NCBI GenBank assembly: GCA_009746045.1
Contig: RPFO01000436.1
Span: forward strand, 394,501-458,500
DNA length: 64,000 nucleotides
From: Mesostigma viride
Taxonomy: Eukaryota > Streptophyta > Mesostigmatophyceae > Mesostigmatales > Mesostigmataceae
Direction of reading: 5' to 3'
Positions 1 through 64,000 of the stretch are shown here, piece by piece; the stretch's first letter is position 1, and every line of letters starts with the position of its first letter. A program made the position numbers and the translations under genes. The notes under the pieces were generated by a model. It was not told the origin of the DNA. It did no database searches and saw only the letters and a program-made list of their open reading frames with translations.

Positions 1-560
1 TCAAAGCATGCACTTGCGCAATATGTAGCGTGGCAAGGTCAAAGCATGTAGCGTGGCAAGGTCAAAGCATGCACTTGCGCAATATGTAGCGTGGCAAGGT
101 CAAAGCATGCACTTGTGCAATATGTAGCGTGGCAAGGTCAAAGCATGCACTTGCGCAATATGTAGCGTGGCAAGGTCAAAGCATGCACTTGTGGCAATGT
201 CAAAGCATGCACTTGTGGCAAGGTCAAAGCATGCACTTGCGCAATATGTAGCGTGGCAAGGTCAAAGCATGCACTTGCACAATATGTAGCGTGGCAAGGT
301 CAAAGCATGCACTTGCGCAATATGTAGCGTGGCAAGGTCAAAGCATGCACTTGTGGCAAGGTCAAAGCATGCACTTGTGGCAAGGTCAAAGCATGCACTT
401 GCGCAATATGTAGCGTGACAAGGTCAAAGCATGCACTTGTGGCAAGGTCAAAGCATGCACTTGTGGCAAGGTCAAAGCATGCACTTGCGCAATATGTAGC
501 GTGGCAAGGTCAAAGCATGCACTTGCGCAATATGTAGCGTGGCAAGGTCACAGCATGCAC
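1..560. repeat. Tandem array, 38-bp unit with a ~24-bp short variant
   Basis: The stretch is built from near-identical units containing GGTCAAAGCATGCACTTG. Long units add GCGCAATATGTAGCGTGGCAA (21 bases, split here as GCGCAATATG + TAGCGTGGCAA), giving a period of about 38 bp. Short units lacking the GCGCAATATGTAGCG part have a period of about 24 bp. Long and short units alternate irregularly, so the array grew by mixed-length duplications. It begins before the window. It probably lies in the intron after the FtsH-like exon ending at 893, because that gene runs leftward. No coding potential is seen. Confidence 0.9.
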
Positions 561-794
561 TAGCCCGGAGATTGCACAAATGTCGGGGGCACGGTGGCCA
601 AGCATGATCGAGGGTACACGAAAACCGGTTTGTCTCGTTGACATATGACACATAAAACAGGGTTACCATGCCACTGCCCCACGCACACACCACCAGCGCA
701 CGACGAAGGAATCAACGAGCAGTGGGCAAGACTACCCATCACCCATCAACACCCCTTCCCCTTCCCCCCCTCCCCCCCTATTTCCATATTTAAA

Positions 795-840
795 ACGCAC
801 ACCAACACCAGACAAGCTGATGACCACAAAGCTCAACAAC
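795..840 (-). repeat. Echo of the 3' end and donor of the FtsH-like exon at 893-1077
   Basis: The plus-strand stretch ACGCACACCAACACC followed by ACAAGCTGATGACCACAAAG matches, with scattered changes, 887-935, which is the real exon end and its donor (GTGCGT on the minus strand). The echo keeps the donor hexamer and lies about 90 bp into the intron. It is one example of the exon-echo pattern described in the findings. Confidence 0.6.
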
Positions 841-892
841 AATCAACAAAACACCATCCCCTCCCCCTCGCATTCTAGGGAAGAGGACGCAC

Positions 893-2175
893 CAGCCGAC
901 GCCGAACAAGCTGATGAGCAGGAAGCTCAGCAGGATCTCGCGCAGCAACTGTAGCGGCTTGGACCCGCCCCCCGCCCTGGCAGGGTCCACCAGCAGCACG
1001 TGCACGGGGCGCCGGTCGGTCAGCCCCACCGCCTGCAGGCCGTCTTTGCCCAGTGCCTGTGCTTGCATGCCCGACAGCTGGCGGTGTGGTTGGGGCGGGG
1101 GGGGGGGGGAATGGCAGTCACAGCATAACGAAGAAGGAGCAGGATAAGCCACATAGGGGGACACCAATGATGACGCCGGACGATCAACAACAGCCATAGA
1201 GAGACAGGTGCGCATGGTAGATTTCTGGCCTGCGCTGGTTGTCTCCTTGATGGTAGACACACATTTCGGCTGCCAGAACATTCCAGGAGACAGGCACACA
1301 GGTAAGCAGCTCGGATAAGATCGGATAGTTTTGTCTCATCTCGGATTAAATATGATGCATTCTTGACGAAATCAAATGAAACAAGAGCTCAACATTCCTG
1401 ATTCATTCCACCCTAATGAAATGAGAACGTTGTGGCACTACAGAGATTTAGTGTGACTTATCCTACCCGCGAGCCAGAACGCGACTGGCCGCCTTTTCTG
1501 TAATCCACTACAGTCACTCTAAAAGCGGGGAGACCGACTCACCCGCTCAACGAGGCCGCATGCTCTAGTCGATAGCATTAACTACGGTGACTTCAGTTGT
1601 TATAACTAGAGTTGCAGGTTCGATTCACCAGCTCGATGACCGCCGCGTGGTCTACAATACACTGTAACTAGGGTCACTGTGGCTTTGGTGATTGGATTGA
1701 CTCCCGGCGGCATTGTCCCGCGAGCTGCCCCGCTTGCTGTTGGCCATCGAATACTTGTCGCATCAGCCACAATCAGTACCACTACCATCTTATCAGTATA
1801 TAAAATCTTATCAGTATATATATAATCAGTACCACTTCCATCTTATCAGTATATATAATCTTATCAGTATATATAATCAGTACCACTACCATCTTATCAG
1901 TATATATAATCTTATCAGTATATATATATAATCAGTACCACCACCACCACGGTAGCGCAGCCTTGTAGCAACAAGGGTCGTTACAGCGCGAATGACCCGA
2001 CCCGCTCACCAGCTCGATCACGGCCACATTGTCCTGCGCGCTGCCGCGCTTGCTGTTGGCCATGGAATACTTGTCGATACCGTCCGTCAGCACCAGCGCA
2101 CGCATGTACTCCAACACGCACTCGGCGTCCCCCGCATACTTGCCCGTTTGGTAGCGCGTTACCATGGCCGCAGGG
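893..2175 (-). CDS. i-AAA protease (FtsH/Yme1-like), N-terminal exons, partial
   Basis: Two minus-strand exons join in phase. The upstream exon, 2010-2175 (55 codons), ends at CTG|GTGAGC. The downstream exon, 893-1077, starts in phase 0 at CAG|CTG and ends at TG|GTGCGT. The first exon reads GKYAGDAECVLEYMRALVL, which resembles the pre-membrane region of plant FTSH4 / mitochondrial Yme1 (the segment ending ...EYVKALV.V.RLD). The second contains RRPVHVLLVDP followed by a hydrophobic segment (EILLSFLLISLFGVGW), matching the conserved stretch before the single membrane span of i-AAA proteases. By family knowledge the protein would be a membrane-anchored hexameric ATP-dependent zinc protease of the mitochondrial inner membrane (or plastid, FTSH11-like). 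The AAA and HEXXH parts would lie off the left edge and are not seen. The 5' exons and start codon could not be located between 2176 and 3240. The call rests on N-terminal similarity only. Confidence 0.5.
1150..1265. repeat. Dispersed short repeat within the FtsH-like intron
   Basis: It holds the minus-strand motif ATCAAGGAGACAACCAGCGC and then AGGCCAGAAATC. The same motif recurs at about 4541, 12765, 14645, 57600 and 57660 beside LINE debris, so this is a scrap of an interspersed element, not coding sequence. Confidence 0.6.
1570..1645 (+). other. Possible tRNA-derived fragment
   Basis: AGTTGCAGGTTCGATTCACC contains a perfect RNA polymerase III B-box core (GGTTCGATTC), preceded by a tRNA-like stretch with a potential AGTT/AACT stem. 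The acceptor stem does not close well, so a functional tRNA is not supported. It may be a decayed tRNA or a SINE head. Confidence 0.25.
1645..1752 (-). repeat. Echo of the FtsH-like exon 2010-2175, split by an insert
   Basis: On the minus strand this reads as a degenerate copy of the last ~80 nt of the exon (matching ATGGCCAACAGCAAGCG). It is interrupted by about 75 bp of unrelated sequence and ends in GTCATCGAGCTG|GTGAAT, parallel to the real ATCGAGCTG|GTGAGC. It lies about 260 bp downstream of the real donor in the same intron. Confidence 0.7.
1786..1945. repeat. AT-rich tandem repeat (CTTATCAGTATATATAAT)
   Basis: Units of CTTATCAGTATATATAAT alternate with AATCAGTACCACTACCAT. The stretch is short-period and intronic in the FtsH-like gene model, with no coding signal. 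Confidence 0.8.
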
Positions 2176-2689
2176 CTGGTGGCGCGGGGGGGGGGGGGGG
2201 CGCGGGGGATCAGGGTCATGGGTTGTTAGGCCATTGCGCTGGGGGAGGGGGGGGAGGAAAGGGAGAGGCGCTGCTGGGTGATGGGTCGAGGGAGGGCCAC
2301 ACAATGTGTTAGGGGCTTCCTAATCTCCCTGGTTTCCTCAAGTCCCCCCCTTTCCCCCAATTTTCCAATGCCAGGGTAGAGTATGACGACAGCCGCAGGA
2401 ACACGGGGGGCGGAGGGTAATTGCATTTCTTTTGCCGTTCATGGCTAAACGTGTCACACTTCGCACATCCTGGTCACACGTGCTTGGATTCCACAATGAT
2501 TAGGCTTTCATCCCATCTGCTCAAAGTTCGTGAGTCGCGCAGCACACACATGTAAAACACCAACCAGATTAACACCTGGCAGGGACAAACAAATCAAGAC
2601 AGACAGGCTAGAGGCCCTTTTTCAGGGTGGCGCGTGGTGGGAGGTAGGGGGAGCAGTCAGGGTCCCTGGTGGTGGGTCCGACGTGGGTA

Positions 2690-3060
2690 ACGCCAGAACA
2701 TAAATAGGTACCCGTTCCAGTATGGAGCCGTGTTCCCTCCGGCGCGAGTGGCGCCAGGATTTATTAGGTACCCATTCCAGTAAACAAGTCTTCATTCCAG
2801 CACGGGAAACGCCAGCATATAAATAGGTACTCAATCCAGGAAAAACAAATAGGTGCTCATGCCGGCAACACCGGAATCTATCGCTGCACTAAACCAGCGT
2901 GGTAGTAGTATATAAGTAGCAGTTCATTACAGCAACACCGGAACCTATCGCTGCGCACGCGCTGCTAGCACACCAAGCACGCCGTGGTATGTTAATCGGT
3001 ATTCACTTCAGCAGCACCGGAACCTGTTGCTGTGCTAGCACACCAAGCACGCCGAGCAAC
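2690..3060. repeat. Imperfect repeats upstream of the FtsH-like exons
   Basis: Two loose repeat types are visible. One is AAATAGGTACYCRTTCCAG at about 2700, 2765 and 2820. The other is a ~70-bp unit with CAGCAACACCGGAACCTATCG at about 2860, 2930 and 3010. I see no gene in 2180-3245. The 5' exons of the FtsH-like gene may be hidden here but cannot be assigned. Confidence 0.5.
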
Positions 3061-3245
3061 TCGTGTGGGATCAAATGGTAGGCTTACACCACGGCTACCG
3101 TCGACCTTCCAACCGAGGCACGAGAACTGAGGTATCAATTTGTCATAGATATCAAAGTTTATCGATTTGTGGTGACTTGTGCGGATTCATTACTTAACAC
3201 ATAACAGCGTTACGTGAGCGTAAGTCCTCAGTACAGTCGAGTGCG

Positions 3246-3757
3246 ATGGGATGGGATGGGATGGATGGAGCTAGCTATCTAAGACCTAGTTACGGGGTTG
3301 TGGGCACCGCGGCCCGAATCACTGTGATAGCCATACTTGGTCACACGCGGAGCCCCCACTGGCTTGGGGGTGGTCTCCTTCATTACTGCCTGCCACCTAT
3401 CCTTGCGAACCATCTGCCTCCAGACATGCCAGGGGGCTGCCCTGGCGTGAGCCCATGGCGACGTGGGTAGCACATGTCCATGCCGAGTCCATCACGAAAA
3501 GTCCACGGGAGGCGGCCCTGCCGCGCGCGGCCTGGGGCACGCCAGGTGAGGACAAAACGCCCAGGTTGGGCGGCCTTGGTGCCAGCTAGTCTATCTATCG
3601 TGTCTACCTGATCTGTGCGTGCGAGGTGCCCGGCTAGGCCCAGGCGCCTGTGCCTAATCATATGGGAAGCATAGGGCAAATCAGCATACAAGTTATGTTG
3701 ACGAACTGAACCAAAACATGACCGCGACCATAAATGGAAGCCAGGGCACATGGCCAA
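3246..3757 (-). pseudogene. LINE ORF2 C-terminal relic
   Basis: The minus strand encodes, with at least one frameshift, MIRHRRLGLAGHLAR and, further on, WRQMVRKDRW. The spacing (R-HRRL-W/L-AGH-AR, then tryptophan- and lysine-rich segments) is that of the C-terminal region of non-LTR retrotransposon ORF2 proteins, past the reverse-transcriptase domain. The last ~150 nt (VRKDRWQ...SDSGRGAHNPVTR) is repeated on the plus strand at 13830-13985, so both belong to one family. The piece is 5'-truncated and non-functional. Confidence 0.65.
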
Positions 3758-3767
3758 ACATTTACTC

Positions 3768-4232
3768 TACAGTACGGCATGATACAGTACGGCACGACAC
3801 AGAACAGCACGACACAGTACGGCACGATACAGTACGGCATAACACAATACGGCACGATACAATACGGCACGACACAGTACGGCAGGATACAGTACGGCAT
3901 GACACAGTACGGCACGACACAGTACGGCACGATATACTACGGCATGACACAATACGGCACGACACAGTACGGCACGATACAATACGGCATGACACAATAC
4001 GGCACGACACAATACGGCACGACACAGTACGGCACGATACAATACGGCACGACACAGTACGGCAGGATACAATACGGCACGACACAGTACGGCACGACAC
4101 AGTACGGCACGATACAATACGGCACGACACAATACGGCACGACACAGTACGGCACGATACAGTACGGCACGATACAGTACGGCACGACACAGTACGGCAC
4201 GACACAGTTCGGCACGATATACTACGGCATGA
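3768..4232. repeat. 15-bp tandem array (ACGGCACGACACAGT)
   Basis: About 31 copies of a 15-bp unit, with variants at three positions (CACGATACAATACGG, CATGACACAGTACGG). Because 15 is divisible by 3, all frames stay open on both strands. The resulting long ORFs (YGTTQ-, RHDTV- or SCRTV-type) are artefacts. Confidence 0.9.
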
Positions 4233-4606
4233 CAGCCTGCCAGAAGGTACCAAGTGCCGAGTGCCAGAACTTACAGCGGCCCTTAATGGCATCGCTAGCA
4301 CGCACGACGCAGGCATAGCAATCCCAGCCACTGCCCAGGGGGACTGGCACTGGTCAGTGCTGGATTACCAACCAGCACCAACCATCAGCCAACAAGTTCA
4401 CTGCCTACAACAAACGGCCAGCCGCATGTTGCCCTGAGATGGTACTTGCAAGCATGTGAGCGCAGGTACCCGGAATACTGATGAGACACCCAGCTCAGGT
4501 TTGACACTATTATAGGAAAGTGACCGGAATACCGATGAGACAATCAGCGCAGGCCAGAAACACGGTTGTACGGTGTCAGCTTGAGCTACAGAGGCTTCGT
4601 CACCAC
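4233..4606. other. No gene seen; one dispersed motif copy
   Basis: The stretch lies between the 15-bp array and the small gene. It holds one copy of the AGCGCAGGCCAGAAA motif near 4547. It would be 3' UTR for the minus-strand gene that ends at 4607; a TGTAA (minus strand) lies near 4267. Confidence 0.4.
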
Positions 4607-5098
4607 TTACTCAGTCTTGTTCAGCAACCGGTAGTAGGCGGCTTGCTTAGCGGCGTCTCCCGGCGCGTTGTCAGCAGCAATTCTCAAACTCTCGAGTTTC
4701 GATTTCCTCCGTTGTAGCATCCATCGGTTGACGGTGGCCACGCCATTCTCTAATACGGGAACCCGCGCGATGGCCCCTCTGAGAAATTTCACTGGTGCAG
4801 AGGCCCAATTCGGTTTCTCACCAGCCTTGTCACTCACGGATGCGCCGCCTTCTACCGATGTGGGCTGCCCAGGCTCGCCTGCCCGCTTGCTGTCGATAGA
4901 ATCATCCGGGACTGACGCGGCTGAAATAATCACAGCTTTCTTGTGTCGACGGGATGGGCCCACGTACGCTGGGCGAATAGACAAGCGAAGCTCGGCCCCC
5001 CCATCTCCGCGCCGAAGTACACAACTGCGTAACGGGAGCTTAGGGTACTGACTCGTTGTGGGGCAAGCCCAGGCCATAACCGCTGGGGAGTTAGCCAT
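4607..5098 (-). CDS. Small protein with plastid-transit-like leader, unknown function
   Basis: A single-exon frame of 163 codons from ATG 5096-5098 (MANSPAV). Residues 1-60 are rich in Ser, Arg, Ala and Pro, poor in acidic residues, and end in RRHKKAVIISAAS, which is typical of an algal/plant chloroplast transit peptide with cleavage near ISAAS. The mature part is hydrophilic, then runs into a compact C-terminus (PVKFLRGAIARVPVLENG, later RRKSKLESLR and AAYYRLLNKTE) that looks like a short basic helical domain. The frame extends upstream only through a GTG, so I chose the ATG. I do not recognise the family. No intron is needed. The gene is isolated between repeats. The leader makes plastid location likely; the role is unknown. 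Confidence 0.5.
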   Translation of the reverse strand: MANSPAVMAWACPTTSQYPKLPLRSCVLRRGDGGAELRLSIRPAYVGPSRRHKKAVIISAASVPDDSIDSKRAGEPGQPTSVEGGASVSDKAGEKPNWASAPVKFLRGAIARVPVLENGVATVNRWMLQRRKSKLESLRIAADNAPGDAAKQAAYYRLLNKTE

Positions 5099-5599
5099 CT
5101 GATAATTGCCGGCACCAATGGACTCTAGCACCTCACAACAAATAAAATTCCGACAATATACGACTAATACAAGCAGTTGCTGGCTTACTGGCTACTCCGT
5201 TCTACTCTGGACATGAATATATCTGCCACGATAGCATCTCCCTTATATTTCACAAAGCTGGCATGTATTACAAAGCCTCCATTCCAATTCACCGATCAAC
5301 CCGCCACAGCGACCTAGCGTGGGGTGACTAGAAAGGCGCTATTAGCATAAACGCGCGCTGTCTGTGTCACTGACTCGGACTACACCGCTACGGGAAATTA
5401 TACCGGAAAGCCGCTACGGGGCAAATTACACCGAAAGGCCGCTGGAGGACGGTCGGTCAGTAATACTCGAGGGCAGAGGCCCTCGAGGCCTCGACGTAGC
5501 AACAGCCCTGGTCTTGTTGCTACGTACCAGCGTTGGGTTAAGAAGCTAGGACTCCGTACACCGCCCGCATTGGAAGTTCTAACTAAATAATTAGCTTCT

Positions 5600-5930
5600 G
5601 GAAAATGTTCTGGCTGAAAACCATAAAAAAAACAAAAGAAAATTAATTAATTAACTCCGGGGGCTGAGGACTGGACTCAACAAACAAACAAACAAAATTA
5701 ATTAATTAACTCATGTGGGCTCTGGGTATCACTGACCTCCACTGACTCTAGCCTATGGCCGCCGAAGGGGGGCCGCCGGGCCGGATTGCCGGCCGAATTG
5801 GGGACGGCGTGTACGATATCTACCAAACAAACAAAAGAAATTTATTAATTAAATAAGTACCCATGTGCCTTGAACGGCTGTAGGACAAACAAACAAACAA
5901 AAGGTTTTAATTAAATAATAAAAACCCGGG
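5600..5930. repeat. Four (AAAC)n + TTAATTAA repeat ends
   Basis: Near 5620, 5680, 5825 and 5885 the sequence shows runs of CAAACAAACAAA followed by a TTAATTAA-like tract. Two of them continue into a similar flank (CATGTGGGCTCTGG or CCATGTGCCTTG). This looks like repeated tails of a retroposed element. From 5100 to 5600 I see no gene; 5360-5500 holds a short doubled GCCGCT[AG]CGGG segment. Confidence 0.5.
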
Positions 5931-6119
5931 ACTCTAACTGGCTCCCCAACAAACAATCCAGGGTTATTCGTAATGCAAATACGGCAAAAATTGACCCATA
6001 ATAACAAACTTCCAATGCGGAGGGTGTAAGCTTCGGATTGCTGGTCTGAGAGTGGTCTCCAGCTGAATGGCGGGTGCGGACTGCCATAATCATGGCACCA
6101 CAGTGACCACACGTGGAAT

Positions 6120-6140
6120 TGTGCGGCCGTAAGCTTTCGC

Positions 6141-6181
<41 letters not shown>

Positions 6182-6450
6182 GCCCACGCCGCGCTTAAGC
6201 TAGTTGTGCGGTATACAACTAACTAACTAAGCTTACGCATGGTTGCAAAAATGCACGTACGACTTTTTATTCGATTATTGGCCAGTACTAAGGACACATC
6301 GCGGGTTGACACCGAGCACGGTTGCCGTTACTATATATATCCGGCCCTCGGCCACTATAGATTCTCTGCTGCCCATGTGCGGCGTGGGACACAACAACAA
6401 ACACAACAACAACAACCACGGTTGCCGTTGAAAACTCAACTCAACGGTTG
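6120..6450. repeat. Dispersed element with (TTG)n/(CAA)n tails
   Basis: (TTG)14 at 6141-6182 abuts CCCACGCCGCGC. At 6370-6420 CCCATGTGCGGCGTGGGA leads into CAACAACAA-rich sequence in the opposite orientation. The same CATGTGCGGCGTGGGA + (CAA)n junction recurs at 36360-36405, and its inverse at 35860-35900. This marks a dispersed repeat family with a trinucleotide tail. Confidence 0.6.
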
Positions 6451-6739
6451 CCGAGGGTACGGCATGTGACGCGACGCGATGCAACGTGGCGCGAGGTTGG
6501 AAGTTGCTCCAAGAAATTTCGCCGTCTGGGCCAGGTCTGGGCACACCGTGGACACGTGACCCCATCGTATAGCCCAGCCGATGCTCTAACCGTCCTAAGA
6601 AACGCTCAGAATTTGCCTAGTAATCAAACACGTGGCAGTCTCAAGAGACGAATTTGGAACTTGACCCGCCAAAAATTAGCAAAAACTAGTGTCACCCGCT
6701 GGCTTCGCCCAGCCCAAAACAGGGTCCCTTTTTTTGGCA

Positions 6740-7255
6740 GTACTTCGCCCCGCTGCCCGCTGCCCGCAGCCCGCAGCCCGCTGCCCGTTGCCCGCTGCCC
6801 GCTGCCCGCTGCCCGCTGCCCGCTTCCCGCTGCCCGCTGCCCGCTGCCCGCTGGAATAGTACGCTGCGAGCGAATTGGTGCGCAGTACGCTGCCCGCTGC
6901 CCACTGGAATAGTACGGTGCTCGCTTCGCTGGCGGATTGGTGCGCAGTACGCTGCCCGCTGCCCGCTGGAATAGTACGGTGCTCGCTTCGCTCGCGGATT
7001 GGTGCGCAGTACGCCGCCCGCTGCCCGCTGGAATAGTACGGTGCTCGCTTCGCTCGCGGATTGGTGCGCAGTACGCCGCCCGCTGCCCGCTGGAATAGTA
7101 CGGTGCTCGCTTCGCTCGCGGATTGGTGCGCAGTACGGTGCTCGCTCGCTTCGCTCGCTCGCCGCGCGCAGCGCACAGCTCGCTGCGCTCGCCGTGCGCT
7201 GCGCGCCAGGCCGCTTTCAGCGGCCGCTCGCTCGCTTCGCTCGCTCGCTGGGATT
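6740..7255. repeat. GC-rich nested repeats (7-bp, 62-bp, GCTCGCTTCGC)
   Basis: 6745-6855 is a 7-bp CCCGCTG array. 6856-7138 carries about four and a half copies of a 62-bp unit (GCTGGAATAGTACGGTGCTC plus GCTTCGCTCGCGGATTGGTG). 7139-7255 is short palindromic GCTCGCTTCGCTCGC sequence. The ORFs here are artefacts. Confidence 0.85.
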
Positions 7256-7901
7256 GGTGGTTAGTTATTCCGGTTGTTATGGATTGGCGGGGAAGTTGCG
7301 ATGCCCTGGATAGTGCGGGATTACCTTACATTGCTAAATTAATATATAGGATTACTTCCCCGTGCGGGTCGCTCAGCCCGCCTGGCTTGCAGCGAGCAGC
7401 ATACTGCACGTCACAATTTTCCCTCTCAAATTTTTCCGGACAATAAAAGTCCATCCAAAACTGTCGTTTTTTCCATCCAAAACAGTCGTTTCGTCAACGG
7501 CAGCCATAACATAAAGCAATGCGCGGTGCGACGAGACGTCGCCATGGAGCTGTTTCTGTAAGGCCTTGCTGAGCTCATAAGGGATGCTTGTGTCAAAGAA
7601 ATGACAGCGAAGCTTTGAGGGTTCTTTCGGATGCACTATGGTTTAGTAGCGGTTTTAGCCCCTGCCCAGCGGGGGCCGTGAGGATGACGTCGGTGACTTG
7701 TAGCATAAAACCCGGTGCTGTGGCTAATCAGAAAAGATTGAGACGACAAAGAACACCGGGGCAAATTGCCGTGCGAACATCGTTTGACGCGCTTTTTCGA
7801 TGTGTTGACACCGCAGCTTTGAATATTAGCGGAGAAAAATTCTGCCGTTGTCGGTCTCGAGCGTTAATTTGGCCGTCTAGGTAGCAATTACCGGGTCCAC
7901 C
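7256..7901 (+). promoter_or_regulatory. Upstream region / 5' leader of the 872-aa gene
   Basis: Non-repetitive sequence before the ATG at 7902. It carries a minus-strand ORF (7373-7636) and a plus-strand ORF (7588-7884) with no recognisable protein character, so I treat it as promoter and 5' UTR. The start context CCACCATGGC is a good Kozak match. Confidence 0.35.
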
Positions 7902-10096
7902 ATGGCAGATTCTGATTCCCCCACGGGATCAGAATCAGATGATTCGCAACACTATTTTACTGACGCGAGAGAGCAGTTTGAGGAGTATTTGGAGCGGGAC
8001 GAGGCCGTTTCGCCGTCGCCCCAACGCTTGACGGACGAGGAGCGCGCCCCTGCCGATGATTCCCCTCGCCGGGGCTCATCCCCCCGCTCGAGCATGGAGC
8101 ACGATATTAGCGAAGTATGGGACGATGAAATCATCCCCCGCGAGGAGTGGCGCCCGACGCTTCCCTTCATCCCTGAGGGGGAGGTCGCTCTCTACCCGGC
8201 CGGCGAGATGCTGAGCGGCGGCGACAGCCCCGAGCCGCGGGCCGAGTCGCCCCCCTACGCGCTCCTCTCTCAGCTCGCCTCCAAGGAGATGCTCGAGTGC
8301 CGCATCTCGGGCCTCGAGGTCGCCCTCGAGTACGGCCAGGACGAGCTGGACGCGTTGGCCGACGCGCTGTCATCCTCTGGCGGCCACGCTAAAGCCGTCA
8401 TTCGCTACGCCGAGATCTGCAAGTCCATCACGTCCGCGTTCGTCTCCTCCGCCCAGTCCCTCTCCCAGTCCTCCAACGGGATGCTCTCAACCCACGCGGC
8501 CCTTCTGGCCAAGGCATCGGGCCCCACCACGGGCCGCCGCGTAAGCCTCTCGAGTAGCATCAACTCCCAGGGCGGCTCCGGTTCCTTTGACTGCGCGCAG
8601 TGCTGCCGGCTGGCGGACTCCCTGGAGCAGCTCCGGGAGCACTGCGAGTCTCAGGAGCAGACGGTCTCAGCCGCGTCCCGCATGCTGGCGGCGTCACAAG
8701 CCGTGGGCAAGAACCTGGCCCACGTCGTCGACACGCTCCTGTCGGCATCCCAGGCGTCCCTGCAGATGTGCGAGCTGCTTGAGAACCGCGGCGTGGGGCT
8801 GCAGACCGCCATCACGTCCATGCACCGCGAGCTGGACCGGCTCAGCGGCCACCTGGGGATCGTGCTCACAGGGCGCGCCAGGGGGGGCAACCACGCCAAG
8901 GGCGGCGCCAGCAAGGACGCGCTGAACGAGGGGTACTGGAAGGGAGGTGTGCTGGGGGGAGATGATCTGACGTTGGCGGAAGGGAAGATGACGTCAGCAG
9001 GGTTGGATGGCACAGAAAAAGGGGCATCACCAGACTTGAAAGGCAGTGGCGGTTCGCCGGACGGCCCCAGGGGTTGGACGGGGGCGGAGAAACCCCTCCC
9101 TGACGCGGACGGTGGCGCCAGAGACGTGGCCAGGGACGGCCCTGACCCCCGTGCTGTGAGCATCGAGCCGTCTGATGAGAAAGGCTTGGCTAGTTTGCGG
9201 GGCAACCACGCGCATGTTGGTGGTGGTAGCAGTAATAGCTCAGCGGGTGGGGCACGTGGTGGCAGTGGTACGGTGTCCAGTAGCAACGGTGGTAGCCCTT
9301 CATCTGGGGGTGTATCCTCTCTTGGGGATGCTCCGTCGGGTAGAAGCGCGAGTGCCCGTGTGGGGTTGAAGCTGGGGGATTTGGGGAGTAAAGGGGCAGC
9401 CGGAGCGGCCAGCGGGGGGGCGGAAAAACGAGTGGGGGGTAGTGGGGGGAATGCAGGCGGGGACAAGGGTGGCAACTCCCAGGTGGGGACAAGTGCTCCT
9501 GTTCCGGCGGCAGGTAGAACCAGTGTGGCTGCAGGGTCCTCCCCACCACCTGGCGTCACGACGAGGGCAGCTGGGGCGGGTGCTGGGATTAACACTCGGC
9601 CGGGTAGTGGGACGCCGCCGCTGGCACCCAGCCCTCCCAAGTCCAAGAATTCTGATCCTGAAGACCAGGCATCTCTGCTGATCAGGCTGAGGAGTGGCGT
9701 GGTGGCGCCCACTGGGAGGCTGGTCCGCCCTGCGCTGCTTCGCACCCGGTCTGATTCTAGCACCGCTGCGGGGCCGCGGCCCAACTCTGCAGGCAGCGGA
9801 GCAAAGGGGGGGCTTGGGGGTGGGGGCGGCAGTGGCAGTTACCCTAATATTGACTCCGCCACGCAGGCGGCGAATGCTGACTCAAACGCCAATTCTGACG
9901 CTGATCTGGGCGGCAATGCCAGCGTTAGTGCGAGTGCTACCAACAATCATGGCGCCGCGTTGAACCGTACGTCGGGTGCTAATTCAGGTGCTGGGACTGC
10001 AGCGTCGGCAAACTCGGGGGCAGGCCCCGGTGTCCGTGACGGCAGCCATGGCGCCGCGGTTGCTGGCAGTGCCGTCAGCAGCCGTAACAACAACAT

Positions 10097-10184
<88 letters not shown>

Positions 10185-10520
10185 GGTAGCAGTAGCAACA
10201 ACGGCAGCCAGAACAGCGGCAGCACCGGCGTTGGTGCTGGCAGTGGTCTCGGGCGTGCCAACAGTGGGGGCCAGTGGAGCCTGCTGATCCCCGAGTACAA
10301 ACTATGGGATACGAATAGCTCTGGGGGTGGGGACCCCATGACTGAGCCGGGCAGCCCCAGTCTGTCAGGGTTCCAAAGGGACCGGGCCGCTAGGGAGCGT
10401 GTCACGATACTGGGCCCGCCGCCCGAGGACCTGCACCTGCTGACGTCGGCGCTGACGCGTCAGCGTCAGCGGCTCAAGGGGCTGCTGGCGGAGGCGGATG
10501 GCTGGCTGCGGTCACCGTGA
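7902..10520 (+). CDS. Large Ser/Gly-rich protein with helical N-terminal region, unknown
   Basis: An uninterrupted 872-codon frame in an otherwise intron-rich region. Residues 1-95 are acidic and Ser/Pro-rich (MADSDSPTGSESDDSQHYF). Residues ~105-330 are a low-glycine region rich in Leu, Ala and Gln, with heptad-like spacing (LLSQLASKEMLECRISGLEV; LADSLEQLREHCESQEQ) and a CAQCC motif, probably helical bundles or coiled coil. Residues ~330-790 are Gly/Ser/Ala/Asn low complexity, including ~29 consecutive serines. The C-terminal ~45 residues return to ordered sequence (ILGPPPEDLHLLTSALTRQ, ending AEADGWLRSP). Ordered ends around a disordered middle suggest a scaffold or regulatory protein. I recognise no family. 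The Kozak context is good. A TGTAA lies near 11209, about 690 nt past the stop. Confidence 0.75.
10096..10182 (+). repeat. AGC microsatellite coding polyserine
   Basis: About 29 AGC codons in a row inside the 872-aa gene, flanked by Asn- and Ser-rich codons. It is length-variable by nature, and in frame as assembled. Confidence 0.9.
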
Positions 10521-11470
10521 TCGATGATCGGCTACATGTTTCTGGAAGCCAGAAGGGGTTGCCTTGCGAGTTCGTAGCGATCGAGAACGTACTAATGATC
10601 GATAACGATTCGGCTTTCGCAGTGTATTGGTTTGCCATTCACCACGATGGGACAACAGGCGGGAATCCAACGGGCAAAATACACCTTTTCTTCACCTCCT
10701 AGCCATTACTGGCTGCTGTCGCCATGCTTGCCTGTTCGTTTGTTTCTGCTCATGAAGTTAGTTCATCATGAACGCTGCTGCGGGTCACCCCTTTCCATCA
10801 TGTGAGGAGACGAGACCAGGTTGTGGCCCTGATGGGGCTTTGGTGCGATTGGTGGCTGGCCGGCCCTGATGGGGCCACGGCTTAACGGATGTGGGCGAGC
10901 AGATAAGATACGTTAGGGGCCAGGGAATAAGTGCGTTTTTTTATGATAGTCTCACAACCATAGTTGAGGGGAGGATCAGTATACCTGCAGAGATGGGTTT
11001 TGCAATAGACATTACTGTGCTTATTTCAGGCTCGCCCTATGGGAACTGGTGGCGCGAGTGTGGTGAGTAAACCACTCTGCTTGCTTTAATAGGGCCCTTC
11101 CGCCTGATGAAAGGCCCTCCTCACATGGAGAAGAGGCTTATCCTTGCCTGTGAAAGAAGCCTGCTGCTCTTCACTGTACACTTAAAACCGGGGACGACCC
11201 TGGATGTAAACTAGGACCATTTTTTCACCGGCTAGAACAAGACCGAATTTCAATTTCAATTTAAATGGACGGCCTAAGGGTCCGACTTTACGATTTTCAC
11301 CTATGTGTCGAAAAAATTAATTTTTTAGCTTTTAGCTCATTTTATAGTTATGTTGCGGCGGGCTCAAAGGGGGCCGATCTGCCGCCTGTAGCGTAGCTCT
11401 ACTGTACCTCGCCTACACCATGTAAGGTGCTTGTTGTTACATAGGACTACTATGAGAAGGGGACCGGCGT
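10521..11470. other. 3' flank of the 872-aa gene, no gene seen
   Basis: Unique-looking sequence, probably 3' UTR up to about 11.2 kb (TGTAA at ~11209), then AT-rich sequence (11310-11350). No ORF with protein character was found. Confidence 0.4.
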
Positions 11471-12540
11471 TGCGCCGGTACTAGTGCCTAGCTACTGGCA
11501 ACCGTGCCCACCGTTGATTGCGGGAGGCGCGGAGCCTTGAGATATGTGCTTTGTTTTTCATTTTCACACCGTAATTAGAGTGGTGTGGTGAACGTAGGGA
11601 GGCCTCTTTGCATCTCCCACCGAGGCCCACCCTCGCTGCTGTTGGGGACGAGATTGGACAAAGGGGGCACGTGCCGGGCCCCAGCATGGTGAACTAGCCT
11701 AACTTCACAATGACTTGTACAATGATTTTGAGGGTGGCTAGGCTCCTGCACACACTTATTGTAATAAACTTGTTTCTCTGGTAGGAAGGCACTCCAATGG
11801 AACTTAGCTTCAGCACCTATATTATAATTGAATTGTAACATATCTCTGTTGGGAGTACATGCAGCACATATCCCTGAGAAGGGGCATATGGCTTTCAATA
11901 CATTCTTGGCTACTTCCTGCAAGGGTAGGGTGTAAACTACACCTGCTCTCCAGGGGTGCACCTGCACCACTATGTATTCCAGCAGCTTAGGCGCGGACAG
12001 AGGGTGGAAGATCATCATGGCTAAACAATGAATGGCTAGGGCATGGCTTCTCAGCAGAGAGGAACTCTCTGCGTAGGCCGGCAAAGCTTGGCTCAATTCT
12101 TCATGCACCATCCGTGGGGAGTCCCATTATAGCTAGGCGCACATGCGCATAGGCGTGAGCCACGTGCCAAGCTAAGCCTGACTAATCTACACTAGTGCTA
12201 TATATTCCCTAGACTGGGGTTGCTGGGGTGGCAGGGGGCGCCTGCCAGGGCTTGTGGTCGACATGGCATAACAATATACACAGCATATCATAACAAAGAG
12301 CGTGGGCAAGTAAGTGAAGCATAGCCAGAACGTAGCATGGCTAGCTAGTTGTACAAGGGCTAAGCTAAGGCTATGGCTGGTTGTGTACCGGCCGTGCGTT
12401 AGCGGTGCACGTGACTAGGTATGGTGGCGAGGCTAGGCAAACATTCTAGGCATGGCTGCCATGGCGGCAGCTAGTGGCTACCAAGGATTACAGGCTATCA
12501 AGGAGATAACCAAGCTATCAAGGAGCTATGGCTATTCTAG
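11471..12540. repeat. Dispersed retroelement flank (shared with 14.3-15.0 and 48.2-50.1 kb)
   Basis: CACATATCCCTGAGAAGGGG, CAAGGGTAGGGTGTAAACTA and AGAGAGGAACTCTCTGC recur at 14310-14870, and partly at 48240-48330, 49590-49620 and 56240-56275, always next to L1-like ORF1 relics. I read this as untranslated or terminal sequence of those elements. The long minus-strand ORF here (11575-12111) lies wholly inside the repeat and shows no known domain. Confidence 0.55.
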
Positions 12541-12544
12541 CCCG

Positions 12545-12740
12545 CAGGGGGCGTCCACATCTTGTGGTTGATCATCAGGTCCCCGCGCCCCTCCAGTACA
12601 CCTTGGGCTTCTGGGGGTCCTGCTTGTGGCAGAGGTATTCCGGCCACAGGTCGTGTTGCTGCTGCTGCTGAGTGGGGTTCAGGTCGTCGTCCAGGGACTC
12701 AGTATAGGCGGTGTGCTATTGCTTTGATTAGCATAGTACT
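12545..12740 (-). pseudogene. L1-like ORF1 C-terminal fragment
   Basis: The minus strand encodes an LTPAQQQQ-like stretch, then LWPEYL, HKQDPQKPKVYWRG and LMINHKMW. This matches the ends of the ORF1 relics at 50.7-52.1 kb and 55.9-56.2 kb. In L1-type ORF1 proteins this is the C-terminal part of the RNA-binding region. It is truncated and frameshifted. Confidence 0.6.
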
Positions 12741-12761
12741 CTGTGAGATGCCTCCATATAT

Positions 12762-13115
12762 CAAGGAGACAACCAGCGCAGGCCAGAAATCGGGAGAATC
12801 CGGACCATGGTAGCTCGAGCCTGCCGTTATCTTGTCCGCATGTTCGAGTCGTTCAGGATTATGAAGATGAATGGTGATCGATGGAAATGTGTAGCCTTGT
12901 GCATTGAAATTATGGCTGGCGTACGTGTAGAGCGACTCTAGAGATTACCTAGACGGTGGTGCCGGAAACAGCTTACTTGATCAGGGCGTGTGTTTCGAGC
13001 CTAACTGGCCGGGATGTCTAGTGGTGCGGGGGGGTGTCTAGTGGTGAGCACCATTGCTGTGATCGCTCTCCCACCATTTACGAGGAAATACCCGCAAATG
13101 GAAAACCACTGAAAA
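12762..13115 (+). repeat. Left arm of a ~350-bp inverted duplication
   Basis: It matches 14338-14672 in reverse orientation, with a few per cent difference and small indels (for example GTGTTTCGAGCCTAACTGGC and ACCCGCAAATGGAAAACCAC in both). The arms flank the reverse-transcriptase fragment at 13.2-14.0 kb. Confidence 0.75.
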
Positions 13116-13199
13116 GGTCTAGCTAGTCAGTCACTACGTTAGCCATGCCATGATTCCATGATATATGCATGCATGGCACGACCACTTCGGTGCGCATTC

Positions 13200-14060
13200 A
13201 ACACGGCTTGACCCCGCCATGTCCACTGCAGACCGGCCTCGATCTGGCAGGGTTGCGTCCTGTCGCCGTACCTGTTTATTATTGTAGTGGATTATGTTAT
13301 GCGCCAGGCACGTGCCCGCTTTGCTAGCATTGCAGGCCGTGCCCGGCCCCTGGCCTAGTGATCACGAACGAGCTTGGGGAAGGGCGGGGCCAACTAACAA
13401 GCAGAATTTACTAGCTGACCTCATTTATGCCGACGACATCACGCTCCTCGAGAAGCCGGAGTCTGCCCAACTTTGGCTGGACTGCCTGGCGCTCGAGGCT
13501 CGGGCGCCCGGGTTGGTCTAGAAATCAGCCCCACAACGGAGGCCCTAGCCCTCGGCATGGCAGTGCCTGAGCCCACACGGCCGCCCGCCTCTTAGACGAC
13601 ACTGAGGTCAACTACCCTACTTCTGGCCGCCTCAAGCTGCTCGGCCGTTGGCTTCCCGACTGCATGCTGAGGACGACCTGACGACACGGATCGGCATGGC
13701 GTGGGCGCAACTCCATGACCACCGCCGCTGGTGGAGCAACCCCGCCCTACCCCGGATCGTCATGGACATGTGCTACCCTATAGACGTGACGGGCTTACAC
13801 CGCCGCCGGGCAGCCCGGCTCCTGGTTTGTCTGTAATATGGAGACAGATGGTACGCAAGGATAGATGGCAAGTAGGGATGAAGGAGACCACCCGCAAGTC
13901 TGTGGGGGCTCCGCCGGCGTGTGACCGCGTATATGGCACTCATAGCGATTCGGGCCGTGGTGCCCACAACCCTGTAACTAGGACCTAGATAGCTTACCTC
14001 ATCCATTCCATCCCATGTTCCCCTCCCACTGAGGACTTATGCTCACGTGACGCAGTCATG
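13200..14060 (+). pseudogene. LINE reverse-transcriptase relic (ORF2)
   Basis: Across several frames the plus strand encodes WQGCVLSPYLFIIVVDYVM (RT motif with QG..LSP) and LLADLIYADDITLLE (the YADD catalytic box). After more breaks come RIGMAWAQLHDHRRWW and VRKDRWQ...SDSGRGAHNPVTR, the last shared with the relic at 3.25-3.75 kb. The order RT palm, thumb, C-terminus is preserved but stop codons and frameshifts break it. It belongs to a non-LTR (L1-like) element. Confidence 0.75.
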
Positions 14061-14274
14061 CATGTCTATTTAAATCTAATTCATTAATGCATGGCACAAA
14101 AGTACTTATGAGCAGCTACACTAGTGGGTGCGTTCGTCACTAGTATAGCAAAAGCACAGCAGATGCAGTCAGGCCGCCCCATGTTCGATTGGCTGCAGAT
14201 GATAAGGCGGCTGGGAACTTTTTGGAACTCATTTGGAAACCCCAGTTTGGGGTTAATTCCTGACAAGAATTAAA

Positions 14275-15250
14275 TTAAATTAAACATATCTCGGTTGGGA
14301 GTACATGTAGCACATATCCCTGAGAAGGGGCATATGGCCTTTTCAGTGGTTTTCCATTTGCGGGTATTTCCTCGTGAATGGTGGGAGAGCGATCGCAGCA
14401 ATGGCGCTCACCACTAGACACTCCCGGCCAGTTAGGCTCGAAACACACGCCCTGATCACGCATGCTGTTTCCGGCCCCACCGTCTAGGTCATCTAGTCGC
14501 TCTACACGTAAGCCAGCCATAATTTCAATGCACAAGGCTACACATTTCCATCACCATTCATCTTCATCATCCTGAACGACTCGAACACGCGGACAAGATA
14601 ACGGCAGGCTCGAGCTACCATGGTCCGGATTCTCCCGATTTCTGGCCTGCGCTGGTTGTCTCCTTGATATGGCTTTTGATACATTCTTGGCTACTTCCTG
14701 CAAGGGTAGGGTGTAAACTACACCTGCTTCGGGTGCACAAAGTGCACGCACCTGCACCACTATGCGGTATTCCAGCAGCTTAGGCGCGGACATAGGGTGG
14801 AAGATCATCATGGCTAAACATTGAATGGCTAGGGCATGGCTTCTCAGCAGAGAGGAACTCTCTGCATAGGCAAAGCTAAGCTCAATTCTTCATGCAATGA
14901 TCATCCGTGGGGAGTCCCATTATAGCTAGGCGCACATGCGCGTAGGCGTGAGCCACGTGTGTGCTGGGCTAAGCCTGACTAATCTACACTACTGCTATAT
15001 ACTTCCAGGGCTAGACTGGGGATGCTGGGGTGGCAGGGGGCGCCTGCCAGGGCTTGTGGTCGACGTGGATGACCGCCCCCCTCCGTCCAGTATACCGGTT
15101 TCCCCCCTGCGCTCTGCCGGAGCTGGAGGTAGGTCGGCCATATAGCTCCTTGATATAGCTCCCGTTGCCGCTGTTGCTGTGCATGCCAGAGTCAAGTTGT
15201 CGTCCAGCGTGTAGGAAGTCCTCGAGAGCTTCTTGCGGCATTTAAATAAC
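14275..15250. repeat. Retroelement flank with the right arm of the inverted duplication
   Basis: 14338-14672 is the reverse complement of 12762-13115. 14290-14340 and 14670-14900 copy the 11.8-12.1 kb repeat. 14930-15130 contains GCCTGCCAGGGCTTGTGGTC and TATACCGGTTTCCCCCCTGC, also found at 52.6 and 56.5 kb. No intact coding region. Confidence 0.65.
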
Positions 15251-15254
15251 AGCA

Positions 15255-16440
15255 GCTAGCTTATCCGCCATGTACTTAAAGGTGGGGGGCACGGGGACCG
15301 GGCCAGCCTTAACCTGGGCGCGGGGAAGGCGGACAGCCGACATCCGCAGCTCACCAGTGAGTTGCATGCGGGGAAGAATGTCGCGCTAAAATGCTATGGC
15401 AAGAGACTCCGAGTTCTCACCTGCCGGCTCGGCTGGTCGAAGTGCTTGACGATGACATTGTAGCTGCGCTCAGTGATGTCGGCCTCCTTGCGTAGGTCGA
15501 CCGTTTGTTGCTTGAGATGTGCCGCGATGGTGAAGGCGGTGGAGGTGGTGTGGTGCAATTCAGCATGTCCGCCCAGGTCTCAGTCTGGGTGGGAGGAGCA
15601 TCGTCGGCGGGGCCAGAAGATGCCGGCCGGGCGGCAATGTCTTTCACCGCCTGGGCGGTGAGGCCTGCGGTGTTTTGCAGGCACTCAATGGCTATGGCGT
15701 GGTCGTGGAGGCGCTGGTCGATGTCGAGGAGCTGGGCCTTGATGTCGGCGGTGGAGGTGGAGGCGGCAGTGGAGGTGGAGGCGAGGAGGGTGGAGACAGG
15801 TCTGTGGAGGTGGCGGTGGTGGAAACGTGAGGGAGCTCAGCAGCCAGTGTGCTGCCCATTGCTGCCACATCTGCAGCAAGGGTTTTCACGTACTGCTCGA
15901 GGGCTTCCTGAAGGATGGAGCGGTAGGTGGCTGCGGAAATGGTAGGAGCCAAGATCTCGCCATCAGAGCGCACGAGAAGGGAGCAGAGGATGATATGCTG
16001 AAGGCGCGGGGGCGTGGTTGGGGATGGTCCGTCACATAGGTGAGGGGACACCATGTGCCGTCTGGGAAGATGAGGCGGTTGGTGCTGTGGAGATGGAGGC
16101 ACAGGTCGTAAAGCGAGGCGTAGTCGGGACCCGTAAAAGATGCAGTGCATGGCACTTGCCGGGGCCATGTTTGTCCAGCTGTGGTCGGCGAAGGATATCA
16201 GCCGAACGTGCGCGCGGTGCTGTTGGGCGCGATTCTGCTGGGCGGTTGCGTTTGGGATCAGGCGAGGCCGCAGGAGCCGAGTGCACTACTAACGCTTGAC
16301 GGTAGTGTCACCGCTGCCTGGTAGGCCGGGCGGAGCTCCAGCCGAAGCTGCAGGCGAATTTTCTTGGCTCATTGCAGCTGCCGGGCTGCGTTGCGTAGTC
16401 GAGCGTTTGGTCGCCATAATATTGCGTTTTAGCTTCGGGA
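15255..16440 (-). pseudogene. L1-like ORF1 relic, copy A
   Basis: Read leftward from about 16.42 kb the minus strand encodes, with frameshifts, an N-terminus starting MSQENSPAAS, then HCIFYGSRLRLALRPVPPSP and QHIILCSLLVRSDGEILAP, a long Pro/Ser/Thr linker, and a C-terminal region with HNVIVKHFDQPAG and LTGELRMSAVRLPR. This order matches the better-kept copy at 52.5-54.0 kb. By analogy with L1 ORF1 it would be an RNA-binding nucleic-acid chaperone. Multiple breaks make it a pseudogene. Confidence 0.65.
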
Positions 16441-16714
16441 AAATATATCAGAGTGTGCGTCATAGAAAGACGAGGCGATTGTGATATTCATGGCCGAATT
16501 TGGTGCCCAACCGTGAAAGTTATGAGCGCCGTCGTCGGCCATGGCTACGTCGTGGCTAGCAGCTATAGCACTGTTTATTAACCCCGATAAATGGATGGAT
16601 GGTGAGACTGACAAGAATCTGTGCACTCCACTCACTCCAGACTGTCGCATGGCCGTTGTAAAGTTGTCACAGCGAAAAAATTATTATCTCTGACGGCCGG
16701 TGACTAGGGTTCAG

Positions 16715-17165
16715 GACGGTACCCGGTACTACCAGAAAAAACCGGTACCAGTACCCAGTATCGTTACTAATGATACCGGTACCGGGTCGGGCATCGAAAG
16801 CTGGGTACCGGTACCGGGTTGGCCATCATGGATATCCGGTCACAGCCGGCACCCGGTATCGGTACCCAGCCCGGCGGCCCTACAGGCGAGATCGACCATC
16901 TCGAGAGTGACCAGTCACCGAGTGAGGAGTGACGAGTCGCGAGAGTCGCCACTTTACTATGCTACAGTAAATTTCCTTGGCTTCTAGTCTAGTAGCCACG
17001 AAGCAAAAGCTGCTGAACTGCCTGGCATGACTCATCATTCAGGCATTTGTTACCGCCATCCGCCGGTTTGTTCTGTGCGCTTTGGTTCCAGCGGGTACTG
17101 GTACCGGGTACCGGTAGTTCCGGGTACAGGCGCTGGGTTACCAATTTTGGGTACCGTCCCGAAAC
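16715..17165. repeat. Two clusters of GGTACC/ACCGGT palindromes
   Basis: 16718-16880 and 17085-17155 are dense in GGTACCGGTACCGGGT-like sequence on both strands. They are separated by about 200 bp of ordinary sequence. The second cluster lies beyond the poly(A) motif of the coiled-coil gene. Confidence 0.7.
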
Positions 17166-17277
17166 CGACCGCCGATAAACTGAGCCAGGCGAATGCCTGT
17201 CCAAAAGAATGACCATTTTGTCAATACCCGTTAAAAGTCTCTTCATGCCATTCCTTTGCTGTGCATGAGCCCGGTCG

Positions 17278-17282
17278 TTACA
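17278..17282 (-). terminator. Candidate poly(A) signal TGTAA of the coiled-coil gene
   Basis: TGTAA on the minus strand, 47 nt after the stop codon. TGTAA is the usual chlorophyte poly(A) signal, but the distance is rather large, so this is only suggestive. Confidence 0.4.
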
Positions 17283-17328
17283 TGAGGAAGCCAGGTGGCT
17301 CATGGCTGCCTTCAGTGCCTCATTTAAC

Positions 17329-20300
17329 TTAGCAGATGGTGTTGGCCCAATCTTCCCACTCATCCCGTTGCTGCTCTGCCAATGCCAGTGCCTCCTCCAC
17401 TCGCTCCAAGTCCTTCTGCGCCGCTTCTGCTGCCAGCTCAGCGGCTCTTATGGCCACCTCAGCTTCCAGGGCCTGCGATGGCAACGTGTCCATCGCATGG
17501 CTTTGACCCACTATGTCAGCAGTAGAGGCTTGTGGACATACACAGTGCGCCGATCTGGACATAAAAATTATGTAGCCCTACCTCCAACGTAGCATGCCAC
17601 CAGATTCTGCATCCATTTCATCTCCATCAGCCTGAAAATAGGTAATGTGGCTAGTACCATGGCAGATTTGATCTCCCTATGGCCAGGAACCTAACAACTT
17701 CACGCCTGCTATAAGTGTCCCATTTACCACTACATTATACACAACATGTGCCTGCCTAAACCATCCTAATTATGAAATCACTGGCATCGCGTCATCTTGT
17801 TGCCTGACGAAGGCGCAAGCACACACAGAGCCGGCATGCATGACTGGGTAGCAGCCAGAAGTATATACCCCGCCGAAACACCCGTGCAAATGGTTACTCT
17901 TTCTAAGCACTCTCACCGGCCCCTTCCCCCTAAGGTGCAACGGCTACCCTCGCCCGTCTGTCCACATGGATTACATCTGTGCGCACCTGTTTGCTTGCTC
18001 GCCCCTCTGCACGCCATTAGCTGTATGCTTGCCCCTCTCACCCCGTCTGTTGCCTCGCCTGCACCTCGGCCCCCACCAGCCTGCTCGCCTGCACCTCGGC
18101 CCCCACCAGCTTGCTCGCCTGCACCTCGGCCCCCACCAGCTTGCTCGCCTGCCCCCCTCCTGCTTGCTCACCCCGCCCCCACACCTGTTTCCTCGCCTGC
18201 CCCCCAACTGCCTGCTCGCCTGCCCCCCAACTGCCTTCTCGCCTGCCCCCCAACTGCCTGCTCGCCTGCCCCCCAACTGCCTGCTCGCCTGCCCCCCTCC
18301 TGCTTGCTCGCCTGCCCACCGGGAACCCACCTGCTTGCTCGCGCGTGCCTCCGCATCCGCCAACTGGCGCGCGATCCGCGCCGTCTCGTCCTGCGACGCC
18401 TTGAGAGCAGCCTCCAGCTCTGCGCGGCGCGCCGTCACCTGGGTGTACTCGTTTTCCACCTGGCAGGGTGGCAAGTGGGGGGGTCAAAGGGGTGTGGTGG
18501 GATTCGACACCCAACACCCGGCCAGCAATCAGGTCATTAGCCACTTAACATTTGTGATTCCGAAATCACTCAACATCTGCTGGGCATTACTGTCATGGAC
18601 TATTTCTAGTTTTATTTTTTACGGACATCTTATGTGATAATATGCTCCGCCAACCCAGCCCCCACCTCCACCCCTGCCCCTCTTCTGCACCCCAACCCAT
18701 TAACTCGATCATCAGAGGCACATGTCCATCCTTTGCCGCATCCCATGCCAGTGACGCCGCAGTCATCGTTTCGGTTAAATGAATGAGAATATGACTTCAC
18801 AAAGATGATCACTGCAGCCATGACTATAGAGTTATTCTCAAGCTTTTCCTCCCCCCATAGCCGAGGTGCTGGCCCCGACACAACACCCCCTTCTCTCTAC
18901 ACCACAACCATAACCCTCCACAAACAAGACCCCCTTCTCTGTCCATAACCATTACGCGTGACCAACAACACCTCCTCTAGCCACAACCACTACCCTCCAC
19001 CCTTATGGGAGCCCCCACCTCCAGCTTGCCTGCGCTCAAGCGCGTCCATCCTCTGCCGCATGCCCCAGTGATCCACCACCCATGATACCTGTGGGAGCCT
19101 TTCCTATCACTGTGGGAGCCTTTCCTATCACTGTGGGAGCCTTTCCTATCACTGTGGGAGCCTTTCCTATCACTGTGGGAGCCTTTCCTATCACTGTGGG
19201 AGCCTTTCCTATCACTGTGGGAGCCTTTCCTATCACTGTGGGAGCCTTTCCTATCACTGTGGGAGCCTTTCCTATCACTGTGGGAGCCTTTCCTATCACT
19301 GTGGGAGCCTTTCCTATCACTCTGGTGCAATCCGTGATTACTCCCTTCAGTCATACACAAGTGTTGCAGGAGCAATAGCGCTGCCTTGCCTGCTCGTCAT
19401 TGTGACCTATTACTAAGACCTAGTATTATGACAAGTACACCTCCCCACACACGTTTAAGATTCTCAGGTTTAAGATCATGAGACCCTGGATTTTGAAATT
19501 TCAGGTTTAAGATCGCAGGGCTGGTTTTGGGCAAAAAGATCTTAAAGTTGGTACAAAAAGCTGCCAAGTTCCGGCCAGTGCCCAGTGTACTCAGGTATGC
19601 CGCATCATGTTTAAGAACGCCTACAGCTCTCAAATTTAAGATCATCAGCCCCGGATTTGATTTTAGGTTTAAGATCGCAGCCCTGGGTCGGCCGGACCCC
19701 AATCTTAAACGTGGGGGGGGGGGGGGTAGACCCGATAGGGCCAAGCCCCTATTATTGGAGACTCTACTATTTGGAGACTCGTATTCAAGTCCGGATGCTA
19801 TCTAAATTCCCGTGCCCGTGGCCCGGTGCCCGTGGCTACTGGCCCGTTGAAATTCCTGCCGTCCCTCCGTTGCTGAATTTTTTTGCCTGTGGCTAGCTGA
19901 GTGGCTGTTGCGGCCCGTGGGCCGTGGCTACAGGAGAGGCCCGTCGCCCGTCGCCCGTCGCCCGTCGCCCGTCGCCTGTCATTCCCTCCGTCCCTTGCTC
20001 AACTTTGCCCGTGGCCATTGGCCCGTGGCTATCGGCCCGTCGCCCAGTGCCGCTGAAATTCCTTCCGCCCCTCGCTGAAATTGCCCGCTGCTAGTTGCCC
20101 GTCACCCCTCGCCCGTCGCCTGGCATTCCTTCGATCCCTTTCTCGGAGTAGTGAGCTGCTTCGCTGTGCTCCAGAGAGAAGGCCACCGTTGGCGGCCGCG
20201 TGCCTGGCGGCGTACCTGTCGCTTCGCACGTAGTGTATCTGGTATTCATCCATCGATTTCCGGAGATCTCCGGAGTTACCCCAAATGGCTGATTTCCGTA

Positions 20301-23300
20301 CCATGAGTCCTTACCTTATTATCGGCGGTACTCCCCTAAATAGGCGACAAACGGTCATGAAGTTTGGTTTACACAGGGGTTAAGACCTACTGTTAGTGCC
20401 ATGCTTCTGAACATGCGGCTCGAGTTCCCGACAATGCCCCTCATTAATTCTGATTCCCCCACCTCCGGCTTGCGCGCTCACAGCGTGCCCACCTCGTGTC
20501 GCGTGCCCTAGTGACAATAGCCTACTAGCCACATGCTCGAGAGTGATGCCCCCACTCTCGATCCCCAAGCAGCATCCCCCCCGAGCCCCCCACCTCCAGC
20601 TTGCGCGCACACAACGAGTCCATCTTGTGCCGCATCTCCTCCATCAGCCGCCGGTGCTCGCCCGCACCCGCGCGCTTGAGCTCTCGATTCTCCCTGTGGG
20701 GGCGCGCCAGGTGCCGTGGAAAGAGACGCACCACTTTCTACTATGAGAGAAGGGCATACGCCGGCCCTTAGGGGGGCACACACTAGTAATAACAAAAAGG
20801 GCGTACACACGCCCATAAGGGGCACACACTAGTCATAACAAAAAGGGCGTACACACGCCCATAGGGGGCACACACTAGTCATAACAAAAAGGGCGCACAC
20901 ACGCCCATAGGGGGCACACACTAGTCATAACAAAAAGGGCGTACACACGCCCATAAGGGGCACACACTAGTCATAACAAAAAGGGCGTACACACGCCCAT
21001 AGGGGGCACACACTAGTAATAACAAAAAGGGCGCACACACGCCCATAAGGGGCACACACTAGTCATAACAAAAAGGGCGCACACACGCCCATAGGGGGCA
21101 CACACTAGACACTAGTCATAACAAAAAGGGCGTACACACGCCCATAAGGGGCACACACTAGTCATAACAAAAAGGGCGTACACACGCCCATAAGGGGCAC
21201 ACACTAGTCATAACAAAAAGGGCGCACACACGCCCATAAGGGGCACACACTAGTCATAACAAAAAGGGCGTACACACGCCCATAAGGGGCGCACACTAGT
21301 CATAACAAAAAGGGCGCACACACGCCCATAAGGGGCACACACTAGTCATAACAAAAAGGGCGTACACACGCCCATAAGGGGCACACACTAGTCATAACAA
21401 AAAGGGCGTACACACGCCCATAAGGGGCACACACTAGTCATAACAATAAGGGCGTACACACGCCCATCAGGGGCACACACTAGTCATAACAAAAAGGGCG
21501 TACACACGCCCATAAGGGGCACACACTGGTCATAACAAAAAGGGCGTACACACGCCCATAAGGGGCACACACTAGTCATAACAATAAGGGCCTACACACG
21601 CCCATAAGGGGCACACACTAGTCATAACAATAAGGGCCTACACACGCCCATAAGGGGCACACACTAGTCATAACAATAAGGGCCTACACACGCCCATAAG
21701 GGGCACACACTAGTCATAACAAAAAGGGCGTACACACGCCCATAAGGGGCACACACTAGTCATAACAAAAAGGGCGCACACACGCCCATAAGGGGCACAC
21801 ACTAGTCATAACAATAAGGGCGTACACAGGCCCATAAGGGGCACTCAGTAGGTGTATCTGGGCATCTGCTATGGAAGGGGCCACGCACCCGTTGTAACAA
21901 AATGGGCAGACACCTGCCATCGGCGCATGCGCCGGGTGTTGCAAAAGGGCCCATGCCGGCCAGTTGAAGTAAAAGGGCACACCACCTGCCAAGGGCATAA
22001 CGGTCATTAGGCGCATACCTGGCCTGTTGCAAGGGTAATCCAGCTAAGTAACGTCAAAGCCATTGCATCTAACAAACACAGGCAGCCACTTACGTGTCCA
22101 GGCCCTGACGCCCACCCTCCCCACGGGACTAGCATCACGGCTGCCTGATTTTCCATCCAGTAAGACCAGCCAAAACCATTGACCAAGTTCAGCCCTTACT
22201 TGACCAAGTTCAGCCCTTACTTGACCAAGTTCAGCCCTTACTTGACCAAGTTCAGCCCTTACTTGACCAAGTTCAGCCCAAGTCCAGCCCTTACTGTTCC
22301 AACCAGTAGGGGCCAGTCAAAACCACGAAACGGGGACCGTCCACAGGACTACCGTGGTCCCCCGCGTACTTCCCAACCAGCTGGGAAAGTGGAATTGATT
22401 GCCTTTCACAGCGGTAGAGTAGGCCCAGCCACGGCACGAGCATTATGAGCGCAGTCACCCGCTAACGTTTCCAACCAGTAAAAGGCCACCGAACGATGAG
22501 ACCAACATGGACACGCGCTAACTTCTCACGCCGCTGACTCACTTGACAAGCGGCTGACTCACTTTTCCAGCCGCTGGAGCCTCTCTTGGATGTCCGTAGC
22601 GAGCAGCAGGTTTAGCGGCAGCAGCTTGGAGCGTGCGCCCTTGCCGCCCCGTACAGTAACCCGGGCATCCATGTTGGCAAAGTCGCCGCCGTTCTCCTTG
22701 CCAGGCGAGGGGAGGCCGAGCGAGCCTCCAAACTCGGGTGCCTTCTTGTCCCCGTCCTCTGGCTCGCCTGCCACGATGACGATGCACGTGGGTGATTGTT
22801 CGAATCCATGATGATGTGGCAGTTGCCAGAAGCCCAGTGAATGGAAGGGAAAACGCAGATACGGTTAGCACAGCTGGGTGGCGAAAACTTGAATTGGGGT
22901 TGTACGGTGAAAGAGACCTAGCGACCTGTCGCCGGCCAGGACGTGTCAAAACTAAAGAGCTACTTAGTCGCGAAATTGAAACATTCAAGCGATAGCAGCG
23001 GCGACTGCTCCATGTCAAACATACCATGATAGTACCAGCACACAACCGAGGCCCACTATATACTACTACAGTAGAAAATAAACAGACCAGACAGATAATG
23101 AACACCTTGTCAGGTGTTTCCATGTTTCCGTAATGATGCCTAGGGACTGTAATACATCTTCACACACAATTGAGCATCAGACCCAGCCCAACGGCCCATG
23201 TCCAGGCTAGCGCTCATGGTCAGGCACCATTGAGCATGACCATGAATCTCAGCATCGATCGCATTTCGGAGAGTACCCTGCGTCTCTATCAGCAACCCAC

Positions 23301-26300
23301 TTGGCAACGTTTGCCAGCATCGGCGCCAATAAGAGCACCAACAGCGTCAAGCTGGGAATCAGTTTTGGCCTGGCGGACAGATTTGCTTAGTAGGGCAGCC
23401 TTGATAAATGTAAAGGAGCCGCACCCTCGCCATGCAGCCCTGCCCGACCATAACTATTTCCATATACTACCACATACCAGTATGTGCAGTCTAAACAAAT
23501 AAATGAAAAAATGGAAAGTGAAATAGCTGTGCCATGGGGAACCTGAACACGTCAAGGCAATAAGGTACAGCTCCACCCAGTAGCAGAAGGGTGTTTGCCC
23601 TATCAGTCCGGACTGTAATGCTGAAAACAGCGAAGCCCGAGGTCGACAAGTGGACACTTTGGTGAACGTGAAAAGCATATGTTGTAGGGAATGAGAACCG
23701 GCAGGCACATCCGACCGATACAGCGGTGCACTGACTCACCGCAGGCATCACTATATGGACCCAGCCACTCGCCATAGTCGCCATTCTAGTAGTATCAAAT
23801 TACGGACCCTCGTCACATCCCTATGGACCCATTCACTCACCAGTCACCATAACATCCTACTACGATTACAGACCTACATAGAGTTCTATATCATTACCAG
23901 ATGTGACTATGTAGAAGAATATAGTAACATCCTCATGGACCCACTCACCATCATCACCGCCCTGGAGGCTGGTGATCAGCGCGGTCAGCGCCGCCACCTC
24001 GTCCTGAGAGGCCTCGAGCGACTCAGCAAGCTCATCCGCCCTCATCCGCGCTGCCGTGAAGACACACATTACAGTAGCGCATACAGTAGCGCATACAGTA
24101 GCGCATACAGTAGCGCATACAGTAGCGCATACAGTAGCGCATACAGTAGCGCATACAGTAGCGCATACAGTAGCGCATACAGTAGCGCATACAGTAGCGC
24201 ATACAGTAGCGCATACAGTATCGCATACAGTAGCACATACAGTATCGCACCGCACACATCCCGTTAGTTGACACGCACCGCCGTCATTATTGCGCAGAGG
24301 GTGCGGGAATCGGGCATGATCCACGCTAGCGAGCGGGGTTATCAATTAGGGTACGATGTTGGCACGAGGGCGGGGGAGACAATTAGGGTATGATGTGGGC
24401 ACAGTACACCGTGGAAGGTGGGATGCAATCGTAGGGTAGTCCTAGTAGTATGATATTAGGGTTCGCACAGCTTATACTGGAATCGGAAGAATACGGCATT
24501 ACGGCATGGAGCAGCAGGATTGAGGGGATAAGATAAGATAAGATAAGATGAGATAAGGGTAGAGTGCGCGTGCCACAGTCGTACATAGGTACGTATGTAA
24601 GTGACGGTATGGCGGAGAGGGGAGATAGGGGGGGATAGATAGGGGGGAAAGGGGGTGGTATGCTCGAAGATTGAAGGCAGGAATAGTGCCACCAGCTTAG
24701 GCAAGTGGCAGGAACAGTGCAGCCGGCTTGCGTCAAGTGGCGTGCATGCAGGGCGATGGCATGACAAAAACGCGGGGTCGGTTGCTGCATCTCCAGCCAA
24801 GAGAAGAGGAGAAATAATGCCAAGTTTGGAACAAGCTGCTGCCTGAGCAAGAGCTGGGGAGAAGCTGGAGAAGCTGTTCCCTGAACAAAAGGTCAGGTAA
24901 CAGCTTCTCCCTCTCGACTTGGTGTCGTCCCTCTCAAACCAAAAATACAGCCAGAGATGAAATGGGCAGAATGCCACAGGAGGGCTTGTTGGCAGCGCAA
25001 AAGCAGACATGTGTGTAAGGCGACTACCCCAGAACACGGTTGCTAGCCCACATGGCTCCCAAGAGGAGTCACCAAGAGCCCTGGCAACTGTAGTGCACAC
25101 TTCTCTTTTGTCAAACCCCTACCATTTCAAGTACCTAGTCACACAACAATGGTAAATGAACTTAACCCCCGAATTTCCACACGGCGCCCCTGCATGCAAT
25201 GACATTGCCTGACGCTGCTGACGTGCTCTTCTTTATAAAGTGTTCTAGTATTTAAGTAATTGTTTTGCATCGCACTTACAAAACACGGCTTGAGCCACAC
25301 TTAAATCTAGGCACAGCGCGCAGGCAAACAACAGGGACAGCGCGCACCTTTGTTCACATTGGCTCTATTCGGCCGACCCGTACCTAAAACAAACAAGAGA
25401 TACATAATGACAACAAATGTGGCATGTCGACGGACAAAGGCGGCACACCTTTGCTCAGGTCGGCCCTCGTCAGCTCGTGCGCCTCCCTCTCCCTCTCCAC
25501 CTCCTTGAGCTGGTTCTGCTGGCACTGCGCACGCGTGTCACGCAGCGAACGCTCCAGCTCCAGGATCTGGAGGAGGCCAGGGTGGCGGGGTGGTTGCATT
25601 GACACCGCCAAGGAGCAAAGGGTTGCAGGCTATTCACAAAACATGCGTCGATTGTGGTAGGCTAACAACAAGAGGTGAGATGATTGGGTGGCTGAGACAG
25701 TAACGCGTCAACAAATGGTTTGACATGGTGCCTTGGTCACTTTGCCGACGGTGGCTTGTAGGTTTGGAATCCGACCAGATGGGAAAGTGGTGGAATTGTA
25801 CAGCTATCGGGGGAGGGGCGAGCTGGTATGAATCCCTGGCAGGATACAGGTAGAGCATTAATATCCGTTGGTTGACTAGTGTGTTAGATGGCATGGTGTA
25901 GCGCATTAGATTATGCCACATCATCACGGAGAAGCATGGGTGCTTGTGTGTAGTCGTATGCGTTGCGGGCTGTAGAAGCAAGTCGTTCTCTACGAAGGCT
26001 AGTTGGAACAGCGGGCAGATTGAACATGAAATGTCCAGCCCATCACTTCAGCCCCTTGCCCATCACCTCATCGCCTTGCGCATCACCGCAGCGCCTCACC
26101 CATCACCTCATCACCTTGCCCATCACTTCAGCCCCTCGCCCATCACCTGATCGCCTTGCGCATCACCGCAGCGCCTTGCCCATCACCTCATCGCCTTGCC
26201 CATCACTTCAACCCCTTGCCTTTCCAGTGACATCCATTCTATGGCAGCTTCTCTGAAAGTTAGTCCTGCTAAATCAGAAAATGATGCCTTTCTTAGAATA

Positions 26301-29300
26301 GACCACATGGTGAACCCCTCCAACAGCTCCAGTCGAGGCCTCTCCACCTATCAACCAGCCGTCTCGGGACGCTTCTCCAATGACCGAGTATATACTGCGA
26401 TTACTCTAATACTGACACCTGATTTCTGACACCTGGTTTGAGTGAATGCTCCCAGAAACCGCCCTTCCACCGCTTACCTCGGCGTGTCATCCCACATCGA
26501 TCGAGCTTCTCTACTTGAGATAGGACTGCCCCTCGTCACCATTACTCGCCTCGGCATCCTGCGCCTGCATGCATCTTGCGTTGCGCACTCTGGTCTATTC
26601 TGATAAAAAATGCTCTGAAAACTGCCCCTCGTCACCATTCCTCACGTTGGCGACTGGCTGCCTCCATTATCCCATCGCTGGGGTTCTGGGTTAACCCTGG
26701 GTGTGCCCCTATAAAACCCGCAGGCTCCGGGAGAGGCCTGGATATTCTCCCAAACTGGCGCCTCTCAATGAGTTCCAAGCATGTCTGCGGCTCTGGATGA
26801 TGGGGCAGCCTTACTGCATCCACTGTTTCTTTGCTACTTCTTGAACATGCATTGCTTCCACGGTTGGGCCCGCACCATAACGCAGAGAGAGTCCTCTGTG
26901 GCCTGCCCACTTGGGGCAGTAAGATAAGCTAGAGCACCTCCCTCCTCCTCGTTGTGTATAGGGGTTGAAGGTTCCTTTATAGGCACCCACATGACGCAGT
27001 CTACGTGCTTATAATGGATTAATTAATTAATCAAATCGATATTGAAGTAGTAGTACGTGCCATCACTAGCCACCCCCCCACCCACCACCTCGGCATCCTG
27101 CTCCTTAGCCACCCCCCCACCCCCCACCTCGGCGTCCTGCTCCTTAGCCCCCCACCCCCCACCCCTCACCTCGGCGTCCTGCTCCTTCACACGCGCGGCC
27201 AACAACGGGATGCGCTCCGCCTCATCCTCCAACTCCATGATCTGCGCGCAAATAAAACGAGGCAGATAAAACAAGGCAAATAGAACAAGGAACGCGTGCA
27301 CATGTGCAAAGACAGGTCCGTGATCTGCGCATAAATAGAACAAGGCAAATAAAACACGGCAAAAACACAACAAGGAACGCATGCACGTGTGCAAAGACTG
27401 GTGGGAGACATGTAAGAAGACAAGTCTGTGATCTGAGCGTGAGGGCAAGAAACCCGTTGACACCCACCAACCCACTAACCCATTTGAAAGCATGTAGCTC
27501 CAAGCACCATGATCCTCCAACGCCATGATCTGCGCGATGGCTAGTGATCGACAAAGAACTACAACAGACGTCATGGGCTGACAGCGCCACAGGTTTTACA
27601 GCACCACTGGTAACAACACAGGTAAGGCAGAGCCAGTCCTCCAGCTCCATGATCTGCGAATATTGGTATACCCCCGACAAGAGCACCGTAGAACAGTAAC
27701 AACACACCCAGGTTTCCAGACACCATGCACCATAGTCATGACTCTCCAGCTCCGTATTCTGCATCCCTTAGTACGCTGCTGCACACATACCACATAGCCC
27801 CGCGCTCCCTATGCTGTGCATCAACGCCCTCATCACAAGTGACAATGTCACACGCAGGACCAGGAACACTGCCAAGTGCTATTCATGCCTGTACTCGGGG
27901 CACGAGCAATGCCCCTGGGTACGCAACAGTCACTTTCCATGGCATTACAGATCGGTGTATGGCCGTGAGCCCAGCCATGCCCCTACCACCCAAACAAGCT
28001 GGCCGCGTTAGCCCTACGCGCCTGGCCCCTACAACCCAAACAAGCTGGCCGCGCTAGCCCTACGCCCCTGGCCCCTACAACCCAAACAAGCTGGCCGCGC
28101 TAGCCCTACGCGCCTGGCCCCTACAACCCAAACAAGCTGGCCGCGCTAGCCCTACGCGCCTGGCCCCTACAACCCAAACAAGCTGGACGATGCTACCTCG
28201 CTAGAAGTCAGACATCCAAAGTGCACACAAAGATCGAAAGCGACCACAGGTAAAGCGTGGTTACCAGAATGGTTTTCTAACACACTGAACGTGGACAACG
28301 CAGCCATTTTTCTGTCAGACTGGCCTTTCCAACACCTGCAAGGCTGGCCTTGCCAACGCTCCCAGCACCCGCAGCGCATGCGCTGTTCACCCCAGTGCGT
28401 TTCTGACGTGATGCGAGAGCCTGTACAGATCCACAAGCTGCCATACGCAACCGCCCAAGCACCCACAGCGTATAGACTGTCCAATCGGTTCCACTTAGCC
28501 TGCCAATGAGTAGCTATGTTGAGCGAGGCTGTGGCTTGCCTCCGGGCATGAGGGAAGACGGGTGTCTCTGTCCCCCTTCTGGTCGTGTAACAAACAGGGA
28601 TGTAGATTAGTGTTGACTGCAGCTGTGGCTTGCCTTGGGGAATGCGGGAAGAGGGGTGTCTCTGCCCCCCTTCTCACAAGGGATGGAAAGCACTATGACT
28701 ATGTATTATTGTGCTCTGCGACTCCCCAACGGGAGCGCGTGGCTGATTAACTAATCAATTAATTAGCCTGCCAAGTCCCCACGTACCCGCAGCACGTATA
28801 AAACGTACCCGCAGCACATACGCCTGATTCTGCTTCTCGAGATCTTCCGCGGTCTGGGCCGCCTGCAGCGCCGTCTCAAGACGCTCCCGATACTGACGCA
28901 AGCAACCGTGGTAGGCAACCGCCATGGCGCACACAACGGCAGGCCATCGCATCGGTTGTGAATATTTCATGGCACTTTCACGGCGCACGCAATGGTGGGC
29001 AGTCATCATGGCGCACGCAACCAAAACAACGGAGGTCAACAGTCATGGCACATGCATGCATGCCATGTTTAGACAGCAGTCTCAGCGCATGTAAACATCA
29101 CTATGGCCACGCGGCAGTCCAGCCGCAACGCAGCCATCGGCCATCGCACCGGCAAGCAACAGTTATGGCACTCAGCCTACTTGCTGTGTGGCCACTCTTC
29201 TTATTCACTATGTGTGGTGGCCATACCGGCTGCACGCTTATGGCACTCATCCTACCTGCTGCGCGGCCACTCTTCTTATTCACTATGTGTGGTGGCCATA

Positions 29301-32300
29301 CCGGCTGCACGCTTATGGCACTCATCCTACCTGCTGCGCGGCCACTCTTCTTATTCACTATGTGTGGTGGCCATACCGGCTGCACGCTTATGGCACTCAT
29401 CCTACCTGCTGCGCGGTGCGCTCGAAGGACTTGGCGCGGTCCCGCTCCTGGTGCGCCACGTCCAGCTCGTCCGTGAGGAAGCGAACGCGGTCTCGCAGGG
29501 CCTCGGCGGTGCCCGCCTGGCGAGGTCAACCGATCCAGAACGGTGACGTGAACCCATGCTAACCCATAGTCATTGTGCAATGAAACTGATCGAGCACAGC
29601 AACCTAGGCATGACCCCATTAACTGTGCCATGAAGTGATTAAGGACGGCAAGCTGAGTCCACGCTTGGACATGGCGATGATATTAGATCAAAACACAGCA
29701 AATCATACCGAATCAAAACAAATTTGTGATTAGGTCATGCGCAAATAGAGGACGATACGACATGGCGACATGAATCCATTGAGGAAACTTTTGCCTCCGT
29801 TGGAAATTCGCAGCGGACATGACTCCAATCCATAGCAAGAAGAGGGATCGGACATGACTCCAATTCATAGCAAGAAGAGGGATCGGACATGACTCCAATT
29901 CATAGCAAGAAGAGGGATCGGGCATGACTCCAATTCATAGCAAGAAGAGGGATCGGGCATGACTCCAACTCATAGCAAGAAGAGGGATTGGGCATGACTC
30001 CAATTCATAGCAAGGAGAGGGATCGGGCATGACTCCAATCCATAGCAAGAAGAGGGATCGGGCATGACTCCAATTCATAGCAAGAAGAGGGATCGGGCAT
30101 GACTCCAATTCATAGCAAGAAGAGGGATCGGGCATGACTCCAATTCATAGCAAGAAGAGGGATCGGGCATGACTCCAATTCATAGCAAGAAGAGGGATCG
30201 GGCATGACTACAATTCATAGCAAGAAGAGGGATCGGGCATGACTCCAATCCATAGCAAGAAGAGGGATCGGGCATGACTCCAACTCATAGCAAGAGGAGG
30301 GATCGGGCATGACTCCAATTCATAGCAAGAGGAGGGATCGGGCATGACTCCAATCCATAGCAAGAAGAGGGATCGGGCATGACTCCAATTCATAGCAAGA
30401 AGAGGGATCGGGCATGACTCCAACTCATAGCAAGAGGAGGGATCGGGCATGACTCCAATTCATAGCAAGAGGAGGGATCGGGCATGACTCCAATCCATAG
30501 CAAGAAGAGGGATCGGACATGACTCCAATCCATAGCAAGAAGAGGGATCGGGCATGACTCCAATTCATAGCAAGAGGAGGGATCGGACATGACTCCAATT
30601 CATAGCAAGAAGAGGGATCGGGCATGACTCCAATCCATAGCAAGAAGAGGGATCGGGCATGACTCCAATTCATAGCAAGAAGAGGGATCGGGCATGACTC
30701 CAACTCATAGCAAGAAGAGGGATCGGGCATGACTCCAATTCATAGCAAGAGGAGGGATCGGGCATGACTCCAATCCATAGCAAGAAGAGGGATCGGGCAT
30801 GACTCCAATTCATAGCAAGAAGAGGGATCGGGCATGACTCCAATTCATAGCAAGAAGAGGGATCGGGCATGACTCCAACTCATAGCAAGAAGAGGGATCG
30901 GGCATGACTCCAACCCAAAGCGAGAGGAGGGATGGAACTTTGCAGGATTGATCATTCCAACATGGCGAGATGAAGCAATAAAACACGCGCCTCACTTCGG
31001 AGACTGGGGGCGAGACGCTCCACGACATAGAGAGACTAGGATGTAGGAAAAGACACTAGGAAAGCAAGTGGGGACGGCCAGATGGAGAGAACCATACACT
31101 TAACATAATAAACGCAGAATCCGAAGTACACACTCTCCCACCCAACAACGTGTCCAGGCTGGCCTTCTGCAGCTCATCCCCTCCTCCCTATCCACACTAA
31201 CTATATCGTAGCTACTAGGCATAAATCAGTACACCATGCCTACCCACCTGCCTCGCTAGGCCGGCCCACACTACCCAGATCTAATCTAATAGGCATAAAT
31301 CAGTACATCATGCCTACCCACCTCTAAATGCTTTCCAAGCCCATCTGTGGGCTCTGGACCGTGGCCGGGGCAGCCTTACTGCATCCGCCATGCTTTTGCT
31401 ATGCCGAAGCTTTCTTGCACCCACAATGACGCCCGCACCATGATGCGGAGAGAGCGCTCTGTGGCCTGCCCACTCGAGGCAGTGAGAGAAGCTAGGGCAC
31501 CCTCCCTCCTTCTCATTGTGGATAGGGGTTGTCTCCTTGATAGGGGTTGAAGGTTCCTTCATGGGTACCCACGTGACGAAGTCTAAGTGATAATTAATTC
31601 ATTAATGCCCACTCACCTTCCTCTCCAGGCCGGCCATCCTGTGCTCATCCTCCCTGCGCGCGTCCACCATGGCCTGAAGAGCGTTGGCCGATTCTGCTTG
31701 CGCCGCCACCGCCGCGCGCGCCGCCCGCGCGCTCTCCGCCTCCCTGGCACTGCTCACCCGGTGCGCCTCAACCAGCGCCTTGTGTTCCCCTTCCAGCCTA
31801 CTCATCTGGTCCATGTACTGCTGGCACCTGCGACACGGCGACCTCATAGCCTCCCTCGCTACAGTGTCCCTTACGAGAGTGTCAATGGTTAGATTGTCCA
31901 TTGCTCTTGTGTCCGTAGCGGCCGCTCCGCCCCACGAGGGCGACCCCGGGGGTGGGGTCACCCTGGATTTCTGTACAATGTCCTTGGTTACAGTATCCTT
32001 GGTTGTAGTGTCCTTGGGTATTGAGGGGATGCCCTCACGAAGCCTAGTCGTCTCCTTGGTGTTGGCGATGGGGTAAGCTTCGGGGAGGGGGCTAGCAGGA
32101 TGGGCTACCACGGGACAAGGGCCAGGTGGTAGCTCGGGGGGAGGGTTTAGCCAGGCCTGGACGGGCTCCATAAGGTACTGCAGCACGGCCTGGTGGCGCT
32201 TGTCCAGGGACAGGACGGCCTTGATGTACTTGACGGACATGGTGAATCCGTTCATGGACGCAAATAGGACGAGACCGGCCAGATCCCGGGTCGAGTTTCG

Positions 32301-32567
32301 TGCCTGGAAGATCGCCGGGTCGAGTGGAATGCCAAGGACTTCGACCAGGAAGGACTCTACGCCGTCCTTGAGCCGGAGACCGTCCACGGGGACCGTCCGC
32401 GGAGGGAAGATGGTAGGCGAGAGTGACTGCATGACGTCGTACAGCTGCGTGACCACGTCGGTCTCGATCACGCGCTGCGGGGGCAGTTGGTCATGGAGTC
32501 GTAGCGCACCGCACCATGACAAGATGGCGGCGCTTTCCTCGTCGCTAAGCACGCTATTGAACATCAT
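17329..32567 (-). CDS. Ten-exon coiled-coil protein with an ordered N-terminal domain
   Basis: Exons, in order of translation: 31617-32567, 29406-29516, 28809-28892, 27170-27241, 25449-25566, 23949-24050, 22563-22767, 20594-20693, 18331-18459, 17329-17472 (stop TAA). All junctions are GT-AG and phases agree throughout (0,0,0,0,1,1,2,0,0), giving 671 aa. Residues 1-150 (MMFNSVLSDEESAAILSWCG; LVLFASMNGFTMSVKYIKAV) form a Leu/Val-rich helical domain, perhaps of CH/Hook type, but I cannot confirm it. Residues ~155-235 are a Pro/Thr linker with XXDTVXKD repeats. From ~245 to the end almost every exon is heptad coiled coil (MDQMSRLEGEHKALVEAHRV; DRVRFLTDELDVAHQERD; RERLETALQAAQTAEDLEKQ; MEEMRHKMDSLCARKLE; AELEAALKASQDETARIA). 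It is probably a cytoskeletal, centrosomal or flagellar structural protein; that is inference. Most exons are only 72-129 nt, while introns are 0.7-2.1 kb and packed with tandem arrays. The start ATG-ATG at 32562-32567 may have an untranslated exon upstream. Confidence 0.75.
18055..18320. repeat. Intronic array built from the exon 9 donor region
   Basis: About ten units of CTTGCTCGCCTGC or CTGCTCGCCTGCCCCCCAA. The real junction at 18325-18345 reads ACCCACCTGCTTGCTCGCG, so on the minus strand the array repeats the exon end GCGAGCAAGCAG and its GTGGG donor. It looks like an amplified exon echo. Confidence 0.7.
18656..18748 (-). repeat. Degenerate echo of exon 8 (20594-20693)
   Basis: CAGCCCCCACCTCCA and CATGTCCATCCTTTGCCGCA match, in the same order, the real exon end and donor CCCCACCTCCAGCTTGCG ... 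GAGTCCATCTTGTGCCGCA. About 40 bp of other sequence is inserted between them. Confidence 0.55.
19012..19066 (-). repeat. Second echo of exon 8 with donor
   Basis: CCCCCACCTCCAGCTTGC followed by GCGTCCATCCTCTGCCGCAT closely copies 20588-20635. On the minus strand it keeps the donor GTGGGGG. It lies 1.5 kb inside the intron. Confidence 0.7.
19085..19323. repeat. 21-bp tandem array (TGTGGGAGCCTTTCCTATCAC)
   Basis: Eleven nearly perfect copies of a 21-bp unit starting TGTGGGAGCCTTTCCTATCA. It sits directly beside the exon 8 echo at 19012, whose flank also reads ATGGGAGCC. Confidence 0.95.
19445..19725. mobile_element. MITE-like element with ACGTTTAAGATT inverted ends (empty-site copy)
   Basis: The ends are ACGTTTAAGATT (19452) and AATCTTAAACGT (19702), a 12-bp inverted pair. 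Inside, GATCTTAAACCTGAAATT-like motifs recur. A second copy at 33245-33347 plus 35258-35440 is split by a 1.9-kb transposon. This copy carries the uninterrupted sequence (GTAGGCGTTCTTAAACATGA on the minus strand). No coding region. Confidence 0.65.
19801..20125. repeat. GCCCGTGGC / GCCCGTCGCC low-complexity block
   Basis: Short repeats of GCCCGTCGCC and GCCCGTGGCTA, with GAAATTCCT[GT]CC recurring about every 100-120 bp. Intronic. Confidence 0.7.
20456..20510 (-). repeat. Nearest echo of exon 8 with donor
   Basis: CCCCCACCTCCGGCTTGCGC and then GCGTGCCCACCTCGTGTCGC copy 20588-20635. They lie 80-130 bp downstream of the real donor. Confidence 0.7.
20750..21850. repeat. 46-bp tandem array with a hairpin in every unit
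   Basis: About 24 copies of a 46-bp unit with GGCACACACTAGTCATAACA and GGGCGTACACACGCCC. The latter can fold as a 6-bp stem with a 4-nt loop. Variants (GGGCGCACACACGCCC, GGGCCTACACACGCCC) break one pair. It sits in the intron between exons 22563-22767 and 20594-20693. Confidence 0.95.
22178..22290. repeat. 21-bp tandem repeat (TTGACCAAGTTCAGCCCTTAC)
   Basis: About five copies of a unit containing TTGACCAAGTTCAGCCCTTA, intronic, in the same intron as the 46-bp array. Confidence 0.9.
24065..24250. repeat. 12-bp tandem array (ACAGTAGCGCAT)
   Basis: About 15 copies of ACAGTAGCGCAT, in the intron just upstream of the acceptor of the exon at 23949-24050. It comes within ~20 bp of that acceptor, so it occupies the usual polypyrimidine/branch region. 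Confidence 0.95.
26035..26225. repeat. ~20-bp repeat (CTTGCCCATCACCTCATCGC)
   Basis: Nine or so variable copies of a CCCATCAC[CT]TCA-centred unit in the intron between exons 27170-27241 and 25449-25566. Confidence 0.85.
26745..27015. repeat. Dispersed repeat, copy 1 (pair with 31318-31605)
   Basis: It shares GGCAGCCTTACTGCATCC, CTCTGTGGCCTGCCCACT and GGGGTTGAAGGTTCCTT in the same order with 31318-31605. Both copies end in a TTAATTAATTA-like tract shortly before an exon donor of the coiled-coil gene. It may be a SINE or MITE; the termini are not clear. Confidence 0.65.
27087..27149 (-). repeat. Two in-frame echoes of exon 4 (27170-27241)
   Basis: ACCTCGGCATCCTGCTCCTT at 27087 and ACCTCGGCGTCCTGCTCCTT at 27126 copy the real exon end at 27168. 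The offsets are 42 and 81 nt, both divisible by 3. Each echo keeps GAG|GT and the frame is open through both (KEQDAE repeated three times). Use of the distal donors would add 14 or 27 residues. Confidence 0.75.
27242..27770 (-). repeat. Repeated acceptor-side copies of exon 4 start
   Basis: Minus-strand GCAG|ATCATGGAGTTGGAGGA is the true acceptor and exon start at 27241. Similar CAG|ATCA/AATA + GGAGCTGGAG sequences occur at ~27320 and ~27425 (weak), 27512-27535, 27634-27655 and 27740-27760. The region also duplicates the intron stretch 27245-27300 at 27325-27400. Confidence 0.65.
28000..28190. repeat. 45-bp tandem repeat (CTGGCCCCTACAACCCAAAC)
   Basis: Four to five copies of a 45-bp unit (CTGGCCCCTACAACCCAAAC + AAGCTGGCCGCGCTAGCCCT), intronic. 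Confidence 0.9.
29165..29405 (-). repeat. 84-bp tandem array carrying exon 2 donor echoes
   Basis: Three units, each with ATCCTACCTGCTGCGCGGCC or a near copy. On the minus strand that is CCGCGCAGCAG|GTAGGAT, the true exon 2 end and donor at 29406. The first unit is degenerate (AGCCTACTTGCTGTGTGGCC). The array is tandem-fused to the real exon. Confidence 0.8.
29805..30920. repeat. 35-bp tandem array with a 140-bp higher-order period
   Basis: About 31 copies of a 35-bp unit (CATGACTCCAATTCATAGCA + AGAAGAGGGATCGGG). Variants CAATTC, CAATCC, CAACTC and AAGAAG/AAGAGG recur in a fixed order every four units in the right-hand part, giving a 140-bp higher-order repeat. It lies in intron 1 of the coiled-coil gene. 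Confidence 0.9.
31140..31340 (-). repeat. Three echoes of the exon 1 donor region
   Basis: 31142-31192 (TCCAGGCTGGCCTTCTGCAG, then CTCATCCCCTCCTCCC), 31236-31274 (TACCCACCTGCCTCGCTAGG) and 31306-31330 copy parts of 31604-31655, the true exon 1 end and donor. The first could be mistaken for a small coiled-coil exon (DELQKASLDTLL), but its similarity to exon 1 explains it better. Confidence 0.55.
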
Positions 32568-33240
32568 TTCGATTATGGGAATGTTGCAGGAATGCGCAGA
32601 GCGATCAGTCTTTCAGGGCGGTCTAGAGAACGGGGAGTCGGGACTGGCGAAGTGGCACGCCGTATGGCGTATGAGGTCCGTGCGTTCCCCCAACAGGCGC
32701 CTTGCTATGAACTTCGCTGAGAAGGTGTAGTCTATAGTGATGTTGCTGATGTTCGGCCAAGGAGTGGGATCGCCTATCGGGCGAATCAATGTTTGTGCAT
32801 GCCAACGGTGGCCGGTTTTCCGGTGGTTCTGGATGACCGTCTATTGGCAAAACCTATTTCCGATAGGACAAAGTATTTGCGAATAAAAAGGTTACGATCC
32901 CGGATGTTAAAGCAAGAACGAGTATAATCCTTTCTCTCGAGTATAATGACGGTCTCGAAGCCTGCGCCAACCTGTCGCCGACCACCTCCACGAAATTTGA
33001 AGAAGAACTCAATCCATCTACCTTACGCTAATGTTCAGCTTGTTTGAATGCCACCCCCATATCCTAAAAAACTTTCCGATGCAATGGACGATTTTGTAAG
33101 AATGTCTAGGTAACACACCACGATGCCTGCATTCCAGGCTTTAGAGATGGAATTTTTTATTACCAAAATGTGAAGCGAGTGCGATCCGAGCTTTATACAA
33201 GCGCAACGGTCAAACTAATCTCGCTACTGTAAGTACACCC
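32568..33240. other. Upstream region of the coiled-coil gene
   Basis: Non-repetitive sequence before the start codon. It presumably holds the promoter and 5' UTR. No TATA-like element convincing enough to call. Confidence 0.35.
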
Positions 33241-33244
33241 ACCA

Positions 33245-35440
33245 CCACCACGTTTAAGATTGGGGTCCGTCTGGGGGCTCCGATCTTAAACCTAAAATCA
33301 AATCCAGGGCTGATGATCTTAAAGGTGAGAACTGTAGGTGATCTTAAGGGGACTCGGCGCGGCGAATATTTTCCGCGCCAAAAAAATTCCGCGGTACCCT
33401 CCGTACCGTGAAAAGTGGGTGCACGGTGCGCGCACCCCTTGCGGAAGTGGCCATGGTGACTGCTTTTAGACGAAACGTGACAAATCTGGCTCGCGGAAAG
33501 CAGAAAAAATGCTCGATTCTTGGAGAAAATCAGTTACTGATTCTAATTTATGGTGGGATAGTTGCGATCTATAATGTCGTGGGCTCTTTTTCTTTACCAT
33601 CGGCAGGGGGGGTCCGGCCTGAATTTCTGTCGGGATGAATAAAGTATAATGGATGCCTGCAGGTGTGATTGTCGATTGTTGCCAGTTTTGATGGTCCTAA
33701 TGGAAGCTAGTTTAATGATGTTTCTAAAGCCGTAAAAATTCCCGCTGCTATCTTTACCTTTCCCGTCATTTTGCGGTAAGATAACATTAGGCCTGCGCGA
33801 TGCGCGCCCGACCTCTCCATGAAAGGGTGGCCTTTCTTGTGCGCCTGGGCACGAATAAATGCCCGTTATGGTACGTTCTTGTATTAAACGTCCTAAGATA
33901 GCGCTTTCCTGCTTTCTTAGCTCGTTGAGCGTAAGCTTTTTGCCTTCTTTCCGGCCAGATGCAGCCATGAACTTGCGGGTCCTGGCGCTGCATCGCTAGA
34001 TTCCCGGATGTTTTTTAGCAAGTTCGTCTGTGACGTGGCTGGCTTGCTGCAGCGCGTGGCCCACAACCTGTCGGGAAGGTGTAATGCTTTTATTTCCATG
34101 CTTCTCTGAAATTTCTTTTGCTTTATAGACAGTTGTGTTCGAGGAAATTCACGCGGTCTTCCTAAGCAGCGGCATCATTTTCCCCAGACACTGACGAGCT
34201 GGCACCTGTCTCCTAAAGAAAGTGGCTCGTGCTTGTTAGAAAGGAGGCAGTGTGCATTTTGCGGGACACAATGCTTTGGTGGCACATGCGTCAGGTAGGT
34301 TGTTCCAATGGTCTCTTCACCTTTCCCACTGAGTAAATGATAGCCTTTGTCATGCTAACCAGAGCAGCTAGCCACAGGTTGGCTGGATAAAAAGTCAGCT
34401 TATTTTCTCTTTATATACTGCGTGTGTGGTCCTCCACATGTCCGGCTTGTTGGGCATTTTGGAACAGGGTTTTTAATGTGTTGTTGGGTGGAACAACTTG
34501 GTTGTTGGCACAAAATCACACATTATTAGCCTTAGATAGGCATGACATATGCTGCTCAGGCGTGTCGTCCTACCAGCCTTGTTGTTAAGGGTAGACTCAC
34601 AAGGCTGGCTGTGCCGATGGAGGGGTGGGGCGTATGACGCTCCGGACATCCTCCTCACACTCCGTGATCAAAGTGGGCATGTTTTTGGGTGTCTAGGGTA
34701 GCAAAACAGATGTCATTTTGGCTCAGCACTAGCTCAATTCTCTTTTAGCGTCTACCCAGGTGGCATCACAGGAAAATCAATAACTTGAGCTACGCTTGTC
34801 AGAATGAGCTCAAACTTTGTGGTTGTGTTTCCCCCCACTCAGTGGAATATCGCATGTATGGATGACCCAATCTGATGTGTTAATGATTTGATTTTTTTTT
34901 TTTTTTTGCTCAAAAAAGTACCCATTTTGCGGGAAAATTAATAACTCAAACAAATGTGACCATTTTGGCCATGTAAATAGCCCAGCTTTTAAAAAAGTGG
35001 GGGAACTTTGCAGGTATGTATGGGCAGGTCATTTAGACAAGTGGTTTGTCTTGGGCAAAATATCTCATAAATAGCGTCTTTTTCTATTTTTAGCTCGCCA
35101 CCGGTGCGTGGTTGGGGGTAGTACCCCCAACAAGTGGTGGTATGAATGTCCAAACATCATATTTATGGTACCCAATCATCATTAGATGGTTCCCATGTGC
35201 ATTGGAACTGATACTCACTAAAGTCTGTTTTTCAGGCTTTTGGACGTGCGAGTCCCCTTAACCTGATGCGGTACATAGGATGCGGTGCATAGTACTATAT
35301 GGCAGACCACTGACCAGCGATTTGTACCTATAAGATCTTTTGCCCAAAACCAGCCCTGCGATCTTAAACCTGAAATTCCGAAATCCAGGGTCTCAAGATT
35401 ATTAACCTGGGAATCTGAAACTTGGGGGGGGGGGGTGTAC
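33245..35440. mobile_element. MITE-like element, copy 2, split by a transposon
   Basis: 33245-33347 and 35258-35440 together align to 19445-19725 (for example GATCTTAAACCTAAAATCAA and GCCCAAAACCAGCCCTGCGA). The 1.9-kb element at 33348-35257 separates the halves at a TTAA. Confidence 0.7.
33348..35257 (-). mobile_element. TTAA-flanked DNA transposon, copy 1 (1910 bp)
   Basis: Bounded by TTAA at 33344-33347 and 35258-35261. The inverted ends are GGGGACTCG / CGAGTCCCC. The paralogous empty site at 19.6 kb has a single TTAA, so the target duplication is TTAA, as for piggyBac-type and a few other superfamilies. On the minus strand it has short frames (33594-33968 MAASGRKEGKKLTL; neighbouring frames with SYPLFVPRRTRK-like text) but no DDD/DDE transposase is recognisable, so it is probably non-autonomous or decayed. 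A related, inverted copy lies at 58486-60383. Confidence 0.75.
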
Positions 35441-37650
35441 AGTAGGCTGCTCCCGGCAACCCCCGTGGAGCCTGGAGAGTAGGTTTACATAGCGGCCTGA
35501 ATCCTTCTCATCGTTATTCCTATTCTACTATATCTGGTTGTCTCTTTGATATCCTTATTCCTTGAACTTTGGCCTGTGGTCCGTTTGTTTTCCGTAGTTT
35601 GCTTGTTTTGTATTGGTTGTTTATGTGTAGTATTTGGACGGACGACCCGAGCCTATAGCTTAGCGGGTTTATCACGGCCGTTGGATCCATCATCGGACGC
35701 TCCAGATTGCCGGAGGCTAACGTTTTAACTTTATGCATTTCGCCTTCGTATATCGAAAGTTGTGGTTAGGAATTACGATTCCCTGTACTGTACACTGTAC
35801 TGTACAGTAGTGTACAGTAGGATGCAGAGATTAGGCTGGGAGTCTGGGACTACACTGTTGTTGTGGTGGTGGTGGTGGTGTCCCACGCCGCCCATGGGCA
35901 GCAGAGAATCTATACTGCCTGTAGTGGCCGAGGGGGACTACACTGTACATACTACTGTAGGATTCTTTCAGATCGTGAGCGGTACTGTACTGTAGATTGG
36001 TCGGACCCCAATCTTAAACGTTGAGTTGAGTTGAGTTGAGTTGAGCAAGAGTTTATTCCCGCGCCGGTGGTCAGACAGGGTTATTGATAGTAGTAGTGGT
36101 TCACATCAGCTGCTATCTACAGTGCTGTAAGCGGAACCACAGACATAGTAGTAGGTAGTGGATCCATAGGCTGGTCCGAGCTTATGCCAGAAGGTCGGAC
36201 CAGCTATGGGGGACCTATGTAGTCATGGGGAATCTTAAACGTGGGGGCCTGGGGGGGTGGGGGAGTATAGAATCTCTATTCTCTGCCCATGTGCGGCGTT
36301 GAGAGTTGAGAATATTCCCGCGCCGGTTGCCCGACAGGGTTACAGTCTTTTATTATTTTCCATGTGCGGCGTGGGAATCAACAACAACAACAACAACAAC
36401 AACAATGCAATCTCAAATCTGTAGTTAAGATACTTTCATACTGATCGAACATTTATGAAATTGCCCGTATCTAATAAAGGGGGATTACCAGTTACGACAT
36501 CAGATTTCATTCGATTTGTCAAGCGTGAATGTTAGTATCGCTTTGTCAGCGTCATTTGGCGAGTCGTGATTCTGATTCGCGGTATTGCTGAAACCAGGTG
36601 CTGAAACCAGGATTTTGCTGAAACCCGCTGACACTTTCAAACCATTCCGCCCCAAACAATTTCACGTGGCCGGTGGCCGGCGACGAGCTGGCCGAAGCAT
36701 GTACACACCGTACTACCTGGTACATGTACACGCGAGTCGCGGGGGTGCGGGCTGCTGCCGGCCCGGCCCTGGGACCTGAGGACTGAGGAACGAGGGAATG
36801 AGAATGGATACTGTATGAGGGTTGAACACTCAAAGAGTGCCGGACACATCGTCCAGCCGGATCCGTGCGGATCCGCGGCAATCCGGCGGATCCGGCGGCA
36901 AACGAAGCGCTTGGGTCCAGTTTCATGCTTTCAGAGTTTCCAGTGGCCTTAACCAAAGAACAAATCACAAATCACGAAATGGACGGTTTCTCCGGGAAAT
37001 TTGGCGCGGCCAGCGCAGCTAGGATCTTCACGGTGGATCCATGAATTGCTATTGCCACATAATTATACCGCTGATAACCTATGATAACCCCCCCCGGCCC
37101 CCCGGCTGATAACAAAAGTACATGTGTACTTGGCAGTTCCTAAACCCGGCAGTGACACGAAGCGCTTGCCACCGCGCATGCATTTTGCGGGCGAAGCTAA
37201 ATAGATTTGGCATCGTAGCCACTACGTTAGAAACGCCCTGCAAGTGGCTTTTAGCGAAAGACAGTTGGCATCATGGGAATTTCCCGGTAAGGCGTCACCA
37301 ATAAACAGGGTGGGCACGCGGCGTGCTTTCCACCTGCCGGCTTTGCTTTCGAGAATGGCATAGCTGCAAGAGTAGGTTGTAGTTCTTAGGCGGTTTGTGT
37401 TGCCTGCATCCGTGGCAAAGTCAGTGTAATTTGACGTTAACTATCCTTTTCCATATCTCATCATATTTTCCATCGATATCTTACCATATTTTCCTCATCC
37501 ATATTTTACCATCAAAGCGCTTTTCTTACCCAATAGTATATAGGAAATGTTTATGGATGCTTAGTAGGCCGCGGGGGACGCAATTATGTGTATAGTCGGC
37601 TAGAAGGAAGTGTGCCACAGGTGTCGCACTTGCTAGCAGCTCCAAATCAG
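35441..37650. other. Intergenic region with dispersed repeat scraps
   Basis: 35760-36060 and 36270-36410 hold the CATGTGCGGCGTGGGA/(CAA)n family in both orientations, (TTGAG)n at 36025-36048, and GGTCGGACCCCAATCTTAAA scraps of the MITE-like family. 36420-37650 is mostly unique and would contain the F-box promoter. No gene seen. Confidence 0.45.
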
Positions 37651-40600
37651 ATGGATCAGCTTCCAGTAGATGTATTGGCCCACCTGTTGGGCCAAATGCC
37701 TGTGGATGACCTGGCAAGGCTGGCTGCTACGTGCAAGAGCATGCGAAGGAGCGTCAACGACGACTGCCTTTGGCGTCGGAAATGCAGCGACAGGTGAAGT
37801 GCTATTGTGTGATGCGCGCCTCCTCGCTGGTTCTCTTTGGTCGTGGAACGCCCGCTAATTTTATCTGCAAGTTTAACTTGCCACGTGTGAGGCGTGACTG
37901 GCGTCATGCAGGTGGGGAAATACGAGTATCGACCTTGGCGCGTGGCGAGCGCGGGTGAATTCCTGGAAAGCCGTTTACCGAGTGCTCGAGTATACCGGTC
38001 GCCTGATCGGTGTCTGGGCCAAATCGTCCGAAGACCCAAAAGGAAACCTGTTGCTGATCACCAGGGTATGTTGTTCGCCGCCGCGTGCTTCGAGCCTGCC
38101 CCTACCCTTTCTGCACTTAGTCCCTTCCCTGTTTTCTTGCCCCACTCATGTCCATATTCCAATGCGCTCGCTTCCAATGCGCTCATCTGGTGCTCGTCAG
38201 TAACGCAATTGTCTCCACTGTGGTCTCCACTCGTAGACAGGGCACGCCACGCCAGTTAGGGCCATGGAACGGATGCTTGATAGCACAGGCAGGGCACGCC
38301 ATGCCAGTTCGGGCCATGGAACGGATGCTTGATGATGGGAAGTAGACTCGCTAGCGTTTGACTTTTCAATTACGTGCTTGCAGCTTTTGAACTGGTAGCT
38401 CAACGTGTCCAAGAGAGAGTGGCTGGATTCCTATACTCTAGGCTTGCAAATGCGATCGGCAACCCCTCGCATCTGGCTGGTTCCAAATCTCTAGGGATCA
38501 CTATGATTTACTAAGATCACTGTGAGTTTGTTTGAAAGCTAACTGGTACAGTTTTGAGAGCTTTCTGCCTCTTTTCAGAATCAAGTTAAACTAAATCGGA
38601 ATCAAATTTTTTTGGTAGTGTAAAGTACCCAGAGGTGTCTGTTGCTAAAGACATGGTGCGGTGTAGGCCGTCGCGAGCATGCGTCCTTTGCTAGTGTGCT
38701 ATACTATGGTCCTATGCTAGTCCGCTGTGTTAGCATTACTTGTGGGTTATGTTGCTGATGCTTTGACAGTGTGCTTGTACGCCAGTGTGCTAAGTCGCCA
38801 TACCAGTATGGACGTTCGCGTCGGAACTAGGGGCTGAGATGTTAGTGTGTGCATTACAAAACAACCGATAGGTGGTGTTTGGGCTTACAGACCCTCTAGA
38901 GGACTGAGTTCTACTGGCTGTTGCCCCCTGCATTTGTTTGCCTACTGCGGTTGGCTACGGGTTGGTGCCTCCTGCATTTTTCATTTGCACTGGCTACTGG
39001 CTGTTCCCTCTTATGTTGGTTTCTGGCGTTGGCTACTGGCTGTTGCTCTTTGCATCTGCTCTGATTACTGGCGTTGGCTACTGGCTGTTGCTCTTTGCAT
39101 CTGCTCTGATTACTGGCGTTGGCTACTGGCTGTTGCTCTTTGCATCTGCTCTGATTACTGGCGTTGGCTACTGCTGGCTAAAGCAGGGCCCGGATGCCAG
39201 TATCCGAGGGGTGAGGATCCTTCCCTCTGCCATCGGTGAGTAGCGCTTATCAGGTGGCATGTGAGGACAGCTGGAATCCATCATCGGACTCTGTTTGCTG
39301 GACTCTAATTATCATTATAATTATTATCATTATAACTTTATTGACTTGATTACTGTTTGTTGGACACGAATTAAAATTTTATGGACTTGATTACTGTTTG
39401 TTGGACACGAATTAAAACTTTATGGACTTGATTACTGTTTGTTGGACTCTAACTTTATGGACTCAATTACTTTTTGTTGGACTCTATTGAAAACTCTATG
39501 GAATTGATTACCGTTTGTTGGACTCCAATTAAAACTTTGTGGTCTTGATTACCGTTTGCTGGACTCAAATTAAAACTGTGGACTTTATTACTGTTTGCTG
39601 GGCTCTAAGAAATACTTAATGGGCTTGATGATAAACTTGCCTGACTGTGATTTTGCGCTAGTGGGTGAGTCCAACTGTCCGTTTGAAGACCCGATCTACC
39701 TCTATTGACCTCTGTTTGGAGCTATCCAACAGCTGTCCGCTGGAGGCTCACATTCAACTTTGTCAGAAAGTAGTGAAAGCTGTCTGAGGGTTATCGTCCT
39801 GCGAATCCATTTGTGGGCACAAGGGGGCCGTTGCACGGTTGAGACCCCCCCCTCTGCCCGCCCATCCGGGGGGATGCTAGCGTCACCAGCATGTACCGAT
39901 TGATGATGTCAGCGGCAGTTACCAGCATGATGTCAGCAGTTACCAGTTATTTGTTCTGCAATAGCACCCGTCTAAGGTAAACCCTAAACTCTGAAACAGC
40001 CGTTCCACCCTGCAGAAGCCGTGTGAATGCCCCTGTTCTTTGAGATAGGTTCCCCCGTCGCCTCGCGAGGGAGCTATCCTGGCCCCATTCGTGCCTTCCT
40101 CCACTTTCTCGCAAGTGGGAAAGGTGCTCACAGCACGAGAACATAAATCAAGTCTTTTATTCTGTGAAATTTTTTTGACACGTTCATTGGTATGACCTCT
40201 TCTAAGCGTAGTGCCTCCCGCCTGCACACCCCGCCTGAAGCTCACATTTCCACGAGCACAGATTAACTTGTTTTTTAGTTTCCGCTTCTGATAATCGTTC
40301 ATGTCACCATCGTTCGGCTTCTGATAATCGTTCTTGTCACCATCGTTCGGCTTCTGATAATCGTTCATGTCACCATCGTTGGGCTTCTAATAATCGTTCA
40401 TGTCACCATCGTTCGGCTTCTAATAATCGTTCATGTCACCATCGTTCGGCTCCTAATAATCGTTCATGTCACCATCGTTCGGCTTCTAATAATCGTTCAT
40501 GTCACCATTGTTGGGCTTCTGATAATCGTTCATGTCACCATCGTTCGGCTTCTAACAATCGTTCATGTCACCATCGTTCGGCTTCTAATAATCGTTCATG

Positions 40601-43600
40601 GTACGATCGTTCATCTTCTAATATGGCGACTTTCTTTTTGCGACCTTTTTTTCTTCCGTGTTGCTGCTGTTGCAGGCAGCGACTTCAAGCTTCTCCCCGC
40701 GCTGGACTTCCGCGTCCAGCCAAGTGGCGCCGTCGATGTCCGGCTCGGCGTCCCGTCAGCGATGCGTCAGCGCGAGCTCTTCTTCCGAGTGACCCTCGTC
40801 GGCTCCTACAATTACAGCCACGGCCCCGGTAGCAGCACCTCCCGCCGGTCCGGGGATGCTAGCAGCAACACCTCTGGTGCCCGAGCTGGCCGGAATGCGA
40901 GCCTCAGCCCCCACCAGCCAGGGGAACCTGAGCGCGCTATAATTAGCACCGCTGCCTCCAGGCAGGCCAATGCCAGCGAGAATCCCGGTGGCGCTGTCGT
41001 CGGCTCGCCCAGGGCTGCTGCGGACGCCAGGGTCCTTGGGAGTGGAGACCCGGGGAGGGATGGCGGGGGTGCCGGGGATGGGGCGGCAGGGGCTCGCCCG
41101 GGTGGCAGCTCGTTGTTGGATGACAGGTGGCACGCGGGGCCCGGTGACGCGCCCTGGGACACCTGGATGCTACTCTCTCCCAAGGAGGTGGATTTCATCG
41201 GCAAGCACGTGCCAGGTGCCCGCTTGGGGGGGTCGCGTGTCAGTAGTAATATCTGTCGGGCGGCGTTGGACTATGCAATGAGGCGGCTGAGGTTCAGGAC
41301 GGGGGGGGCAGGGGCGGGCCAGGGGGGCGAGGATGATGGCGAGGTCGGGCTGCGGGGCGGGGCCAGTGGGAGGGGGGGTGGGGGTGGGGATGGGGGTGGG
41401 GAGGGCCGGGCTGGTCGGCGGACTTGGAGCAGGGATGGCGGTGGCGGTGGCAGCGGTGTCACGGGTGGTGGCGGCGGTGGTGGCAGCGGGAGTGACCGGG
41501 GTGAGGATGAGGGGGATGTTGGGGTCAGGGATGGGGGCAGGTTGTCACGTGGATGGGGGGGGGGGGGGCGGGGGGCAGCAGCAGCAGGCAGGTGGGTGAC
41601 CGTGTTGGTAACCCTCGGGGCAATGACCATGGGGAGGGTAATCGGGAGGGTAACCAGGACGGTAGCCGGGAGAGTAATCGGAACTATGGCCGCAGTACCA
41701 GCGGCCACAGTGGCGCTGGCGGCCGGGAGACGCGCCTGGACTGCAGTGACCATAGTGGCCATAGTGACCTAGACCTGGGGAGCCGCGATAGCGACCATGA
41801 TACCGACCATGGCAACCATGGCAACGACCGTGCCAATGACAACGATGGCCACGGCCGCAGCATTGGCAACTGGGATAGCCACCTTTGCAACCGCCGTCTT
41901 GACGACAGTGGGAACAGGGGCGCCGTGGCGGACGCCAGCTGTCAAGATGACGGTCCGGGGGGTAGAGATGGCAGGGCAGAGATTGTGGCAGAGGGCAGAG
42001 GGGCGAGTGTGGAGGGGGCTGGAGGGGGCGATGCCTTGAAGGGTAGAACAGAGAGCACCGATCTCTTGGTTCTGCCGTATCGACCGCCGCAGGTAGGCAC
42101 GGGCGACATGGCGGCCAGGCCCCCCTCGAGGGACCCGACGGAGGCCCCCAGGTCCCCCGATTGCGCGATGGATGTGGCGGACGGTGGCCGCGAGCGGGGA
42201 GTGGTGAGCCCGTCAGCTGGCGGCACAGCAGAGCGCGCCAGCGATGTGTCCCTCGGTGGGAGGGAAGCCTGTGCCGGTGCGGCCACGTGGGGATGTCAAA
42301 CTGCCCCAGGCGAAGGAGTACCGGGTGCAAGTAGAAGCATGGTTGGTCCGTCTGGGGATGTGGCCCCCCGTCAGGTGGCGGATAGTAGGAGCGGAAAGGG
42401 GAGAAGCGGTGGTGGACCCGCTGCAAACCTTTCGGCGGGGAATGGGGCTGGGAGTGGCGCCGCCGCAGGAAAGCAAGCCGGGAGCGAGGATTCAACCACG
42501 GGGGATGTGCCCGCCGAGACCAAAGGCGGGGGGGATGCTCCTCCTGGGGACCGAGGCGGTAAGAGTGGTGGCTCTGCAGCCAGCGGGCGAGGGAAGGACG
42601 TCATGGAGGTGGAGCGTGGGGTAGGCGCGGTGGCTGGCACGACTAGGACTCGGACGGGGGAACCCCTTGGATCGCCGGACGCCACGGCGGCGGCTCGCGC
42701 TGCCGGGTCGCCCGCCCTGGCTACGGCTTCACAAGCCAACCCCAGCGGGGGTGGCGCCTCCGCCAGTGACACGGCGCGCAGCTCGGGATGCCATGCCAAT
42801 GGTGGCAACGCTGTTGATGCTAATAATAGCATCGGTAGCGTTGGTAACGCCGCGGCCTCGCTCAGAGCCTCCTCTCCACACGGCAACAGCAATGCCGCAA
42901 CTATTAATAACACCTCTGCCCTGCCTGGCGCCTCCTGTCCTCGCGGCAACACTGCCATTACTATCGCTACTAATAATAATGATAATAGCCCACCTTCTTC
43001 CTCGCCGGTTGCAACGTCTCCTCATGAGAACAACGATACTGCTATTGATAATAATCATAATCATAATAACCTGCCATCCTCGCCGGGCGCGACGTCCCCT
43101 TCTGCGGGAGGTTGCTCGACTTTATCAACATCGTCACTGTGCCAGATGACGCCCGTGGCCACCGCGGCACGGGTCCGGTTGGACGGTCCCTGGACTTGTG
43201 CCGGGGTGCCCTCGCTGGCGGGGCTGTGGAAGGGCATGTATGGTCTGCATGGTCTCGAGATGGTCCATGTCGCGTACTCGGGCGGGCGCATCAAGGCCAC
43301 CAAGCTGATTGGTACGTTATAATGTTAATCGTTTGTGGTTGCACACAATGCCGCCCCTGTTGTGTGTCTTTACTGGTGTAATGAGACACATGAAGACTTC
43401 CAATCAAGGCTGATTGGTACATGGGTGATGGGCTGGTGTTTCTGTTTATAGAAAGGGTACTGTTTGTATTTGCTGCCTCTTCGGGCGGACGCATCAAAGC
43501 CACCAGGCTGGTCGGTGCGTGATCGTGAAATAGTCTACGGTTGCTTTGTGCTTATCGAGCAATGGCGCGGTATGATGACCGTGCTTGTGTGATGAAAGAG

Positions 43601-46290
43601 ACATACCAAAGTCACCCCGTGGAACGCTAGTTGGCGCTTGATGGCGTGTTCAGTCATGGGTATGAGGGTGATGCTACTGTAGTCATTATGACTGTGATCC
43701 TAAAGTGAAAGTGAGAAGTGCCTTATTGTATGCGTCGTGTATCTAAATAATATAATAACATAGTAGTGTATAATAACATAGTAGTATACACTCATGGCGT
43801 CCTGTATCTAAATAATATAATAACATAGTAGTGTATAATAACATAGTAGTATATACTCATGGCGTCCTGTATGTAAATAATATAATAACATAGTAGTGTA
43901 CATTCATGGCACCCTGTTATTATTGTCCAGTTTTGCGGTGCACTGTCTAGTCGATGTTGGCAGCTGGGTTGCTGAGTCGCACAACGGCCGACGGCCGGAT
44001 TGCCCCATGTGCGCTGTGTCGCCCGTTTTCCTCTGGTCGCCAGACGGCTGTTGGTTACTCAGGGTCATCCTGCTTACGATGAATCACCCCATTTGGCGGT
44101 GCACTGCCCCCCCCCCCACGGGGTTGCGGATGGATTCTGGATTACAAATGGCTAAACTATTTCTTGATGCAATGGACGGCTGTGTTGTGTTCCATCCCCC
44201 GGTGGCGGATGGCAGGCGACCCCAACGTTCCCGCGGGGCAGGTGTCGTGGATCGTGGACCCTGACACGGTGTGCGCGTCGCCCCCCAGGGACGCCAGGGA
44301 GGACGCGTTCATGCAGCTGCTGCAGCGCCAGGCGGGCGGGCAGTTTCAGGTGTCACACAGGTGCGCCCCTTGCCTTTGTGCCTCCTCTTTCATTCCCTTT
44401 TTCGCCTTGTTTTGTCCCTTTTTGGTGCCCCAGTTTTTTGTGTTGATTTTGTGCCTCCTTTCGTCCCTTTTCGGTGCCCCCATCGCTGCTTGTTTTTTTC
44501 CCTCCTTTTGTCCCTTTTTGGTGCCCCCATTTGAGCTTTTTTATGCCCTGTTTGCGCTTTGTTTGTGCCTTGTTTGGGGCTTTTTTGTGCTATAGCTTCA
44601 CAAGTGGGTGGACGCCAACATGTCATATCATATCATTTCATATCATATCATATCATATCATATCATATCATATCATATCATATCATATCATATCATATCA
44701 TATCATGTCATATCATATCATATCATATCATATCACATCACATCACATCACATCACATCACATCACATCACATCACATCACATCACATCACATCACATCA
44801 CATCACATCACATCACATCACATCACATCACATCACATCACATCACATCACATCACATCACATCACATCACATCACATCACATCAGATCAGATCAGATCA
44901 GATCAGATCAGATCAGATCAGATCAGATCAGATCAGATCAGATCAGATCAGATCAGATCAGATCAGATCAGATCAGATCAGATCAGATCAGATCAGATCA
45001 GATCAGATCAGATCAGATCAGATCAGATCAGATCAGATCAGATCAGATCAGATCATATCATATCATATCATATCATATCATATCATATCATATCATATCA
45101 TATCATATCATATCATATCATATCATATCATATCATATCATATCATATCATATCATATCATATCATATCATATCATTTGAAATGCTAGCGCGCCCTGCAT
45201 GCCTTGGCCCTGCGGATACCTGTCGAATACTTTGCCACAAGAGTACACGGCAGTTTGATGTTGTTTGTGCGACCGCCCAGCATGCCATGTTCATCCCCCC
45301 TGCGGAGCCATGGCATCCCCCCTGTGGAGTCCTGACAAACTACTCAACCACGAAGCAAGATGTAACAGCTGGGGATAGCCTCTCAATCCCTGCTATATTG
45401 GAAGTAGTAACAGCTGGAATAAGGATGGCAGTTTTGCATGGGAAGTAGTCAGAGCTGGAATAAGGATGGCAGTTTTGCATGGGAAGTAGTCAGGGCTGGA
45501 ATAAGGATGGCAGTTTTGCATGGGAAGTAGAAAGAGCTGGAATAAGGATGGCAGTTTTGAATTGGAAGTAGTAACAGCTGGAATAAGGATGGCAGTTTTG
45601 AATTGGAAGTAGTAACAGCTGGCAGAAGGATGGCAGTTTTGCATTGGAGGTAGTAACAGCTGGAATAAGGACGGCAGTTATGCATGGGAAGTAGTAAGAG
45701 CAATAATAAGGATGGCAGTTTTGCATTGGAAGTAGTAACGGCTGGAATGAGGATGGCAGTTTTGAATTGGAAGTAGTAACAGCTGGAATAAGGATGGCAG
45801 TTTTGCATTTTAAGTAGTAACAGCTGGAATAAGGATGGCAGTTATGCATGGGAAGTAGTAAGAGCAATAATAAGGATGGCAGTTTTGCATTGGAAGTAGT
45901 AAGAGTAATAAGCATGGCAGTTTTGCAGTGGAAGAAGGCGGAGATGATGGACCTTGTATTGGCTATCTGACAAATGCCTTTTCTTTCCTTGCCTTTCCAC
46001 AAATGCTATGTGTGGATTCATCCATGCGTATTCTTTTGCCTATTGGTTGCTTCTGTTGGGTTTTCACTTCCCTACCTGGGTGTGTTTGGTTACCGGTCGC
46101 TGGTTATGCCTGCAGCGTGCTCGGGCTGGGCACGATCGCGGGCCACGGCTACGTGCACCCGCAGCGGCTCCCTGGGCGGCTATTTGTGGAGACGGATGGC
46201 CACCTGGCGTTTCTGTGGGAGGACCACATGAACTTTGTCATCCGTTTCACGCGCGTGGACCTGGGAGAGCTTCAGTTAGCGGTTGTCTAG
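37651..46290 (+). CDS. F-box protein (FBXO31/plant F-box type), six exons
   Basis: Exons: 37651-37793, 37912-38065, 39187-39235, 40676-43311, 44216-44360, 46116-46290 (stop TAG). All junctions are GT-AG and the phases fit. Exon 1 encodes an F-box (MDQLPVDVLAHLLGQM ... DDCLWRRKC) that would bind Skp1 in an SCF ubiquitin ligase. Exon 2 gives NSWKAVYRVLEYTGRLIGVW, exon 3 GPDASIRGVRILPSAIG, and the start of exon 4 SDFKLLPALDFRVQPSG. The end of exon 4 (LAGLWKGMYGLHGLEMVHVA), exon 5 (GDPNVPAGQVSWIVDPD) and exon 6 (GTIAGHGYVHPQRLPG; HLAFLWEDHMNFVIRF) match the C-terminal substrate-side domain of FBXO31-like and plant F-box proteins. Between these parts exon 4 encodes ~820 residues of Gly/Ser/Ala/Asn/Asp-rich sequence. 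A frame change at the G14 run, 41555-41568, must be bridged (one base short, or two extra) for a ~1100-aa product. It may be an assembly error. Confidence 0.8.
38225..38335. repeat. 57-bp direct duplication in F-box intron 2
   Basis: CAGGGCACGCCACGCCAGTT and GGCCATGGAACGGATGCTTG recur once, about 57 bp apart. Confidence 0.8.
39030..39180. repeat. 57-bp tandem repeat abutting the exon 3 acceptor
   Basis: Three to four copies of TTGGCTACTGGCTGTTGCTC + TTTGCATCTGCTCTGATTAC. The last, partial unit (TTGGCTACTGCTGG) runs into the acceptor at 39186, so it provides its pyrimidine tract. Confidence 0.85.
39340..39620. repeat. ~45-bp repeat (GACTTGATTACTGTTTGTTG)
   Basis: Six diverged copies of a GGACTTGATTACTGTTTGTT + GGACNCNAATTAAAACTT unit in F-box intron 3. 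Confidence 0.85.
40270..40620. repeat. 33-bp tandem repeat (AATAATCGTTCATGTCACCA)
   Basis: About ten copies of a 33-bp unit ending TCGTTCGGCTTCT in F-box intron 3, finishing about 50 bp before the exon 4 acceptor. Confidence 0.9.
43478..43520 (+). repeat. Echo of the F-box exon 4 end with donor
   Basis: It reads TCGGGCGGACGCATCAAAGC, then CACCAGGCTGGTCG|GTGCGT, parallel to the real end TCGGGCGGGCGCATCAAGGC and CACCAAGCTGATTG|GTACGT (43278-43317). Phase and coding sense (SGGRIKATRLVG) are kept. There is no obvious acceptor just upstream. Confidence 0.75.
43735..43915. repeat. AT-rich ~65-bp repeat (TAATATAATAACATAGTAGT)
   Basis: Three copies of a unit with ATGGCGTCCTGTATCTAAAT and internal ATAACATAGTAGTGTATA duplications, in F-box intron 4. 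Confidence 0.85.
44626..45175. repeat. Pentanucleotide array in four pure blocks
   Basis: TATCA (44626-44735, a few variants), then 30 x CATCA (44736-44885), 34 x GATCA (44886-45055) and 24 x TATCA (45056-45175). Only the first base differs between blocks and the borders are sharp. It lies in F-box intron 5. The long S-H-H-I-T ORFs are artefacts. Confidence 0.97.
45395..45930. repeat. 41-bp tandem array (GGAAGTAGTAACAGCTGGAA)
   Basis: About 13 copies of a 41-bp unit (GGAAGTAGTAACAGCTGGAA + TAAGGATGGCAGTTTTGCAT) in F-box intron 5, about 185 bp before the last exon. Confidence 0.95.
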
Positions 46291-47400
46291 ACAATAAATC
46301 AAACTTGCCTATATTGCTGTTGATCGTGTCGATGAGATGAACAGCACGGGTTCAAGGTCTGGAAAGTTACCACCATTGAGCCCAGCATGAGGCGGCCACT
46401 AATAAAGATGGTCCTTCCAGTTTTCTAGAATTGAGCTTGGGAATATGTGGGTTTTCGCGTAGGCATCTGTTATCAACTGTACAAACGGTTATCGGTATGC
46501 AGACAGGATGGACGTCCAGGGATGAATTGGGATGAACAATGATGAACAGGGACGTCAAGGTATGAATGAGATTGAATCATGCTTTGGAGGAGCTTAGATG
46601 TGTGTTCTTTGCCGCTATGGCCCTTTTTTGTCGGTGATGTGCAGCGCATGGAAGTGTTAGGGTTGGAGCAAGTGAGAAAACCAATCAACTTGTATCACTT
46701 GACTGTGAAACTGATGCCGTTACACAGAACACTGGGCTGTGCAACACCGGGGCTCAGGGCAGAAAAGTTGCCTGTGAAGCCAGGTGCATGATACAAGGTG
46801 ATTATGGAATGGCTGCATCGGTGCTGCACACGGTGGAATTTGCGAATTGCGGTGGCAATGAAGGGATTGATATGGGAATGTTTGCTGGCACCATCGTTGT
46901 CGGTTTGATTGGGCTGTTGTGATAGAGTGTTCAATTTGAAAGAATGACCCTTGGCTTGATGGCGATGGTGAAAATTTTGGTACTGCAAACTCTGATTATA
47001 TTATTTGAAATGGAATCAATTACGGTGACATGGTGTTATGAGCAAGCTAGTGCTGTGAAGTTTTACTGTTTTACTTTTCTATTTCTTCTTGTCATTCTTA
47101 TACTACTATATATTCAGTGTCCCATGCCGGCTGTAGTTGTTTGGTCGTGGTATCTCTTGTTACAGTAGCGTTGGCTTTGTTTATTTTTACGTGGGTGCCT
47201 TGACTCTGATGTAAGTAATTATATTTTTTAATATATAATTTGATATTTTTTAATATATATTCATTGAGAATGATAAATTACGGAGGTGAGATTGGCATGT
47301 AACATAAGGAAAACCCCGAAAAGAAGAAGAACCCTGAAGAAATTAATAGTAATCTGACACGGACATCCAAGGATCACGCCAGCTGCTCAAGGTACAACTA
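46291..47400. other. 3' flank of the F-box gene, no further gene seen
   Basis: An AATAAA lies a few bases after the stop and a TGTAA near 47300. The sequence is AT-rich with no convincing frame. Confidence 0.35.
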
Positions 47401-47479
47401 ACTACATCACAAAACTAAGACACGCAGCAACATCGCTGCCGGGCCTTGAGCCACGAGCCACCAGCCACGAGCCAAGAGC

Positions 47480-48190
47480 CACGAGCCACGAGGTAGCCAT
47501 GGCTGACGGCGGAGCTCATAACTTTCACGTTTGGGCACCAAATTCGGCTGTGAATATCACAATCGCTTCGTCTTTCTAAGATGCACACGCTGATATAATT
47601 TTCTGAAGCTATTACGCAATATATGACGAGCAAACGCTCCTCTACGCAACGCAGCCTGGCGGCTGCACTAAGCCCTGAAAATACGTCTGCAGCTCTGGCT
47701 GCAGCTTCGCCCTCGGGTCCAGCAGGCAGCGGTGACACTAGTCGTGCACTGGTGGTCGCCCAGATCCCTCCCGGGCATAATGCCTCGCCCTCTGCATCGC
47801 CTGAGCCCAAGCGCAGCCGCCCAGCCGAACCTAGCTGGTCTGAGCGCGACTTTGACGTCGACAGGTTATTTTCCACCTTAGACGTCGACAGACCCGGCTA
47901 TTTCGACATGCCACCCATCAAGATACTGGAGCTCGTGTTTTTACGGGCCACACGCCTCGCTGCTGGCCCTGTGCCAGCGCCTCCACGATCATTACTGATC
48001 GCCTTCGCAATGGAGTTGACGGCCGGTTTTCCCACCGCGGACCTGACCACCTGCCCGGCTGGTCTCGCCCTCGCCTTCAGCTCGCCGCTCTCTTTTCCAT
48101 CCTTCCTCTGCCGATGACCTCTGGGTCCCCTCCCCCTTGACCAAATCCACCTTCCTCCTCCACCTTCAAGAAGCCATCTCACAGCACGTG
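47480..48190 (+). pseudogene. L1-like ORF1 5' region, copy B
   Basis: It begins with the 5' leader shared by the other copies (CATAACTTTCACGTTTGGGC, also at 54085-54110 and 16500-16520 on the minus strand). It opens MTSKRSSTQRSLAAALSPEN with ASPSASPEPKRSRPAEPSW, the ORF1 N-terminus. The frame stops at 48117 and the RNA-binding part is missing, so it is a 3'-truncated relic. Confidence 0.6.
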
Positions 48191-48199
48191 AGGCCCCTA

Positions 48200-48456
48200 A
48201 TTAATTAATTAAGAACATAGCTCCGTGGGGAGCATATGTAACACATAGCCCTGAGAAAGGGGCATCTATGGGTTTTAGATACAGTCTGGGCTACAACCTG
48301 CAGGTGTAGGATGTAAACTAGCACCTGCTCTGGGTGCACAAGGTGCACCTGCACCACCGTGATGGGTCATGCATCCGGATCAGGCACACACAGGGCGGGG
48401 TGGGGAGCTGGCCTAGAAGGCCTGCATGTCATATGGGGTGGAAGATACATATAGCT
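48200..48456. repeat. Dispersed retroelement flank
   Basis: CACATAGCCCTGAGAAAGGG and GGATGTAAACTAGCACCTGC are shared with 11.85-11.95 and 14.3-14.75 kb. It starts at a TTAATTAATTAA tract. Confidence 0.6.
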
Positions 48457-49587
48457 ATACAAGCGCTAGGGCAGTCTCGAGTGGACACGTGTGTAGTACT
48501 CCTACACACAGATCTCGAGTGATTTATCTAGTACCAAATCCGACAGGCTTGCATCACTCCCCGGAAAGGAGAACTTTTGCGGATGACTGTAGGTGTAAGT
48601 TGGCGATGCCATGGTAACCGGAGACGTCCGTCCTATAGTCAGCGAAAGTTGGTGCGAGAGGTCCCCAGTTCGATTACGGTCGGATTCACTTGCAGATCGC
48701 GTTTTTCCGCGTTTTCCGCGGCCCGGCCCTGAACGCAAGCGGTTTTCACCTTTGCGGAGTGCCTGATCAGAATATACGCTTGGCTGATTTCGTTAGTACC
48801 GGCTACGCCCCCTTCTAATAAAGAAGGATCCAGCCGTGTTCAGCCCGTCTCACGTTTCGAGACTGAACAAGTCTCGAGTGGACACGTGTGTAGTACTCCT
48901 ACACACAGATCTCGAGTGATTTATCTAGTACCAAATCCGACAGGCTTGCATCACTCCCCGGAAAGGAGAACTTTTGCGGATGACTGTAGGTGTAAGTTGG
49001 CGATGCCATGGTAACCGGAGACGTCCGTCCTATAGTCAGCGAAAGTTGGTGCGAGAGGTCCCCAGTTCGATTACGGTCGGATTCACTTGCAGATCGCGTT
49101 TTTCCGCGTTTTCCGCGGCCCGGCCCTGAACGCAAGCGGTTTTCACCTTTGCGGAGTGCCTGATCAGAATATACGCTTGGCTGATTTCGTTAGTACCGGC
49201 TACGCCCCCTTCTAATAAAGAAGGATCCAGCCGTGTTCAGCCCGTCTCACGTTTCGAGACTGAACAAGTCTCGAGTGGACACGTGTGTAGTACTCCTACA
49301 CACAGATCTCGAGTGATTTATCTAGTACCAAATCCGACAGGCTTGCATCACTCCCCGGAAAGGAGAACTTTTGCGGATGACTGTAGGTGTAAGTTGGCGA
49401 TGCCATGGTAACCGGAGACGTCCGTCCTATAGTCAGCGAAAGTTGGTGCGAGAGGTCCCCAGTTCGATTACGGTCGGATTCACTTGCAGATCGCGTTTTT
49501 CCGCGTTTTCCGCGGCCCGGCCCTGAACGCAAGCGGTTTTCACCTTTGCGGAGTGCCTGATCAGAAGAAAATACAAGCGCTAGGGCA
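48457..49587. mobile_element. SINE-like trimer (397-bp unit) with 17-bp target duplication
   Basis: Three direct copies with period 397 bp (starts near 48474, 48871, 49268; the third ends at ~49566). The array is bracketed by the perfect 17-bp repeat ATACAAGCGCTAGGGCA (48457-48473 and 49571-49587), and the right end reads GAAGAAA before the duplication. Each unit has CCCCAGTTCGATTACGGTCG. A solo copy at 50.1 kb has CAGTTCGATTCCGG, a good polymerase III B-box. A TCCGTCC/GGTCGGA pairing around it resembles a tRNA acceptor. Taken together it is most likely a tRNA-derived SINE. The ORFs inside are not genes. Confidence 0.7.
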
Positions 49588-50112
49588 TGGCTTCTCAACA
49601 GAGAGTGACTCTCTGCACAGGCAGAGCATGGCTAAATGCTTAGTGCAACATCCATGGGGGTCCCATTATAGGCATGGCTAGGCTAAACTCTAAAGGCGTC
49701 ATCCATGGGGGGCCGGCATCCACGGCCGGGTATGGCTGACGGCGGAGCTCAGATCTTTTGCGTCTGAGCCCCGAATTCGGTCAGACCACTTGCATTCGAT
49801 GCGCTTTTTTGATTCGCACATGCCAGTATAATCGGTTACAGCTAAAACGCAGTGTTGCCAAAGTTAATTAATTAATTACACACGTGTGCTCCCGTTGGGG
49901 AGTCACGGAGCACCGAAGTGCTTTTAATCCCTGTGCGTGCACTACATACAGGAGAAAGGGCAGAGACCCCCAGTCTCCTTCATGCCAAAGGCATGCCACA
50001 GCTGCATTCGGGCGCGCTAGCTTAAAGGACAGGCTAACGATCCGGCAAACTGTGGGTGCAATAAGACCCATGTAAGCGTGGCATAACAAGTAGCGTGGGC
50101 AAGTACTCTGAA

Positions 50113-50399
50113 CATAGCCAGGTAGTACTCCTACACACAGATCTCGAGTGATTTATCTAGTACCAAATCCGAAAGGCTTGCATCACTCCCCGGACAGGAG
50201 AACTTTTGCGGATGACTGTAGGTGTAAGTTGGCGATGCCATGGTAACCGGAGACGTCCGTCCTATAGTCAGCAAAATTGGTGCGAGAGGTCCCCAGTTCG
50301 ATTCCGGTCGGATTCATTTGCAGATCGCGTTTTCCGCGTTTTCCGCGGCCCGGCACTGAACGCAAAGGTTTTCACCTTTGCGGAGTGCCTGATCAGAAT
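50113..50399. mobile_element. SINE-like element, 5'-truncated solo copy
   Basis: It starts inside the 397-bp unit (GTAGTACTCCTACACACAGA) and ends at CCTGATCAGA like the trimer's last unit. It is flanked by ATAGCCAGG on both sides (50115 side and 50398). The uninterrupted sequence CATAGCCAGAACGTAGCATG exists at ~12322. 5' truncation is expected for target-primed insertion. Confidence 0.65.
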
Positions 50400-50680
50400 A
50401 GCCAGGGCGTAGCATGGCTGTACAAGGGCTAAGCTAAGGCTATGGCTGGTTGTGTACCGTGCGTTTGCGGCATGTGACTAGGTACATGTTGGCACAGCTA
50501 GGCAAACAGTCTAAGCATGGTGGCTGCCTTAGCGGCAGTGACTCCAATGGTTACAAGCTAGGGCTATTGCTATTCTAGCCCGCTGGGGGCGACGTCCACA
50601 TCTTGTGGTTGATCATCAGGTCCCCGCCCCTCCAGTACACCTTGGGCTTCTGGGGGTTGCCAAAGTTACGCACGTGACAA
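50400..50680. repeat. Retroelement flank shared with 12.3-12.6 kb
   Basis: GGGCTAAGCTAAGGCTATGG and GGTTGATCATCAGGTCCCCG occur in the same order at 12355-12600, and inverted at 52020-52240. Confidence 0.65.
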
Positions 50681-52080
50681 GCAGCTATGACGACCCCAAA
50701 AGTAAAACGGGGTTTGGAAAAGGAGCTTTCCGGCTCCCAGCCCAACCCGCTCGCCATCGTCCTTGCCCAGCCGCCTGGGCTCGCAACATCGCCAGCAAAA
50801 CCATCGCCAAGCGCCTCGCCCGAGCCCAAGAAACCCTGCCACGACCACAAATGGCGAAGGTGTACACCTACCTGATTACGACCGCTTTTCTTTTCAGCAC
50901 TGGCTAGAGCTGACCACAGAAGAATGCGCCGAAATAGTGCGTTTCTTGGCACAAGAACGCAATTAAGCTCCATGCATGGGGCCACAGGGCCCATCCCCGA
51001 CGAGAACATGGAGAGGTTCTTTACCAGGGGATCGAGAGCTCAACCACCGCCTCGCCATCCTGTGCAGCTTCTACCAGCTACCTATGGCCAAAATCGACGC
51101 CAAGATCCGCGCCCCAGCCCAGCCTGCGCGGCCGACAGCCACAATGATCGGCTTCCTCCCTCTGCAAGGATGACATCCGAGCAGTGCTGGAGGAGCACAT
51201 GACCTGGCCGTTGGCCGAGAAGCTGACCTCGCTGAACACGACGCTCAACACGGTGGAGGCCCGGGTCTCCAATATGTGGAGACCAAGGTCGTCCACAAGC
51301 TCCAGCCCCAGTTCACGACGCTGCACACCGCGGCGCAGGCATCTGAGACGCACGCTGCACCTGTCTCTCGCCTTAACCAGGTGGAGGGCAAGTGCGGCGT
51401 GCTCATGAAGAAGCTTGAAGCCATCACCGCCCACACCGAGGCCCTTGCCTCACAGGTCCCAACTAAAGATAGCGGAGCAGACGGCCACCATCGCATCCCA
51501 GGCACCCCGGCTGGATGCTGGTGACCTCCCGCCCCTCTCCTATGCGGACCTGCTGCGGACAGCGACCGCCTCCACCACCGACGCCATCGCTACGAAGCTC
51601 CAGGAGCTTGAAGACCTTCAGCCAGGCTCAACAACGGGAGGCCACCGACCGCGCCCGCTGCGACTGCCGGGCATGGTGCTGCGTCGCTTCCCCCAGAAGC
51701 CAGGTGAGACGTCAACCTCCCTTGCCGACGAGCTTAAGGACCAGCTCCTTACCCTCATGGGCCTGGTAGGTGAGGTAGAACTGCGTGGGTGCCCGACCGC
51801 CTTCCCCACTCACGGAACAAGGCGGCTCCCCCACCAGTCCTGCTCACCTTCCCCTCCCGTGAGGACAAGCAGCGGACGTTCCTCTCTCGTCGCAAGCGGT
51901 TGCACGACCTCACCTGGACGCTGGACGACGACCTGACCCCCGCTCAGCAGCAGCAGCGACGTGACCCAGTGGCTTGAATACCTCCGCCACAAGCAGGACC
52001 CCCGGAGAAGCCCAAGGTGTACTGGAGGGGCGGGGACCTGATGATCAACCACAAGATGTGGACGCCCCCAGCGGGCTACA
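50680..52080 (+). pseudogene. L1-like ORF1 relic, copy C (near full length)
   Basis: Across frames the plus strand encodes an N-terminus (SGSQPNPLAIVLAQPPG, SPSASPEPKKP), a helical central part (VEGKCGVLMKKLEAITAH), and the C-terminal RNA-binding-like region (TSLADELKDQLLTLMGLVG; SRRKRLHDLTWTLDDDLTPA; PKVYWRGGDLMINHKMW). At least five frameshifts or stops break it. The domain order (linker, coiled coil, RRM-like, C-terminal) is that of L1 ORF1 proteins. Confidence 0.7.
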
Positions 52081-52084
52081 ATAG

Positions 52085-52530
52085 CTTGTAGCCCTAGCTT
52101 GACTTCATTGGTAGTCACTGCCGCCATGGCAGCCATGCTTAGAATGTTAGCCCATAGTTGTGCCACCTTACCTAGTCACGTGCACCGCTAACGCACGGTA
52201 CACAACCAGCCATAGCCTTAGCTTAGCCCTTGTACAGCCATGCTACGTCCTGGCTTTTATCAGATTACTTGCCCACGCTACTTGTTATGCCACGCTTACA
52301 TGGGTCTTATTGCACCCACAGTTTGCCGGATCGTTAGCGTGTCCGTTTAGCTAGAGTGCCCGCATGCAGCTGTGGCATGCCTTTGGCATGAAGGAGACTG
52401 GGGGTCTCTGCCCTTTCTCCTGTTGTGCACACACAGGGATTAAAAGCACTTCGGTGCTCCGTGACTCCCCAACGTACGGGAGCACGTGTTTAATTAATTA
52501 ACTAATTAATGGGGGGGCATTATGGGCGCA
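52085..52530. repeat. Retroelement flank (inverse of 12.2-12.5 and 50.4-50.5 kb)
   Basis: CCTAGTCACGTGCACCGCTA and CCATAGCCTTAGCTTAGCCC are reverse complements of sequence near 12.40 and 12.36 kb. 52300-52500 matches 49860-50060 in inverse. It ends at TTAATTAATTAACTAATTAA. Confidence 0.65.
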
Positions 52531-52534
52531 CATG

Positions 52535-54000
52535 CGCGTAGGCCGTGGACGTGCTAGGCTAAGCCTGACTAATCTACACTACTGTTATATATTCCCTAGA
52601 CTGAGTTTGCTGGCCAGGGTGGCAGGAGGTGCCTGCCAGGGCTTGTGGTCAACGTGGATGACCGCCCCCCTCTCTCTGAGTATACCGGTTTCCCCCCTGC
52701 GCTCTGCCGGAGCTGAAGGTACGTAGGTCGGCCATAGCTCGCGTCGCTGTTGTCAGTGCTGGGCCAGGATCAAGTCGTCGTCTAGCGTGTAACGAGTCAG
52801 CGAGAGCTTCTTGCGGCATTTAATAAGGAACGACAGCTTGTCCGCCATGTACTTAAATTGGTGAGGAGCACGGGTGCCGGGCCAGCCTTACCCCGCGCGC
52901 GGGGGAGGCGGACAGCCGACATCCGCAGCTCACCAGTGAGTTGCATGGGGGCAAGAATGCATATGTCGCGCTTCAATGCCGTGAGAAGGCTCGTCGAGGT
53001 CTCGTCGGCCGGCTGGTCGAAGTGCTTGACTATGACGTTGTGGCTGCGCTCAGTCGAGTTCGGCCTCCTCACGAAGGTCGAGCGCTTGTTGCTTGAGCTT
53101 CGCCGCGCTGGTGGAGGTGCCTGGAGGTGGTGTGGTGCAAGTCCGCCCAGGTCTGGGTGGGAGGAGCATCGCTGGCCGGGCCAGCGGATGCCGGCTGGGC
53201 AGCGATGTCCTTCACCGCCTGGGCGGTGAGGCCTGCGGTGTTTTGCAAGCACTCAAGCTAGGGCGGTGGCGGTGGCTTGGAGGCGCTGGTCGAGGTCGAG
53301 GAGCTGGGCCTTGATGTCGGCACTGGAGGCGGAAATGGCAGTGGATCGAGGTGGAGGCGGCCGGTGGCATGGAAAGGTGAGGTAGCTCAGTAGCCAGCGT
53401 GCCTCCCATTGCTCAGTGCCACATCGGCAGCAAGGGGGGTCACGTGCATGCTGCTGAAAGGCTTCCGTAAGGATGGAACGGAGTGTGGGTGTGGAAATGG
53501 ATGGAGCCCAGATTTCGCCATCAGAGCGCTGGAGAAGGGAGCAGAGGATGATGTGTTGGAGTTGCATGGGGGCGGGCCGGGGCACCCGAACAGAAAGCTG
53601 GGTCCGCTGACCCAGGTGCCGTCGGGGTGGATGAGGCGATCTGATGATGATGTGTCGTGGAGATGGAGGCACAGGTCGTAAAGCGTGGCGTAGTGACTCC
53701 CCATAGAAGAGGCAATGCATGCCAGTTGCCGGGGACATGTTGGTCCAGTCGTGATCGGCGACCTGGAAAGGTTGGGGCCGAAAGCGCGGTTCTGTTGGGC
53801 GCGCTTCTGCTGGGCGACTGCGTTTAGGATCAGGCGATGACGATGGCGAGGCCGCAGGAGCCGAGTGCACTACCGATGCTTGAGTAGTGGCCTCGCTGCC
53901 TGGCAGGCCGGGCGGAACTGCAGCCGGAGCTGCAGGCGAATTTTGTTGGCTCATCGCAGGCTGCCGCCAGGCTGCGTTGCGTAGTCGAGCGTTTGCTCGT
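52535..54000 (-). pseudogene. L1-like ORF1 relic, copy D (best-kept N-terminus)
   Basis: The minus strand opens at 53954 with MSQQNSPAAPAAVPPG, followed by PDPKRSRPAEARPTEPRF, MHCLFYGESLRHALRPVPP and LQHIILCSLLQRSDGEIWAP, a Pro-rich linker, then SHNVIVKHFDQPADE and LTGELRMSAVRLPRARGKA toward 52.8 kb. Two or more frameshifts separate the parts. The leader 54000-54130 is shared with copy B. Confidence 0.7.
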
Positions 54001-54179
54001 CATAATATTGCGTTTTACTTTCGGAAAAGTATATCAGCGCATGTGCGTCTTGAACGACGAAGCGATAGAGATATTCACGGCCGAATTTGGTGCCCAAACG
54101 TGAAAGTTATGAGCTCCGCCGTCAGCCATGGCTACCTCGTGGCTCGTGGCTCGTGGCTCGTGTACACATGTAGTGATGC

Positions 54180-54965
54180 CCCTAGCTGCAGATGACAGTG
54201 GCAGCTGTGGGCCGCATGCTGGCTGCTGAGCTCCCCGCCATCCCCACCGCCACCGCCACCGGCCCTCCTCGCCTCCACCCCACACACACACACACCGCCT
54301 CCACCGACTCCATCACCGCCCAGCTCCGCGACATCAACCAGCGCCTCCAGGACAGCGCCATCGCCATCGGATGCCTGCAAAACACCGCAGGCATCACGGC
54401 CCAGGCGGTGAAGGACATATTGCCGCCAAGCCAGCCCCCGCTGGCCTGGCTGGCGATGCTCCCCCGGCCCCCCACTACCTAGCTGGGCGGACATGCAACA
54501 CACCACCTCCACCACCTCCGCCGTCGCAGCCCAGCTCCATCGGCAGACGCTTGACCTCCGCGAGGAGGCCGATCGAGCTCGCCAAGCGCAGCCTCAACGT
54601 CATCGTCAAGAACTTCGACATGGAGGAAGGTGAGAACTCCGCGAAGCTTGCCCGTGCTTTTGAGAGAGAAATCCTTGGTCGCATGGGCCTTACTGGTGAG
54701 ATCGAGCTGGTCGCCCACCGCCTTCCCCGCGCGCGGGGTAAGGCAGGGGCGCCCCTGCTCCTTCTCACCTTGAAGAACCCGGCGGACGAGATTTCTTTTC
54801 TCAGACGCCGCAAGCGGCTCGAGAAGACTCAATTCACCCTTGACGACGACTTGACCCTGGCGCAGCAGCTGACGGCGACGGGAGCTATGGCCGACCTACC
54901 TCCAGCTCCGGCAGACCAAGGTGGGGCAGCCGGTGTCCTGGAAGGGGGCCATGTATTATAGGCCA
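54180..54965 (+). pseudogene. L1-like ORF1 relic, copy E (C-terminal half)
   Basis: The plus strand encodes a linker (DINQRLQDSAIAIGCLQ), then SLNVIVKNFDMEEGENSAKL, FEREILGRMGLTGEIELVAH, PLLLLTLKNPADEISFLRR and TQFTLDDDLTLAQQL. This is the clearest view of the L1-ORF1-like RNA-binding domain in the window. 5'-truncated. One frame change near 54480. Confidence 0.75.
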
Positions 54966-55059
54966 TATACCCCTTCTCAGGGATATGTGCTACATATACT
55001 CCCAACGGAGTTGTGTTACACTGTTCAATTCAATTCCATTCAATCGCTGCCGGCCCACC

Positions 55060-55870
55060 AGGCAGGCCTGGGAGGGATCTAAACCGCAGGGGTTGCGACA
55101 AAGTCGGCCCGGGTGCGGCGGAATAACACGTCAGCCACGGTGCGAGTGAGGGCGAGTGACGGGCGCTGCCACCATGCAATACGAGGACCACGTGCGGGCA
55201 GACCACGGGGCGGTCTGACCCTCGAGGTCGAGGCGGTCTTCACGGCGCTGGCAGCACAGTCTCGTGGAAAAACTCCGCCGTCTTGGGGCCCATGGCCCCG
55301 AACTCCTCATGCAAGGACAAAGGGGATGACCTGGTGGGCCCCACATTGCCGTAGGAGGCAAACTTGTCGCGCTCATGCAGCCACAGCGGCTGCAGCGCCG
55401 GCATCCACAGATGCCCGGAGGATGTGGCGACCGGAGAGCGGCCGAGCCACGGAGACATCATCACATCCATGAGCAGGTGGCAACCCTGCCCATTGTAGTC
55501 AAGCACGGTAATGTCGGGGCGGTGGTTGGGTTAGTAGAGGGCGGCCCCATCCGCGTCCTCGATCGCACTTGATGCAGTGGAGTGGGGAAAGACCGACCGA
55601 ACCATGGCACACACCACCCTGAGGAGAGCGGTATGGAGATAGAGGAACCAGTTCTGGTTCTGCTGGCCACCCATGCACGCGATGTAGTGCGTCCCAGTAG
55701 TATCGAGCCCGCAGCTGCCGCAGGACGCACCCGCCGTGATGAGAGGCTGCGGGGCAAACAGCTGGTGGCGGAGAGCGCGATGGCGTAATTAAAGGGCCGG
55801 AACCAGCGTGAACAAAGGGCTCATGGGGAGGGCGCGCAGGAATGCGGCCCCCACGCTCCCGGCTCAAGGG
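55060..55870 (-). pseudogene. LINE ORF2 C-terminal relic
   Basis: The minus strand encodes LDYNGQGCHLLMDVMMSPWL, then SPVATSSGHLWMPALQPLWL, KFASYGNVGPT and HEEFGAMGPKTAEFFHE. In algal LINE ORF2 proteins a domain of this shape (R-D-TVLD-..DV...SPL, then K-KY....F.P...E.FGA.G) follows the reverse transcriptase. Frames shift at both ends. Confidence 0.6.
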
Positions 55871-55939
55871 AAACGGAGTAAAGCCAAGCCTTCCCCTGAT
55901 CGTATTCCCTGATTCTTATATATATTCATCAATGCCCAT

Positions 55940-56160
55940 CTCACCTCCGTAATCTATCATTCTCAATGAATATATATTCATCAATTAATTTCTTCACTAT
56001 ATATTGTTGATCATCAGGTCCCCACCCCTCCAGTACACCTTGGGCTTCTGGGGGTCCTGCTTGTGCATGGCGGAGGTATTCCGGCCACAGGTCGCGTCGC
56101 TGCTGCTGCTGAGCGGGGGTCAGGTCGTCGTCCAGCGTCCAGGTGAGGTCGTGCAATTAA
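55940..56160 (-). pseudogene. L1-like ORF1 C-terminal fragment
   Basis: The minus strand gives LTWTLDDDLTPAQQQQRRDL, WPEYLRHAQ, then a frameshift into PKVYWRG. It copies the end of copy C. It abuts TATATATTCATCAAT repeats at 55915-56005. Confidence 0.65.
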
Positions 56161-56199
56161 CCTTGATTGCTACGAGAAAGGAACGGCTGCTTATAAGCA

Positions 56200-56549
56200 C
56201 AGAGGGTGGAAGATCATCATGGCTAAACAATGGCTAGGGCATGGCTTCTAAGCAGAGAGGAACTCTCTGCGTACAGGCATGCAAAGCTTGGCTAAATTCT
56301 TAGTGCATCATCCACATGGGGAGTCCAATTACTTGCCGGCGCGTAAGCGTGAGCCATGCAGTAGCCACGGGCTAGGCTAAGCCTGCATGCTAATCTACAC
56401 TACTGCTATATATTCTCTAGACTGGGGTTGCTGGGGTCGGTGGCAGGGGGCGCCTGCCAGGGCTTGTGGTCGACGTGGATGACCTCCGCCCTCCAGTATA
56501 CCGGTTTCCCCCCTGAGCTCTGCTGGAGTTGGAGGTAGACCTGTCGGCC
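56200..56549. repeat. Retroelement flank
   Basis: It matches 12.0-12.25 and 14.78-15.13 kb (GGAAGATCATCATGGCTAAA; GCCTGCCAGGGCTTGTGGTC; TATACCGGTTTCCCCCCTG). Confidence 0.65.
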
Positions 56550-56767
56550 ATAGCAGTTAGGTTAATATTGTGCGGAAACCTTTTTGCCACTTGGGCTTCT
56601 CAGGTTCCGCACAATATTACCGGCGATAATTCCACTCGCCGGACACTCAAGTTCACGACGTCGTGAACTTGAGTGTCCGGCGAGTGGTTATCGCCGGTAA
56701 TATTGTGCGGAACCTGAGAAGCCCAAGTGGCAAAAAGGTTTCCGCACAATATTAACCTAACTATAGC
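56550..56767. mobile_element. 208-bp palindromic foldback/MITE with ATAGC target duplication
   Basis: 56555-56762 is an almost perfect inverted repeat (ends AGTTAGGTTAATATTGTGCG and its complement; centre CACGACGTCGTG). The arms differ at only a few bases (GATAATTCCACT versus GATAACCACT). ATAGC flanks both sides, and the uninterrupted sequence GGCCATAGCTCG/GGCCATATAGCTCC exists at 52.73 and 15.14 kb. Non-coding. Confidence 0.85.
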
Positions 56768-57450
56768 TCCTGTCGCCCCTGTTGCTGTGCCAGGGTCAAG
56801 TCCTCGTCCATCGTGTAGGAAGTCCCCGAGAGCTTCTTGCGGCATTTAAGAAGCGCCAGCTTATCCGCCATGTACTTATTAAAAGGTGAGGAGCAGGGGA
56901 GCCGGGCCATGCCTTACCCCGCGCGCGGGGAAGGCGGACAGCCGACATCCGCAACTCGATATCACCAGTGAGTTGCATGGGCCGGGTAACTATAATGTCG
57001 CGCTTAAACGCTATATGGCAAGAGACTCCGAGGTCTCACCTGCCGGCTGCATGGTCGGAGTGCTTGACGATGACATTGTGGCTGCGCTTGGTGAGGTCGG
57101 CCTCCTCGCGGAGGTTGAGTGTGTGTTGCTTGAGCTGTGCCGCGATGGTGGAGGTGGTGGAGGTGGTGTGGTGCTTCAGCATGTCCGCGCCCAGCTCTGG
57201 GGGGAGCATCGCCTGCCGAGCCAGCGGGGGCTGGTTTGGCGGCAATGTCCTTCACCGCCTGGGCGGTGAGGCCTGCGGTGTTTTGCAGGGACTCGATGGC
57301 GATGGCGTAGTCGTGCTTGGAGGCGCTTGTCGATGTCGTACGTGGAGCTGGGCCTTGATGTCGGCGGTGGAGGTGGAGGCAGCAGTGGAGGTGGAGGCGA
57401 GGAGGGTGGAGGTGGAGGTGACGGACTGAAGTATGCGTGGGTATAACGGC
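56768..57450 (-). pseudogene. L1-like ORF1 relic, copy F
   Basis: The minus strand reads the Pro/Ser linker near 57.4 kb (SSPPPPLLPPPPPPTSRPSS), KTPQASPPRR, then NLREEADLTKRSHNVIVKHS and, near 56.95 kb, LRMSAVRLPRARGKAWP, followed by DDDLTLAQQ-like text interrupted by the palindrome. Broken. Confidence 0.6.
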
Positions 57451-57529
57451 ATGGGTACGTGTATGGACTGGAAAACTGAACTATGGCATATATTCGGTGG
57501 CTACTATAGTTATATGTCACGACATCATC

Positions 57530-57700
57530 CTCGACAACTCGAAAACGCTGACAAGATAACGGCAGGCTCGAGCTACCATGGTCCGGATTCTCCCTATTTC
57601 TGGCCTGCGCTGGTTGTCTCCTTGATATGTCACTAACCATGGTCCGGATTCTCCCTAGTTCTGGCCTGCGCTGGTTGTCTCCTTGATAATATGTCACTAA
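57530..57700. repeat. Tandem pair of the TTCTGGCCTGCGCTGGTTGT motif
   Basis: CCATGGTCCGGATTCTCCCT + TTCTGGCCTGCGCTGGTTGT + CTCCTTGAT occurs twice, about 63 bp apart. It is the same dispersed motif as at 1.2, 12.78 and 14.65 kb. Confidence 0.8.
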
Positions 57701-58328
57701 CGCACTCCACTACAATACGCTTCCGCGGACACCTTTTTCAGCGGGGAAAGTGCCCCCGGGCTTCCGGGGCAAATTCAGCAAGGAGCTGCGAAACTTAGAT
57801 ACTAAAACTTCGTTTTTTGGTTCGTACCGTACAGCCAATCATTTAGCGCCCGGATCAAATTGTGATCTGGGCGCACTGCACACGAAAATTTCAGCGTAAC
57901 GTTCGAAACACCAACGCAATTACTAGAGAAATTTTCAGTGACGAAACTGTAGTACCGTGTACCCAAGCAAAATGTAGTAGGACTTCGCTAAAGTCACGTT
58001 CCGAATTTTTCCCCGCAAGATTCCCCCGCAAGATCCCCCCACATGATCCCCCCCGCTAGGTTCAGGCTCCAGTCAATGCTCGCCAAATGGCGCCAAAAAA
58101 AGAAACATGTGTTAAATCAACGGTGCGAATCCTCGTTACCGCTCAGGTAACCTTCTCACTCATTTCGCATCTCCTAGGAACCGTATTGTAGTGCATTCAC
58201 CTACTGAACTAAATCGGATGAACTGACTGAAAGGCGAAAGCGATGGCTAAAGCGCGTTGGCCACCACGAGAAGGATCGACTTGAGGACGCGTGGTACCCC
58301 TTTACCTAACGATATTCCCATTGGGCAG
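57701..58328. other. No gene or element recognised
   Basis: Non-repetitive sequence with no frame of protein character. A TTCCCCGCAAGATTCCCCCG duplication lies near 58010-58050. Confidence 0.4.
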
Positions 58329-58483
58329 AGTTGTACAAGCTACTGCTTACACTTTTTATGCGCAAACCTTTTGACCAAGGTTAACGCATATTCTTACATG
58401 ATCCTGCGCAGGATGTAAGAATATGTGTTAACCTTGGTCAAAAGGTTTGCGCATAAAAAGTATAAGCAGTAGCTTGTACAACT
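58329..58483. mobile_element. 155-bp foldback element
   Basis: Inverted arms AGTTGTACAAGCTACTGCTT ... AAGCAGTAGCTTGTACAACT around a short centre (ATGATCCTGCGCAGGAT). One arm recurs alone at 60637-60706. It directly abuts the left end of the TTAA element. Confidence 0.85.
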
Positions 58484-58485
58484 AA

Positions 58486-60383
58486 GGGGACATGTCGGTC
58501 CAAAAGTGCACTTTTCTGGTAACCATCCCTATGCATGTGATAAAAATCCAGTTATGATGGAAGACCATAAATATGATTAAAATTTTTTTTCCAACCACTT
58601 GGGGGGGTACTACCCCCCACCATGTGACCGTTATGTGCTAAAAATAGAAAAAGATTCTATTTTTTGCAAACCCAATGTGGCCAAACCATATATTCCCATC
58701 TAATTGCAACCCTTGCCAATGATTCCAGCTAGTTTGCAGGTCAGAGTATTATAGCATGTTTAGACATATTGAAATAGTTTAGCAAAAAACACGTATTTTT
58801 TGGTGCCTAAAAAAATATATCAAATCATACACACATGCAATGGGGTCAAATATTATATTCAAAACTGGCAAGGGTTGCAATGATACAGCCCCGAAGTTTC
58901 AGCTCATTCTGACCACGTTTACTCACATTGAAATATGGTAATGTGAAGGGAAAAAAATGACACGTAAAAGCAGTTTTGAGCACAAACACCACTCCAAAGA
59001 CACCCTTGCCCACCACAAACTGGGCCAACATTTGCAATATATCACGAATATATCACGAAGCTTGCCACCAAATTACAGGTCATTCGATCTGACCTAGTTT
59101 GCCCATATTACATCATGTTATAGCTGCCAGCCTGCATGCTTGGTGCACCATGACATGAGGCGACACCATGTCAGAGCGCATTCCTAAGCTTGCCCCCTGC
59201 AAATGGGGCAGAACCACGAAAAACAAATGCTAGATGCTTGAAGAAAACAATCACCCACTCTTTAACCATTATGAGCAGGTATGCCCGCTTGCGGGAATCA
59301 CTCATAGCCAACACCATGTCATGATGCTTATGGATAAAAAAAGGTGCATCCTTCATGGTCATAACGACCTGATCCTTGTCATCTAGGAATTACAAGCCAA
59401 TTGTTTAATGGAGGCTAAACAGGTGGGGATGTGATAATAAGTAACTCACATATTCTCACCTTCCATACAACAAACTTGTTTTCCAGCAGGCTGAAGAGCC
59501 ATGATAGGCGTTTATGAGCTCGCCAGCTCCTTGCAACAGTGATCCCGCTCCCAGGCAGCTTATTAAGGGTCCTTGACTACCGGCAATATAGAATGTCTAC
59601 CGTGTGAAAACCTCCATAAAGGAAGCGTAGCAAAGCCAGATAACTGCCCGATCAATTCTGGGTAGCTTTAGGAAGCATGGCATACGCAGCGTAAGGAAAA
59701 CCATTGAAAGCTGCGGAAAATCTGATAGCACAACTGCAACAAGTGGAGAACAAAATAGCGAGAAGAACCCAGAAACGGCGCCAAAAGTTTCACGCCAGGT
59801 TCATTAAGAGCGCAAACAGACTGGGCGGTTACATGCGGCAAATCAACGTACGTCCACGGCCGGCATTATTTCCTATACCCAGGCGCGCAAGAAAAGCCAG
59901 CCCGCAGCCATGGATGGCTTAACCGCGGATCACGCAGGCCTGAACGAAATCATTTTAGAAATGACAGGAAATGGCCGCAGATCGAAGACGCTTAGGTTAT
60001 TTTCATGGTGTCCGTTACTAAACGGCTCTTGCTGCATCAATACAACCCACGAATATCGAGTTCTACCGTCGCAGGCACGCATGCTAGATTATTCATCGCG
60101 GCCAAATTCTTGGATGAGACCCCCGTGCAAATCTGTATCAAGAAAGGCAGCGAATTTGCAAATAGTGCAGAACTGGCTATGAAACATCATAATAGAACAT
60201 CACTTTTAACCATCGGCTTAATTTTATTGCCTGTCGCCCGCCGGATTAGCCATATTTTAACGGAACGCACGTCGCCATGGCCGCCTCCGCACGGTGCGCG
60301 CACTGCACCACAATTTCACGGTCCGTCGGTATATACCGGCGCGACTTTTTTGGCGCGAAAAAAGTCCCGACCGTCAAGTCCCC
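58486..60383 (+). mobile_element. TTAA-flanked DNA transposon, copy 2 (1898 bp)
   Basis: Ends GGGGACATG / CAAGTCCCC. TTAA follows at 60384-60387 and CTAA precedes at 58482-58485. Relative to copy 1 it is inverted; matching landmarks are GGGGGTACTACCCCCCACC (58604) versus GGGGGTAGTACCCCCAAC (35114) and GTGCGCGCACTGCACC (60294) versus GGTGCACGGTGCGCGCACC (33420). Plus-strand frames at 59704-60418 (QVENKIARRTQKRRQKFH; RPALFPIPRRARKASPQPW) correspond to copy 1's minus-strand frames. No transposase domain is recognised. Confidence 0.7.
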
Positions 60384-60589
60384 TTAAAACCTTTGCGCGT
60401 ATAGGGGTGAAATCGTAAGCGGCTCCCTAACTAGGGCTTTACTTCCGCATCAAATTACTAATTCGATATCAAATTACTGATTCGATATTAATCCTGGGAG
60501 TTAGGTCCGATATATCTACCTCGCGAGGCGATTAATCAGGTCCGACTGGTGCCCCGGCGGATCCTCCCAAATAATGCCTGCTCGGCACT

Positions 60590-60640
60590 GTCCCCACGAG
60601 GTTTCGAACCCATGACTTCCGCGTCGCGCCGGTTCTAAGT
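60590..60640 (-). other. tRNA-derived fragment, 5' part missing
   Basis: The minus strand reads TTAGAACCGGCGCGACGCGG then AAGTCATGGGTTCGAAACCT. This looks like the D-arm edge, an anticodon-arm-like CCGGC..., and a T-arm with a perfect B-box GGTTCGAAACC. The 5' part is cut off where the foldback arm begins (60637). It is a tRNA pseudogene or SINE head. Confidence 0.45.
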
Positions 60641-60706
60641 TGTACAAGCTACTGCTTATACTCTTTATGCGCAAACCTTTTGACCAAGGTTAACGCATAT
60701 TCTTAC
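60637..60706. mobile_element. Single arm of the 155-bp foldback element
   Basis: AAGTTGTACAAGCTACTGCT through ACGCATATTCTTACATCCTG copies 58329-58400, then the sequence diverges. Confidence 0.8.
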
Positions 60707-60714
60707 ATCCTGCG

Positions 60715-61530
60715 CACCCCTGCATGGTCCCGGAAACGCGCTTGCGCTCTGGCCTATCTGGATGACATCGATCCTGGTGTACTCCAAGACCTTCGAGGAG
60801 CAAAATAGTGTGACGGACCGATTTGCCTCAGTGGGCAAAAGGTTCCGGCACTCTTTAACCCCTGGTGGAGGACGTCGATATGGACGTCCTGCGCATCATG
60901 GAAGAAGAGCATGATTCTAGCGACTAGCTCTCGGCCCGCAGGGCCAAGGTCCGCGCGGGGCGCAGCGTCCCCTTTCTGGGCCACACGCTTTCTGCAGCAG
61001 GCGTGGCCACGAACCCCGAGAAGATCGCCTCTGCATGTCCAAGAGTGGCGGCCAGCTAGCCCCGACCGACGTGAAAGGGCGTGCGTAGCTTCCTGGGGAT
61101 TGCGTCCTACTATGTATCGGCGCTTCATCCCCCGGTTTGCCACGATCGCGTCGCCCATCAACGCTCTCCTCAAGAAGGGCATGTCCTTCGTCTGGTCTGC
61201 ACAGTGCCAGCAGGCCTTTGAGGCCCTCAAGGCCAGTTTGACTGCGGCCCCCATGCTCGTGCTCCCAGACCCGTCCCGGGGTCCTCCGGCCTGCAGGACC
61301 AAGGCAAGGGCTTGCAACCGGTTGAGTATGTACATCTCCCGCACACTGATCCCCGCCGAGCTGAACTATCCGGTCCACCAGCAGGAGCTGTTGCATGGCT
61401 GTGGTCTACTGTTGCCACACATGGCGCCACCACCTGTTGCATGGGCGCGCAGTTTGATGTTGCAGTCAGCGAGACAGGGGACCTCGACCCCGCCCGTTTG
61501 ATTATTCACACGGACCATATATAGGCCCCT
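60715..61530 (+). pseudogene. Ty3/Gypsy Pol fragment (RT end and RNase H)
   Basis: Across three frames the plus strand encodes PFLGHTLSAAGVATNPEKIA, then VRSFLGIASYY/YRRFIPRFATIASPINALL, FVWSAQCQQAFEALKASLTA, PMLVLPDP and SRTLIPAELNYPVHQQELL. This is the standard order of the Ty3/Gypsy reverse-transcriptase C-terminus, connection and RNase H regions. At least three frameshifts. LTRs were not found. Confidence 0.8.
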
Positions 61531-64000
61531 GACTCACCTCCTGACGCAGCCAAATCTGACGCCCCGTCAGGCCAGATGGATGTGTCGCGTTTGCGTGCCA
61601 TTATATCCTAGACTATCACTTAATGGAAGGCATATCCATAGCAATAATAGAGTACTCATGTGTGTGATCCACTATATAAAGTAAGTGAAAATGATAGGTG
61701 TGGTCCTTGACGGCACCACCACCTTCATGACAGGCAGCGCAGCCAGCCAATTATATTATGAAGATTGCAATAATGCTTTGTGATGAAAGCAATGCCCAAA
61801 CCATTCATTCCATAATATTTGACAAATTACAATGAATGCCGAGTTGTGCTGCCGCAACTGTAAGAGTAACTATCCTTGAGACCCATCGAAATCACCACAG
61901 ACCGACCATGACGCCACTGTGGCGCAACAGTGTTTACTTAGTAACGTCATAATAGTTGTGCTCCCGAGTGGCATCTATCCGCTGGCCGGTCGTCGCCGGC
62001 CTGGGCGCCTAGTCAGGTGGGCATCAAAGATTGGTGTCTAGATGCTAGTCGGTGCCTAAGCAAGGTACGAAAGCCAGTGCGCGCCGGGACGGTCAGAGAA
62101 CCGTCGCCCTCGGTAGCACAGATCCGCTGAGTGCCGGTAGTCTCAGGTTAGAGGCTCGAGCATGCACTATCGGGTAGCCTACCGGTAGTCTCGGGTTAGA
62201 GGCTCGAGCATGCCTTATCGGTTAGCGCCGCGCCGCTGAGCTCCTTGCGGCCTGGCCAGCTGCAAGGGTTCAATAGCAATCAGTGGCGGCTGCGGGCTCA
62301 GCCTCCCACAATCGGTTCCCCAAACAACAAAAATCCCGTCTCCATCGCCGGCGTGCTAGCCAGCGGTGAAGGGCATTCAACTATAATCTATATCAACTGT
62401 GTGACTCTGCGCTCATGTCCCAGATACTGGCACACTGGCCAACGACGAACCGGACCTTTCCCAGGACTGTTCCCGGTTCAGCAGAACGTTTCTCGTCCAC
62501 AATGCCAACAACATCCCAAACGGATCAAACCACTGTCAATCCTATCAACCATCGTCATGGCAATGATCGACATGCAACCACTCACGGGGGCTGCTCCGGG
62601 CTGTTCGAGAAGTTTAACCCCATGACGACAACACCTGAAGTTGTGAGGGAGAGAAACGAGCGAACAACGACCACCATGGCCGCCTCCGTGCACTTCTAAA
62701 TACTTCCAAAATCCCGGCATCCATGCGCTGTCGCATTTGCCAGCAAGCCGCCTGACGTGCAGTTAGATCGACTGCCAGCAAAATGCTGAGCAAGTCTGTT
62801 CGACAGCCACGTGCGAGCCATGCAGCACACCGCACAGTACGATCTGCGTATGTAGCTTTGTCATATGGACTGAACATCATTCCGTCTGGACAACACAAAA
62901 GATTTGTAACTGCCAAATGTCACGCACCGGAATATTGCGCAAGCCACCAAGGCTTTGCGCCCCAAATTAAGTCTTGCGCCTGAACCTAAGCCAGGTCACC
63001 TAAGACTGTCACTCTAGAAATTCAGGCCTTTCCGGCGCGGCGCTCCACACCAGCCCAAAGGTACAAAGCCTGCGGCCTACTACTGAATCGGAACCAACCA
63101 AACGTCGGTAACAATTCCGATTACGGCAAACGCGTAACTTCTTGAGTGCACGGACGTAAATGATCACGAACGTGACAGCTAGATGGAGTACCTTTCCATT
63201 CGCCCCTTTTAAGATCCAGTATGTGACAGTGTCAGAAACCAGGGCTCGGAGGAAAGATCTTTTGCCTGTTATGACCCAGATATTGCACAAGTGTATGGAA
63301 ATTAAGACTTCTTGTATTAAAATACGTTTACTGAGAGTGGAAAACACGGTGCGGCCAACACTGGGTGCAGTCTACCATAGCCAACACTGGGCCAGGGCAA
63401 ATGACAATGCCAACACTGGGCAGGGTCACACGACCAACACTGGGTCGGGGCCACACACGGCTAGCAAGCAAACAACTCTAGGCACACAAAGTAGTGGCGG
63501 CTAATGCATTATGCACCGTTGATTTACATCTGACGGCACTGCAGCTTAGCGTCTCTACAACCACGGAAAGAACACTAGCTAGATAATAACGACTTTGCAG
63601 CCTGTAATCTACTGTCCACATCATGGTACATTGTGTGTGTGGTCTGATAGGCTCAAAGTCCTATCGCCTCCAGGAGGGCGGCACCACAAACTGCGGACCT
63701 GATCTGATCCGGAGAGAGCCGATGTAAATTACGGCACCTGTAACGGTGCTGACAGGTAACGCTTGCTGTATTCCGAGCAACATCATTCGGATTTTAGTAC
63801 ACATAAACATTGTATATGATATTAAGCTAGTCAACGACCTGTGGGTGCAATTAATAGGGATGCAAACCCAACAACAAGTCGTGTAAATAAACACCTAGCT
63901 GACGGTGTCAATTTTCCCCGCATATAATGCGTGATAACATAATGCGTGACAAAAGTAGAGAAACATCGCTAGATATTTGACACACCCCCATACTGCATGT
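61531..64000. other. No gene recognised; minor repeats
   Basis: 62120-62225 holds a direct duplication (GGTAGTCTCAGGTTAGAGGC + TCGAGCATGC). 63360-63450 has four CCAACACTGGG motifs 25-30 bp apart. The remaining frames show no known protein character. Confidence 0.4.

Follow-up and report, generated by a model that had tools for sequence, protein, structure and literature searches.

The closest described systems, as presented in the accessible parts of the respective reports, are intron gain through the tandem genomic duplication of exon segments that contain AGGT (PMC3443670, PMC2891723), gene structures altered in human segmental duplications by tandem repeats lying at exon-intron boundaries (PMC2812944), the creation of introns by DNA repeat expansion in Cryptococcus (PMC2395259), and small tandem duplications formed at staggered breaks, with 43-bp overhangs in one experiment (PMC8355091). 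Among the literature matches listed, which consist of title and start of abstract and cover few subscription papers, no paper presents copies of exon edges in the adjacent introns as a genome feature. Intron size varies greatly among eukaryotes, and the mutational route by which introns grow is mostly unseen. Here we describe such copies, hereafter echoes, in a 64,000-nt stretch of the Mesostigma viride genome (the window, positions 394501-458500 of its contig; window numbering is used for it below) and in the contig around it, where exon borders keep a readable record: the copies are of known origin, and the conserved exon serves as a reference for dating them.

The central locus is a predicted coiled-coil gene of ten exons on the minus strand, extending from window position 32567 to 17329 and modelled from its open reading frame and GT-AG introns. 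Exon 1 runs from the start codon to a GT donor (31617-32567); the open frame continues through exons 2 (29406-29516), 3 (28809-28892), 4 (27170-27241), 5 (25449-25566), 6 (23949-24050), 7 (22563-22767), 8 (20594-20693) and 9 (18331-18459), and exon 10 (17329-17472) carries the stop codon. The predicted gene reads cleanly in this form, with introns of 513-2134 nt that are all GT-AG and a frame of 672 codons, stop included, uninterrupted by internal stops. The sole Pfam match of the predicted protein is to the HOOK coiled-coil family, below the Pfam cut-off, and exon 1 found a single match, itself, in a search of the 440-Mb assembly (2243 contigs). Introns 1 and 4 have in common a 225-nt segment of 73% identity (31350-31600 and 26802-27007), which looks like a dispersed repeat, since shorter relatives of it lie at three other places in the 344 kb surveyed.

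All nine donors of this gene are echoed in their own introns, as an earlier note on this DNA had claimed. In an ungapped test, the junction-anchored donor was compared with its own intron and with 200 dinucleotide shuffles of it; exons 1, 2, 3, 4, 7, 8 and 9 beat 200/200 shuffles, and the scores of exons 5 and 6 were reached by 3/200 and 22/200, respectively. A gapped test aligned the border from -30 to +25 with the intron beyond +25, again against 200 shuffles. Here exons 1, 2, 4, 5, 6, 8 and 9 beat 200/200, and the scores of exons 3 and 7 were reached by 13/200 and 1/200 because their echoes, at offsets of 22 and 20 nt, lie mainly in the part left out. Each of the nine donors thus exceeded every one of its 200 shuffles in one or other test. 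Of 24 listed blastn matches (E<0.01, with 4 or more exon nt), 19 run across the donor in direct orientation; the others are one match to the exon 8 tail only, three at the exon 4 acceptor and one inverse match. Exons 5 and 6 gave no exon-intron blastn match at E<0.01.

The echoes of this gene, all on the minus strand, range from short tandem units of 20, 22, 39-42 and 75 nt to copies located 131 to 1894 nt away. Exon 1 has two, at 31266-31236 (offset 369, blastn E 7e-5, matched by 0/200 shuffles) and 31179-31137 (offset 471, E 6e-4). At exon 2, a 75-nt tandem array of 3.4 copies (29163-29416) begins in the last 11 nt of the exon and crosses the donor; it was recovered by TRF, the anchored ungapped test and blastn. 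The exon 3 echo (28781-28798, offset 22) was found by the anchored ungapped test and blastn. Exon 4 has two echoes in a tandem unit of ~39 nt (27074-27145; TRF, anchored test and blastn) and two further, weaker ones at 26569-26545 (E 5e-4) and 26485-26467 (E 0.004). Echoes of exon 5 (25335-25373, offset ~102) and exon 6 (23812-23848, offset ~101) were each reached by 0/200 shuffles in the gapped test; the aligned part of the latter, -10 to +25, is mainly intron flank. A 20-nt tandem follows exon 7 (22518-22556; TRF, anchored test and blastn). Exon 8 is followed at offset 131 by a copy of 47 exon nt and 7 intron nt (20456-20509; anchored test and blastn), at offset 1574 by a second echo (19012-19061; blastn) and at offset 1894 by a partial copy of -60 to -25 (18724-18759; blastn E 0.002). 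The echo of exon 9 is a minisatellite with 23- and 30-nt units (18054-18317; TRF, anchored test and blastn). Most positions given in the earlier note were recovered: 31236, 31142 (as 31179-31137), 29165-29400, 28781, 27087/27126, 25343 (as 25373-25335), 23822 (as 23848-23812), 22529, 20456, 19012 and 18055-18320. Those at 31306 (exon 1), 23753 (exon 6) and 18656 (exon 8) had no blastn match at E<0.01, and the two weaker exon 4 donor copies, together with three acceptor copies of the same exon, are new.

These donor-spanning copies far exceed the shuffled and exon-interior controls. At score 10, 8/9 donors of the gene match their own intron, against 3.6% of 1426 exon-interior anchors compared with the downstream intron, 3.1% of 618 compared with the upstream intron, and none of 8 donors compared with the upstream intron. 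Intron positions compared with their own intron reach the same score in 41.7% of 2642 cases, because the introns are rich in repeats. Acceptors behave differently in this gene: compared with their upstream introns, only one of nine, that of exon 4, is echoed, by three copies on the minus strand at 27658-27637, 27536-27512 and 27354-27317 (blastn; the best matched by 0/200 shuffles).

The survey of the contig covered the window together with 80 kb and 200 kb of adjoining sequence (344 kb, including 18,040 N). A gene finder trained on the same contig predicted 25 chains, the 23 better of which comprise 268 introns. The finder fuses neighbouring genes and mis-picks some borders; it chose the third donor copy for exon 4 of the coiled-coil gene, and in an FtsH chain an exon-head copy was apparently taken as an exon. 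For this reason a curated model was used for the coiled-coil gene, whereas the comparison of three finder settings used the finder's model throughout. Introns with N nearby were left out, as were exons shorter than 45 nt or with a coding score not above 6 (not above 8 in the three-setting comparison). The minimum intron length was 250 nt in the 36-mer and echo-list tests, 460 nt in the 400-nt border, windowed-offset and three-setting tests, and 600 nt in the window-position test. Intron 1 of predicted gene 2, a tandem array, was left out of the counts of splice strength, class and codon position.

Across the 344 kb of this one contig, exon edges are copied into the adjacent end of the adjacent intron, in direct orientation. 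In the 400-nt border test (score 10.5, copy at most 400 nt from the border), 35/111 exon tails have a copy downstream of the donor and 14/111 exon heads have one upstream of the acceptor, with matched controls at 1-4%; donor copies are the commoner (Fisher p=0.001). The far end of the same intron holds copies of 4/111 tails and 1/111 heads, and exon interiors are copied in 2/86 and 1/87 cases. At a laxer score of 9 the counts rise to 40/111 and 24/111, against 5-10% in controls. Three gene-finder settings gave similar results, with 24/81 tails and 12/83 heads copied outside the window. Introns fall into 7 with both donor and acceptor echoes, 21 and 6 with one kind, and 52 with neither, so that no significant association between the two is seen (p=0.11). 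The copying is thus confined neither to the coiled-coil gene nor to donors. Reverse-complement copies are unsupported (1/111 tails, 2/111 heads), seeding at donors only is ruled out by the echoed acceptors, and intron gain by internal duplication finds no support in the position of the tail copies, which, with tails compared with their own intron, lie in its first 400 nt and rarely in its last 400.

Other scores and segment definitions agree. At score 12, with the coiled-coil gene excluded, donor echoes occur in 34/245 introns and acceptor echoes in 29/245, compared with 3/223 for donors against the upstream intron, 3/223 for acceptors against the downstream intron and 26/1440 for exon interiors. 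With purely exonic 36-mers at score 13.5, 27/140 tails and 14/135 heads are copied, and the controls stand at 1.0% of 105, 0 of 103, 0.9% of 348 and 1.8% of 336. The same score is attained by 19.7% of 360 random intron 36-mers, arrays included, which puts the copying of exon tails roughly on a par with that of intron sequence at large; outside arrays, the rate for intron windows is mostly 1-12%.

Several echo-bearing junctions could be set against homologues. Trimmed pieces of six predicted proteins fall in Pfam families: IQUB, FtsH (AAA and M41), lysine-decarboxylase-like, protein kinase, acyltransferase and CLPTM1. The best solved-structure match of the neighbouring IQUB gene is FAP253 (chain 7jtk_s), presumably a Chlamydomonas protein, and the alignment is gapless across introns 4 and 5 (counted from 0 along the chain, as for FtsH), both echo-bearing. 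The FtsH prediction aligns with YME1 without gaps across introns 15 and 18, both echo-bearing; at intron 17, also echo-bearing, 13 extra predicted residues stand directly before the aligned TAYHE segment, and another stretch is poorly predicted. This FtsH/YME1-like protease gene runs on the minus strand from window position 2222 leftwards to about -16700, with echoes at donors and acceptors. In the seven chains that hold the Pfam-matched genes and a TPR gene, which we take to be TTC7-like, echoes were found at 19/41 donors and 11/40 acceptors, with junctions partly checked. Judged by open reading frames and these alignments, the exon-proximal splice pair is probably the one used. Chance itself is ruled out by shuffles and matched controls. 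A broader reading, in which echoes reflect chance, low complexity, a shared splice consensus or gene-finder error, could draw on the repeat-rich region, where 14.5% of surveyed bases lie in tandem arrays, on the low-complexity setting of gene 2 intron 1, gene 10 intron 3 and gene 11 intron 14, and on the mis-picked borders; it is nevertheless most improbable, as the matched controls stay low, the exon parts match far past the splice consensus, and the FtsH and IQUB junctions just described align gapless to solved homologues.

Echo offsets cluster. Among the 27 stronger donor matches are offsets of 94, 98, 98, 98, 102, 114, 114, 117, 117, 118 and 131 nt, and among 14 acceptor echoes -91, -95, -99, -102, -106, -108, -116, -122 and -136; windowed counts give a donor peak at 70-130 nt and a weak acceptor peak. 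A similar peak is seen in direct repeats between intron segments outside arrays, 19/54 of which lie at 80-119 nt. Of all intron bases, 20.8% are matched by a direct repeat within their own intron; in shuffled introns of a subset, none are. These intron-intron repeats are themselves mostly partial: among 106 non-array pairs, 15% cover 0.8 or more of the offset, and at offsets of 70-140 nt 10/32 listed pairs cover 0.8 or more of the unit, in which they closely resemble the exon echoes. Partial local copying is therefore widespread here, with exon edges as one instance of it. The peculiarity is that exon-derived copies stem from the edge and tend to break off close to the junction.

This asymmetry is visible along the alignments. 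Mean identity over 25 donor echoes is 0.82-0.88 at -20 to -9 (0.88 at -12 to -9) and falls to 0.43 at +8 to +11. For the 14 acceptor echoes, mean identity stands at 0.86-0.95 across the first 20 nt of the exon and at 0.45 from -16 to -13. The median extension on the exon side is 30 nt for 21 donor echoes and 28 nt for 10 acceptor echoes, and on the intron side 7 and 14 nt, respectively. The exon parts of the ten acceptor echoes measure 29, 23, 28, 28, 28, 29, 28, 16, 22 and 29 nt; seven of the ten have 28-29 nt, a sample too small for a claim. By position (non-array, score 13.5), donor windows are copied in 20/86 cases at -36 to 0, 20/85 at -24 to +12, 3/86 at 0 to +36, 1/86 at +12 to +48 and 0/68 at -108 to -72, and, at acceptors, copies exist for 9/94 windows covering the first 36 nt of the exon and for 4/85 covering the final 36 nt of the intron.

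Echoes at offsets of 60 nt or more were divided into those with intron-flank similarity (class I) and those without (class II), with offsets under 60 left out. The 36 echoes comprise 14 of class I, 11 of them at 91-136 nt, and 22 of class II, at 95-920 nt; simple tandem duplication thus fits only part of them. Neutral duplication of full units was simulated with a 70-nt flank, uniform ages and assumed indel ratios of 0.1-0.4, and flank similarity was expected in 85-99% of detected cases; by the simulation's own criterion, 12/38 echoes (gene 2 intron 1 pair included) have a flank. Under this model, class II fits poorly as purely neutral tandem duplication, with a weak residual flank signal: class II flanks compared with mismatched cross-pairs gave p=0.01 for donors and p=0.085 for acceptors, and 2/22 lie above the 95th percentile of the cross-pairs. 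The proposal in the earlier note that introns grew by duplication across the border is accordingly upheld in part: border-spanning tandem duplications with intron flank exist, but the 22 echoes of class II have no clear flank copy, exon-touching copies are only part of the repeats, and echoes show no steady rise with intron length (17/34 donors at 800-1300 nt, 9/39 above 1300 nt).

One way to lose the flank would be a full border-spanning tandem duplication followed by exon-to-echo gene conversion or by selection on the echo, while the flank decays. The residual flank similarity of class II donors agrees with this, as does intron 6 of predicted gene 16, where an echo at 95 nt with flank and another at 194 nt without it are what repeated duplication would produce. 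The class II exon part, however, differs from its source by 0.104 at codon positions 1 and 2 and 0.168 at the third (class I has similar rates, 0.080 and 0.152), which looks like free change and leaves little room for strong constraint, and conversion should tend to carry flank too; we regard this course of events as possible but doubtful. In total, the differences by codon position are 35/26/52, which fits an unconstrained copy of a coding exon.

The splice sites of the echoes bear on whether they are functional. GT is kept in 13/26 donor echoes, with GC in a further 5, and AG in 11/13 acceptor echoes, whereas the rate at random positions is ~6%. In strength, acceptor echoes come close to the real sites (2.94 vs 3.88; at least as strong in 6/13), and these values could suggest that selection maintains echoes as alternative splice sites or as small alternative exons. 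The average donor echo is weak (1.0 vs 5.3), however, although 8/26 are at least as strong as the real donor, and the offsets of donor echoes are multiples of three only at the chance rate (9/27). Selected alternative sites are hence improbable, and frame-selected alternative donors in particular are unsupported. An introner or a transposon with target-site duplication is likewise unsupported: the stretches between copies (offset 60-260) have no shared element among their mutual matches at E<0.01, apart from two stretches from one prediction and one 13-nt inverse match.

Copying limited to the exon edge would account for the asymmetry directly. The template would be the exon edge with a few intron bases, inserted in the nearby intron, for example a fragment, of RNA or shielded by protein, whose end lies close to the splice site, or a product of repair synthesis that starts from microhomology at the splice site. 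The drop in identity past the junction, the longer extension on the exon side and the near absence of interior copies speak for it. Against it stand the 14/36 echoes that carry flank, the class II donor flanks slightly above cross-pairs, some of which may be faded duplications, and the exonic queries, which favour exon-heavy matches; intron-intron repeats are mostly partial too, so partial copying need not involve exons, which lowers the odds of exon-guided copying. We know of no mechanism with such exon-edge specificity, and copying of this kind is unlikely. Unlikely too is a local process that recognises exon edges and inserts 20-60 exon bases with a few intron bases repeatedly, often ~100 nt away, at both ends of the intron. 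If it did operate, mutation, and not only selection, would follow the map of splicing, and the template would perhaps be RNA or a splicing intermediate.

The reading we favour is that introns here probably grow in part by recurrent local duplication, with border-touching copies surviving by virtue of exon-proximal splicing. Short stretches would be duplicated locally and repeatedly, as tandem units of 20-75 nt and as copies at offsets of ~100 nt. Duplications that alter an exon would be removed by selection, so exon-derived copies should be expected at the border, inside the intron; those of an exon edge would survive when the copy falls in the intron and the exon-adjacent site stays in use. 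Use of the exon-adjacent site on both sides is what would be expected under exon definition, in which exons and not introns are recognised. The outcome would be a trail of decaying look-alike splice sites beside exon borders, more at donors than at acceptors; the predominance of donor echoes could reflect better tolerance of an additional downstream donor than of an additional upstream acceptor. Such a survival bias could explain much of the apparent seeding on splice sites with no special mechanism. Partial, dispersed copying would copy exon interiors too, yet interior copies are hardly seen, which leaves faded tandem units with an exon part that was kept similar, or edge-tied copying; the favoured account does not explain the ending of many longer-offset copies close to the splice site.

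Other features were seen in and around the window. A 397-bp tandem repeat of 2.8 copies with 100% matches occupies 48473-49566. Several diverged open-frame copies with a motif like NVIVKxFD lie at ~52.8-57.5 kb and recur in predicted chains elsewhere on the contig; two open frames from 51.4-55.0 kb had no Pfam match. An open frame at 60809-61498 has a short match to an RNase H-like reverse transcriptase domain (RT_RNaseH_2), presumably of Ty3/gypsy type. Outside the window on the same contig, at window-relative 287520-300381, an apparent inverted duplication consists of two oppositely oriented gene pairs whose predicted proteins share their starts (MMDHYETSN and MAEELHRAN). On two other contigs (C1641:60944-67934 and C887:345845-349664), chaperonin exons have identical scores, perhaps as alleles or through a recent duplication; polymorphism of echoes could be read at these two loci.

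The record at these borders raises two testable questions: how the choice is made in splicing among adjacent sites that are almost identical, and whether exon edges guide duplication or have no bearing on it. The known systems, within the accessible parts of their reports, resemble it in some respects and differ in others. As in AGGT intron gain, a short tandem duplication at exon sequence puts a second splice-site-like motif nearby; there the duplication lies inside an exon and makes a new intron, whereas here the introns already exist and bear extra copies of the exon edges that flank them, at both ends. Human segmental duplications likewise have repeat arrays at the exon-intron border, but PMC2812944 concerns, in its accessible part, single cases in recent paralogues, with no border-wide frequency or offset peak. 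Local repeat expansion alters intron content in Cryptococcus as it does here, although PMC2395259 describes the multiplication of whole, near-identical introns within a single gene. Staggered breaks offer a general mutational route to short direct duplications of the kind seen here, while PMC8355091, judged by its accessible part, deals with experimental breaks in mouse cells and with a subject other than splice sites.
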